From Lachnospiraceae bacterium (GTDB lineage: Bacteria; Bacillota; Clostridia; Lachnospirales; Lachnospiraceae), in contig JAUNGD010000031.1 of assembly GCA_030524705.1 (NCBI GenBank), forward strand, positions 1 through 40,152: DNA of 40,152 bases. Reading direction: 5' to 3'. The position numbers and the translations under genes are program-made. The notes under the pieces are model-generated. The model was not told where the DNA came from, ran no database searches, and saw nothing but the letters and a program-made list of their open reading frames with translations. Shown here in pieces: positions 1 to 40,152 of this stretch (position 1 is the first letter of the stretch; every line of letters starts with the position of its first letter).

Positions 1-1
1 A

Positions 2-2395
2 CCGCAGAGTCAGGCAGGCACAAAGCCGCAGGGGCAGGCAGCCGTAAAAATGCCGGAAAATCCGGCAACTGCGAGGACACAGAATCTGGCGGAGACAGCT
101 GCAGAAACAGCAAGGGTTCAGACGGAAGTAAAGGCACAGGAAATAAAAGCACAAAGTCAGGGAGCTGCAAGGCCTCAGAGCCAGACCGGAGCAAAACCGC
201 AGGGACAAACAGGCACGAGACCGCAGGGGCAGGCAGGTGCAAGACCGCAGGGACAGACCGGTATGAAGCCGCAGGGTGGCAGATATCAGAATGACGGTCA
301 GGGACGCGGCCAGAATGGCGGCAGGTACCAGGGAGACGGCCAGAACCGGGGCCAGGGCGGATACGGCGGCCGCGGCCAGAATGGCGGCAGATATCAGGGA
401 GACGGCCAGAACCGGGGCCAGGGCGGACGTTCCACCAATATCCCGAAAGCTCCGGTAGAATCCAAGCCGCTGGAGAAGGAGAGCAGAAAGCGTACCGAGC
501 GCGGTGACAGGAACCGTGCGGATAAGGGCGATAAGCTGGAGAGAATGGAAAAGAATGTCCGTCAGAATCAGAAGGGCGGACCGAGGAAGAACCAGCAGAC
601 CAAGGCGCCTGCACCGAAGCCGGCAGAGAAACCGGAGGATACGATCCGCACGATCACGATACCGGAGAAGCTCACTATTTCCGAGCTTGCAGAGGCAATG
701 AAGGTGCAGCCTTCCGCTGTTGTGAAGAAGCTGTTCCTGCAGGGCACGATGGTTACTGTGAATCAGGAAGTGGATTTTGATAAGGCTGAGGAGATTGCTC
801 TTGAGTTTAATTGTATCTGTGAAAAAGAAGTAAAAGTAAACGTACTGGAAGAACTGCTGAAGGAAGAAGAGGATGCAGAGGAGACACTGGTACCGCGTTC
901 TCCGGTTGTCTGCGTTATGGGGCACGTTGACCACGGTAAAACCTCTCTTCTGGATGCCATCAGAAACACTCATGTAATAGACAAAGAGGCCGGCGGAATC
1001 ACGCAGCACATCGGTGCATATGTAGTTTCTGTAAACGGTGAAAAGATTACGTTCCTGGATACCCCGGGACATGAGGCATTTACTGCAATGCGTATGCGGG
1101 GAGCAAACTCTACGGATATTGCTATTCTTGTCGTGGCGGCGGATGACGGCGTAATGCCTCAGACCGTGGAGGCCATCAATCATGCAAAGGCAGCAGGCAT
1201 TGAAATCATTGTTGCGATCAACAAGATTGATAAGCCGAGCGCAAATGTAGAAAGAGTAAAGCAGGAGCTTTCCGAATACGAGCTGATTCCGGAGGACTGG
1301 GGCGGAAGCACGGTATTTGTACCGGTATCTGCACACACCCAGGAAGGTATTGATACCCTGTTGGAGATGATCCTTCTGACTGCTGAGGTTGCGGAGCTGA
1401 AGGCAAATCCGAAGAGAAAGGCAAGAGGTCTTGTGATCGAGGCTGAGCTTGACAAGGGAAAGGGCCCGGTGGCTACTGTACTGGTGCAAAAGGGTACGCT
1501 TCATGTGGGCGATCCGATTGCGGCAGGCTCCTGTTACGGTAAAGTAAGAGCCATGATGGACGATAAGGGACGCCGGGTGAAGGAAGCAGGACCGTCTACT
1601 CCAGTGGAGATCCTTGGATTCAGCGATGTGCCGAATGCCGGTGAAATTTTCATGGCGATGGACAACGAAAAGGAAGCAAGAAGCTTTGCCGAGACCTTTA
1701 TCAGCGAAGGCAGGGAGCGTTTGCTGGAGGATACAAAATTCAGAATGTCCCTGGATGATCTGTACTCACAGATTCAGGCCGGCAATCTGAAGGAGCTTGA
1801 CCTGATCGTAAAGGCGGATGTACAGGGCTCCGTAGAGGCAGTAAAACAGAGTCTGCTTAAGCTTTCCAATGAAGAAGTCGTGGTTAAGATTATCCACGGC
1901 GGCGTAGGCGCAATCAACGAGTCCGATGTTATCCTGGCTTCCGCTTCCAAAGCGATCATCATTGGATTCAACGTAAGGCCGGATGCCATGGCGAAGTCCA
2001 CCGCAGAGCGCGAGGGCGTTGATATCCGCCTGTATCGTGTCATTTACGATGCGATTGCCGATGTAGAAGCAGCTATGAAGGGTATGCTTGACCCGATTTT
2101 TGAAGAGAAGGTAATCGGTCATGCCGAGATTCGTCAGACCTTCAAGGCTTCCGGCGTTGGAACAATCGCAGGTTCCTACGTGCTGGACGGTGTCTTCCAG
2201 AGAGGATGCTCCGCACGTATTACCCGGGAAGGCAAGGTCATCTTCGACGGAGCCATTGCTTCCCTGAAGCGATTCAAGGATGATGTGAAGGAAGTAAAAG
2301 CCGGCTATGAGTGCGGTCTTGTATTCGAAAAATTCAACGACATCCAGGAAGAAGACCGCGTAGAAGCCTACACCATGGTGGAGGTTCCGCGATAG
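2..2395 (+). CDS. infB: Translation initiation factor IF-2, 5' end outside window
   Basis: IF-2 is the GTPase that delivers initiator fMet-tRNA to the ribosome. The frame is open to the left edge, so the first ATG (50) is probably internal and the N-terminus is missing. The N-terminal part is low complexity: repeated PQGQ(T/A)G blocks, then two Gly/Arg-rich copies of a [17 protein letters not shown]-like unit, then a basic linker. The IF2_N domain follows ([18 protein letters not shown]). The G domain shows G1 GHVDHGKT (about 920-943), G2 [10 protein letters not shown]3 DTPGHEAF, G4 NKID and a SAHT motif. The C-terminal domains are complete and end in YTMVEVPR. It is the first visible gene of an infB-rbfA-nrnA-truB-ribF run. 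Identity is certain; only the start is unknown. Confidence 0.97.
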
Positions 2396-2399
2396 CAAT

Positions 2400-2454
2400 G
2401 AGCCGTGCCAGACAGCGATGAGGCGGAGCCGCATCGAGGGGCGCAGCACGGCTC
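2400..2454. repeat. Nested inverted repeat between infB and rbfA
   Basis: A perfect 9-bp outer stem (GAGCCGTGC at 2400-2408 with GCACGGCTC at 2446-2454) encloses a second hairpin (CGATG 2416-2420 with CATCG 2432-2436, extended by GGC/GCC around a GGA loop). No U-run follows, so it is not a typical terminator. It may be a dispersed intergenic element or an mRNA processing/stability structure inside the operon. Confidence 0.6.
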
Positions 2455-2510
2455 AGAAGTAGTGAGGGCTAGGCGAATGCCAATTTTAATATATAAAGGC
2501 AGGAATTTGA

Positions 2511-2891
2511 ATGAGAAAAAACAGTATAAAGAATACCAGAATCAACGGGGAAGTTCAGAAGGAATTGTCCAGGATCATCCAGAATGAGATCAAGGATCCG
2601 AGAATCGCTCCGATGACTTCAGTGGTTGCCGCGGAGGTGGCTCCGGATCTGAAGACATGTAAAGCCTATATTTCGGTGTTCGGAGATGAGAAAGCGTCAG
2701 CGGATACGCTGGCAGGGCTGAAAAGCGCGGAGGGATATATCCGCCGCCAGCTTGCCCGCAGCGTAAATCTCAGAAACACGCCGGAAATCCGCTTTATTCT
2801 GGATCAGTCGATTGCATACGGAGTAAATATGTCTCATTTGATTGATGAAGTCATTGGTGACGATGAAAAGAAGCGTAATTCCGCAGATTAG
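2511..2891 (+). CDS. rbfA: 30S ribosome-binding factor A
   Basis: RbfA is a small KH-fold assembly factor that binds the 16S rRNA helix 1 region during late 30S maturation. The 126-aa product has the usual length. Typical features are the basic start (MRKNSIKNTRINGEVQKELSRIIQ), the block IKDPRIAPMTSVVAAEVAPDLKTCKAYISVFG and the C-terminal LDQSIAYGVNMSHLIDEV. The ATG at 2511 is preceded by an AGGAA element. It follows infB after a 115-nt gap holding a hairpin and precedes nrnA, the standard Firmicute order. High confidence. Confidence 0.96.
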   Translation: MRKNSIKNTRINGEVQKELSRIIQNEIKDPRIAPMTSVVAAEVAPDLKTCKAYISVFGDEKASADTLAGLKSAEGYIRRQLARSVNLRNTPEIRFILDQSIAYGVNMSHLIDEVIGDDEKKRNSAD

Positions 2892-2935
2892 AATACCATA
2901 AAAGCAGGGGAAGAATGAGGAAAGGGATGAGCGCG

Positions 2936-3904
2936 ATGATTAATCTTGCAGAAGAATTGAAGGGTGTGCGAACGGTAGCGATCGCCGGCCACGTAAGGCC
3001 GGACGGAGACGCCATTGGTTCATGCCTGGGTCTGTATCATTATCTGAAGAAGAATTACCCGGAGATTGAGGCGAAGGTGTACCTGGAGCAGATACCAGAC
3101 GCATACAGGATAATTGCCGGAGTTGATGAGGTAATCTGCCAGACCGGGGCGGAAACGGAAGCAGATTTATTTTTCTGCCTTGACTGCGCGGACGAGAAGC
3201 GTCTTGGAGACTTTGCGGTACTTTGTAAAAAAGCCAGACGTACTGTCTGCATTGATCACCATATCAGCAATGGCGGATTTGCGGATGAAAATTATATTGT
3301 GCCGGATGCAAGTTCTACTTCGGAGCTGGTTTTCGGGGTTCTGGAGGAAGAAAAGATCCCATATGAATCCGCGGAGGCTTTGTATATGGGAATTGTTCAT
3401 GATACAGGCGTTTTCCGGCATTCCTGTACCTCTCCGGAGACCATGGAGATTGCGGCCAGGCTGATGAAAAAAGGGATCGACGGTTCAAAGATCATCAACA
3501 GGACGTATTACGATAAGACCTACCACCAGAATCAGATCCTTGGAAGGGCACTCCTTGAGAGTATTCTGCTCATGGACAAAAAAATTATTTTCAGTGCGAT
3601 CAGGCAGAAAGAAATGGATTTTTATGGAGTAACTCCATCTGACCTGGATGGTATTGTACAGATACTGATGAGTACCTCAGGAACTGAGGTCGCAATTTTT
3701 CTGTATGAGACAGAGCCGCAGACCTTTAAGGTAAGCCTGCGCTCCAGGGAGATTGTTGACGTGAGTGTGGTTGCCGCATATTTTGGAGGCGGCGGTCATG
3801 TAAGAGCCGCAGGCTGTACGATGCAGGGAAGCATTTATGATGTCGTGAACAACATTACGCTTCATATCGAAGAGCAGCTTCGGCAGGAGAACAGTTGTGA
3901 TTAA
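2936..3904 (+). CDS. nrnA: DHH/DHHA1 phosphoesterase (nanoRNase / pAp phosphatase, NrnA-like)
   Basis: NrnA-type enzymes hydrolyse short RNA oligonucleotides and pAp with Mn2+ in the cytoplasm. The DHH domain is clear: GHVRPDGDAIGS near the N-terminus, then DCAD, then the signature DHH in CIDHHISN. The C-terminal DHHA1 domain carries GGGGHVRAAG. I prefer the ATG at 2936 (MINLAEELKG) because AGGAAAGGG lies about 9 nt upstream and family members start there; ATGs at 2915 and 2927 are also in frame. The end overlaps the truB start by 8 nt, indicating translational coupling. Bifunctional activity is inferred from the family. Confidence 0.9.
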   Translation: MINLAEELKGVRTVAIAGHVRPDGDAIGSCLGLYHYLKKNYPEIEAKVYLEQIPDAYRIIAGVDEVICQTGAETEADLFFCLDCADEKRLGDFAVLCKKARRTVCIDHHISNGGFADENYIVPDASSTSELVFGVLEEEKIPYESAEALYMGIVHDTGVFRHSCTSPETMEIAARLMKKGIDGSKIINRTYYDKTYHQNQILGRALLESILLMDKKIIFSAIRQKEMDFYGVTPSDLDGIVQILMSTSGTEVAIFLYETEPQTFKVSLRSREIVDVSVVAAYFGGGGHVRAAGCTMQGSIYDVVNNITLHIEEQLRQENSCD

Positions 3905-4811
3905 CGGTATTATAAACGTATATAAGGAGCGCGGCTATACCTCCCATGATGTGGTGGCAAAGCTGCGCGGAATTTTAAAACAAAAGAAGATCGGTCACAC
4001 AGGGACCTTGGATCCGGAGGCGCAGGGTGTGCTTCCGGTTTGTCTTGGGAAAGCAACGAAGGTATGCGAGCTTCTGACAGATAAGACAAAAGAGTACCGG
4101 GCGGTACTCCGGCTTGGCGTCGTGACAGATACGCAGGATATGACGGGCACAGTCCTTCAGGAGACGGATGTGACCTGTACGGAGGAGGAGATCAGAGCCT
4201 GTATTTCGGGATTTACCGGAGTGCAGGAGCAAATTCCGCCGATGTATTCTGCTTTGAAGGTAGACGGGAAAAAATTGTATGAGCTGGCGCGGCAGGGCAT
4301 CGAGGTTGAACGCAAACCAAGAAAGATCATCATTGAGAGGATTGAGATTGAAGATATTTCCCTGCCGGAACTGACTATGACCGTAAAGTGCTCCAAGGGA
4401 ACGTATATCAGGACACTTTGTCATGATATTGGCGCTGCTTTGGGCTGCGGCGGATGCATGAAGTCACTGCTGCGTATACAGGTGGGCCCTTTTTTACTGG
4501 AAAACAGTGTGACGATAGACGAGATCATCCGCTGCAGAGATGAGGGCCGGCTGGATGAGGTGGTTCATCCGACGGACTCTGTATTTTTACATTTGCCGGA
4601 GCTTACCCTGACGCCGGAGGCGGAGCGGTTTGTTCGAAATGGCAATCCTTTATATCCGGGAATGCCGGGGATCGCAGCGGAAATACTGCGGGGAAAAGCC
4701 ATGGAAAGCGATACGAAGCTGCGGGTTTACAGCGCAGAAGGAGAATTTCTGGCAGTATATCAATGGGACAGGGAAAAAGCCTGTTATCGGGCCGTGAAGA
4801 TGTTTTTATAA
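3897..4811 (+). CDS. truB: tRNA pseudouridine-55 synthase
   Basis: TruB converts U55 in the T-loop of tRNAs to pseudouridine. The catalytic motif GHTGTLDPEAQGVLPVCLG sits at residues 33-51, with the catalytic Asp at about residue 39. Other family blocks are IPPMYSALKVDGKKLYELAR and KCSKGTYIRTLCHDIG. Translation starts at a GTG at 3897, inside the last codons of nrnA, with GGCAGGAGA as ribosome binding site. The product is 304 aa, the usual length with a small C-terminal PUA-like extension. The position between nrnA and ribF is conserved in Firmicutes. Confidence 0.96.
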   Translation: MINGIINVYKERGYTSHDVVAKLRGILKQKKIGHTGTLDPEAQGVLPVCLGKATKVCELLTDKTKEYRAVLRLGVVTDTQDMTGTVLQETDVTCTEEEIRACISGFTGVQEQIPPMYSALKVDGKKLYELARQGIEVERKPRKIIIERIEIEDISLPELTMTVKCSKGTYIRTLCHDIGAALGCGGCMKSLLRIQVGPFLLENSVTIDEIIRCRDEGRLDEVVHPTDSVFLHLPELTLTPEAERFVRNGNPLYPGMPGIAAEILRGKAMESDTKLRVYSAEGEFLAVYQWDREKACYRAVKMFL

Positions 4812-4834
4812 AAAGGAGCTGGCCAGTAAGACAG

Positions 4835-5731
4835 ATGATATATATAGATGATACAACAGATTTTTATTCGGATCAGCCATCGGCTGTCACATTGGGAAAG
4901 TTTGACGGCCTGCACAGAGGGCACCAGAAGCTTTTGAAGAAAGTGAAATATCTGCAAAGGCAGGGATTCAGAGGAATTGTTTTTTCAATAGCTCCTGAGA
5001 AGGTACCGGTGCTTCTGACTTCAGAGGAGAAGCGGGCCATGGTGGAGGAACAGGGGATGGACTGCATGATAAAGTGCCCCTTCATTCCGGAAGTCCTCAG
5101 CATGGATCCGGAGACCTTTCTTGCAGATGTGCTGATAAAAAAACTGCATGCTGAACATATCGTGGTGGGTACGGATTTCAGATTTGGATATAAGCGTACA
5201 GGGGATGTCAGGCTACTGGGGTTACTTCAGAAAAAATACGGTTTTACGCTTCATGTGATCGAAAAGGAATGCTTTCAGGGCAGAGAGATCAGCAGTACGT
5301 ATGTGAAGGAAGCTCTGGCAGGCGCTGATATGGAACTAGTGACGGAACTGCTGGGCTATACGTACCCTGTGAGCGGCATTGTCCGGCATGGCAGACAGCT
5401 TGGCAGAAGGATCGGTATGCCTACGGTCAATCTGGTGCCTGAGGAGCGCAAGCTGATGCCTCCTCCGGGAGTATATTTCAGCCGCACGGAAGTCGGAGAA
5501 AGCACGTACTGCGGTGTGACAAATATTGGTTATAAACCGACGGTGGACGGATCTTTTCTGGGTGCCGAGACGTATCTTTACGGGACACATGAGAATCTGT
5601 ATGACCGGGAAATCAAAGTCAGCCTGTTGAGGTTCCGGCGGCAAGAACGAAAATTTGGTTCGGTGGAAGAACTGAAAGCGCAGATGGAAAAGGACATTTT
5701 GGCCGGAAAGGAGTATTTCCGTGTATCATGA
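4835..5731 (+). CDS. ribF: Bifunctional riboflavin kinase / FAD synthetase
   Basis: RibF phosphorylates riboflavin to FMN and adenylylates FMN to FAD. The N-terminal nucleotidyltransferase domain has GKFDGLHRGHQKL (an HxGH-type site), GTDFRFGYKRTGD and EISSTYVKEAL. The C-terminal riboflavin kinase domain has GRQLGRRIGMPTVNL (the PTxN motif) and a conserved PPGVYF. The frame extends upstream to 4763 inside truB, but family members begin near MIYIDDTTDF, so I choose the ATG at 4835. The clearest Shine-Dalgarno (AAGGAG near 4814) is rather far away. The 3' end overlaps the next gene by 11 nt. Confidence 0.95.
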   Translation: MIYIDDTTDFYSDQPSAVTLGKFDGLHRGHQKLLKKVKYLQRQGFRGIVFSIAPEKVPVLLTSEEKRAMVEEQGMDCMIKCPFIPEVLSMDPETFLADVLIKKLHAEHIVVGTDFRFGYKRTGDVRLLGLLQKKYGFTLHVIEKECFQGREISSTYVKEALAGADMELVTELLGYTYPVSGIVRHGRQLGRRIGMPTVNLVPEERKLMPPPGVYFSRTEVGESTYCGVTNIGYKPTVDGSFLGAETYLYGTHENLYDREIKVSLLRFRRQERKFGSVEELKAQMEKDILAGKEYFRVS

Positions 5732-6167
5732 ATTATGGACGATAAGCTGTGTTTTGTTTGCGCTGGGATTTCTCTGCGGCGCAGCAGGACTTTTTTTAAA
5801 GTACTATTTCCAGAGGAACGAAAGATATCAGGGTCACGCAGAGGCGCGGGTAGTGGATATTGTCGCTGAGCCACGGAAGGGCCTGGCGTCCCTGTCGGAG
5901 TTTCATAACAGGCAGGCGGCGGTTTTTGAATTTTATGCCGGAGGCAGATTGATCAAGGTTAAAGATCCTGCCGATACATATCCATGTCCGTATTATCTGA
6001 ATCAGCGTATACACATCAGCTATGATAAAGAAGAACCGGAGCATTTTTATATCGAAAAGAAAAATCACTGGAAGCAGCTTGCCTCCGGGATCAGCATGCT
6101 GGGAGTCGTATGTATCGTGGCGGGATGTGTGCTGTTCCTGATGTATGCCGCCAGAGTTACGGTCTGA
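5721..6167 (+). CDS. Small two-helix membrane protein, DUF3592-like
   Basis: Starts at a GTG (5721) inside the end of ribF with AAGGAG 7 nt upstream, so it is translationally coupled. The 148-aa product has an N-terminal hydrophobic segment (about residues 6-28), a central soluble part of about 85 residues rich in beta-type sequence (VFEFYAGGRLIKVKDPADTYP, QRIHISYDKEEPEHFYIE) and a C-terminal membrane helix (about 121-142). This two-helix sandwich layout resembles DUF3592-type proteins. Function is unknown; proximity to ribF may reflect only operon position. A strong terminator follows. Confidence 0.7.
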   Translation: MYHELWTISCVLFALGFLCGAAGLFLKYYFQRNERYQGHAEARVVDIVAEPRKGLASLSEFHNRQAAVFEFYAGGRLIKVKDPADTYPCPYYLNQRIHISYDKEEPEHFYIEKKNHWKQLASGISMLGVVCIVAGCVLFLMYAARVTV

Positions 6168-6228
6168 GGGCCGGGCGGTATGCGGCAGAGCTGCAGTCTG
6201 AGGTCTGAGAAATATGCATCTGGCGCGG

Positions 6229-6290
6229 AAAAAATGTGCTTCATTGAGGGGATATGGAAGGCGCGGGGATGTGCGAAGCACATTTTTTTA
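6229..6290. terminator. Bidirectional intrinsic terminator after the ribF operon
   Basis: AAAAAATGTGCTTC (6229-6242) pairs perfectly with GAAGCACATTTTTT (6275-6288) across a loop of about 32 nt. The U-run on the plus strand and the A-run at the 5' side make it usable in both directions. It closes the infB-ribF operon before the MATE gene. Confidence 0.8.
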
Positions 6291-6330
6291 TTAAACCGGG
6301 ATGATCTGGAAGGAATGGAGCGGCGTGAAA

Positions 6331-7722
6331 ATGACAAAGGAAAAAACGAAAGAAACGGCAGAGACAAGAGAGCTTTTCGAGACGAGGCCGGTTCCCTCCG
6401 CCCTGGCAAAAATGGCGGTTCCCACCATTGTTAGCCAGTTGATTACACTAGTTTATAATATTGCAGATACCTGGTTTATCGGGCAGACCAACAATCCCTA
6501 TATGGTTGCGGCGTCATCCCTGGTGCTGACGGTTTTTCTGATGACGTCGGCGATTGCCAATTTATTTGGAGTGGGCGGCGGCAGCCTGGTGGTCCGGCTT
6601 TTGGGAAGGAAGGATGAGGAAGAGGCAAAGAAGGTGGCTTCGCTCAGTCTGGTATTGGCAGTTTTTGCTTCCCTGTTCTTTTCGGCTGTATGTTTTATTT
6701 TTATGGATCCGCTGCTTCTTCTGCTGGGAGCCAGCGGCAATACGATTGGGTTTGCGAGGCAGTATCTGATGCTTGTCGTTGTGATCGGCGGTCTGCCGAC
6801 GGTTCTCGCAAATACCATGAGTGCAATGGTGCGGAATATCGGCTATTCGAAGGAGGCCGGATTCGGTCTGGGAATGGGCGGAATATTAAATGTAATTCTT
6901 GATCCGGTTTTTATGTTCCTGATTTTTCCGAAGGGCTATGAGGTGGCAGGTGCGGCGGCCGCAACGATGCTTTCCAATGTAATCACTTTGATTTATTTTG
7001 TGTTTGTATATCAAAGCTTGAAGGGCAAGACGGTTCTTTCCCTGCCGAAAAGCATGGAAAAAATCAGAAGGGAATCTTTAAGCTCTCTTTTTTCTGTGGG
7101 GATTCCGGCGGCAATGAGCCTGTTTCTTTTTGATCTGACTAATATTGTGATCAACAGGCTTGCGGCGGGGCACGGGGATATTGAGCTGGCGGCAATCGGG
7201 ATTGTTCTGAAGGTGGAACGCCTTCCTTTGAATATCGGGATCGGCATTTGCCTTGGAATGACGCCGCTGGTTGCATATAATTATGCGTCAAAAAATCATA
7301 AAAGAATGACAGATTTTTTCAGGGCGGCACGGCTGGCGGGATTGATTGTCTCTGTTCTCTGCGTGATTTTTTACCGTATTTTTGCATCGTATATTATAGG
7401 CGCCTTTATTTCTGATGCGGAGACGGTGAGCTTCGGAACGGAATTTTTGCAGTCCCGGTGTTTTGCAACGCCGTTTATGTTCCTGAGTTTTCATATGGTG
7501 CATTTTATGCAGGCAGTGGACAGGGGAAAGGTTTCTTTTTGGCTGGCCGTGATCAGACAGATCTGTTTGAATATTCCTATTTTGTTCCTGATGAATGCTT
7601 TGGCCGGAATGAGCGGAATTGTATGGACACAGCTGATTGCGGATTTTATCAATGTGATCATTTCATATATCATTTATAAGCGCTTGATTGGGAAGATTAC
7701 CTGCGGCAACGAACGAAAATAA
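6331..7722 (+). CDS. MATE family multidrug/cation efflux transporter
   Basis: A MATE-type antiporter exports drugs or cationic metabolites using an Na+ or H+ gradient. The product (about 463 aa) has twelve hydrophobic segments in two related halves. Typical N-terminal sequence is PSALAKMAVPTIVSQLITLVYNIADTWFIGQ, with a second-half counterpart near SLFSVGIPAAMSLFLFDLTNIVINRLAAGHG. The ATG at 6331 is chosen because GGAG lies about 10 nt upstream; an ATG at 6301 would add ten polar residues. It is a single-gene unit between a terminator and the rpsO promoter. Substrate cannot be predicted. Confidence 0.9.
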   Translation: MTKEKTKETAETRELFETRPVPSALAKMAVPTIVSQLITLVYNIADTWFIGQTNNPYMVAASSLVLTVFLMTSAIANLFGVGGGSLVVRLLGRKDEEEAKKVASLSLVLAVFASLFFSAVCFIFMDPLLLLLGASGNTIGFARQYLMLVVVIGGLPTVLANTMSAMVRNIGYSKEAGFGLGMGGILNVILDPVFMFLIFPKGYEVAGAAAATMLSNVITLIYFVFVYQSLKGKTVLSLPKSMEKIRRESLSSLFSVGIPAAMSLFLFDLTNIVINRLAAGHGDIELAAIGIVLKVERLPLNIGIGICLGMTPLVAYNYASKNHKRMTDFFRAARLAGLIVSVLCVIFYRIFASYIIGAFISDAETVSFGTEFLQSRCFATPFMFLSFHMVHFMQAVDRGKVSFWLAVIRQICLNIPILFLMNALAGMSGIVWTQLIADFINVIISYIIYKRLIGKITCGNERK

Positions 7723-7759
7723 AATGTCTGCATTTTTTTGAACATCTATATTCCGGTGG

Positions 7760-7788
7760 TTGACGGAAAGAATAATATATGCTATATT
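7760..7788 (+). promoter_or_regulatory. Sigma-A promoter of rpsO
   Basis: TTGACG (7760-7765), a 17-nt spacer and TATATT (7783-7788), placed about 90 nt before the rpsO start. It fits a vegetative promoter with a leader of about 85 nt. Confidence 0.75.
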
Positions 7789-7806
7789 GAACAAGTATGA
7801 AATTCA

Positions 7807-7855
7807 GCCGCTACTCAGAAACATGGAGTCTCCGACCGGTTTCCTGGTAGCAGGC
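7807..7855 (+). promoter_or_regulatory. Structured rpsO 5' leader, candidate S15 autoregulatory element
   Basis: GCCGCTAC (7807-7814) pairs with GTAGCaGGC (7847-7855, one bulged A). Above it CAG-AAAC pairs with GTTT-CTG, and the apical part GGAGTCTCC/ACCGG can form small hairpins. It lies between the promoter and the AGGAGG of rpsO. Ribosomal protein S15 represses its own mRNA through structured leaders in several Firmicutes; assignment here is by position and fold, not by a covariance match. Confidence 0.5.
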
Positions 7856-7879
7856 GATTATTAAACAGGAGGATTTATC

Positions 7880-8146
7880 ATGATTTCGAAAGAGAAGAAA
7901 ACAGCAATTATCAACGAGTATGCAAGAACACCGGGCGACACAGGCTCACCGGAGGTTCAGATCGCAGTACTGACAGCAAGGATTCAGGAGCTGACAGCAC
8001 ATCTTCAGACACATCCGAAGGATCATCATTCAAGAAGAGGCCTTCTCAAGATGGTTGGTCAGAGACGTGGTCTTCTTGCTTACCTGAAGAAGACAGATCT
8101 GGAAGGTTACCGTGAACTGATTGCTAAGCTTGGAATCAGAAAATAA
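7880..8146 (+). CDS. rpsO: 30S ribosomal protein S15
   Basis: S15 binds 16S rRNA in the central domain early in 30S assembly. The product has 88 aa, nearly the universal length. The conserved block [43 protein letters not shown] is intact, with the HxxDxHSRRGL-type rRNA-binding core. The ATG at 7880 has AGGAGG 7-8 nt upstream. It has its own promoter and terminator and precedes pnp, the usual pairing in bacteria. Confidence 0.98.
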
Positions 8147-8157
8147 GACACAAAAAA

Positions 8158-8183
8158 GAGGGCGGATATTTTCCGCCCTTACT
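8158..8183 (+). terminator. Hairpin terminator after rpsO
   Basis: GGGCGGA (8160-8166) pairs with TCCGCCC (8172-8178) across a short AU loop. The following T-run is short, so some read-through into pnp is likely. Confidence 0.65.
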
Positions 8184-8242
8184 TTGCATTGCTAAGCAGG
8201 CATCGGGAGTCAGGAGTTTTCTGCAGGAAATGCACCGAGACC

Positions 8243-8280
8243 ACTGAAAAGCAGATTTGACGGCAGATCTTTTTTTCAGT
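8243..8280 (+). promoter_or_regulatory. Stem-loop in the pnp leader
   Basis: ACTGAAAA (8243-8250) pairs with TTTTCAGT (8273-8280), and inside it AGAT pairs with ATCT. The hairpin lies 65 nt before the pnp start. In enterobacteria a pnp leader hairpin is cut by RNase III and mediates PNPase autoregulation; a similar role here is only inferred from position. It also has a U-run and could act as a weak terminator. Confidence 0.45.
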
Positions 8281-8345
8281 AGTTTCGGACTCTTGCAGAT
8301 ATCCGTTTTCTGTTTATGCCTGAACATCAGAAAAGGAGATTAAGT

Positions 8346-10433
8346 ATGTATAAGAGTTTTTCAATGGAACTTGCGGGCAGGACGCTTACGGTAGACGTAG
8401 GACGTGTAGGCGCACAGGCAAATGGATGTGCATTTATGCACTATGGAGACACCACGGTTCTTTCTACGGCGACGGCTTCCGAGAAGCCGAGGGACGGGAT
8501 TGATTTCTTTCCGCTCAGTGTGGAGTATGAAGAGAAGTTTTATTCTGTAGGAAAGATCCCGGGAGGCTTCAATAAGAGAGAGGGAAAGGCATCTGAGAAT
8601 GCAGTCCTGACTTCCCGTGTCATCGACCGGCCGATGCGTCCGCTGTTCCCGAAGGATTACAGAAACGATGTGACCCTGAACAATATGGTTATGTCCGTGG
8701 ATCCAGAATGCCGTCCAGAGCTGACTGCTATGCTTGGCGCAGCGATTTCCACAGCAATTTCAGATATTCCCTTTGACGGCCCGTGTGCAATGACTCAGAT
8801 GGGCATGGTAGACGGCGAGCTTATCATCAATCCGTCCCAGGAGCAGTGGGACAACGGCGACCTTCAGCTGACCGTTGCTTCCACCAGTGAGAAGGTCATC
8901 ATGATCGAGGCCGGAGCGAATGAGATCAAGGATGATGTGATGATTGATGCTATTTACAAATGTCATGCAGTCAATCTTCAGATCATTGAATTTATCAACA
9001 AGATGGTAGCTGAGGTCGGCAAGCCGAAGCATACCTATGAGAGCTGTGCGATTCCGGAGGAGCTTTTTGAAGCGATGAAGAAGGTTGTTACGCCGGAGGA
9101 GATGGAGGTCGCTGTATTTACTGATGTGAAGCAGGTACGCGAGGAGAACATTCGTCAGGTATCCGCAAAGCTTGAGGAAGCATTTGCAGACAATGAAGAG
9201 TGGCTGGCTCTGATCCCGGAGGCTCTGTATCAGTACCAGAAGAAGACTGTACGTAAGATGATTCTTAAGGATCACAAGCGTCCAGACGGCCGTACGATCA
9301 CACAGATCCGTCCGCTGGCAGCCGAGGTGGATCTGATTCCGCGTGTACACGGTTCTGCTATGTTTACCCGTGGACAGACACAGATCTGTACCGTGACGAC
9401 GCTGGCGCCGCTTTCTGAGATGCAGAAGGTAGACGGCCTCGATGAAAACATTACAAATAAGAGATATATGCATCATTACAATTTCCCGTCCTACTCTGTA
9501 GGTGAGACGAAGGTCAGCCGCGGTCCGGGACGCCGTGAGATCGGTCATGGAGCTCTGGCAGAAAAGGCTCTGGTGCCGGTGATTCCTTCCGAGGAGGAGT
9601 TCCCGTATGCGATCCGTACCGTTTCTGAGACCTTTGAGTCCAACGGTTCCACCTCACAGGCAAGTATCTGCGCGTCTACGATGTCGCTTATGGCTGCCGG
9701 TGTGCCGATCAAGAAGATGGTGGCAGGTATTTCCTGCGGTCTTGTTACCGGAGAGACAGATGATGATTATATCGTTTTGACAGATATTCAGGGACTTGAG
9801 GATTTCTTCGGAGACATGGACTTCAAGGTGGCAGGTACCCTGGACGGTATCACGGCAATTCAGATGGATATTAAGATTCATGGTCTGACAAGACCCATCG
9901 TTGAGGAAGCCATTGCCAGAACACATGAGGCGAGAGAGTACATCCTCAAGGAGGTCATGATGCCGTGTATCTCTGAGCCGAGACCTACCGTTGGAAAATA
10001 TGCGCCGAAGATCATTCAGATTCAGATTGATCCGCAGAAGATCGGCGATGTTGTGGGACAGCGCGGTAAGACGATCAATACGATTATTGAGCGTACCGGT
10101 GTGAAAATTGATATCACGGATGACGGTGCAGTATCCATCTGCGGAACAGATCAGGAAATGATGGACAAGGCGGCCGATATGATCCGCATTATCGTGACAG
10201 ACTTTGAAGCCGGTCAGGTATTTACCGGCGAGGTTGTCAGCATAAAAGAATTCGGAGCATTTGTTGAATTTGCTCCGGGCAAGGAAGGCATGGTTCATAT
10301 TTCCAAAATTGCCAAAGAAAGAATCAACAGGGTAGAGGATGTGCTTACCCTTGGAGATAAGGTAAAGGTTGTCTGCCTTGGAAAAGACAAGATGGGAAGA
10401 ATGAGCTTCAGCATGAAAGATGTAAAGAATTGA
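8346..10433 (+). CDS. pnp: Polyribonucleotide nucleotidyltransferase (PNPase)
   Basis: PNPase degrades RNA 3'-to-5' phosphorolytically and is a core part of the bacterial degradosome. The order is RNase PH domain 1 (from MELAGRTLTVDVGRVGAQANG), an all-helical linker, RNase PH domain 2 (DGRTITQIRPLAAEVDLIPRVHGS; GDMDFKVAGT near its end), a KH domain (IGDVVGQRGKTINTIIERTG) and a C-terminal S1 domain (GEVVSIKEFGAFVEFAPGKEGMVHISKI). The ATG at 8346 has AAAAGGAG 7 nt upstream; the frame is open to 8316, but those extra residues are not family-like. Its 695 aa are standard. Confidence 0.98.
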   Translation: MYKSFSMELAGRTLTVDVGRVGAQANGCAFMHYGDTTVLSTATASEKPRDGIDFFPLSVEYEEKFYSVGKIPGGFNKREGKASENAVLTSRVIDRPMRPLFPKDYRNDVTLNNMVMSVDPECRPELTAMLGAAISTAISDIPFDGPCAMTQMGMVDGELIINPSQEQWDNGDLQLTVASTSEKVIMIEAGANEIKDDVMIDAIYKCHAVNLQIIEFINKMVAEVGKPKHTYESCAIPEELFEAMKKVVTPEEMEVAVFTDVKQVREENIRQVSAKLEEAFADNEEWLALIPEALYQYQKKTVRKMILKDHKRPDGRTITQIRPLAAEVDLIPRVHGSAMFTRGQTQICTVTTLAPLSEMQKVDGLDENITNKRYMHHYNFPSYSVGETKVSRGPGRREIGHGALAEKALVPVIPSEEEFPYAIRTVSETFESNGSTSQASICASTMSLMAAGVPIKKMVAGISCGLVTGETDDDYIVLTDIQGLEDFFGDMDFKVAGTLDGITAIQMDIKIHGLTRPIVEEAIARTHEAREYILKEVMMPCISEPRPTVGKYAPKIIQIQIDPQKIGDVVGQRGKTINTIIERTGVKIDITDDGAVSICGTDQEMMDKAADMIRIIVTDFEAGQVFTGEVVSIKEFGAFVEFAPGKEGMVHISKIAKERINRVEDVLTLGDKVKVVCLGKDKMGRMSFSMKDVKN

Positions 10434-10440
10434 TAAGTGT

Positions 10441-10475
10441 GGGCGCCTCTGCAATTGGGGCGCCTTTGCGTTTTG
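10441..10475 (+). terminator. Probable terminator after pnp
   Basis: GGCGCC (10442-10447) pairs with GGCGCC (10459-10464), extended by two weaker pairs, followed by TTTGCGTTTT. The stem is strong but the T-run is interrupted. Confidence 0.6.
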
Positions 10476-10500
10476 CACAGGAATGGTAAGGAGGACTGCG

Positions 10501-12567
10501 ATGAAATACAGGATAATCACCGGAATCATAGGCGCTTCAATGATCATGGCCGCACTGTCCGGCTGTGAGTCTGCTGACCATACGAAGGAGACGGAACTCC
10601 AGACGCTGGAAATCGTTGACATGGAAATTCTGGATGAGTCCGGTACGGAAATAGAGTCAGATTCTGAGATGGTTACGGAGCCGGAGACTGTGGCAATGGA
10701 GATTGATCTGGCAGATAAGTCAGTTTCATCTTCAGCCGGGACGGATAATTCCATAGTGACAGAAACGGAGCAGGATACGGAGACTGAGACCGAGGCTGAA
10801 ACCGTCCAGACCAGGGTAAGCCAGGCTCAGAAGCCGGGGGAAGCGGAGGACGCAGAGCAAACCGAAAAGAGCTCAGAAGCGAAGACCAAGAAACAGACGG
10901 AAAAAGCTGCGGAGTCGGAGGGGCAGAAGCAGACCGGAAAGACAGCAGTATCCGGGACACAGCGGCAGACCGAAAAGGCTGCAGAATCAGAGCCGCAGGA
11001 ATCGGCAGAGCCGGGTGCAGAAACAGAAACCCGGAAAGAGACGGAGAAGGCTGCGGAGTCGGAATCTGAGCTGGCAGAGTCAAAGACTGAAGATCAGAAG
11101 GGGACAGCTGCGGAATCTGAGCAGGCAGATGCAGAGACGGAGACAGAGGAACAGACAGGAACAGCTGTGGAATCTGAGCAAGCGGATACAGAGACGGAGA
11201 CAGAGGAGTCAACAGAAGCTAAGGCAGAAATCAGTATTATGGTTATTAATGATCGGGTCAATGTCCGCACAGAGCCATCGACCGACTCCGATATTGCAGC
11301 GCTGCTGACCTGCGGCATGCAGGTGGTGAATGTAGATTCTGATGGAGAATGGTCCAAGATCCGCTATGAGACGGAAACTGGCTTTGCAGATGGCTACGTG
11401 AAGAGTGAATTCTTAAGCCCTCTTGATGCAGTATACATAGCGAAGGAGAAAGTAAATATTCGTGAAGAAGCTTCCACGGAGTCAAATAAGATAGGTGAGC
11501 TGCAGACCGGAGACCGTGTGATTCTGGAAAAGGAACTGGATAATGGCTGGTCGCAGGTTCGTTTCATGATTGGTGATGAAGTGAAAACGGTTTACGTGAA
11601 AACTGAATTTTTAGAGCAGACGGATGCGGAGGATGAATCATTTGCTGTGGAGCTGAAGCGTATTATGGCAGAAGCTGAAACTGAGCCGGAATCCGCGGCG
11701 GAGGTTGAGTCGGAGACTGAAACGGAGTCTGAGTCAGAAATAGGAAATGCAGTGGATACAGAGGCTGAAGCCGTGACAGAGACAGAAACGAAGGCTGCAG
11801 CAGAGGAAGAAAGCGAGACGGAGGCTGTAACAGAATCTGAAACAGAGACCGAGACGGAAGCTATAACAGAATCTGAAACGGAGGCCGAGACAGGAGTAGC
11901 AACCGAGCCGGAAGCTGCAGCAACAGAAGCTGAAGCGGAGACCGAGACAGGAGCTGCAACCGAGACGGAGGCTGTAACAGAGACAGAAACAGAAGCCGCA
12001 ATAAATACAGGAGCTGAAGCGGTAACAGAGGCTGGCACAGAAGCAGGGGCTGTAGCGACAGAATCTGAAACAGAAAACGGTACAGAAGCTGAAACTGAAT
12101 CCGAGACAGAGGCTGTAACCCTGTCTGAGGGCGCAAAAGGTCAGTTTGAGCTGGTGAAAATGCTGTTCCCGGAGGTACAGTCTGTGGGCATCATCTATTC
12201 CGCAGATAATAAGGCTTCGGAAAAACAGCTGTCTTCTTACAATGAGCTGGCTTCTGAGTTTGGGATGAGTGTGACTGCCTCTGAAATAGAGGAAGCGATT
12301 GACATTGACCTTGCGGCGTCTGAGCTTGTCGGTTCTGTGGACTGTATTTTCTGTATAGACGACGCGACGGTGACGCCGCTGGTGCAGACGATCCGGGCTT
12401 ACGCAGATGAGGTGGAGATACCGGTAATCGGTATCAATGAGTCTCATGTGGAGCAGGGATGCGTTGCTGCATATCTGGAGGGTAGTCTTCATCTGAATCA
12501 GGAAGAAGCCGGGAAGTTTGGCCTGGATGTGTCCGGGATGAATTTTGGAGAAATTACGGAGTATTAA
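10501..12567 (+). CDS. Lipoprotein with two SH3b domains, Glu/Thr repeats and an ABC_sub_bind-like C-terminus
   Basis: The ATG at 10501 follows AAGGAGG and opens a lipoprotein signal peptide with lipobox LSGC (Cys22), so the protein should be anchored outside the membrane. Residues about 82-242 are acidic low-complexity sequence (ETETEAE, QTEKAAESE). Two bacterial SH3 domains follow: residues about 243-308 (VNVRTEPSTDSDIAALLTCGMQ) and 310-373 (VNIREEASTESNKIGELQTGD), a type that often binds peptidoglycan. A second Glu/Thr-rich stretch (about 387-542) leads to residues 544-688, which resemble one lobe of the tryptophan/sugar-type ABC substrate-binding family (LVKMLFPEVQSVGIIYSADNKASEKQ; PVIGINESHVEQGCVAAY). 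Function is unknown; a wall-attached sensor or scaffold is possible. Confidence 0.8.
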   Translation: MKYRIITGIIGASMIMAALSGCESADHTKETELQTLEIVDMEILDESGTEIESDSEMVTEPETVAMEIDLADKSVSSSAGTDNSIVTETEQDTETETEAETVQTRVSQAQKPGEAEDAEQTEKSSEAKTKKQTEKAAESEGQKQTGKTAVSGTQRQTEKAAESEPQESAEPGAETETRKETEKAAESESELAESKTEDQKGTAAESEQADAETETEEQTGTAVESEQADTETETEESTEAKAEISIMVINDRVNVRTEPSTDSDIAALLTCGMQVVNVDSDGEWSKIRYETETGFADGYVKSEFLSPLDAVYIAKEKVNIREEASTESNKIGELQTGDRVILEKELDNGWSQVRFMIGDEVKTVYVKTEFLEQTDAEDESFAVELKRIMAEAETEPESAAEVESETETESESEIGNAVDTEAEAVTETETKAAAEEESETEAVTESETETETEAITESETEAETGVATEPEAAATEAEAETETGAATETEAVTETETEAAINTGAEAVTEAGTEAGAVATESETENGTEAETESETEAVTLSEGAKGQFELVKMLFPEVQSVGIIYSADNKASEKQLSSYNELASEFGMSVTASEIEEAIDIDLAASELVGSVDCIFCIDDATVTPLVQTIRAYADEVEIPVIGINESHVEQGCVAAYLEGSLHLNQEEAGKFGLDVSGMNFGEITEY

Positions 12568-12593
12568 AACGGTTGATTTTGGATGGTGTTGTT

Positions 12594-13919
12594 ATGGATG
12601 AGTTTTATAGAGAATCAGAAAGCTTACTGCGTTTTATAGAAAAAAGTCCCAGCTGCTTTCATGTGGTGAAAAATGCGGCGAGTCAGCTGGCGCAAAAAGG
12701 GTTTGAGAGACTCTGGGAGAATCAGAAATGGGATCTCAGGCCCGGCGGAGCTTACTATGTGACGAGAAACGGCTCTTCTCTCATAGCCTTCCGCATACCG
12801 GAGCAGCCCTTTGAAGGCTTTCAACTGGTCTGCAGCCACACGGATTCACCGACCTTTAAGGTGAAAATGAACCCGGAGATGGAGGCAGACAAAAAGTATA
12901 CAAAACTGAATGTGGAGAAATACGGGGGGATGCTGTGTGCGCCCTGGTTTGACCGTCCGCTTTCCGTGGCGGGGCGTATTTTGGTGCGCTCCGGGAATGA
13001 GATCCGCCAGGAGCTGGTGAACGTGGACAGGGATCTTCTGATGATCCCCAACGTGGCTATCCACATGAACCGTACTGTCAATGAAGGCTATGCATACAAT
13101 GCCCAGGTGGATCTGTGCCCTGTGTTTGGGGACGAACAGGCAATGAACACCTTTGATGCGCTGATCGCAGAGACCGCCGGGATTCAGAAGGAGCAGATTC
13201 TGGGAACGGATTTGTTCTTGTATAACCGTCAGAAGGGAACCTTCTGGGGAAGTGCGGAGGAATTTATCGCAAGTCCGAGACTGGATGACCTGCAGTGCCT
13301 GTATGCATCGCTTCAGGGCTTTCTTGCAGCGGAGCAGCCGGAAAATGCGGCGGTGTTCTGCGCCTTTGATAATGAGGAAACCGGAAGCGTATCAAGACAG
13401 GGCGCCGCATCCACATTTCTTCAGGATACTCTGAAAAGGATTAACTATGCTCTGGGAAATTCTGAGGAGGATTATCTGAGGCTGACGGCGGGCAGCTTTA
13501 TGCTTTCAGCGGACAATGCGCATGCCGTACATCCGAATCATCAGGAGATGGCGGATCCGGTGAACCGGCCGCAGATGAATCATGGAATTGTCATTAAATA
13601 TAATGCGAATCAGAAATATACAACAGACGGTGTGAGCGCCGCAGTGTTCGGCAGTTTGTGCAAGCAGGCGGAGGTACCGTTCCAGACCTTTACGAACCGT
13701 TCCGATATGGCAGGAGGTTCGACGCTGGGCAACATTTCCAATACGCAGGTGTCCATGCGGTGTGTGGATATCGGCCTGGCGCAGCTTGCAATGCATTCTC
13801 CGTATGAAATGGCTGGAGGGAAGGATGCGCTTTATCTGAAAAGGGTATCGGAGCTGTTTTACCGCACGATGCTGCGGGTTACTGAGGATGGGATTGCTGA
13901 GGTTTGTGCGAAGTATTAA
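12594..13919 (+). CDS. apeB: M18 family aminopeptidase
   Basis: M18 aminopeptidases are dinuclear zinc exopeptidases that remove N-terminal, often acidic, residues from peptides in the cytoplasm. Family motifs are present in order: VCSHTDSPTFKVKMNPE (metal His/Asp), DRPLSVAGR, SPRLDDLQC, CAFDNEETGS (catalytic/metal acidic pair), SADNAHAVHPNHQE and the closing SPYEMAGGKD (HSPYE motif). The ATG at 12594 (MDEFYRESESLLRFIEKSPSCFHVV) fits the family; a TTG at 12573 would add seven residues. Length 441 aa is typical. It follows the lipoprotein gene by only 26 nt and ends before a strong terminator, so the two may share a transcript. The symbol is by family. Confidence 0.93.
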   Translation: MDEFYRESESLLRFIEKSPSCFHVVKNAASQLAQKGFERLWENQKWDLRPGGAYYVTRNGSSLIAFRIPEQPFEGFQLVCSHTDSPTFKVKMNPEMEADKKYTKLNVEKYGGMLCAPWFDRPLSVAGRILVRSGNEIRQELVNVDRDLLMIPNVAIHMNRTVNEGYAYNAQVDLCPVFGDEQAMNTFDALIAETAGIQKEQILGTDLFLYNRQKGTFWGSAEEFIASPRLDDLQCLYASLQGFLAAEQPENAAVFCAFDNEETGSVSRQGAASTFLQDTLKRINYALGNSEEDYLRLTAGSFMLSADNAHAVHPNHQEMADPVNRPQMNHGIVIKYNANQKYTTDGVSAAVFGSLCKQAEVPFQTFTNRSDMAGGSTLGNISNTQVSMRCVDIGLAQLAMHSPYEMAGGKDALYLKRVSELFYRTMLRVTEDGIAEVCAKY

Positions 13920-13972
13920 ACGCTTCAGGATCTCTGGTCAAAGGAGCTTTTATTATTTCAATGTAGGATTAG

Positions 13973-14014
13973 AAAAGGAATTGGCGGTTTGTTTAAACTG
14001 CCGGTTCCTTTTTT
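13973..14014 (+). terminator. Strong intrinsic terminator after the aminopeptidase gene
   Basis: AAAAGGAA-tt-GGCGGTTT (13973-13990) pairs with AAACTGCC-gg-TTCCTTTT around a GTTT loop, followed by a T-run. It isolates region 1 from the GntR operon. The rest of the 13920-14365 gap is AT-rich regulatory DNA described separately. Confidence 0.85.
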
Positions 14015-14073
14015 GCTGATCAGATATGCGGATGAGTATATTAGATTAAGAGGATAATGCAGACTCATTATTC

Positions 14074-14139
14074 TTGATATTCTTTGTCGATATGGTATAT
14101 TATAATGTAAATGCATATACATAAGAATGCAAATACATA
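14074..14139 (+). promoter_or_regulatory. Upstream promoter and operator cluster of the GntR operon
   Basis: TTGATA (14074-14079), 16 nt and TATATT (14096-14101) form a plausible promoter. Immediately downstream lie three relatives of the palindrome AATGTA-NN-TACATT: AATGTAAATGCATA (14104-14117), AATGCATATACATA (14110-14123, overlapping the first) and AATGCAAATACATA (14126-14139). The first and third are 22 bp apart, two helical turns. HutC-type GntR proteins commonly bind AT-rich palindromes of this kind. Confidence 0.55.
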
Positions 14140-14253
14140 TTATAAAGACGAATTTCGAAAAAACAAAAAATATGTAGAAAGATGGGGGAAAATAGAATGA
14201 AATTTGAATAAGATATAAAAATTTTCACACATTAATTTTTAATACAGAGCAAT

Positions 14254-14339
14254 AATGTATTTACAAACATGATTTTAAATGGGAAAAATGTATTGACAAA
14301 CTAAAAAACAAGTAGTATTATTTTAAATGTAAATACATT
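14254..14339 (+). promoter_or_regulatory. Main GntR-operon promoter with overlapping operators
   Basis: A near-perfect sigma-A promoter: TTGACA (14293-14298), 17 nt, TATTAT (14316-14321). A perfect 6-2-6 palindrome AATGTAAATACATT (14326-14339) covers the expected start of transcription. A weaker copy AATGTATTGACAAA (14287-14300) overlaps the -35 box, and another AATGTATTTACAAA (14254-14267) lies upstream. The layout predicts autorepression by the adjacent GntR protein. Confidence 0.7.
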
Positions 14340-14365
14340 ATGTGCTTGAGAGGGAGCACAATATT

Positions 14366-15934
14366 ATGAAGAATACAAATCAATCTACATATATGAGAAT
14401 CCATTATGAAATAGCAAATGAAATTGCTATGGGGGTATATAAAGCAGGTGATCTGCTGCCGACACATACGGAGCTATCGGAGAAATACCATGTCAGCCGG
14501 GTTACGATAAGCGAAGCAATTAAGGAGCTGTCCCGCAGGGGGATCTTAAGGACACAAAAGGGTAAAGGAACTTATGTGGTCGGTCAACCTATGGAGATTG
14601 GAAATTTTCAGCGGTTTGAGGGATTTTCTAAGTTCTCAAATCAGAATAAAGACAGAAGGCTCACCAGCAGAGTGATTTTTAATGACATTGTCGAAGCGCC
14701 TGTAGGGGTAGCGGAATTGCTTGGAATCCCGGCGAATACATTGATGGTAAATATCATCAGGGTACGTTCGGTTGATAATATTCCAATGTCCTATGAATCT
14801 TCTTTTTTGAAACATTCCTATGTTGGGGAAATTGATTTTAAAAAAGAAAATCTGGAAACAGGATCGCTGTACGCTGTACTGAGAGAAAAAGCAGGAATAA
14901 ATTTTAAATATTCAAAAGAAAAGCTGCGTGCAACTTATTGTCCGGACAATGTCTGCAGTTTTTTGGGTGTCGGGCGTATGGAGCCTATTCTTTTTATTAA
15001 CAGAGTTTGCGGCATTGATGAGGATGAACTGGTTGAATGCGTGGAAATATATGAGAGAAGCGATATTTCGTATACTTCTTTTCAGTCCAGCAGGCAGGTG
15101 GAAGAGAAAACGGAAGTGAATCGAAAGGTATTTTCGGCAGCGCAGGAGACCAAAAATAAAATAGCAGATTCTATGATCGGTGGTTTGCTGGCAAATGAAC
15201 TTTTTGATGATGATGTCAAAGAGAAGGGGCTGTTTGGTGAATGGTTAGAAAAATATATGTCTATGGCTGATAAGATGAATGCCGTCCATGCTGCTGAACC
15301 ATCTTTGTTAGAAAAAGAAGCAGATGATTTTTATATGGCTATTCTTTCTGGAATTGTAAATACTCCGGAAGAGGCGGTGAAAAAAACTGCTGAAGTTCTG
15401 ATCAGCAGAAAACGGAGCAGATCAGCTGTTTCGGCCGGATGTGCGCTGTCTGCTATGATGTCTGCCTGTATGAAAAGGGATACAAGTTCCGCCGAATTGT
15501 CTGATAGGGCTATAAAAGCGGCGGTAGAAGGCAATGCACTCTCTGAGTCAGCGGGACTTAAAGAAATGACAGTCAATGTTGCAAAAAGGATAAAACTGGC
15601 CCTGTCCCTGACAAAAGGGGCAGAGGATTATGAACAGGTAATGCGGGATTACTGTGACATTTGGGGATGGTGTAAGGAGATAGAGAATACTGTGCCTGCT
15701 GTGCTGTGTCTGTTGGTTGCGGCTGGATTTGATTATCCATCGGCGATGAAGAAGGCAAAGAAGCTTTTGCCAAATCGGATGGCTGCGGTTCTTTTTGGCC
15801 TGTTATCCGGGGCACTATATTCAAGATCGACATTTCCGGAGGAGCTGGTAAGTCTGATTTTGGAAAATGTATCGAAATGTGACCAGATGGCAGAAATTGC
15901 TTCGGAAACGAGAAAATCCATAGCTGCAAAATGA
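14366..15934 (+). CDS. GntR/HutC regulator with extra C-terminal ADP-ribosylglycohydrolase-like domain
   Basis: Residues 8-75 are a winged-helix GntR DNA-binding domain (GDLLPTHTELSEKYHVSRVTISEAIKELSRRGILRTQKGKGTYVV); residues about 85-240 are a UTRA effector domain. HutC regulators normally stop near 240 aa, but this protein runs to 522. The remainder (about 260-500) is helical and resembles the ADP-ribosylglycohydrolase fold: KIADSMIGGLLANELFDD at its start and NTVPAVLCLLVAAGFDYPSAMKK...LFGLLSGALYSRSTFPEELV at its end. The catalytic metal motif of that family (GGDTDT) is replaced by KKLLPNRMA, and no TDDT-type motif is visible, so it is probably a non-catalytic ligand sensor. The ATG at 14366 follows AGAGGGAG; an in-frame GTG is at 14342. 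First gene of the importer operon. Confidence 0.88.
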   Translation: MKNTNQSTYMRIHYEIANEIAMGVYKAGDLLPTHTELSEKYHVSRVTISEAIKELSRRGILRTQKGKGTYVVGQPMEIGNFQRFEGFSKFSNQNKDRRLTSRVIFNDIVEAPVGVAELLGIPANTLMVNIIRVRSVDNIPMSYESSFLKHSYVGEIDFKKENLETGSLYAVLREKAGINFKYSKEKLRATYCPDNVCSFLGVGRMEPILFINRVCGIDEDELVECVEIYERSDISYTSFQSSRQVEEKTEVNRKVFSAAQETKNKIADSMIGGLLANELFDDDVKEKGLFGEWLEKYMSMADKMNAVHAAEPSLLEKEADDFYMAILSGIVNTPEEAVKKTAEVLISRKRSRSAVSAGCALSAMMSACMKRDTSSAELSDRAIKAAVEGNALSESAGLKEMTVNVAKRIKLALSLTKGAEDYEQVMRDYCDIWGWCKEIENTVPAVLCLLVAAGFDYPSAMKKAKKLLPNRMAAVLFGLLSGALYSRSTFPEELVSLILENVSKCDQMAEIASETRKSIAAK

Positions 15935-15981
15935 CCGAACACTTATCCTGGCTGCTGCTTGAGAAATGAAGATACTTATGT

Positions 15982-16011
15982 TTGTAACAGCATGGGCTGA
16001 TTACATATAAA
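15982..16011 (+). promoter_or_regulatory. Possible internal promoter before the BMP gene
   Basis: TTGTAA (15982-15987), 18 nt and TATAAA (16006-16011) precede the AAGGAGG of the binding-protein gene. The match is moderate and no operator palindrome is seen here. The 102-nt gap shows no terminator. Confidence 0.35.
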
Positions 16012-16036
16012 ATAATATCTTAAAAGGAGGAACAAA

Positions 16037-17029
16037 ATGAAAAAGAATGTATTTGGCTGGGGTGTTGTGACAGCAATTGCTGTCTCAATTATGAGTATCA
16101 CTACTGTTCCGGTGGCGGCAGAGGAAGGTGGGAAAACTTGTCTGATTTCTACAATCTCGCAGGGAACGCCTTTTGCACAGTTAGTATGGAGTGGATTTGA
16201 GACTGCACAGGAAAACTACGGGGTGGATATTAAAATGATAGAGGCCCTGGATAATGCGGAATACGAAGAGCAAATCCGTGCGATGGCAGAAATGGGCTAT
16301 AATCCAATTTATACGATGTTTGATGCATTGAATGCATACGTTGTGGATATTGCTCCGGAATATCCTGATATTGATTTTTACATGATCGACAGTGCGCTTG
16401 AGCCGCAGTCGGACAATGTGTGCAGTCTGGTAGTTGACCCGACTGAGTCTTCATTTGTAGCTGGATTTGTAGCTGCAAAGACGACGCAGACAGGTAAAAT
16501 TGGCTGGATCGGCAGTCTTGAGCAGGCTAATATTCTCCGTTTCCGCGACGGATATACGGCGGGTGCAAGATATACGGATCCGGATATTGAAATTTTAACC
16601 TCTTTTACCGGAGATAATACAGACTCCGTAAAAGGACAGGAAGCAGCTAAAATTCTGATTAATGATGGTGTAGATGTAATTTTTCAGTCGGCAAATCTTT
16701 CCGGCCTGGGTGTAATTACAGCCTGTGCGGAAGCAGGTATTAAAGCGATTGGCGTCGATGAGTGGCAGGGCGATATTGATGATTGCGTTTTTTGGTCTTC
16801 CCTGAAGGATATTGATAGTGCAGTCGTACAGACTATTGGAGAGTATCTGGATGGCGAATTCGAAAGCGGATTCAGATATTTTACGCTGGAGACGGGGGCC
16901 CGCGCTTATGATGAGAGGGATTATGAAAAGCTTTCGCCGGAGCTGAAGGAAGAACTGGATGAACTGGTTGAAAAGGTTATCTCCGGAGAAATTGTTGTGG
17001 CTGATCTGGTAGCGGATGCGGCAGAATAG
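16037..17029 (+). CDS. BMP-family ABC transporter substrate-binding protein (nucleoside-type)
   Basis: BMP-family proteins (PnrA/TmpC type) capture purine nucleosides or related ligands for ABC import. The product is 330 aa with an N-terminal hydrophobic signal (residues 1-28) and the BMP pattern: ISTISQGTPFAQLVWSGFETAQENYG, DFYMIDSALEPQSDNVCSLVVDPTESSFVAGFVAAKTTQTGKIGWIGSL, FRDGYTAGARYTDPD and IGVDEWQGD. No lipobox Cys is present at the end of the signal (VPVAAEE), unlike most Gram-positive binding proteins, so it may be secreted free or held otherwise. AAAGGAGG precedes the ATG. A terminator hairpin follows, which should make this the most abundant product of the operon. Exact ligand is unknown. 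Confidence 0.88.
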   Translation: MKKNVFGWGVVTAIAVSIMSITTVPVAAEEGGKTCLISTISQGTPFAQLVWSGFETAQENYGVDIKMIEALDNAEYEEQIRAMAEMGYNPIYTMFDALNAYVVDIAPEYPDIDFYMIDSALEPQSDNVCSLVVDPTESSFVAGFVAAKTTQTGKIGWIGSLEQANILRFRDGYTAGARYTDPDIEILTSFTGDNTDSVKGQEAAKILINDGVDVIFQSANLSGLGVITACAEAGIKAIGVDEWQGDIDDCVFWSSLKDIDSAVVQTIGEYLDGEFESGFRYFTLETGARAYDERDYEKLSPELKEELDELVEKVISGEIVVADLVADAAE

Positions 17030-17068
17030 AGTGAGATTGTAGGAACGTGTATTTTTTTAGTACATCCT

Positions 17069-17099
17069 AAGGGCGGGAGTTCAGCTCTCGCCCTTTTTG
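17069..17099 (+). terminator. Intra-operon terminator/attenuator after the binding-protein gene
   Basis: AAGGGCGGGAG (17069-17079) pairs with CTCTCGCCCTT (one G-U pair) across TTCAG, followed by TTTTTG. It sits between the binding protein and the ATPase, the classic place for partial termination that raises binding protein over membrane components. Confidence 0.8.
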
Positions 17100-17140
17100 T
17101 CTAAAAAAATGCATAAAGATTGATTAAATGGAGAAAAACT

Positions 17141-18664
17141 ATGGCTTCAGAAACAATTTTGGAATTAAAACATATTACAAAACGGTTTGGAAAACTGGTT
17201 GCAAACGACGATATCAGTTTCAAATTGAAAAGAGGAACGGTACATGCAATTATAGGGGAAAACGGAGCCGGTAAAAGTACACTTATGAATATTCTGACAG
17301 ATATTTATAAAGCAGATAGCGGAGATATCTATCTGAATGGTGAGAAGGTTATTTTTAAAGATCCCATGGATGCGTGTAAACATGGGATTGGAATGGTATA
17401 CCAGGAGTTTATGCTGTTTAACAGTCTTACTGTTCTGGAAAATATTATTATGGGATTTGAAAAGAAAAAAAGAGGTCTTATTGATACAAGGGCAAACCGT
17501 AAAGCAGTAGAAGAAATCTGCAACAAGTACGGATTTGTTCTCCCGCTGGATGCTTGTGTAAAGGATCTTCCAGTATCCCTCTTACAGCAGGTGGAAATTG
17601 TTAAGATTCTGTACAGGGGAGCTGAAATTCTGATATTAGATGAGCCTACTTCAATTCTTACACCGCAGGGGATTGAAGGATTGTTTAAGGCAATCCGCTT
17701 TCTTGTACAATCAGGTAAAACAGTGATTTTTATTACCCATAAATTAAAAGAAGTTCTTGCGATTGCAGATGCAATTACGGTTTTGAGAAATGGAAAACTG
17801 ATTGCAGATATACGGCCGGAAGATGCAAATGAAGAAAAGCTGGCTAATCTGATGGTAGGGCGGGATGTTTTGCTCAGAGTAAAAAAAGAGGAAAAGAAAA
17901 TCGGGAATCCGGTATTATCGGTAAAAAATCTGAGCGTAAAGGACAGCGATGGCAATGTCAGAGTAAAAGACGTGAATTTTGAGGTTCGCGCAGGGGAGAT
18001 TGTCGGAATTGCGGGGGTTGCGAATTCGGGACAGAAAGAATTGATAGAATCTCTTTATGGATTGTGTATTCCGGAAAAAGGAGCAGAGATATATCTGGAG
18101 GAAAAAGAGATCACCCATTTTTCATGTCGGGAGAGAAGATGCAGTGGGATTGGATACGTGCCTCAGGACAGGCTCCATGATGGTGTGAACTCAGGTGCTG
18201 AGTTGTGGGAAAGCGCAATTATGGGGTACCATATTGCCCATGGCTTTAAAAATTCTGTAATGCTTGATTACGATGATATTAATATGTTCTCAAAAAAAAT
18301 CATTGAAGAATATGCTGTTAAAACACCGAATCAGCATGCCATTGTCGGAACTCTTTCAGGAGGCAATATTCAGAAGCTGATTGTCGGGAGGGAGTTTTCA
18401 CAGGAAAACCGACTGCTGATTATAGAAGATCCTACGAGAGGAATTGATATTGGTGCAATAGAATTTATCTGGAAAAAAATTATCAGTCTGGCCGCTTCCG
18501 GAGTAGGGATCCTTTTGGTCAGCCATGAGTTGAATGAGGTGATGGAGCTGTCAGATCATATACTGGTGATGTACAACGGAAAATTGTATGATGGCGGTCA
18601 TTCAGGGGAACTCACTGAAGAGAAAATTGGCTATCTGATGATGGGAGGTGCACATGATGCGTGA
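17141..18664 (+). CDS. Double-domain ABC ATPase of nucleoside/sugar importer
   Basis: This ATPase energises the BMP-type importer. Two nucleotide-binding domains lie in tandem. The first has Walker A GENGAGKST, Q-loop VYQEF, Walker B ILILDEPTS and H-loop ITHK. The signature region is degenerate (LPVSLLQQVEIVKIL instead of LSGGQ). The second has a degenerate P-loop (GVANSGQKE), an intact signature LSGGNIQKLIVGRE, Walker B LLIIEDPTRGID and VSHE. This asymmetry is normal for the YufO/RbsA-type family. The length of 508 aa is typical. The ATG at 17141 follows GGAG; the upstream in-frame TTG at 17120 is less likely. The 3' end overlaps the permease gene. Confidence 0.93.
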   Translation: MASETILELKHITKRFGKLVANDDISFKLKRGTVHAIIGENGAGKSTLMNILTDIYKADSGDIYLNGEKVIFKDPMDACKHGIGMVYQEFMLFNSLTVLENIIMGFEKKKRGLIDTRANRKAVEEICNKYGFVLPLDACVKDLPVSLLQQVEIVKILYRGAEILILDEPTSILTPQGIEGLFKAIRFLVQSGKTVIFITHKLKEVLAIADAITVLRNGKLIADIRPEDANEEKLANLMVGRDVLLRVKKEEKKIGNPVLSVKNLSVKDSDGNVRVKDVNFEVRAGEIVGIAGVANSGQKELIESLYGLCIPEKGAEIYLEEKEITHFSCRERRCSGIGYVPQDRLHDGVNSGAELWESAIMGYHIAHGFKNSVMLDYDDINMFSKKIIEEYAVKTPNQHAIVGTLSGGNIQKLIVGREFSQENRLLIIEDPTRGIDIGAIEFIWKKIISLAASGVGILLVSHELNEVMELSDHILVMYNGKLYDGGHSGELTEEKIGYLMMGGAHDA

Positions 18665-19748
18665 TAAACGGTGGAGCAGAGATCACATTGCTGAGATAAC
18701 AAAGTATGCATTGTCTTTTGCAGCGGTTATGCTGATTGGTGCGGTACTCATTGGAATCCAGGGAGAAAATCCGGTCACAGCGATTGCGGCAATTTTTCAG
18801 GGTTCCCTGGGCAGCGGAAAAGCAATCGGAAATTCAATTCGATGGAGTATTCCATGTGTATTGAGTGGAATATCGGCAGCGGTTGCATTTAAATCGGGGG
18901 TTAATAATCTTGGAATAGAAGGGCAAATGTATTGTGGCGCACTTTGCGCTGCTATGGTTGGGTATATGATTCATCTTCCGGCAGGGATTCATGTAGCTGT
19001 TTCGATTCTTGCAGGTGCTGTCGCCGGGCTTTTGTACGCGCTGATTCCCGCTTTGATGAGAATGTTTTTAAAAATCAATGAAATGGTTGTTACGTTGATG
19101 ATGAATTATATAGCAGTTTTGGCGACGGAATATATTACGATTCGTCTGATTAGCCTTTCTGCGGTGGCCAATCCCCTGTCTGTAGAAACTCCGGTGATTG
19201 ATGAAAGCGCGGCGCTTCCTGTTCTTCTTGCAGGAACAAAGGCGAACGCAGGTATTTTTATTGCAGTTCTTACAGTTGTGGTAATTGCATGGGTATATAA
19301 ATATACGATTAAAGGATATGAACTGAAACAGGTAGGAGAGAATCCTCATTTCTCTAAAATAGGAGGGATCAATGTTAAAAAAACTTTTGCTTCTATTTTT
19401 CTGATTTCAGGTTTTATTGGAGGAATGTGCGGAGCAGTCGAGGTTACCGGAGCATATAAAAAATTTACGGCAAGTTTTGCAGGAACTCTTGGCTGGGATG
19501 GCATAATGATAGCGAGAATTGCAAAGAATAAGCCTTTTGCTGTCCTGGTGGTTTCTTTTTTATGGGGAATTTTAAAAGCGGGATCGCTGCAAATGGAGAG
19601 GGTTACAAATATAAACAGGCTTACCGTTACACTGATACAGGCGATTTTTGTTCTTTTTATTACAGTGGATTATGAGAAGGTTTTTGAGCTCTTTTCTTCG
19701 AGGAAAAAGAAACGGGTTGCTGTGGAAGGAGGAAAGGCGCATGTTTAA
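18654..19748 (+). CDS. ABC permease, nucleoside/sugar importer (YufP-like)
   Basis: First of two permeases of the BMP-type importer. The product of about 365 aa is strongly hydrophobic with about nine to ten membrane segments. Family features are GIQGENPVTAIAAIFQGSLGS, the block AFKSGVNNLGIEGQMYCGALCAA and MNYIAVLATEYI; the cytoplasmic coupling region is KGYELKQVGENPHFSKIGGINVKKT. GGGAGG precedes ATGs at 18654 and 18657; either may be used. The start overlaps the ATPase stop by 11 nt and the end overlaps the next permease by 8 nt. Confidence 0.92.
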   Translation: MMRDKRWSRDHIAEITKYALSFAAVMLIGAVLIGIQGENPVTAIAAIFQGSLGSGKAIGNSIRWSIPCVLSGISAAVAFKSGVNNLGIEGQMYCGALCAAMVGYMIHLPAGIHVAVSILAGAVAGLLYALIPALMRMFLKINEMVVTLMMNYIAVLATEYITIRLISLSAVANPLSVETPVIDESAALPVLLAGTKANAGIFIAVLTVVVIAWVYKYTIKGYELKQVGENPHFSKIGGINVKKTFASIFLISGFIGGMCGAVEVTGAYKKFTASFAGTLGWDGIMIARIAKNKPFAVLVVSFLWGILKAGSLQMERVTNINRLTVTLIQAIFVLFITVDYEKVFELFSSRKKKRVAVEGGKAHV

Positions 19749-20652
19749 AATATTGTTTGGTACTATCACTTTTTCTGCTATGCTGCGAATGTCCGCTCCA
19801 TTGATTTTGTCTGCGGTAGGGGGTTCTTTTAATAACAGAGCAGGAACATTAAATATTGCACATGAAGCAATCATGTTGATCGGTGCGTTTTTCGCTGTAT
19901 ACGGATCTTATTTAACTTCGAATCCCTGGATAGGTCTTTTGGTGGCAATAGGAGTATGTTTGATTGTTTCAGTGATTTATGGAGTTTTTGTTTTCCATAT
20001 CGGGAGTAATCCCATGGTGGTAAGTATTGCGTTGAATACGGGAGCCGGAGGTTTCACTGCATTGGTGTTGTATTCGTTATTCAGAATAAGGGGGTCTCTG
20101 GTGGATTCGAGGATTAAGAGCTTTTCGGTGATTGACATTCCGTTTATAAAAAACATTCCCTGGTTGGGAAAAATTGTGAGCGGACAGATCGCGTTAGTTT
20201 ACATTGCATTTCTTTTTGCGGCAATAGCCTGGATTGTAATGTACAGAACCACTTTCGGGCTGCATATACGGGCGGTCGGGATGAATCCCAAGGCGGCGCA
20301 GACTGCCGGAATTTCTATTTTAAAATATAAGTGGATTGCGAATATTATCTGTGGAATTGCGGATGGTGCGGCGGGAGCTTTTCTTCCGCTTTGCGGTATT
20401 TCCATGTTTACAGAGGACATGTCTTCTGGACGCGGATTTTTGGCGGTCGCTGCCATTTTGATCGGACAGGGAAATCCGATAAAGGTTATGTTGTCCTGTC
20501 TGCTGTTTGGGTATGCTGAGGCGCTGACTGTAAGTCTTCAAAATATTAATATACCATCGCAGATTGTGCTGATGCTGCCATACGTGGCGACTGTTTTTGT
20601 TTTGCTGGTTTCGGGCATAAGAAATTTAAAAACACAAAAAGATGTTTTGTAA
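19741..20652 (+). CDS. ABC permease, nucleoside/sugar importer (YufQ-like)
   Basis: Second permease of the importer, 303 aa. The start at 19741 has AAGGAGG 8 nt upstream; the frame is open to 19648 but that part belongs to the previous gene. It begins FSAMLRMSAPLILSAVGGSFNNRAGTLNIAHEAIMLIGAF, which matches the family pattern (N-rxG-xxNIAxEG-xMLxGA). The coupling loop is FGLHIRAVGMNPKAAQTAGISILKYK. About eight membrane segments. The two permeases likely form the heterodimeric channel. Confidence 0.92.
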   Translation: MFKILFGTITFSAMLRMSAPLILSAVGGSFNNRAGTLNIAHEAIMLIGAFFAVYGSYLTSNPWIGLLVAIGVCLIVSVIYGVFVFHIGSNPMVVSIALNTGAGGFTALVLYSLFRIRGSLVDSRIKSFSVIDIPFIKNIPWLGKIVSGQIALVYIAFLFAAIAWIVMYRTTFGLHIRAVGMNPKAAQTAGISILKYKWIANIICGIADGAAGAFLPLCGISMFTEDMSSGRGFLAVAAILIGQGNPIKVMLSCLLFGYAEALTVSLQNINIPSQIVLMLPYVATVFVLLVSGIRNLKTQKDVL

Positions 20653-20666
20653 AAGGAAGGTAGGAA

Positions 20667-21692
20667 ATGGAAAGTTCAACAATCATAATGACAGAAGAGT
20701 CTACAAGAATCCGGAATTATTTGACAAAAGAAGGGGCAGAGCATTTTGATGATATTTATTTTAAAAGAAAGCTTGGTGCTACTGCAAATATACGGTCCCT
20801 CGGAGGAATGTACAAAGACGTGGCAGCCCAGGGAGCCCGGCGGGGATCTGAATCCTCCAAAGTAATAGATGAAATTTTGGATATTACAGCCTTTTTCAGA
20901 AGACTGCGTGGAGATTCCAGTGTGGCGATTGCAACGGCGATGGATATTCTTACCGGGGATATCGAAAAATTCCGTACATATCCAATCGGGGAAACAGCCG
21001 CGTATATTGAAAAAGTGAATGAGGCTTATGAGGAAGAGGCTTCCAGCTGGGAAAAGGTAATTAAAAATTATGCATATGAAATTATCAAGGATAAAAACTC
21101 GATGCTTTTGTATGATTATTCCAGTCTCGTGGGAGATGTGATTAAAGAAGCCTCCAGAGAGAATCATGTGATGGATCTTTATATTCCTGAAAGCCGTTTT
21201 CTGAACGGAGGCCTTCCTTTTGTAAGGGATGGGATACAGGGAAAGCACCGGGTACATTTTTTCCCGGATGCAGCGATTATGTATTACATGAAAAAGGCAG
21301 ATTTGGCAATGATGGGAGCAGAGACCTTTTTGCCGAACGGAGATATGATCAATACAATTGGCTCCGAGCTTGTCGGTATTGCATGCCGGCGGTATGAAAA
21401 ACCTCTGTATATTCCGACAACATTAATTAAGGTAGATTACAGGGCTACGTATGGCATCAGAAGAAAGGAGCTTTTCAGGGATCTGAAGGATAAAATGTCG
21501 GAAGGGTGGGAGATAAAACTGAAGGACGAGGTGGATTTTGCATGTCCCAATCTTGATATTGTTCCTCCGGAAAATATCACGGCTTATATTACGGAAAGAG
21601 GTGTGATCCCACCTGCCGCGTTATTCAGTGAATGCAGATCCTATGTTGGTGATCTGCGTAACAAAATTTATAATCGAATCAATTACAGATAA
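20667..21692 (+). CDS. eIF2B/MtnA/R15P-isomerase superfamily protein with non-canonical active site
   Basis: The 341-aa product has the superfamily layout: an N-terminal helical domain (RSLGGMYKDVAAQGARRGSESSKVIDEILDI) and a C-terminal Rossmann-like domain. The signature is GAETFLPNGDMINTIGS (residues 217-233). In the isomerases (MtnA, ribose-1,5-bisphosphate isomerase) this reads GAD and the Asp is catalytic, with a catalytic Cys in an earlier loop. Here Asp is Glu and the loop reads LLYDYSSLVGDV without Cys, which is closer to eIF2B regulatory subunits. It may bind a sugar phosphate or nucleotide rather than isomerise it, or use different residues. RBS AAGGAAGG. Neighbours (importer, kinase) point to phosphorylated pentose chemistry. 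Confidence 0.75.
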   Translation: MESSTIIMTEESTRIRNYLTKEGAEHFDDIYFKRKLGATANIRSLGGMYKDVAAQGARRGSESSKVIDEILDITAFFRRLRGDSSVAIATAMDILTGDIEKFRTYPIGETAAYIEKVNEAYEEEASSWEKVIKNYAYEIIKDKNSMLLYDYSSLVGDVIKEASRENHVMDLYIPESRFLNGGLPFVRDGIQGKHRVHFFPDAAIMYYMKKADLAMMGAETFLPNGDMINTIGSELVGIACRRYEKPLYIPTTLIKVDYRATYGIRRKELFRDLKDKMSEGWEIKLKDEVDFACPNLDIVPPENITAYITERGVIPPAALFSECRSYVGDLRNKIYNRINYR

Positions 21693-21707
21693 CAAAGGAG
21701 AGGCGCA

Positions 21708-22523
21708 ATGAGATCGATAAAAGCTTTATATAATGTCAGTAAACCAGTTATTGGAATGGCGGAGCCGCTGGCACTTCCTGGCAGTTATGCTTATTCTGGA
21801 GAAAGTGTAACAGAGATTACGGATAAACTTTTAAAAGAGGTAGAGGAATATGCAAAGGGGAATTTTGAGGGCGTGATACTGCAGAACATGCAGGATACTC
21901 CGATACGCCAAAATTCCAGTTTCGAAGCGGTTGCTTATATGACACATCTTAGTGAAGCGGTAAGAAGAGAATTTCCACATATGGTACAGGGAATTTTAAT
22001 CAACTGGGATGGCTGTGCTTCTCTTGCTGTAGCAGAGGCTGCAAGTGCAGATTTTATACGGATTGAACATTGCTATGTAGGTGCGGAGGTAACGACGAGC
22101 GGAATTATTAATGCACAGTGTGTTGAAATTTTGCAGATGAAGAAGCTAATGGGATCAGATATGCCAATTATTCCTGATATTTACGAACCGCATGCGGCAG
22201 CAATCTTTCCAAGACCAATCGAAAGTATGGTTTTTTCTGCAATTACACAGGGGCATATTGACGGAATGTTTTTGAGCGGACACAGCGCAGAAGAGACCAT
22301 TGAAATGGGAAAAAAGGCGAGAAAGGTAGCCGGCAAATTCGGAGGCAGGGACATTATTGCCGGCGGTGGTACAAACGATACGAACATCTATGAGATCCTG
22401 AAAGTATTCGATGGGGTATGTATCGGACACTGGATCAAGGATGGTTATCTGGGCAACCCGATTAATCCGGAAAAACTGAAAAGATATATGGATGAAGTAG
22501 AGCGCGCGAGGAGTGAGGGATGA
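21708..22523 (+). CDS. BtpA/SgcQ family TIM-barrel protein
   Basis: The BtpA/SgcQ family is a TIM-barrel group of poorly known function, named for a cyanobacterial photosystem I factor but widespread in heterotrophs next to sugar kinases and transporters. Motifs in the 271-aa product: KPVIGMAEPLALPGS at the start, GVILQNMQDTPIRQ, GILINWDGCASLAVAEAASADFIRIEHCYVGAEVTTSGII, PIIPDIYEPHAA and the C-terminal phosphate-binding-like IAGGGTND...DGVCIGHWIKDG. Compared with the usual NVLRND and GTSLK versions, the loops here read LINWDG and GHWIK, so this may be a separate subfamily. RBS AAAGGAGAGG. Its end overlaps the kinase gene by 4 nt (ATGA), indicating coupled translation. An aldolase or nucleoside-cleaving role is conceivable but unproven. 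Confidence 0.8.
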   Translation: MRSIKALYNVSKPVIGMAEPLALPGSYAYSGESVTEITDKLLKEVEEYAKGNFEGVILQNMQDTPIRQNSSFEAVAYMTHLSEAVRREFPHMVQGILINWDGCASLAVAEAASADFIRIEHCYVGAEVTTSGIINAQCVEILQMKKLMGSDMPIIPDIYEPHAAAIFPRPIESMVFSAITQGHIDGMFLSGHSAEETIEMGKKARKVAGKFGGRDIIAGGGTNDTNIYEILKVFDGVCIGHWIKDGYLGNPINPEKLKRYMDEVERARSEG

Positions 22524-23452
22524 AGACGTTGGATATCATAGGAATCGGAGACGCTTCTATGGACATTTTGGTGTCGGTGGACAGGCTTCCGGCACATGAC
22601 GATAAAGTAAAAGGAAAAATTCTCGGTAAATATCCGGGAGGTATTATTTCAAACTTCCTGTGTGCTGCTGCAAAGTTCGGGGCGTCCTGTGGCGGAATAA
22701 TTTGTGTGGGCAACGATGATTACGGAAAAACCGCACTTGCAGAGCTTCAGTCATATGGTATAGATACCAGCAGATGCGTTATACACAATGACGATACTTA
22801 TTTTACCATTACATGTCTGGATGATTCCGGCGAAAAAAGCATGTTGATCTGTATGAACCAAACGACACAGCCAATAATTTCAGAGATTGATTTTTCCTAC
22901 CTGGATCAGGCCGAATTTGTGCATATGATCGGTACTTACAGTGATCTGGTGCGAAAGGTTGGCCGCTATGTCCGGGAAAAGGATATCAGGCTGTCAGTTG
23001 ATATCGAACGCCAGGCGTTTACGATTCCGTTAGAAGAGAGAATGGAAATCTGTTCTTTGGCATTTGTTGCATTTCCAAATGAAGAAGGGATCAGCTATTT
23101 TACGGGATGTGACCAGATTGCAGAAGCAGCTGCGAAAATGCTGGAATGGGGAACAAAAATCGTTGTTGTTACAAGAGGCAGTAATGGCGTTGATGTATTT
23201 ACCAAGGATACTTATTTTCATGTTCCGGCAATTCCAGTCCTGGCAAAAGATACGACGGGAGCCGGAGATACATTCAACGCTTGTTTTTTGAGCTGTCTGG
23301 TTAAGGGCTATGCATTGGAACAATGTGCATGGCTGGCAACGGCTTCTGCGGCTTGCCAGATACAGAAAATAGGGGCAAGAACAGGTATGGTGAGTGAGGA
23401 GGAGGCGCTTCATTTTTTGAATGCTGAGGGAGTTGAGATAACATGTATTTAG
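22520..23452 (+). CDS. PfkB/ribokinase-family carbohydrate or nucleoside kinase
   Basis: PfkB-family kinases phosphorylate sugars, sugar phosphates or nucleosides. The 310-aa product has the N-terminal signature GIGDASMDILVSVDRLP, the substrate-contact segment GKYPGGIISNFLCAAAKFGA (the GG pair), the nucleotide region VVVTRGSNGV and the C-terminal PfkB signature DTTGAGDTFNACF (residues 244-256) with the catalytic Asp at 250. The start overlaps the BtpA stop. Position at the end of a nucleoside-type importer operon suggests ribose, ribose-1-phosphate or a nucleoside as substrate; sequence alone cannot decide. No clear terminator is seen in the 71 nt before the next gene. Confidence 0.92.
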   Translation: MKTLDIIGIGDASMDILVSVDRLPAHDDKVKGKILGKYPGGIISNFLCAAAKFGASCGGIICVGNDDYGKTALAELQSYGIDTSRCVIHNDDTYFTITCLDDSGEKSMLICMNQTTQPIISEIDFSYLDQAEFVHMIGTYSDLVRKVGRYVREKDIRLSVDIERQAFTIPLEERMEICSLAFVAFPNEEGISYFTGCDQIAEAAAKMLEWGTKIVVVTRGSNGVDVFTKDTYFHVPAIPVLAKDTTGAGDTFNACFLSCLVKGYALEQCAWLATASAACQIQKIGARTGMVSEEEALHFLNAEGVEITCI

Positions 23453-23523
23453 AGGTAAAATAAAGAAAGATTGCGGGTGGTAAATCAGGGAAAATGGGAG
23501 AAAAGCCATCAAGGAGGAAATCT

Positions 23524-24198
23524 ATGGCTACAGTGTATTATGTTGAGGATGATCCGGACATTGCAGAAAATGTAAAAGCATATCTGGAAATCCGGCAGAT
23601 GGAAGTATCGGTATTCTGTTGTATTGCTGATGCGAAGCAAGCGTTGCTGAGAAAGCATCCGAGTCTTCTTTTAGTGGATCGAAATATGCCGGACGGGAAT
23701 GGAGACGAATTGTGTAAATGGGTTCGCCGCTTATGGGGAAGTCAGCTTCCGATTCTTTATTTAACGGTACGGGGAGAAACTGCAGATATTGTCCGGGGAT
23801 TTCAGGACGGCGCGGATGATTATGTGGTAAAGCCGTTTGAGCTGGAGGTGCTGTATTCCCGTATCCTTGCGCTTCTGCGGCGGAGCGGACAGATCAGGGA
23901 AACACGGCTTTTTTGCGGTCCGCTTTCCCTGGATACAGAAAAGATGTCTGTGTTTTGCGGCCAGGAGGAGGTGCAGCTGAATCGGACGGAATATCAGCTT
24001 CTTTTACTTCTGATGGAGAACAGGGGAAGAACAGTGACCAGAAAACAGCTTCTGGAGCAGGTGTGGGACAGGGATGGGAATTATGTGAATGACAATACCC
24101 TGACCGTTGCCATGAAACGTCTGAGGGAGAAACTGCATCATCCGTCCTGTCTGAAGACGATACGCAGCTTTGGGTATCGAATGGAGGAGGACTTATGA
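23524..24198 (+). CDS. OmpR/PhoB-family response regulator
   Basis: Receiver domain with acidic pocket EDD (residues 8-10), phosphoacceptor Asp52 (LLLVDRNMPDGNG) and Lys103 (YVVKPFE). A winged-helix DNA-binding domain follows (RTEYQLLLLLMENRGRTVTRKQLLEQVW, then NTLTVAMKRLREKL and IRSFGYRM). Length 224 aa is typical. The ATG at 23524 follows AAGGAGG by 6 nt. It overlaps the kinase gene by 4 nt and probably controls the ABC exporter downstream. Confidence 0.95.
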   Translation: MATVYYVEDDPDIAENVKAYLEIRQMEVSVFCCIADAKQALLRKHPSLLLVDRNMPDGNGDELCKWVRRLWGSQLPILYLTVRGETADIVRGFQDGADDYVVKPFELEVLYSRILALLRRSGQIRETRLFCGPLSLDTEKMSVFCGQEEVQLNRTEYQLLLLLMENRGRTVTRKQLLEQVWDRDGNYVNDNTLTVAMKRLREKLHHPSCLKTIRSFGYRMEEDL

Positions 24199-25382
24199 CA
24201 GAGAGAAGGAGAAGGAGGCTTGCAATTTTGCTTCCGATGCTGGTATGCGTCATCGGCATCACTGGTATATCTGTTTTCTGGCTGCATGAATACCGGCAGA
24301 CCGCCTTTGAACACATTTCTAAATTCTGTGAGATTACTATAGAGGATTATCCGGAAGCAGAGGCGCAGATGCTTTCTGCTTTGAAAGAATATCATACGTT
24401 GACTGAGCGGGAAGTCAAAGGAAATCAATTTTTGGCACAGTATGGATATGAATACGATGATTTTTGTGAAGGTATTTCGTGGAACGTCTGTATTCCTTCG
24501 GCAGCTTTGCTGTTTCTGGTACTTTGTGCCTTTCAATTTACCGTCGGGTATTTGAACAGGCGCAATCGAATGCGGATAGAGGAATTGACAGGTTATCTGG
24601 AGCAGGTCAATATCGGCGCTGCCGGAACAGTCATACAGACAAAGGAAGATGAATTTTCCCATCTTCAGGATGAAATGTATAAGACTGTTACCTCCCTGTA
24701 TCAGACAAGGGAGGCGGCAGTGCAGGCAAAAATGAATTTTGCAGATAATCTGGCGAATATAGCCCATCAGCTAAAGACGCCGATCACTGCCGCGTTTCTT
24801 TCTCTGCAGCTTATGAAGGAAACAGAACCGGGCATTTACGGAGAGCAGATTGAAAGACAGCTGGAACGGTTAAACCAATTAGAGGAATCGCTGCTGACTC
24901 TTTCAAGGATCGACGCCGGTACGCTGCAGCTGGAGCGCTCTCAGGTGGATATTTATACTGTCCTGAGCCTTGCGGCGGAAAATTTGAATGACCTGCTTCA
25001 GAAGGAGAATATTTCTGTGGATATTCCTGAGCATGGATGCATGGAAATCTGTGGGGACATGGAATGGACCATGGAAGCGCTTATGAATTTGATGAGAAAC
25101 TGTATGGAGCATTCCGCTTATGGGGGAACAATACACTGTGACTATTCCAGCAATCCGCTTTATACGGAAATTTTAATATGGGATAATGGAGACGGTTTCC
25201 AGACAGAGGACATTCCGCATCTTTTTGAACGGTTTTACCGGGGAAAAGGAGCTGCCGGAAATGGGACGGGGATTGGATTAGCCCTCGCACGTTCTATTTT
25301 TGAGCTGCAGAATGGTACGATCACTGCCCGGAATCTGCGGTCAGGCGGAGCCTGTTTTGAAATAAGAGTTTATAGTCACTGA
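24195..25382 (+). CDS. Sensor histidine kinase
   Basis: Partner of the preceding regulator. Two membrane helices (residues about 9-30 and 98-118) flank a 65-70-residue extracytoplasmic segment, followed by a HAMP-like linker, dimerisation box NIAHQLKTPITAAFLSLQ with His191, N box NLMRNCMEHS, G1 DNGDGF, F box HLFERFYRG and G2 GNGTGIGLALA. The short but definite sensor loop differs from BceS-type kinases, which have almost none. The start ATG overlaps the regulator stop (ATGA). Likely senses envelope stress or a peptide, judging from the exporter next door. Confidence 0.94.
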   Translation: MTERRRRRLAILLPMLVCVIGITGISVFWLHEYRQTAFEHISKFCEITIEDYPEAEAQMLSALKEYHTLTEREVKGNQFLAQYGYEYDDFCEGISWNVCIPSAALLFLVLCAFQFTVGYLNRRNRMRIEELTGYLEQVNIGAAGTVIQTKEDEFSHLQDEMYKTVTSLYQTREAAVQAKMNFADNLANIAHQLKTPITAAFLSLQLMKETEPGIYGEQIERQLERLNQLEESLLTLSRIDAGTLQLERSQVDIYTVLSLAAENLNDLLQKENISVDIPEHGCMEICGDMEWTMEALMNLMRNCMEHSAYGGTIHCDYSSNPLYTEILIWDNGDGFQTEDIPHLFERFYRGKGAAGNGTGIGLALARSIFELQNGTITARNLRSGGACFEIRVYSH

Positions 25383-25412
25383 GATGTCACTTTTCTTTGT
25401 TATATTATGATG

Positions 25413-25492
25413 TAAGTTATGAGAAGCAGCTCGGCTGCTTCCCCGATGCGACATAGGAACAGCGCATAGCCGCGATAGCGGCTCATAGCTTA
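25413..25492. repeat. 80-nt element able to fold into a four-way junction
   Basis: Outer stem 413-421 with 484-492 (offset 25000; nine pairs, one G-U) encloses three hairpins: 423-430/434-441 (8 bp, TCG loop), 446-450/463-467 (5 bp, 12-nt loop) and 468-473/478-483 (6 bp, GATA loop). Almost every base is used. It starts about 30 nt after the kinase stop and ends 45 nt before the exporter gene. It lacks T-loop and CCA features of tRNA. A dispersed palindromic element or a leader RNA switch are the main options. Confidence 0.6.
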
Positions 25493-25536
25493 ACGAGGAA
25501 AATGAATATCATTTTATAACAAGAAGGAGAGGGCGC

Positions 25537-26262
25537 ATGGAAATACTGAAATGTGAGGGAATCAGAAAGGTATACGGTTCAGGAGATAATCAGGTTACAG
25601 CGTTAGACCGGATCGACTTGTCTGTGGAGAAAGGGGAGTTTGCCGCTATTGTGGGAGCTTCCGGTTCAGGAAAATCTACGCTGCTGCATATCCTTGGCAG
25701 TGTGGAACGGCCTACAGAGGGAAAAGTCCTGGTGGAGGGAACGGATATTTCTGCTTTGAACCGGACGCAGGCAGCAATTTTCCGGCGCAGGAAGGTGGGG
25801 CTGGTCTACCAGTTTTACAACCTGATTCCGACGCTTACCATCCGAAAAAATATCCTCATGCCGCTTTTGCTGGACAAGAGGAAACCGAATCAGGAGTATT
25901 TTGAGCAGGTGGTAAATGCGTTAGGTATTGCTGATAGGCTGGAATCTTTTCCCAATCAGTTATCCGGTGGACAGCAGCAGCGGGCGGCCATAGCAAGATC
26001 CCTGATTTACCGTCCTGCCCTTTTGCTGGCAGACGAGCCCACGGGAAATTTGGATCAGAGGAATTCCCGGGAAATCATTGATCTGCTGAAGCTGTCGAAC
26101 CGCAATTTGAATCAGACTATTTTGATGGTTACCCATGATGAGAAAATCGCGCTGGAGGCGGACCGGATCATCACAATAGAGGATGGATGTATCATTAGAG
26201 ATCATTTCCGGGGGTCAGCAAAATGGCCGATGGGTTCTGCTACGGATAAAGGTATTTTATAG
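25537..26262 (+). CDS. ABC exporter ATPase (MacB/BceA type)
   Basis: ATPase of a MacB/FtsX-type transporter. Walker A GASGSGKST, Q-loop VYQFYN, signature LSGGQQQR, Walker B LLLADEPTGNLD and H-loop VTHDE are all intact. 241 aa, typical, with a short extra tail after the family core. AAGGAGAGGG precedes the ATG. It is followed after 20 nt by its permease and preceded by a two-component system, a common arrangement for antimicrobial-peptide resistance modules. Confidence 0.95.
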   Translation: MEILKCEGIRKVYGSGDNQVTALDRIDLSVEKGEFAAIVGASGSGKSTLLHILGSVERPTEGKVLVEGTDISALNRTQAAIFRRRKVGLVYQFYNLIPTLTIRKNILMPLLLDKRKPNQEYFEQVVNALGIADRLESFPNQLSGGQQQRAAIARSLIYRPALLLADEPTGNLDQRNSREIIDLLKLSNRNLNQTILMVTHDEKIALEADRIITIEDGCIIRDHFRGSAKWPMGSATDKGIL

Positions 26263-26282
26263 AGGAGGCGGGGTGAAACGAA

Positions 26283-28460
26283 ATGTGGAAAGATTACTCG
26301 GCAAGCTTTATAAAAAAGAACCGTGCCTCCAGTGTGTCTATTATGGTGGCTGCCTTCATTTCTGCGTTGTTTTTGTCTTTACTGTGCAGTCTGTTTTTCA
26401 ATTTCTGGAGTTATGATGTGGAACAGATCATTTTGGAAGAGGGCGACTGGCAGGGACGTATCACAGGAGAGTTAGATGAAAATGCTTTGACTATAATACA
26501 GAATTTTGCAAATGTGAAAAAAGCGGCGGTCAATGAAAAATTATCAAAGGAGCCGGAAACAGTGGTGGATGTATATTTTCAAAATATCAGAACCATTTAT
26601 AGGGACATGCCGCTCATTACAGAGAAGCTTGGCTTAGATATCGAGGCGGTATCTTGCCATGAGCTGCTCCTGTCCAGATATATGATCCATGATCCGCAGG
26701 ATGAACACCCGCCCCTGCTGATGGCATTTTATTTAGCTGTGTTGCTTATCGTAGCCTTGTCTCTGATTCTGATTATCCATAATTCCTTTGCCATCTCCAT
26801 GAATGCGAGAATCCGGCAGTTTGGTATTTTTTCCAGCGTCGGAGCTACGCCGGGGCAGATCCGCACCTGTCTGATGCAGGAGGCGGCGGCGCTTTGCATC
26901 GGGCCGGTTTTGCTCGGAAGTATCACAGGCATTGGATCAGGCTTTGGGGCGATACAGATAATCAATTTACTTGCGGCAGATGTGACTGGACGGCATGAAG
27001 CCGTTTTCCGGTACCATCCATTGATATTTGCGGCTTCTATTGTGGTATCTATCCTGACCGTATTTATTTCTGCGTGGCTGCCGGCGAGAAAGCTGAGTAA
27101 ATTGACGCCGCTGGAGGCGATTCGAAACGTAGGTGAGCTGCAGTTAAAGAAGAAAAAACATTCCCGTTTTTTGTCCCTGCTCTTTGGGATAGAAGGAGAG
27201 TTGGCGGGCAATGCCCTGAAAGCTCAAAAGAAAGCGATGCGTACCTCCACGTTGTCTTTAACGCTTTCATTCCTGGGTTTTACCGTTATGCTGTGCTTTT
27301 TTACCCTTTCAGGGATCAGCACAAACCATACTTATTTTGAACGGTATCAGGATGCCTGGGATGTGATGGCAACGGTAAAAGATACGGGGATAGAAAAGAT
27401 AGAGCAGACAGAAGAAATCAGGGGACTGCAGGGAGTCCAGAGCTGTATTGTGTATCAAAAGGCGGAGGCGTTCAGCGCTGTTTCGGAGTCGAATATCAGT
27501 GACGAGGTCAATTCACTGGGCGGTCTGGGAGCAATAGCAGGCAGCTTTGTAACGGCGGGGGAGGGGGCTTATTTGGTTAAGGCGCCTATTGTGATCCTGG
27601 ATGATGCCGGATTTGAGGAATATTGTGAACAGATCGGCATAGTACCGAAAATGAACGGAAGCATTGTATTGAATCGCATCTGGGACAGCATAAACAGTAA
27701 TTTTCGCTATAAAGAGTATGTTCCATTTATAAAGGAAGAGCAGAAAACAATTACTTTGCAGGATGCCGGGCAGGGAGAAAATTCAGCAGAAATCCCCATA
27801 CTTGGTTTTACTCAGGAAGCTCCGGTATTAAGAGAAGAATATCCGAATGATACTCTGGTGCAGTTTATTTCCCTGTCTGCCTGGGAAAAAATCGCCGGAC
27901 AGATTGGAAATACGGAGGCAGATACTTATATCCGAATACTTGGAAAAAATAGAAGCGATCCGGAAGAATTACGTGCGCTGGAGACAGATATAGTGCAGAC
28001 ATTTAAAGGGGAATATGCGGTAGAGACGGAAAACCGTCTTCAGGAAAAAATTTCTGATAACAGGATGCAAAAAGGCGCGATGCTGATTCTGGGGGCATTC
28101 TGCGTTTTGCTTGCACTTATTGGAATTTCCAATGTATTTTCTAATACATTGGGCTTTGTACGTCAGAGAAAACGGGAATTTGCACAGTATATATCCGTTG
28201 GAATGACGCCGGACAGTATGCGGAAAATGTTTTGCATCGAAGCTCTGGTCATCGCCGGGCGGCCTTTACTGATTACTTTGCCGCTTACCGTGATATTTGT
28301 GGGATTTATGATAACAGCAAGCTATCTGAATCCCATGGAATTTTTGGTAAAGGTTCCGATTGTGCCGATTATGATATTTATTCTGGCTATCTTCGGATTT
28401 GTTTTTTTGGCGTACTATATCGGGGGGAAACGGATAAGAACGGACAGAAGAGAAAACTGA
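26283..28460 (+). CDS. FtsX-like permease of ABC exporter
   Basis: The 725-aa product has an N-terminal membrane helix, then two FtsX-type units. The first is near 145-265, ending SAWLPARKLSKLTPLEAIRNV, a typical FtsX loop. A further helix (STLSLTLSFLGFTVMLCFFTL) precedes a soluble extracytoplasmic region of about 240 residues. The second unit is at the C-terminus (LGAFCVLLALIGISNVFSNTLGFVRQRKREFAQYISVGMTPDSMRKMF). This suits export of, or protection against, peptides and lipids at the membrane rather than uptake. The only Shine-Dalgarno (GGAGG) lies about 14 nt from the ATG, so translation may be modest. A terminator follows. Confidence 0.9.
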   Translation: MWKDYSASFIKKNRASSVSIMVAAFISALFLSLLCSLFFNFWSYDVEQIILEEGDWQGRITGELDENALTIIQNFANVKKAAVNEKLSKEPETVVDVYFQNIRTIYRDMPLITEKLGLDIEAVSCHELLLSRYMIHDPQDEHPPLLMAFYLAVLLIVALSLILIIHNSFAISMNARIRQFGIFSSVGATPGQIRTCLMQEAAALCIGPVLLGSITGIGSGFGAIQIINLLAADVTGRHEAVFRYHPLIFAASIVVSILTVFISAWLPARKLSKLTPLEAIRNVGELQLKKKKHSRFLSLLFGIEGELAGNALKAQKKAMRTSTLSLTLSFLGFTVMLCFFTLSGISTNHTYFERYQDAWDVMATVKDTGIEKIEQTEEIRGLQGVQSCIVYQKAEAFSAVSESNISDEVNSLGGLGAIAGSFVTAGEGAYLVKAPIVILDDAGFEEYCEQIGIVPKMNGSIVLNRIWDSINSNFRYKEYVPFIKEEQKTITLQDAGQGENSAEIPILGFTQEAPVLREEYPNDTLVQFISLSAWEKIAGQIGNTEADTYIRILGKNRSDPEELRALETDIVQTFKGEYAVETENRLQEKISDNRMQKGAMLILGAFCVLLALIGISNVFSNTLGFVRQRKREFAQYISVGMTPDSMRKMFCIEALVIAGRPLLITLPLTVIFVGFMITASYLNPMEFLVKVPIVPIMIFILAIFGFVFLAYYIGGKRIRTDRREN

Positions 28461-28475
28461 AAATTTTACGGGACA

Positions 28476-28531
28476 AACAGCCTGGAATCCTGGAGAAAAT
28501 AGTAAACCACAGGATTCCGAGCTGTTTTATT
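28476..28531. terminator. Bidirectional-looking terminator between convergent genes
   Basis: AACAGC-ctg-GAATCCTG (28476-28492) pairs with CAGGATTC-cga-GCTGTT (28509-28526) followed by TTATTT. It separates the exporter operon from the minus-strand nuclease remnant. Confidence 0.75.
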
Positions 28532-28541
28532 TGAAAATATC

Positions 28542-29929
28542 TTACCTCTGCATATAGGAGATCTGATACTCATACAATTTCATACGCTTATCGGCGTGGA
28601 CTTTTTCAATAAGCTCTCTTGACGGTTGATTCAGGCATATAATTCCATAAACATTCTTATCTTTGAATTTCTCATTTTTCTCAAACCACTCTAAATAAAC
28701 TGACAGCTGCTTATATACATCATCATAACCGCTGTCTTTTTTCAGTTCGATTACATAAAGATTCCCCGAAGCATCCTCACAAAGCAGGTCAAGTCTTCCT
28801 ACTGGGATGATATATTGCCTTCCATACTCGCCATGTCTTTGATACATCTTCAATGAAAGGCCGAAAACTGGTATTCCAGACTCAATCCTTGCTGTCAATT
28901 CATCCTCCAGCAGCTTTTCATTGGAAAACTGCTGAAGCTTTATTCCTCTCTTTATTAAGGTTTGCCCTGCAGCTTCATTTTTATCCGCATCAGCAATGAC
29001 AGGCACGTCCTTCTTCAAACTGGTATTTGGAGGATCCAGCTTCGCTGCTTTATCCCTTAATGACTTACTGATACAGAATTTGCCTTTTTCAGCAAATTTT
29101 TTTGCGTCATCATATTTTCCCAGAGCAATCAGAACCCTGACATAATTGTTGGCCACATAGGGCAAATCTATGCCCCTTTCCAGGCACTCTTCAAACAAGC
29201 TCTTTGCTTCAGGATACTTTTTCTATTTATATAAATTGTACCCCCAGGTTATTAAGCAGATATTCTCGATCCGGGTAAACCATAAGCCCATGCAAGCATC
29301 CAATATATCTCGTCCTCATAAAAGAAAAGGGGACAGTCAACCCTCTCCAGACAGGCAATCGCATTATTCCACATGGACATACTATAATGTAGGTAGCCAA
29401 GCCATTCATTCGGCAGGCGATACCCAGGATATTTTTGAATAAATTTCTGCAGGCATCCTAGCATATCGTCATTGCTGTCACTGGAATAAAAATCGCCCAT
29501 CAGCTTACAAAAATCATCCATTCCCTCCACTGTTTTTATTTGCGTTATTTCATCTCTTATAAAAGCCCAGAATCCGTTAAAAGCATTTTTAAAAGGGATA
29601 ACAAAAAAACATATAATCGTTTCTTCTTCAAGCACTGTTTCAGTTTCTTTCCAATCCATAAACATATTATGAATTTTATTCCGGCATTCAGGATAGTTCT
29701 GTTTCAGGAAATAATAAAATGCCCACAAAAAGCTTGAATTTTTATCCAGTTTTTCCATACAATGAAAAAACCACGAACAAGGCTCTGTTTTTATAACATC
29801 AAAATTATATTTTATATAATTATCTGTTAAAACTGAAATGAGTTTATTACAATATATTGAGCACAGCTCCTGGAAGTATTGATGGTTCTGCATTGTATTT
29901 ATTTTCTCGAATGATTCTTTCAAGGCCAT
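28542..29929 (-). pseudogene. Decayed TPR protein with NucS/DUF91-like nuclease domain
   Basis: Read on the minus strand, three frames must be joined. Codons from 29929 (MALKESFEKINTMQ...) run to a TAA at 29254-29252. A second frame gives YPDREYLLNNLG, up to a G5 tract at 29245-29241. The third reads YNLYK-stop(TAG, 29225-29223)-KKYPEAKSLFEECLERG and continues to 28542. Joined, the pieces make a TPR-type repeat region followed by a C-terminal PD-(D/E)xK-like domain (GRLDLLCEDASGNLYVIELKKDSG), as in NucS/DUF91 nucleases. So two frameshifts and one nonsense codon inactivate it. The reading frame also stays open upstream of the ATG into the 3' end of aroA (DEEINELYAKEFPLS), suggesting the true start is lost. 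The C-terminal ORF (28542-29198) could still give a 218-aa fragment from a TTG. Confidence 0.75.
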
Positions 29930-29972
29930 ACTGAGGGGAAACTCTTTTGCATAGAGCTCATTTATTTCTTCA

Positions 29973-31250
29973 TCAGAGACTGAGACGCTCCAGATCCTCG
30001 TAAAATCCCGGATAGCTGATCCTTACACAGTCGGCATCCTGAATATCCATTTCGCCGTCGCAGGCCAGCGCCGCCACTGCAAAGCTCATAGCGATGCGGT
30101 GGTCTTTTTTTGTATCAATGGATGCGCCGTGGAGCGGTTTGCCGCCGCGGATAATCATGCCGTCCTCTGTGGCGGTAACGTCGCAGCCGATACGGGTTAA
30201 ATTGTCTGTCATAACTGCGATGCGGTCGGATTCCTTGACCTTCAGCTCGGCGGCGTCACGGATGATCGTGGTGCCCTCAGCGAAGGCAGCCATCACGGCG
30301 ATGACCGGAAGCTCGTCAATCAGCGTCGGGATAATGTCGCCTTCAATGACCGTACCATTCAACGAACTGCTTCGGATCAGGAGGTCGGCGCAGGGCTCGG
30401 CACCGGAATGATCCTCGTTCACAAAGGTAATATCGGCCCCCATGGCCCGGCAGACCCGCAGCAAACCATCTCTGGTAGGATTGATCCCGACGTTACGCAG
30501 CAGGACCTCGGAGTTCGGTACGAGGAGCGCGGCGGCAATAAAGTATGCCGCAGAAGAAATATCTCCGGGTACGTTTACCTTCTGTCCGGTAAGATGCGGC
30601 TCGGGAGCGATGGAAGCCGTGGTTCCCTCGCATTTAACGTCTGCGCCGAAGTAGCGCAGCATAAGCTCAGAATGATTTCTGGATATTACGGGCTCAGTCA
30701 CCCGGGTAACATCGTCGCCGTATAGTCCCGCCAGTAAAACGCAGGATTTTACCTGGGCGGAGGCCACCGGGGACTGGTAGTGGATGCCGCGGAGGCCGCC
30801 GCCGTTGATCTCCAGGGGAGCGCAGCCGTTATTATATATAGAAGCTATGGAGGCGTTCATCATAGTGAGCGGAGTCATGATCCGTTTCATGGGCCGTTTT
30901 TGGATAGAAGCGTCTCCCGTAATAACGGAGCGGAAGGGCTGGCCGGAAAGAATGCCGGACATCAGGCGGACGGTCGTTCCGCTGTTGCCGGCATCCAGAA
31001 GCTTTTTCGGCGCTGTCAGGCCGTGCAGGCTCTTGCCGTTAATTTTTACACTGGAACCATTCTGCACAATATCAATTCCCATCTGACGGAAGCAGGAGAT
31101 TGTGGAAAGACAATCCGCACCGGTCAGAAAATTTTCCGCTTCGGTAAGGCCTTCGGAAAGAGCGCCGAACATGACGCTGCGGTGGGAGATAGATTTATCT
31201 CCGGGAACGGAAAGCTCCCCCTTGAGAGGAGCCTTATATTTCATAATCAT
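29973..31250 (-). CDS. aroA: 3-phosphoshikimate 1-carboxyvinyltransferase (EPSP synthase)
   Basis: AroA joins PEP to shikimate-3-phosphate in chorismate synthesis. Motifs: VPGDKSISHRSVMFGAL near the N-terminus, LDAGNSGTTVRLMSG, the central SAQVKSCVLLAGLYG, VKESDRIAVMTDNL and DHRIAMSFAVAAL. Length 425 aa is standard. The ATG at 31250 has AAAGGAG 7 nt upstream. It lies 28 nt after tyrA on the same strand, so both are co-transcribed for aromatic amino acid synthesis. Confidence 0.97.
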   Translation of the reverse strand: MIMKYKAPLKGELSVPGDKSISHRSVMFGALSEGLTEAENFLTGADCLSTISCFRQMGIDIVQNGSSVKINGKSLHGLTAPKKLLDAGNSGTTVRLMSGILSGQPFRSVITGDASIQKRPMKRIMTPLTMMNASIASIYNNGCAPLEINGGGLRGIHYQSPVASAQVKSCVLLAGLYGDDVTRVTEPVISRNHSELMLRYFGADVKCEGTTASIAPEPHLTGQKVNVPGDISSAAYFIAAALLVPNSEVLLRNVGINPTRDGLLRVCRAMGADITFVNEDHSGAEPCADLLIRSSSLNGTVIEGDIIPTLIDELPVIAVMAAFAEGTTIIRDAAELKVKESDRIAVMTDNLTRIGCDVTATEDGMIIRGGKPLHGASIDTKKDHRIAMSFAVAALACDGEMDIQDADCVRISYPGFYEDLERLSL

Positions 31251-31278
31251 AGCAATTCTCCTTTTTCAATGGTATCAT

Positions 31279-32379
31279 TTACCGGATCCAGACCTGGTAA
31301 TGATGCTGGCGCAGAATATCGGCTGCCCGCAGGGACGTCTCTTCCTCATAAAATTCGATGCGCAGCACGCCCTCCTCAAATTCACGGTTATGTACGATAC
31401 CGATATTTTTGATGTTGATGCCGTTGACAGCCAGCGTCGTGGCGATCGTGGCGATGGCGCCGGACTCGTCCACAATATCACAGTAAATGCTGTAGGTTTT
31501 TTTGATGGTGCCAAGAGAAGAGGAGGAAAAAGAATCCCGGTAATCTCTGGAACGCTCAAAGGTTTTGTAAATAGCCGCGCCGTTTCCGGCATCCATTTCT
31601 CTTTGGCAGTCCTCCAGAAGACGGATAAAGGTATCCATGACCTGGGAGATATTTTTGCTGTTGGCAACGCAGATATGCTCCCACATCTCCGGGGAGGAGG
31701 AGGCGATTCTCGTGATGTCCTTGAAGCCTCCGGCGGCGATCATTTTCATAACCTCGTCCTTTGAATCCAGGTCATGCACCGTGTTGACCAGGGATGCGGC
31801 GATCAGGTGCGGAAGGTGGCTGACGGCGGCTGTCACATAATCGTGCTGCTGATAATCGAGCACCAGGGGAATCGAGCCAATGTCACCGGCAAGCCTGCGG
31901 TATGCTTCGACCCATTCCGGCGGTGTCTGCCCGGAGGGGGTGATGACGTAATATGCATTTTCAAATAAATGTGCCTGGGCGCTTTTGAAGCCGGATTTTT
32001 CGGAGCCCGTCATGGGATGTCCGCCGATGAAACGTCCGTCAAGCCCCATCTCATGAGCGGCCTGGTGGATGTCGGATTTGACGCTGCCTACGTCCGTCAG
32101 GATACAGCTGTCATTTACGACGTCCTTCAGCTGCCGGAGCGCGGCGATGTTGCTTCCCACGGGGGTGCAGAGAAAAACGCAGTCACAGGAAGAAAACTGC
32201 GGATCAGCAGGTGAAGTGCAGATGCAGTCAATGACCTGCTGCTCAAGAGCCTGCTCCGAGGTAGCCCTTGTTCTTGTATATGCCATGATCCGGCAGCCCG
32301 GATAAACACGCTTTAATGCCATTGCCAGTGAGCCGCCGATCAGGCCGAGACCGATAAAACCAAATGTATTTAGCTGCAT
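31279..32379 (-). CDS. tyrA: Prephenate dehydrogenase with ACT domain
   Basis: TyrA oxidises prephenate to 4-hydroxyphenylpyruvate for tyrosine synthesis. The N-terminal NAD-binding motif is FIGLGLIGGSLAMALK; further blocks are CTPVGSN, LTDVGSVKSDI, FIGGHPMTGSEKSGF and VSHLPHLIAASLVN. The C-terminal 70 residues form an ACT domain (YCDIVDESGAIATIATTLAVNGINIKNIGIVHNREFEEGVLRIEF), which in this family mediates tyrosine feedback. 366 aa, typical. RBS GAAGGA precedes the ATG at 32379. It is the first gene after its own promoter. Confidence 0.95.
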   Translation of the reverse strand: MQLNTFGFIGLGLIGGSLAMALKRVYPGCRIMAYTRTRATSEQALEQQVIDCICTSPADPQFSSCDCVFLCTPVGSNIAALRQLKDVVNDSCILTDVGSVKSDIHQAAHEMGLDGRFIGGHPMTGSEKSGFKSAQAHLFENAYYVITPSGQTPPEWVEAYRRLAGDIGSIPLVLDYQQHDYVTAAVSHLPHLIAASLVNTVHDLDSKDEVMKMIAAGGFKDITRIASSSPEMWEHICVANSKNISQVMDTFIRLLEDCQREMDAGNGAAIYKTFERSRDYRDSFSSSSLGTIKKTYSIYCDIVDESGAIATIATTLAVNGINIKNIGIVHNREFEEGVLRIEFYEEETSLRAADILRQHHYQVWIR

Positions 32380-32420
32380 AAAGTAAAATCCTTCTTTCTA
32401 TTTGTGAAAAACACACAGTC

Positions 32421-32449
32421 ATTTTACTATTAATCAAAATACATGTCAA
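32421..32449 (-). promoter_or_regulatory. tyrA-aroA promoter
   Basis: On the minus strand TTGACA (32449-32444), 17 nt and TAAAAT (32426-32421), about 40 nt before the tyrA start. Divergent from the promoter of the EF-G-like gene. Confidence 0.7.
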
Positions 32450-32507
32450 ATACTGTAATACTTTAAAGTACGAAAAATAAAAAGATTGTTAATAGTGAAT
32501 AAAATGC

Positions 32508-32536
32508 TTGAACTATTTGAAATATTTTAGTAGAAT
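32508..32536 (+). promoter_or_regulatory. Promoter of the EF-G-like gene
   Basis: TTGAAC (32508-32513), 17 nt and TAGAAT (32531-32536), followed by a short leader and GGAGG before the ATG at 32591. Confidence 0.65.
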
Positions 32537-32590
32537 ATATCCATGTGGGAAGTTGTGACCACGGACTAACTAGTATTGGAGGAAAAAGCT

Positions 32591-34669
32591 ATGAATGTTT
32601 ACACAACAGACAAAATCCGTAATGTCGTAATTCTCGGTCACGGTGGTGCCGGAAAGACAAGTCTTGTAGAGTCCATGGCATATTTGTCAGGTATTACGAG
32701 CAGATTGGGCAATGTAGCTGAAGGAAATACCATCAGCGATTTTGATAAAGAAGAAGTTAAGAGAAAGTTTTCAATCAGCACGACGATGGTGCCGATTATC
32801 TGGGGCGATACGAAGATCAATATTCTGGACACACCGGGATATTTTGATTTCTTCGGCGAAGCAGAGGAAGCGGCGGCAGCGGCTGACGCAGCAGTTATTG
32901 TTGTCAATGGAAAGAACGGCGTAGAGGTTGGTACGCAGAAGGCATGGGAGCTTTGCGAGAAATATAAGCTTCCGAGATTTTTCTATGTTTCCAATATGGA
33001 CTATGACAATGCCAGCTACAGAGAGGTAGTTGAGGCGCTGACAGAGCTGTACGGCAAGAAGATCGCTCCGATTCATATTCCGATCCGTGAGAATGAGAAG
33101 TTCGTCGGATACGTCAATGTTGTCAAGATGGGAGCGAGACGTTACGTAAACAAACAGGAGAAGGTAGAGTGCGAGATCCCGGATTACCTGAATGATTATC
33201 TGGAGCATTACCGTGAGAACCTTCTGGAGGCAGTTGCCGAGACCAGCGAAGAGTTTATGGATCGTTATTTCAGCGGCGAGGAATTCTCCGAGGCAGAGAT
33301 CATGGCAGCGCTTCATGCGAATGTAGGCGACGGCTCCATCGTTCCGGTAACCATGGGCGCCAGCCTGAACCTTCAGGGTATCCTGATTCTGCTGGACGAT
33401 ATTGTAAGCTATATGCCGTCACCGGAGAAGCGCAGTATTGCCGGCGTCAATATGAAGACAAAGGAAGTTTTTGAGGCGAATTACGATTTCGCAAAGGCGA
33501 AATCTGCATTTATCTGGAAGACTATTGTGGATCCGTTCATTGGAAAATACTCTATGATCAAGGTTGCCTCCGGCGTTATCAAGAATGATGACACGCTTTA
33601 CAATGAAGCGAAGGATTCAGAGGAACGGATCAGCAAGCTTTATGTGATGGAAGGCAGCAAGGCCGTTGAGGTGAAGGAGCTTCACGCAGGCGATATCGGG
33701 GCGATTGGTAAGCTGAACGCTTCCACGGGAGATACGCTTTCCACAAAGGCTACGCCGATCGCATACGGAAAGATTGATACGCCTGTTCCGTATACGTACA
33801 AGAGATTTAAGGCAAAGGTGAAGGGCGAGGAGGATAAGATCTCCCAGGCTCTTGCAAAGATGGCACAGGAAGACCTTACCATGAAGGTTGTCAACGACGG
33901 AGAGAACCGTCAGACTCTGCTCTATGGTTTGGGCGACCAGCACCTTGACATTATTGCCAGCAAGCTTCTGGCTAAGTATAAAGTAGATATTGACCTTGAG
34001 AAGCCGAAGGTAGCATTCCGCGAGACCATCCGCAAGAACTCCGATGTGGATTCCAAGTACAAGAAGCAGTCCGGCGGACACGGACAGTACGGACACGTTA
34101 AGATGCGTTTCTCACCGCTTGACAGTCTGGATAAGGCATATGAGTTTGAACAGGTAGTAGTAGGCGGTGCAGTTCCGAAGAACTACTTCCCGGCAGTTGA
34201 AAAGGGTATCCAGGATTCTACGGTGAAGGGACCTCTGGCCGGCTATCCGGTAGTTGGCGTGAAGGCCGTTCTCTACGATGGTTCTTATCATCCGGTAGAC
34301 TCTTCCGAGATGGCATTCAAGACCGCAGCCAGCCAGGCCTTCAAGAAGGGCTTCATGGAAGCCAGCCCGGTTCTCCTTGAGCCGATTGCATCTATGAAGG
34401 TTACGGTTCCGGACAAATTTACCGGTGACGTTATGGGCGATCTGAACAAGAGACGCGGCCGCGTACTCGGTATGAACCCGGATCACAAGGGCAATACGAT
34501 CGTAGAGGCAGATATTCCGATGTCTGAGCTGTACGGATACTCCACGCAGCTTCGTTCCATGACGGGCGGAAGCGGCTCTTACTCCTATGAGTTTGCACGC
34601 TATGAGCAGGCTCCGAACGATGTTCAGGAAAGAGAGATCGCTGCACGCCAGAAGGCAGAAGAGGATTAA
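32591..34669 (+). CDS. Elongation factor G-like paralogue (EF-G2 type)
   Basis: A 692-aa translation-factor GTPase with EF-G domain order: G domain from residue 8, domain II, domain III/IV (AFRETIRKNSDVDSKYKKQSGGHGQYGHVKMRFSPL) and the C-terminal domain V (YSTQLRSMTGGSGSYSYEFARYE). The P-loop GHGGAGKTS is intact. G3 reads DTPGYFDF with Tyr in place of the catalytic His of EF-G (DTPGH), and G4 reads SNMD instead of NKMD. These changes mark it as a paralogue rather than the canonical fusA product, perhaps with slow GTP hydrolysis, as known for some EF-G2 proteins. The ATG at 32591 follows GGAGG; a TTG at 32576 is less likely. Monocistronic, with its own promoter and terminator. Confidence 0.88.
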   Translation: MNVYTTDKIRNVVILGHGGAGKTSLVESMAYLSGITSRLGNVAEGNTISDFDKEEVKRKFSISTTMVPIIWGDTKINILDTPGYFDFFGEAEEAAAAADAAVIVVNGKNGVEVGTQKAWELCEKYKLPRFFYVSNMDYDNASYREVVEALTELYGKKIAPIHIPIRENEKFVGYVNVVKMGARRYVNKQEKVECEIPDYLNDYLEHYRENLLEAVAETSEEFMDRYFSGEEFSEAEIMAALHANVGDGSIVPVTMGASLNLQGILILLDDIVSYMPSPEKRSIAGVNMKTKEVFEANYDFAKAKSAFIWKTIVDPFIGKYSMIKVASGVIKNDDTLYNEAKDSEERISKLYVMEGSKAVEVKELHAGDIGAIGKLNASTGDTLSTKATPIAYGKIDTPVPYTYKRFKAKVKGEEDKISQALAKMAQEDLTMKVVNDGENRQTLLYGLGDQHLDIIASKLLAKYKVDIDLEKPKVAFRETIRKNSDVDSKYKKQSGGHGQYGHVKMRFSPLDSLDKAYEFEQVVVGGAVPKNYFPAVEKGIQDSTVKGPLAGYPVVGVKAVLYDGSYHPVDSSEMAFKTAASQAFKKGFMEASPVLLEPIASMKVTVPDKFTGDVMGDLNKRRGRVLGMNPDHKGNTIVEADIPMSELYGYSTQLRSMTGGSGSYSYEFARYEQAPNDVQEREIAARQKAEED

Positions 34670-34770
34670 GCCTGCACAGCAGCAGAACAAAGGCTTTATA
34701 AGGGCTGTGGAATAAAGACATAAAATAAAGGTTATCTGTTAAAGTAAAATAAAGATAAAATAAAAGGTAT

Positions 34771-34821
34771 CCCCGCTGGAGGCGGTGCTTGCGCAGCATT
34801 GCTCTTCCGGCGGGGTTCTTT
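34771..34821 (+). terminator. GC-rich terminator after the EF-G-like gene
   Basis: CCCCGCTGGA (34771-34780) pairs with TCCGGCGGGG (34806-34815, one G-U) with an inner GCGGTGC/GCATTGC stem, then TTCTTTTG. The remaining 34822-34920 stretch shows no gene. Confidence 0.75.
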
Positions 34822-34921
34822 TGTTTCCGGGCGGCCATTTCACGACGTACTCTTTTATGTCTGTCATTTTATGTTTACTGTTTCGTATTTACCACTTCGA
34901 GACATTATTTTACATTTTAAG

Positions 34922-34950
34922 TTGACAGAATACCGGAAATAGAATATAAT
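34922..34950 (+). promoter_or_regulatory. Consensus sigma-A promoter of the LacI-type regulator gene
   Basis: TTGACA (34922-34927), 17 nt, TATAAT (34945-34950): a perfect consensus, so the promoter should be strong unless repressed by the operator just downstream. Confidence 0.85.
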
Positions 34951-34953
34951 TTA

Positions 34954-34967
34954 GTTAAACGGTTAAC
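34954..34967. promoter_or_regulatory. LacI-family operator, copy 1
   Basis: GTTAAACGGTTAAC, a pseudo-palindrome centred on CG as in LacI-family sites, placed 4 nt downstream of the -10 box over the likely start of transcription. The 16-bp core TAGTTAAACGGTTAAC recurs at 38302-38317. Confidence 0.75.
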
Positions 34968-35002
34968 CAAACAGCAAACCGCATCAGAGAAAGGAACAGA
35001 AG

Positions 35003-36025
35003 ATGAAGCAGAGAGCGACGATCCGAGACGTAGCGGCGGCTGCAGGCGTGTCTGTGGCGACGGTGTCATACGTGCTGAATGGAAAGAAAAAGGTCTCAGA
35101 GCAGACCAGAAACGTGGTACTCGATGTGATCAAGGAGCTGGAGTATGTGCCGGATCTGAATGCAAAAAGCCTTTCTGTAAAAGATACGAAGCTGATTGGA
35201 GTTGTGGTTCCGCAGACAGAGCCGGGAAGTACCCTGATGTTCCGCAATAATTTTTACGGGGAGATCCTTGGCAGTATTGAGTATCATGCGCGGCAGTACG
35301 GTTATCACGTACTGATCTCTGCCACGGACGTCACGGAGGATTATTTGAATCTGATCCGGGAACGGAATCTTGACGGCGTTATTATTATCGGTACGTATCA
35401 GAGTGAATTTTTTGAGCAGCTTCGGCAGCTTGATCTTCCGGTGGTGATGGTGGACAGCTATTGTGAATATAACTGGTTCCATGAGGTTCGCATTGATGAT
35501 CAGAAGGGAATTTATCAGGCGACGAAGTACGTGCTAGATGCGGGACACAGGGAGGTTGGCCTGGTCTGCGGACTCCTTCATGAGGATGGCGTTATGCAGA
35601 AGCGCTTCAGAGGGTATCAGCAGGCTCTTGCGGAGTATGGCATTCCATTCAGGCAGGAATACGTATTTGAAGGAAATGTGGATTATGACAGCGGCGTGGA
35701 AATCGCGGGCAGGATCGTGAGGACTCAAAAGGATCTGACTGCGGTGGTGGCGACGGCCGATATGTTTGCGATCGGACTGATGAAGGGCTTTTATGAGGCA
35801 GGGATCCGCGTGCCGGAGGATATTTCGGTTATGGGGTTTGATGACCTGGACATTTCCGCTTACATGACGCCTGGGCTCACGACGGTCCGGCAGGAGATTT
35901 CCCTGAAGGGAGAGCATGCAGTGAATCTTCTGGTTCAGAACATGGCGGACGCCGGGATGAAAAAGGCAACAGAGATTCTCCCGGTACGGATCGTAGAGCG
36001 GGAAAGCGTAAAGAGAAAAGGGTAA
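35003..36025 (+). CDS. LacI-family transcriptional regulator
   Basis: 340 aa. The N-terminal helix-turn-helix is textbook LacI: TIRDVAAAAGVSVATVSYVLNGKKKVSEQTRNVV, followed by the hinge region ELEYVPDLNAKSL. The ligand-binding domain carries LIGVVVPQTEPGS, DGVIIIGTYQ, DDQKGIYQATKYVLDAGHREVGLVCG and VMGFDDLDISAYMTPGLTTVRQ. ATG at 35003 with AAAGGAA upstream. It is probably autoregulated through the operator at 34954 and controls the sugar transporter at 38.4 kb. Its last codons lie inside the first unit of a minisatellite, so the C-terminus (VKRKG) may vary between strains. Confidence 0.95.
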   Translation: MKQRATIRDVAAAAGVSVATVSYVLNGKKKVSEQTRNVVLDVIKELEYVPDLNAKSLSVKDTKLIGVVVPQTEPGSTLMFRNNFYGEILGSIEYHARQYGYHVLISATDVTEDYLNLIRERNLDGVIIIGTYQSEFFEQLRQLDLPVVMVDSYCEYNWFHEVRIDDQKGIYQATKYVLDAGHREVGLVCGLLHEDGVMQKRFRGYQQALAEYGIPFRQEYVFEGNVDYDSGVEIAGRIVRTQKDLTAVVATADMFAIGLMKGFYEAGIRVPEDISVMGFDDLDISAYMTPGLTTVRQEISLKGEHAVNLLVQNMADAGMKKATEILPVRIVERESVKRKG

Positions 36026-36200
36026 AAAAGAAAGAGCTGCGGAAAGTGTAAAGCAGAACAGTAAAGAAAAAGCGCAAAGGAGAAAGCGTAAAGCAGAACA
36101 GTAAAGAAAAAAGCGCAACGAAGAAGGCGCAAAGTAGAACAGTAAAGAAAAAAGCGCAAAGGAGAAAACATAAAGTAGAAAAAGTAAAGAAGAAAGGGGG
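36006..36200 (+). repeat. 40-41-bp tandem repeat (minisatellite) between lacI-type and GH31 genes
   Basis: Unit starts lie at about 36006, 36046, 36086, 36127 and 36168. A unit reads approximately GCGTAAAGCAGAACAGTAAA followed by GAAAAAAGCGCAAAGGAGAAA. Units 2 to 4 are nearly identical; the first is diverged and overlaps the 3' end of the regulator gene, the last is truncated and leads into the GGGGG ribosome binding site of the GH31 gene. No spacers, so not CRISPR. Almost pure A/G on the plus strand with recurring AAGGAG-like boxes. Confidence 0.85.
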
Positions 36201-36208
36201 ATGAGTGA

Positions 36209-38278
36209 TTGAGTGATATGCAGCAGCTAGTGATGCGGCCTGGGGAGGCCGGTCTGGAAATTGTCTTACCGGGAGAAATACGGGCAGTTCTGCACCGGGA
36301 ATGCTGTGCGGCAGGAGAAATCCTTCGAATTGAAGTACCGTATACCGGGGCCTATGGCATGGGAGAAAAATTCAATGGCCTGAATCAGAAGGGCAAATAT
36401 GTTGTTAATCAGGTGATTGAACATTTTTGTCATCAGGGAAATGATACGTATCTTCCGGCACCGTTTTTTGTAACGGATACCGGGCTTGGGATCTACATTG
36501 ATACCGACAAAAGGACGGCCTTTCGATTTGAGGAGACCATTGTCTGTGAGCTTCCCCGGGAAGCAGACGTGTACGTATTTGCAGGAAACGTTGATGAAGT
36601 AATTTCTTCTTATATGAAAAGGCTGGGGGAGGCAAAGCTTCCGCCGAAATATGCCTTCGGCGTATGGATCTCAGCGAACCACTGGAATTGCCAGAGGGAT
36701 GTGGAGCAGCAGCTTCGGTATCTGGAAAAATATCAGTTCCCGGCGAGTGTAATGGTGCTGGAGGCCTGGAGCGATGAGGCGACCTTTTATATCTGGAACG
36801 GCGCTGCGTACAGGCCAAAGCCGGAGGGCGATTCCTTCCGGCAGGATGAATTTGATTATTCCCAAAGCGCGTACTGGAAGGATCCGGCGGGAATGATCCA
36901 GAGCCTGCACGAGAAGGGGATCCGGCTCGTACTGTGGCAGATTCCGGTATACAAAGGACAGCCCAGGGAGGAGACGCCGAATGAACAGCTTGTTCTTGAT
37001 ACGCAGGATGCGGTCAGCCGGGATCTCTGTGTGAAATATGCGGACGGCAGCCCTTATCGTATCCCGGAGGGCAACTGGTTTGAACATTCCCTGATTCCTG
37101 ATTTTTCCAATCCGAAGACCTGCGCCTCATGGTTTGAGAAGCGACAATATTTGCTGGATATGGGCGTGGATGGCTTTAAGACGGACGGCGGAGAGTTTAT
37201 TTACCGTGAGGATATAAAGCTGTACAACGGTATGGATGGAACGGAGGCAAAAAACGCTTATGCAAGACTGTACACGAAGGCGTATACGGACTTCATCGGT
37301 ACAGAGAGGGTGCTGTTTTCAAGGGCCGGTTCAAGGGGCGCTCATCAGATGCCGATTCACTGGGCAGGTGACCAGCAGTCTGAAAATAATGAGCTGAAAA
37401 GCGTATTTTATGCGGGAATGTCCGCGGCAATGACGGGAATTCCGTTCTGGAGCTTTGATATTGGAGGCTTTGCAGGGCCGCTTCCCACGGCGGATCTGTA
37501 CCGCAGAGCTACACAGCTTGCATGCTTTGTGCCGGTGATGCAGTGGCATTCCGAACCGGACGGCGGTCAGTTCAAAGAGCTGATGCCGGGGGCTGACGGA
37601 AATAACGAGAGGAGCCCGTGGAACATTGCAAGGGCATGGGGACAGCCGGAGCTTCTGGAGGAGATACGTTTCTGGCACAACCTGCACATGGATCTTGTTC
37701 CCTATATTTACAGTACGGCCATTGACTGCTGTGAGAACTGCCGTCCGGTGATGAGACCCCTCGTCTATACGTGGCCGCAGGAGGAGCAGGCAGTCCGGTG
37801 GGAGGATGAGTATTTATTTGGAGACAGCCTTTTGGTTGCGCCTTTGCTTGAAGAGAATCAGACGCAAAGAGAGCTGTGGCTGCCGGAGGGGAAGTGGTAC
37901 GGCTTTTTCTCCCATGAGGAATACAGCGGAGGCGCATGTATAGAGTCAAACGAGCGCTTTCCGGTATACATAAGAGGCGGATACGCAGTGGCTCTTCGGA
38001 GACGGAGAGATGCAGGATTCGAAAGCGACGTAGAAGTCAGAAGAGATGTAGGATTCGGAAAGGGCACAGGACTCGGAAGAGATGCAGGATTCGAAAAAGA
38101 TTCCGCGGCGGCGGAGCAGAAATCTGACGAGCTTCATTTCCTGCTGGCAGGGGAAGAGGGAACCTGCCGTTTCCGGGATGAGAACACAGAGCTTCAGATA
38201 AGATGGAAAAATGGAAAGGCTGAGGTGGAAGAAATGAAGGACAGAAACCGGAATATTACGTGGGAGATTCTTTCATAA
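36209..38278 (+). CDS. Glycoside hydrolase family 31 (alpha-xylosidase/alpha-glucosidase type)
   Basis: GH31 enzymes cleave terminal alpha-linked glucose or xylose with retention. The nucleophile is Asp326 in GVDGFKTDGGEF and the likely acid/base Asp388 in HWAGDQQSEN; FKTD and the spacing favour the YicI-like branch. Further motifs are GMGEKFNGLNQKGK near the N-terminus, FGVWISANHWNCQ and FWSFDIGGFAG. No signal peptide, so it acts inside the cell on imported oligosaccharides. The start is a TTG (36209) 8 nt after GGGGG; an ATG at 36218 is possible. The ATG at 36201 leads only to MSD-stop. In the C-terminal beta domain a 12-residue repeat (RDAGFE-like) is inserted at about 600-635. Confidence 0.92.
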   Translation: MSDMQQLVMRPGEAGLEIVLPGEIRAVLHRECCAAGEILRIEVPYTGAYGMGEKFNGLNQKGKYVVNQVIEHFCHQGNDTYLPAPFFVTDTGLGIYIDTDKRTAFRFEETIVCELPREADVYVFAGNVDEVISSYMKRLGEAKLPPKYAFGVWISANHWNCQRDVEQQLRYLEKYQFPASVMVLEAWSDEATFYIWNGAAYRPKPEGDSFRQDEFDYSQSAYWKDPAGMIQSLHEKGIRLVLWQIPVYKGQPREETPNEQLVLDTQDAVSRDLCVKYADGSPYRIPEGNWFEHSLIPDFSNPKTCASWFEKRQYLLDMGVDGFKTDGGEFIYREDIKLYNGMDGTEAKNAYARLYTKAYTDFIGTERVLFSRAGSRGAHQMPIHWAGDQQSENNELKSVFYAGMSAAMTGIPFWSFDIGGFAGPLPTADLYRRATQLACFVPVMQWHSEPDGGQFKELMPGADGNNERSPWNIARAWGQPELLEEIRFWHNLHMDLVPYIYSTAIDCCENCRPVMRPLVYTWPQEEQAVRWEDEYLFGDSLLVAPLLEENQTQRELWLPEGKWYGFFSHEEYSGGACIESNERFPVYIRGGYAVALRRRRDAGFESDVEVRRDVGFGKGTGLGRDAGFEKDSAAAEQKSDELHFLLAGEEGTCRFRDENTELQIRWKNGKAEVEEMKDRNRNITWEILS
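38006..38113 (+). repeat. 36-bp in-frame tandem repeat inside the GH31 gene
   Basis: AGAGATGCAGGATTCGAAA-like units begin at 38006, 38042 and 38078, an exact 36-bp period, encoding RDAGFESD.., RDVGFGKG.., RDAGFEKD... It looks like a recent expansion in a loop of the C-terminal domain. Confidence 0.8.
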
Positions 38279-38303
38279 TTGGTTTTTCATAATTTTTTGA
38301 CTA

Positions 38304-38317
38304 GTTAAACGGTTAAC
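38304..38317. promoter_or_regulatory. LacI-family operator, copy 2
   Basis: GTTAAACGGTTAAC again, within an identical 16-bp core (38302-38317), between the GH31 stop and the binding-protein gene. A TATAAT at 38347-38352 without a good -35 box lies downstream, so the operator would cover the -35 to -45 region of the transporter promoter. Confidence 0.75.
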
Positions 38318-38383
38318 AAAACACGAGCTTCAAGAAATATGCAAAATATAATTTACAAATCTATCCAAGAGAGGAGAAGGACT

Positions 38384-39631
38384 ATGAAGAGAACAAAACA
38401 GTGGAGAACAGTAGTGACGGGGGCAGCTTTGGCGGCGGCGCTTGCGGCGTGCGGCATGACGGCGGCAGCGGAGGAAGAGGTTACGATCAAGTATGCAAAT
38501 TTCAACGCCTCCGGCGGACAGGAGGAAACTCTGGAGGCAATGTATGAGGCGTTCCATGAGGAGTACCCGAACATCACCGTCGAGATCGAGACCATCGGCT
38601 ATGATGACTATTTCACGCAAATGCAGACAAGGGTGGCCGGAGGAACGGCGCCGGACTGCTATGAACTGAATATTGAGAATTTTGCGGCATATGCCAATAA
38701 GGGCGTGCTCGCAGAGCTGACCGGGATTGACGCCGCGGGCTATAATGAGACAGCGCTTTCCGCATTCAATGTCGGGGGCACACAGTACGGCGTGCCGGGG
38801 AATTTTTCAAACGTTGTCCTGATCTACAACAAGGATCTGTTTGACCAGGCAGGTGTGGATTATCCTACTGCTGACTGGACCTGGGAGGATGCGCTGGCAG
38901 CCGGAGAGAAGATCCGGGCGCTGGATGAGAATACCTACGGCATTTATCAGCCGATTACCTTCAATGAGTTTTTCAAGGTTGCCGTTCAGTTTGGCGGAAG
39001 CATTTTAAGCGAAGATAAATCTGCGTTTACGATCAACTCAGAAGAAAATCTGGCCGCGGCAGAAATGATGGTTTCAAAAATCACTGACAGCAACATCCAG
39101 CCAAACGACGAGCAGATGAGCGGTATGGGAGATTGGGATCTGTTTCAGAGCGGACGTCTCGGTATGATCCCCACCGGTATCTGGGCATTTGCCACCTTCA
39201 CAGAGGGCTGTGATTTTGCATGGGATATTTGTGTAGAACCGGGACAGAGCCAGAAGGCGACCCATTTCTTCAGCAATGCGCTGGTAGTAAATGCAGATAC
39301 GGAGAAAAAAGAAGCAGCGGAGTGCTGGATCAACTGGCTGGCTTCCAGCGAGACAGCGGCACAGATGCGTATCGACGCAGGCTGGGATCTTCCGGCAATC
39401 AGCAATGAAGAGGTGCTTGCTTCCTATCTGGAAATAACGCCGCCGGACAACCGTCAGGCAGTATTTGATTCTCTTGATTATCTGACCGTAGCGCCGATCA
39501 TCGAGGATTATGCGCTGATGTCTGATATTATTACGGGCAAGCTGGCTGAGGCGGCCTCTGGAAAGATTACCGTGCAGGAGGCTCTTGATGCGGCGCAGAG
39601 CGAATGTGAGGCGCAGATCAAGCTGCAGTAA
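38384..39631 (+). CDS. Sugar ABC transporter substrate-binding lipoprotein
   Basis: Family 1 extracellular solute-binding protein, 415 aa. The signal peptide MKRTKQWRTVVTGAALAAALAACGM ends in lipobox LAAC. The mature part has the usual pattern: VTIKYANFNASGGQEETLEAMYEAFHEEYPNITVE, GGTAPDCYELN, VPGNFSNVVLIYNKDLFDQAGVDYPTADWTWEDAL and GMIPTGIWAF. GAGGAGAAGG precedes the ATG at 38384; the frame opens earlier at 38339. Ligand is probably an oligosaccharide cut by the neighbouring GH31 enzyme after import. Confidence 0.95.
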   Translation: MKRTKQWRTVVTGAALAAALAACGMTAAAEEEVTIKYANFNASGGQEETLEAMYEAFHEEYPNITVEIETIGYDDYFTQMQTRVAGGTAPDCYELNIENFAAYANKGVLAELTGIDAAGYNETALSAFNVGGTQYGVPGNFSNVVLIYNKDLFDQAGVDYPTADWTWEDALAAGEKIRALDENTYGIYQPITFNEFFKVAVQFGGSILSEDKSAFTINSEENLAAAEMMVSKITDSNIQPNDEQMSGMGDWDLFQSGRLGMIPTGIWAFATFTEGCDFAWDICVEPGQSQKATHFFSNALVVNADTEKKEAAECWINWLASSETAAQMRIDAGWDLPAISNEEVLASYLEITPPDNRQAVFDSLDYLTVAPIIEDYALMSDIITGKLAEAASGKITVQEALDAAQSECEAQIKLQ

Positions 39632-39664
39632 CGGAAGACTGACATGCAATTAGCAGTATGAGGC

Positions 39665-39720
39665 AGGGGGAACATCTCAAATACCGGAAGAACAAGAGGT
39701 TATTTTGCGATGTTCCCCCT
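39665..39720. repeat. 12-bp inverted repeat between binding protein and permease genes
   Basis: AGGGGGAACATC (39665-39676) pairs perfectly with GATGTTCCCCCT (39709-39720). No T-run follows, so a stability element protecting the upstream mRNA is more likely than a terminator. Confidence 0.65.
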
Positions 39721-39745
39721 TCAGACCTTTGATGAGGACAGGATT

Positions 39746-40152
39746 ATGAGCAAAAAGAAAAAACAACAGGCGCTGCTTCGTTCCATACCATTTATGATGC
39801 CCAGCTTTGCGGGCATGATCGTATTCAGTCTGCTTCCGATCCTTATTTCTATTATCATCAGTCTTACGGACTGGAACGGACTGGATAAGCTGAACCTGGA
39901 AACACTGTCTCAGCACTTTGTGGGACTTGGCAATTATGTGAGTATCCTGAGCACCTCTGAGTTCTGGAAGGTGCTTGGGCATACGCTGTATTATATTGTG
40001 CTTTATATACCGCTTGTATTTGTGGCTTCCCTGGGCATCGCAGTGATCCTGAATAAAAATATGAAGGGGATCACGGTATTTCGCGTCATGTACTACATTC
40101 CGGTGCTGACCTCCTGGGTGGCGGCCAGTCTGATCTGGAAGTGGGTGCTGAG
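39746..40152 (+). CDS. Sugar ABC permease (MalF/UgpA type), 3' end outside window
   Basis: The ATG at 39746 opens a frame that stays open to the window end, 135 codons. It starts MSKKKKQQALLRSIPFMMPSF, then a membrane helix (GMIVFSLLPILISIIISLTDWNGL), the typical FVGLGNYVSILSTSEFWKVLGHTLYYIVLYIPL and FRVMYYIPVLTSWVAASLIWKWVL, which is the MalF-type permease pattern. It is the inner-membrane partner of the binding protein just upstream; a second permease should follow outside the window. A GAGGACAGGA element precedes the start. Confidence 0.9.
   Translation, partial: MSKKKKQQALLRSIPFMMPSFAGMIVFSLLPILISIIISLTDWNGLDKLNLETLSQHFVGLGNYVSILSTSEFWKVLGHTLYYIVLYIPLVFVASLGIAVILNKNMKGITVFRVMYYIPVLTSWVAASLIWKWVL

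Follow-up and report, generated by a model that had tools for sequence, protein, structure and literature searches.

What compound does an eight-gene set of a Lachnospiraceae bacterium handle, and by what chemistry, when it combines a BMP-type importer with an eIF2B-like protein, a BtpA-family barrel and a PfkB kinase? The window, that is the whole stretch of DNA analysed, is the 40,152-nt contig JAUNGD010000031.1 (assembly GCA_030524705.1). It contains eight ORFs, all on the + strand and separated by overlaps or short gaps, the last ending at 23452. Their Pfam families (GntR+UTRA, Bmp, ABC_tran, two BPD_transp_2, IF-2B, BtpA, PfkB) bore out the sequence-only reading, which had described eight same-direction genes of named families. 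The likely start codons of the GntR (ATG 14366), ATPase (ATG 17141) and permease 2 (ATG 19741) genes were chosen by inspection. The features are the following.

14105-14338, no strand: putative operator array of six ATGTAWWTACAT-like palindromes at 14105, 14111, 14127, 14255, 14288 and 14327 (site count against expectation)
14293-14321, +: best promoter-like site, TTGACA-17-TATTAT (consensus match only)
14366-15934, +: GntR-UTRA regulator with a C-terminal, apparently degenerate ADP-ribosylglycohydrolase (ARH)-like domain (Pfam, ARH similarity and alignment)
16037-17029, +: BMP/PnrA-type substrate-binding protein (PF02608, 1.5e-47)
17069-17095, +: internal terminator-like hairpin after the BMP gene, 12-pair stem (hairpin scan)
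17141-18664, +: ABC importer ATPase with two ABC_tran stretches (Pfam; start by inspection)
18648-19748, +: ABC importer permease 1 (ORF and Pfam)
19741-20652, +: ABC importer permease 2 (ORF and Pfam; start by inspection)
20667-21692, +: eIF2B-like protein, R15P-isomerase fold, altered active site (D150, E219; S152 and K255 kept) (Pfam, alignment, structure comparison)
21708-22523, +: BtpA/SgcQ-family TIM barrel, core partner of the eIF2B-like protein (Pfam, alignment, structure comparison)
22520-23452, +: PfkB-family sugar/nucleoside kinase (Pfam, NCBIfam)

The gene set is real and probably takes up a sugar-like compound, phosphorylates it once and hands the product to the eIF2B-like protein and BtpA for processing. 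On balance we lean towards an inducible operon for the uptake and catabolism of a sugar conjugate, which in the version found here would probably be a nucleoside or another riboside.

Gene neighbourhoods were compared in 49 related loci. L053 and L059 were excluded as lying on the same contigs as L013 and L014, and L015, which shares a contig with L042, was not counted. Because L018 and L019 come from one species and the eIF2B-like proteins of L023, L024 and L025 are identical, the 49 loci are not independent. Several of them stop early at contig ends, and some neighbours (DeoC, DeoR, MFS, ECF, HPr, EIIA, NifH-like, a second ARH in L100) were named by eye from translations. BtpA adjoined the eIF2B-like gene in 47 of the 49 loci, on which ground chance clustering was rejected; two Caldilineaceae loci, L060 and L063, have the eIF2B-like gene without BtpA, and BtpA is therefore not an invariable partner. 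A mannose-family PTS was present in 28/49 loci and PfkB in 17/49, the two together in none, and neither was found in L030, L033, L061 and L062 (4/49). The tree indicates at least three switches between PTS and PfkB; it has long branches, that of the window included, whose placement may be wrong. The uptake and phosphorylation modules are interchangeable, and the eIF2B-like/BtpA pair is the core. Because PTS and PfkB interchange around the kept pair, the core probably acts on a monophosphate. A BMP match lay within 9 kb in 5/49 loci and was joined to the core in three (the window, L016 and L017); in L018 and L019 it was distant and on the opposite strand from the core. Thus the proposed conservation of these genes as a group held for the eIF2B-like/BtpA pair, and did not extend to PfkB or the BMP importer. 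Amidohydro_2 genes occurred in all 28 PTS loci and in none of the 17 PfkB loci, and the substrate class may differ between loci. The set had been called undescribed, which agrees with the conserved core and with a literature search that returned no paper on the pair, most subscription journals lying outside its coverage. To our knowledge, the bacterial roles of the eIF2B-like and BtpA families are largely uncharacterised.

The eIF2B-like protein belongs to the IF-2B/MtnA superfamily (PF01008 above cut-off, with a fold that agrees), and structure comparison placed its fold closest to ribose-1,5-bisphosphate (R15P) isomerase. It missed the S-methyl-5-thioribose-1-phosphate isomerase models TIGR00524 (67.6 vs 185.85 bits) and TIGR00512 (44.5 vs 279 bits). 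The proteins of 38 of the 49 loci were aligned (alignment A3). In all 38 the catalytic Cys of R15P isomerase (135 in PH0208) is replaced by Asp (D150 in the window) and the catalytic Asp204 by Glu (E219), as expected from the altered active site noticed earlier. Among the four 1-phosphate side chains Arg22, Gln166 and Lys215 are replaced and only Arg65 (R81) is retained, whereas both 5-phosphate side chains, Ser137 and Lys240 (S152 and K255), are kept, again in 38/38. On this residue evidence it does not qualify as a ribose-1,5-bisphosphate isomerase. Its pocket resembles that of eIF2B-alpha, a binder of 5'/6'-sugar monophosphates.

BtpA scored above the Pfam PF03437 cut-off (154.4 vs 30 bits) and narrowly missed NCBIfam TIGR00259 (150.2 vs 153.4 bits). 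Its alignment (A2) comprised 34 Bacillota proteins linked to an eIF2B-like gene and five others, of which those of L061 and L062 are also linked. A search for solved relatives by sequence gave none, the profile matches being weak and partial (best E=1.2e-4). Structure comparison returned many tied barrels, among them 3-hexulose-6-phosphate synthase, KDPG/KDPGal aldolase, thiamine-phosphate synthase, DHPS and HisF, and picked out no single reaction. The suggestion that BtpA could supply a cleavage step is supported to the extent that it resembles a phosphosugar-type TIM barrel. The BtpA family is widespread, and we know of no published account of its biochemical function.

PfkB passed the Pfam PF00294 cut-off (162.6 vs 25.8 bits) and missed the ribose-1-phosphate kinase models NF041134 (113.2 vs 500 bits) and NF053626 (104.4 vs 330 bits) as well as ribokinase TIGR02152 (132.3 vs 299.65 bits). 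Since the kinases of the surveyed loci fall into two sets by identity to that of the window (about 38-50% and 25-30%), PfkB alone is uninformative on the substrate. The BMP protein passed the Bmp domain cut-off (162.5 vs 24.1 bits), and the solved chains nearest to it by sequence are Lbp (7x0r), BmpA (9q1u) and TmpC (2fqw). Because kin of the importer adjoin ARH/PfkB genes or MTA-phosphorylase-like genes, the BMP version may reasonably be guessed to take a nucleoside or riboside as substrate; these neighbours and the solved chains support the nucleoside-type family named before. The best NCBIfam models of the importer proteins were 'putative B6 ABC transporter' (79.3 vs 400, 431.8 vs 670, 125.7 vs 400 and 158.6 vs 465 bits), and since all scores were below cut-off, vitamin B6 transport was not adopted.

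Fusion of the GntR regulator to an ARH-like domain, as first proposed, was supported by similarity to ARH genes. The whole protein gave no Pfam match for the ARH part, and its C-terminal part scanned alone gave a weak one to PF03747 (E=9e-4, 19.4 bits, under the 26.2 cut-off). Searched against 250 family genomes, this part resembled ARH genes in four other genomes, the best match having E=3.7e-11 and 27% identity over query residues 87-254. Pfam scans of two matched genes identified both as ARH (7e-54 and 1.1e-44), and the best-matching gene is 53% identical to a third Pfam-scanned ARH. Alignment with six ARHs showed that the window domain retains DDF of the TDDF motif (ADDF aligned to TDDF), and lacks about 60 residues after DDF and the GxD[TS]DT motif, which is present in all six; the C-terminal domain of the L017 GntR protein has neither motif. 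Because of the loss of GxD[TS]DT and of these residues, the domain appears to be degenerate and is probably a sensor.

The 40-kb window has sixteen ATGTAWWTACAT-like sites (up to two mismatches), where 5.6 would be expected. Six of them lie in 14105-14338, one perfect and two overlapping, and the perfect site (14327-14338) is just downstream of the promoter-like TTGACA-17-TATTAT. This is consistent with the regulated promoter region claimed before, the promoter being a consensus match of a class that does not rise above shuffles (24 vs 22.9). The claimed internal terminator was located as the 12-pair stem at 17069-17095; as a class, terminator-like hairpins numbered 15 vs 7.2 expected. At the same mismatch limit the sites were absent from the whole of L017 and from the scanned regulator regions of L098, L097 and L107, and none of the three in L016 stands before a GntR gene found there. 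Conservation of the ATGTAWWTACAT operator across loci is therefore unsupported.

Conservation and active-site changes, like the genes themselves, were observed directly; the mechanism that follows is our inference. On detecting the compound, or the phosphate of it, with its UTRA and ARH-like domains, GntR would let go of the operator array. The compound would enter through the BMP-type ABC importer, and PfkB would add one phosphate at the 5' (or 6') hydroxyl. With its retained 5-phosphate site, the eIF2B-like protein may bind the resulting monophosphate and act at C1/C2, the Asp/Glu pair replacing the Cys/Asp pair of R15P isomerase, and BtpA, as a phosphate-type TIM barrel, would carry out the next cleavage or rearrangement. 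In other bacteria the mannose-family PTS would combine uptake and phosphorylation in one step, making PfkB unnecessary there. A more specific and distinctly speculative proposal, unlikely as it stands, is that the pair forms a new route for breaking C1-substituted phosphoglycosides, for example nucleoside 5'-phosphates. The eIF2B-like protein, as an Asp/Glu form of the R15P-isomerase fold, would open and isomerise the sugar at C1/C2 (Amadori-type), BtpA would free the base or aglycone or cleave the sugar, and the pair would replace the ADP-ribosylglycohydrolase of sister operons with a like importer and kinase.

The substrate could instead be a hexose glycosylamine or Amadori-type compound, PfkB acting like fructosamine kinase and the pair removing the amine. 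This is possible, if somewhat unlikely. It would fit the mannose-family PTS of 28/49 loci, the SIS-domain matches in L014, L016 and L060-L063 (Pfam SIS for L014 and L016; that of L014 GlmS-like, under cut-off), and a GlcN6P-isomerase/6-phosphogluconolactonase family gene in L021, L027 and L031 (Pfam run on L027 only), but fits poorly with the BMP importer, ARH and nucleoside-phosphorylase-like neighbours of the window version. It has the core in common with the riboside reading and is compatible with it.

Alternatively, the eIF2B-like protein might be a non-catalytic sensor of a 5'/6'-sugar phosphate, with an activating or organising role towards BtpA like that of eIF2B-alpha within eIF2B. Human eIF2B-alpha binds 5'/6'-sugar monophosphates, sugar phosphates being its activators, and the Tyr, Glu, Asn and Lys of its pocket, matched by residue spacing, are shared by the eIF2B-like protein. 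The tight pairing with BtpA and the correlated divergence of the two proteins (r=0.91 over 33 Bacillota loci, relatedness not removed) point the same way. However, Asp stands at the place of Ala129, Asp and Glu at the catalytic sites in 38/38 look like an acid/base pair, and L060 and L063 have the protein without BtpA. We regard this sensor role as unlikely. The protein also differs from eIF2B-alpha in having Ser at the place of Arg132, in being bacterial and in lying in a catabolic-type operon.

A bacterial pentose bisphosphate pathway, the earlier analogy (PfkB making R15P from R1P, the eIF2B-like protein RuBP from R15P, and BtpA cleaving RuBP), is very improbable and was rejected as the main reading because of the active-site changes and the PTS in the kinase's place in 28/49 loci, which yields a monophosphate, although PfkB scores, below cut-off, on archaeal R1P-kinase models, the fold is nearest R15P isomerase, and section 7 of PMC9700705 describes haloarchaeal operons pairing PfkB with R15P isomerase homologues.

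Among known systems, archaeal R15P isomerase (PH0208, T. kodakarensis R15Pi; PDB 5yfj, 3vm6) is closest in fold, but differs in the catalytic pair and in Arg22, Gln166 and Lys215; unlike it, the eIF2B-like protein occurs with BtpA and often with a PTS. The E. coli sgc operon has, by annotation, SgcQ (BtpA family) alongside a PTS, but no annotated eIF2B-like gene, and SgcQ, 23% identical to the window BtpA, is without its Gln59 and Glu160. The putative sugar kinase of E. coli yegTUV is presumably of the PfkB family. As described in PMC10819704, yegTUV/GgaR (YegW) resembles the window in its GntR regulator, nucleoside-type transporter, ARH and kinase, and the reported GgaR effector is ADP-glucose; an ARH enzyme stands where the window has the eIF2B-like/BtpA pair. 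The haloarchaeal non-carboxylating pentose bisphosphate pathway, as outlined in PMC9700705, shares PfkB and an eIF2B-family gene in an operon of nucleoside context, with phosphorylase genes too in six of eight such operons; by contrast, the window has a BtpA partner and neither the isomerase residues nor, by Pfam among its eight genes, a phosphorylase or Ru1P aldolase family member.

Tying BtpA to one eIF2B-family partner and to a monophosphate sugar made by PTS or kinase would give a short, testable substrate list for both proteins. A bacterial branch of the eIF2B/R15P-isomerase superfamily whose catalytic pair has changed and whose pocket resembles that of eIF2B-alpha also bears on the origin of the eukaryotic sugar-phosphate sensor. 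The subfamily is rare, since the five matches outside the window's genome in the phylum sample (398 genomes) are MtnA/R15Pi-like proteins without the DYSS motif. It was present in 6/397 genomes of the family sample, the window's own included, and in the class sample 9/196 genomes (own included) matched at E<=1e-10, strongly only in G258.

The eight genes proposed from the sequence-only reading were all present, with the families assigned to them. The operon and its best promoter-like site are as follows.

14366 to 23452, + strand: eight-gene set (GntR-UTRA, BMP-type binding protein, ABC ATPase, two permeases, IF-2B, BtpA, PfkB)
14293-14321: best promoter-like site, among six ATGTAWWTACAT-like palindromes

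Across the window 16 ATGTAWWTACAT-like palindromes were counted (5.6 expected). A 12-pair terminator-like hairpin lies 3' of the BMP gene; a hairpin after the binding-protein gene is a common layout for such genes. Between 14 and 22 kb the GC content lies at 0.39-0.43; the DNA upstream has 0.47-0.54, and the stretch between 22 and 28 kb has 0.46-0.47. At the thresholds applied, neither the eIF2B-like nor the BMP protein was matched in the single same-genus genome sampled. Because of this and the low GC at 14-22 kb, the operon looks accessory. The source genome (3.87 Mb, 88% complete) is in 145 contigs, one of which is the window in its entirety. Ahead of the operon, the ORF at 10483-12567 looks lipoprotein-like; it has a low-complexity stretch, very long and rich in Glu and Thr, and, by eye, a C-terminus like that of substrate-binding proteins.

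One scan of a genome collection with the window eIF2B-like protein and three relatives as queries yielded 48 loci. Removal of two duplicates and addition of the window, L013 and L014 gave a set of 49, by record title chiefly Bacillota, with two Caldilineaceae and two Trueperaceae. BtpA was present in 47 of them, always directly adjoining the eIF2B-like gene (no more than about 100 bases away), and was not found in the other two of the 49 loci searched (L060 and L063). The BtpA of the two Trueperaceae loci precedes the eIF2B-like gene and is, judged by residues, of the canonical type, indicating that the pairing spans BtpA types. BtpA and eIF2B-like protein distances rise together (33 Bacillota loci, r=0.91, uncorrected for relatedness), as would be expected if the pair were inherited jointly. 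Of the gene co-occurrence put forward earlier for checking, the eIF2B-like/BtpA association held, but PfkB and BMP proved replaceable.

Additional copies, and a separate MtnA/R15Pi-like gene, were also seen. Fragmentary second eIF2B-like copies follow the intact pair in L033 (12720-14013) and L030 (12616-13032), in L033 together with a fragmentary second BtpA. A few kilobases past the pair, L054 (14015-18594) carries a second mannose-family PTS set and, on the opposite strand, a second, canonical-type BtpA (31% identical). In L066, from a same-phylum genome, an MtnA/R15Pi-like gene keeping Asp and Lys (GAD...NK) adjoins a gene that by eye resembles pseudouridine-phosphate glycosidase.

Within 9 kb, in the sequence available for each locus, a mannose-family PTS (scored by EIIB search) was found in 28 of the 49 loci and PfkB in 17; none had both and four had neither. 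Of these four, L030 and L033 contain genes that by eye resemble HPr and EIIA (clusters c22 and c33), and the two Trueperaceae loci have a SIS-domain match as well as genes for an ABC importer. On a quick eIF2B-like tree, which flags long branches including L014, L056 and the window, the PfkB/PTS label takes four changes, at least three of them forced by starred branches. Since a PTS phosphorylates its own sugar during entry, both the PTS and the importer-plus-PfkB arrangement would, on the simplest reading, supply a monophosphate to one and the same set of downstream proteins. The analogy drawn earlier with the pentose bisphosphate pathway fails by this exchange, as it does by the eIF2B-like residues. 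Amidohydro_2 genes occur in 28/28 PTS loci (at least two copies in 27) and 0/17 PfkB loci, and an AllA-like cupin is present in six of the PfkB loci but in none of those with a PTS (one member of each family was Pfam-checked), so side chemistry or substrate may vary between the forms.

The BMP importer and the core pair are common to the window, L016 and L017, and the BMP protein was matched at E<=1e-60 in 4 of 250 family genomes, the window's own not counted. The GntR protein bears a degenerate ADP-ribosylglycohydrolase (ARH)-like domain in both the window and L017, and in the latter PfkB is followed immediately by an ARH gene (11722-12765) that carries TDDF and GNDTDT. In two of the four matched loci, L098 and L107, the BMP gene is near ARH and PfkB genes. 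In a third, the short contig L106, it adjoins a HAD-phosphatase-like gene and one resembling MTA phosphorylase (221.7 bits against a cut-off of 274.85). A gene resembling uridine phosphorylase (247.8 bits, below the cut-off of 280.3) is present in L014. The ARH, PfkB and phosphorylase-like neighbours point to ribosides or nucleosides as candidate substrates of the BMP form. A parallel in E. coli is yegTUV plus a GntR repressor (PMC10819704). The fourth BMP-matched locus, L108 (8901-17695), has BMP-type importer genes followed by genes that by eye are NifH-like and nitrogenase-like, and by a PfkB-like gene. In L100 (6900-12730) two ARH genes, one of them confirmed by Pfam, and a TrpA-like barrel lie next to mannose-family PTS genes, so ARH also accompanies a PTS.

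The predicted BtpA model is a TIM barrel (pLDDT 95.1), and the tied top rows of the structure comparison include 3-hexulose-6-phosphate synthase, KDPGal/KDPG aldolase, thiamine-phosphate synthase, dihydropteroate synthase and HisF. All 39 BtpA sequences aligned share N60, D185, N226, D235, K244 and G246. The 34 eIF2B-like-linked Bacillota proteins are marked by Gln59 (Glu or Ser in the five others compared), and also have Trp100 (Trp in one of the five) and Glu160 (in none). Eight plasmid loci with canonical BtpA were examined, from 40 listed of 190 matching records. An annotated sugar kinase was near BtpA in seven of the eight, annotated PfkB, ribokinase or 'carbohydrate kinase' in L081-L084 and L088 and FGGY in L086 and L087; none was annotated near it in the eighth, L085. 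E. coli sgcQ, of the BtpA family, sits within a PTS operon. Such neighbours would fit phosphorylated sugars as the substrates of BtpA.

Our favoured view of the set is a modular phosphosugar pathway, so far undescribed, whose core is the eIF2B-like/BtpA pair. For its chemistry we prefer an isomerase-type step plus cleavage by BtpA; a hexosamine/Amadori-type substrate, compatible with these steps, is possible, and a sensor role is a possible alternative for the eIF2B-like protein.

The plasmid-borne L081-L084 are all annotated with a glutamine amidotransferase, PfkB/ribokinase and ABC importer genes, three with a phosphotriesterase family protein and two with TenA (Pfam PF07090 and PTE were confirmed for L082). 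Rhizobium accounts for 108 of the 190 BtpA-matching records.
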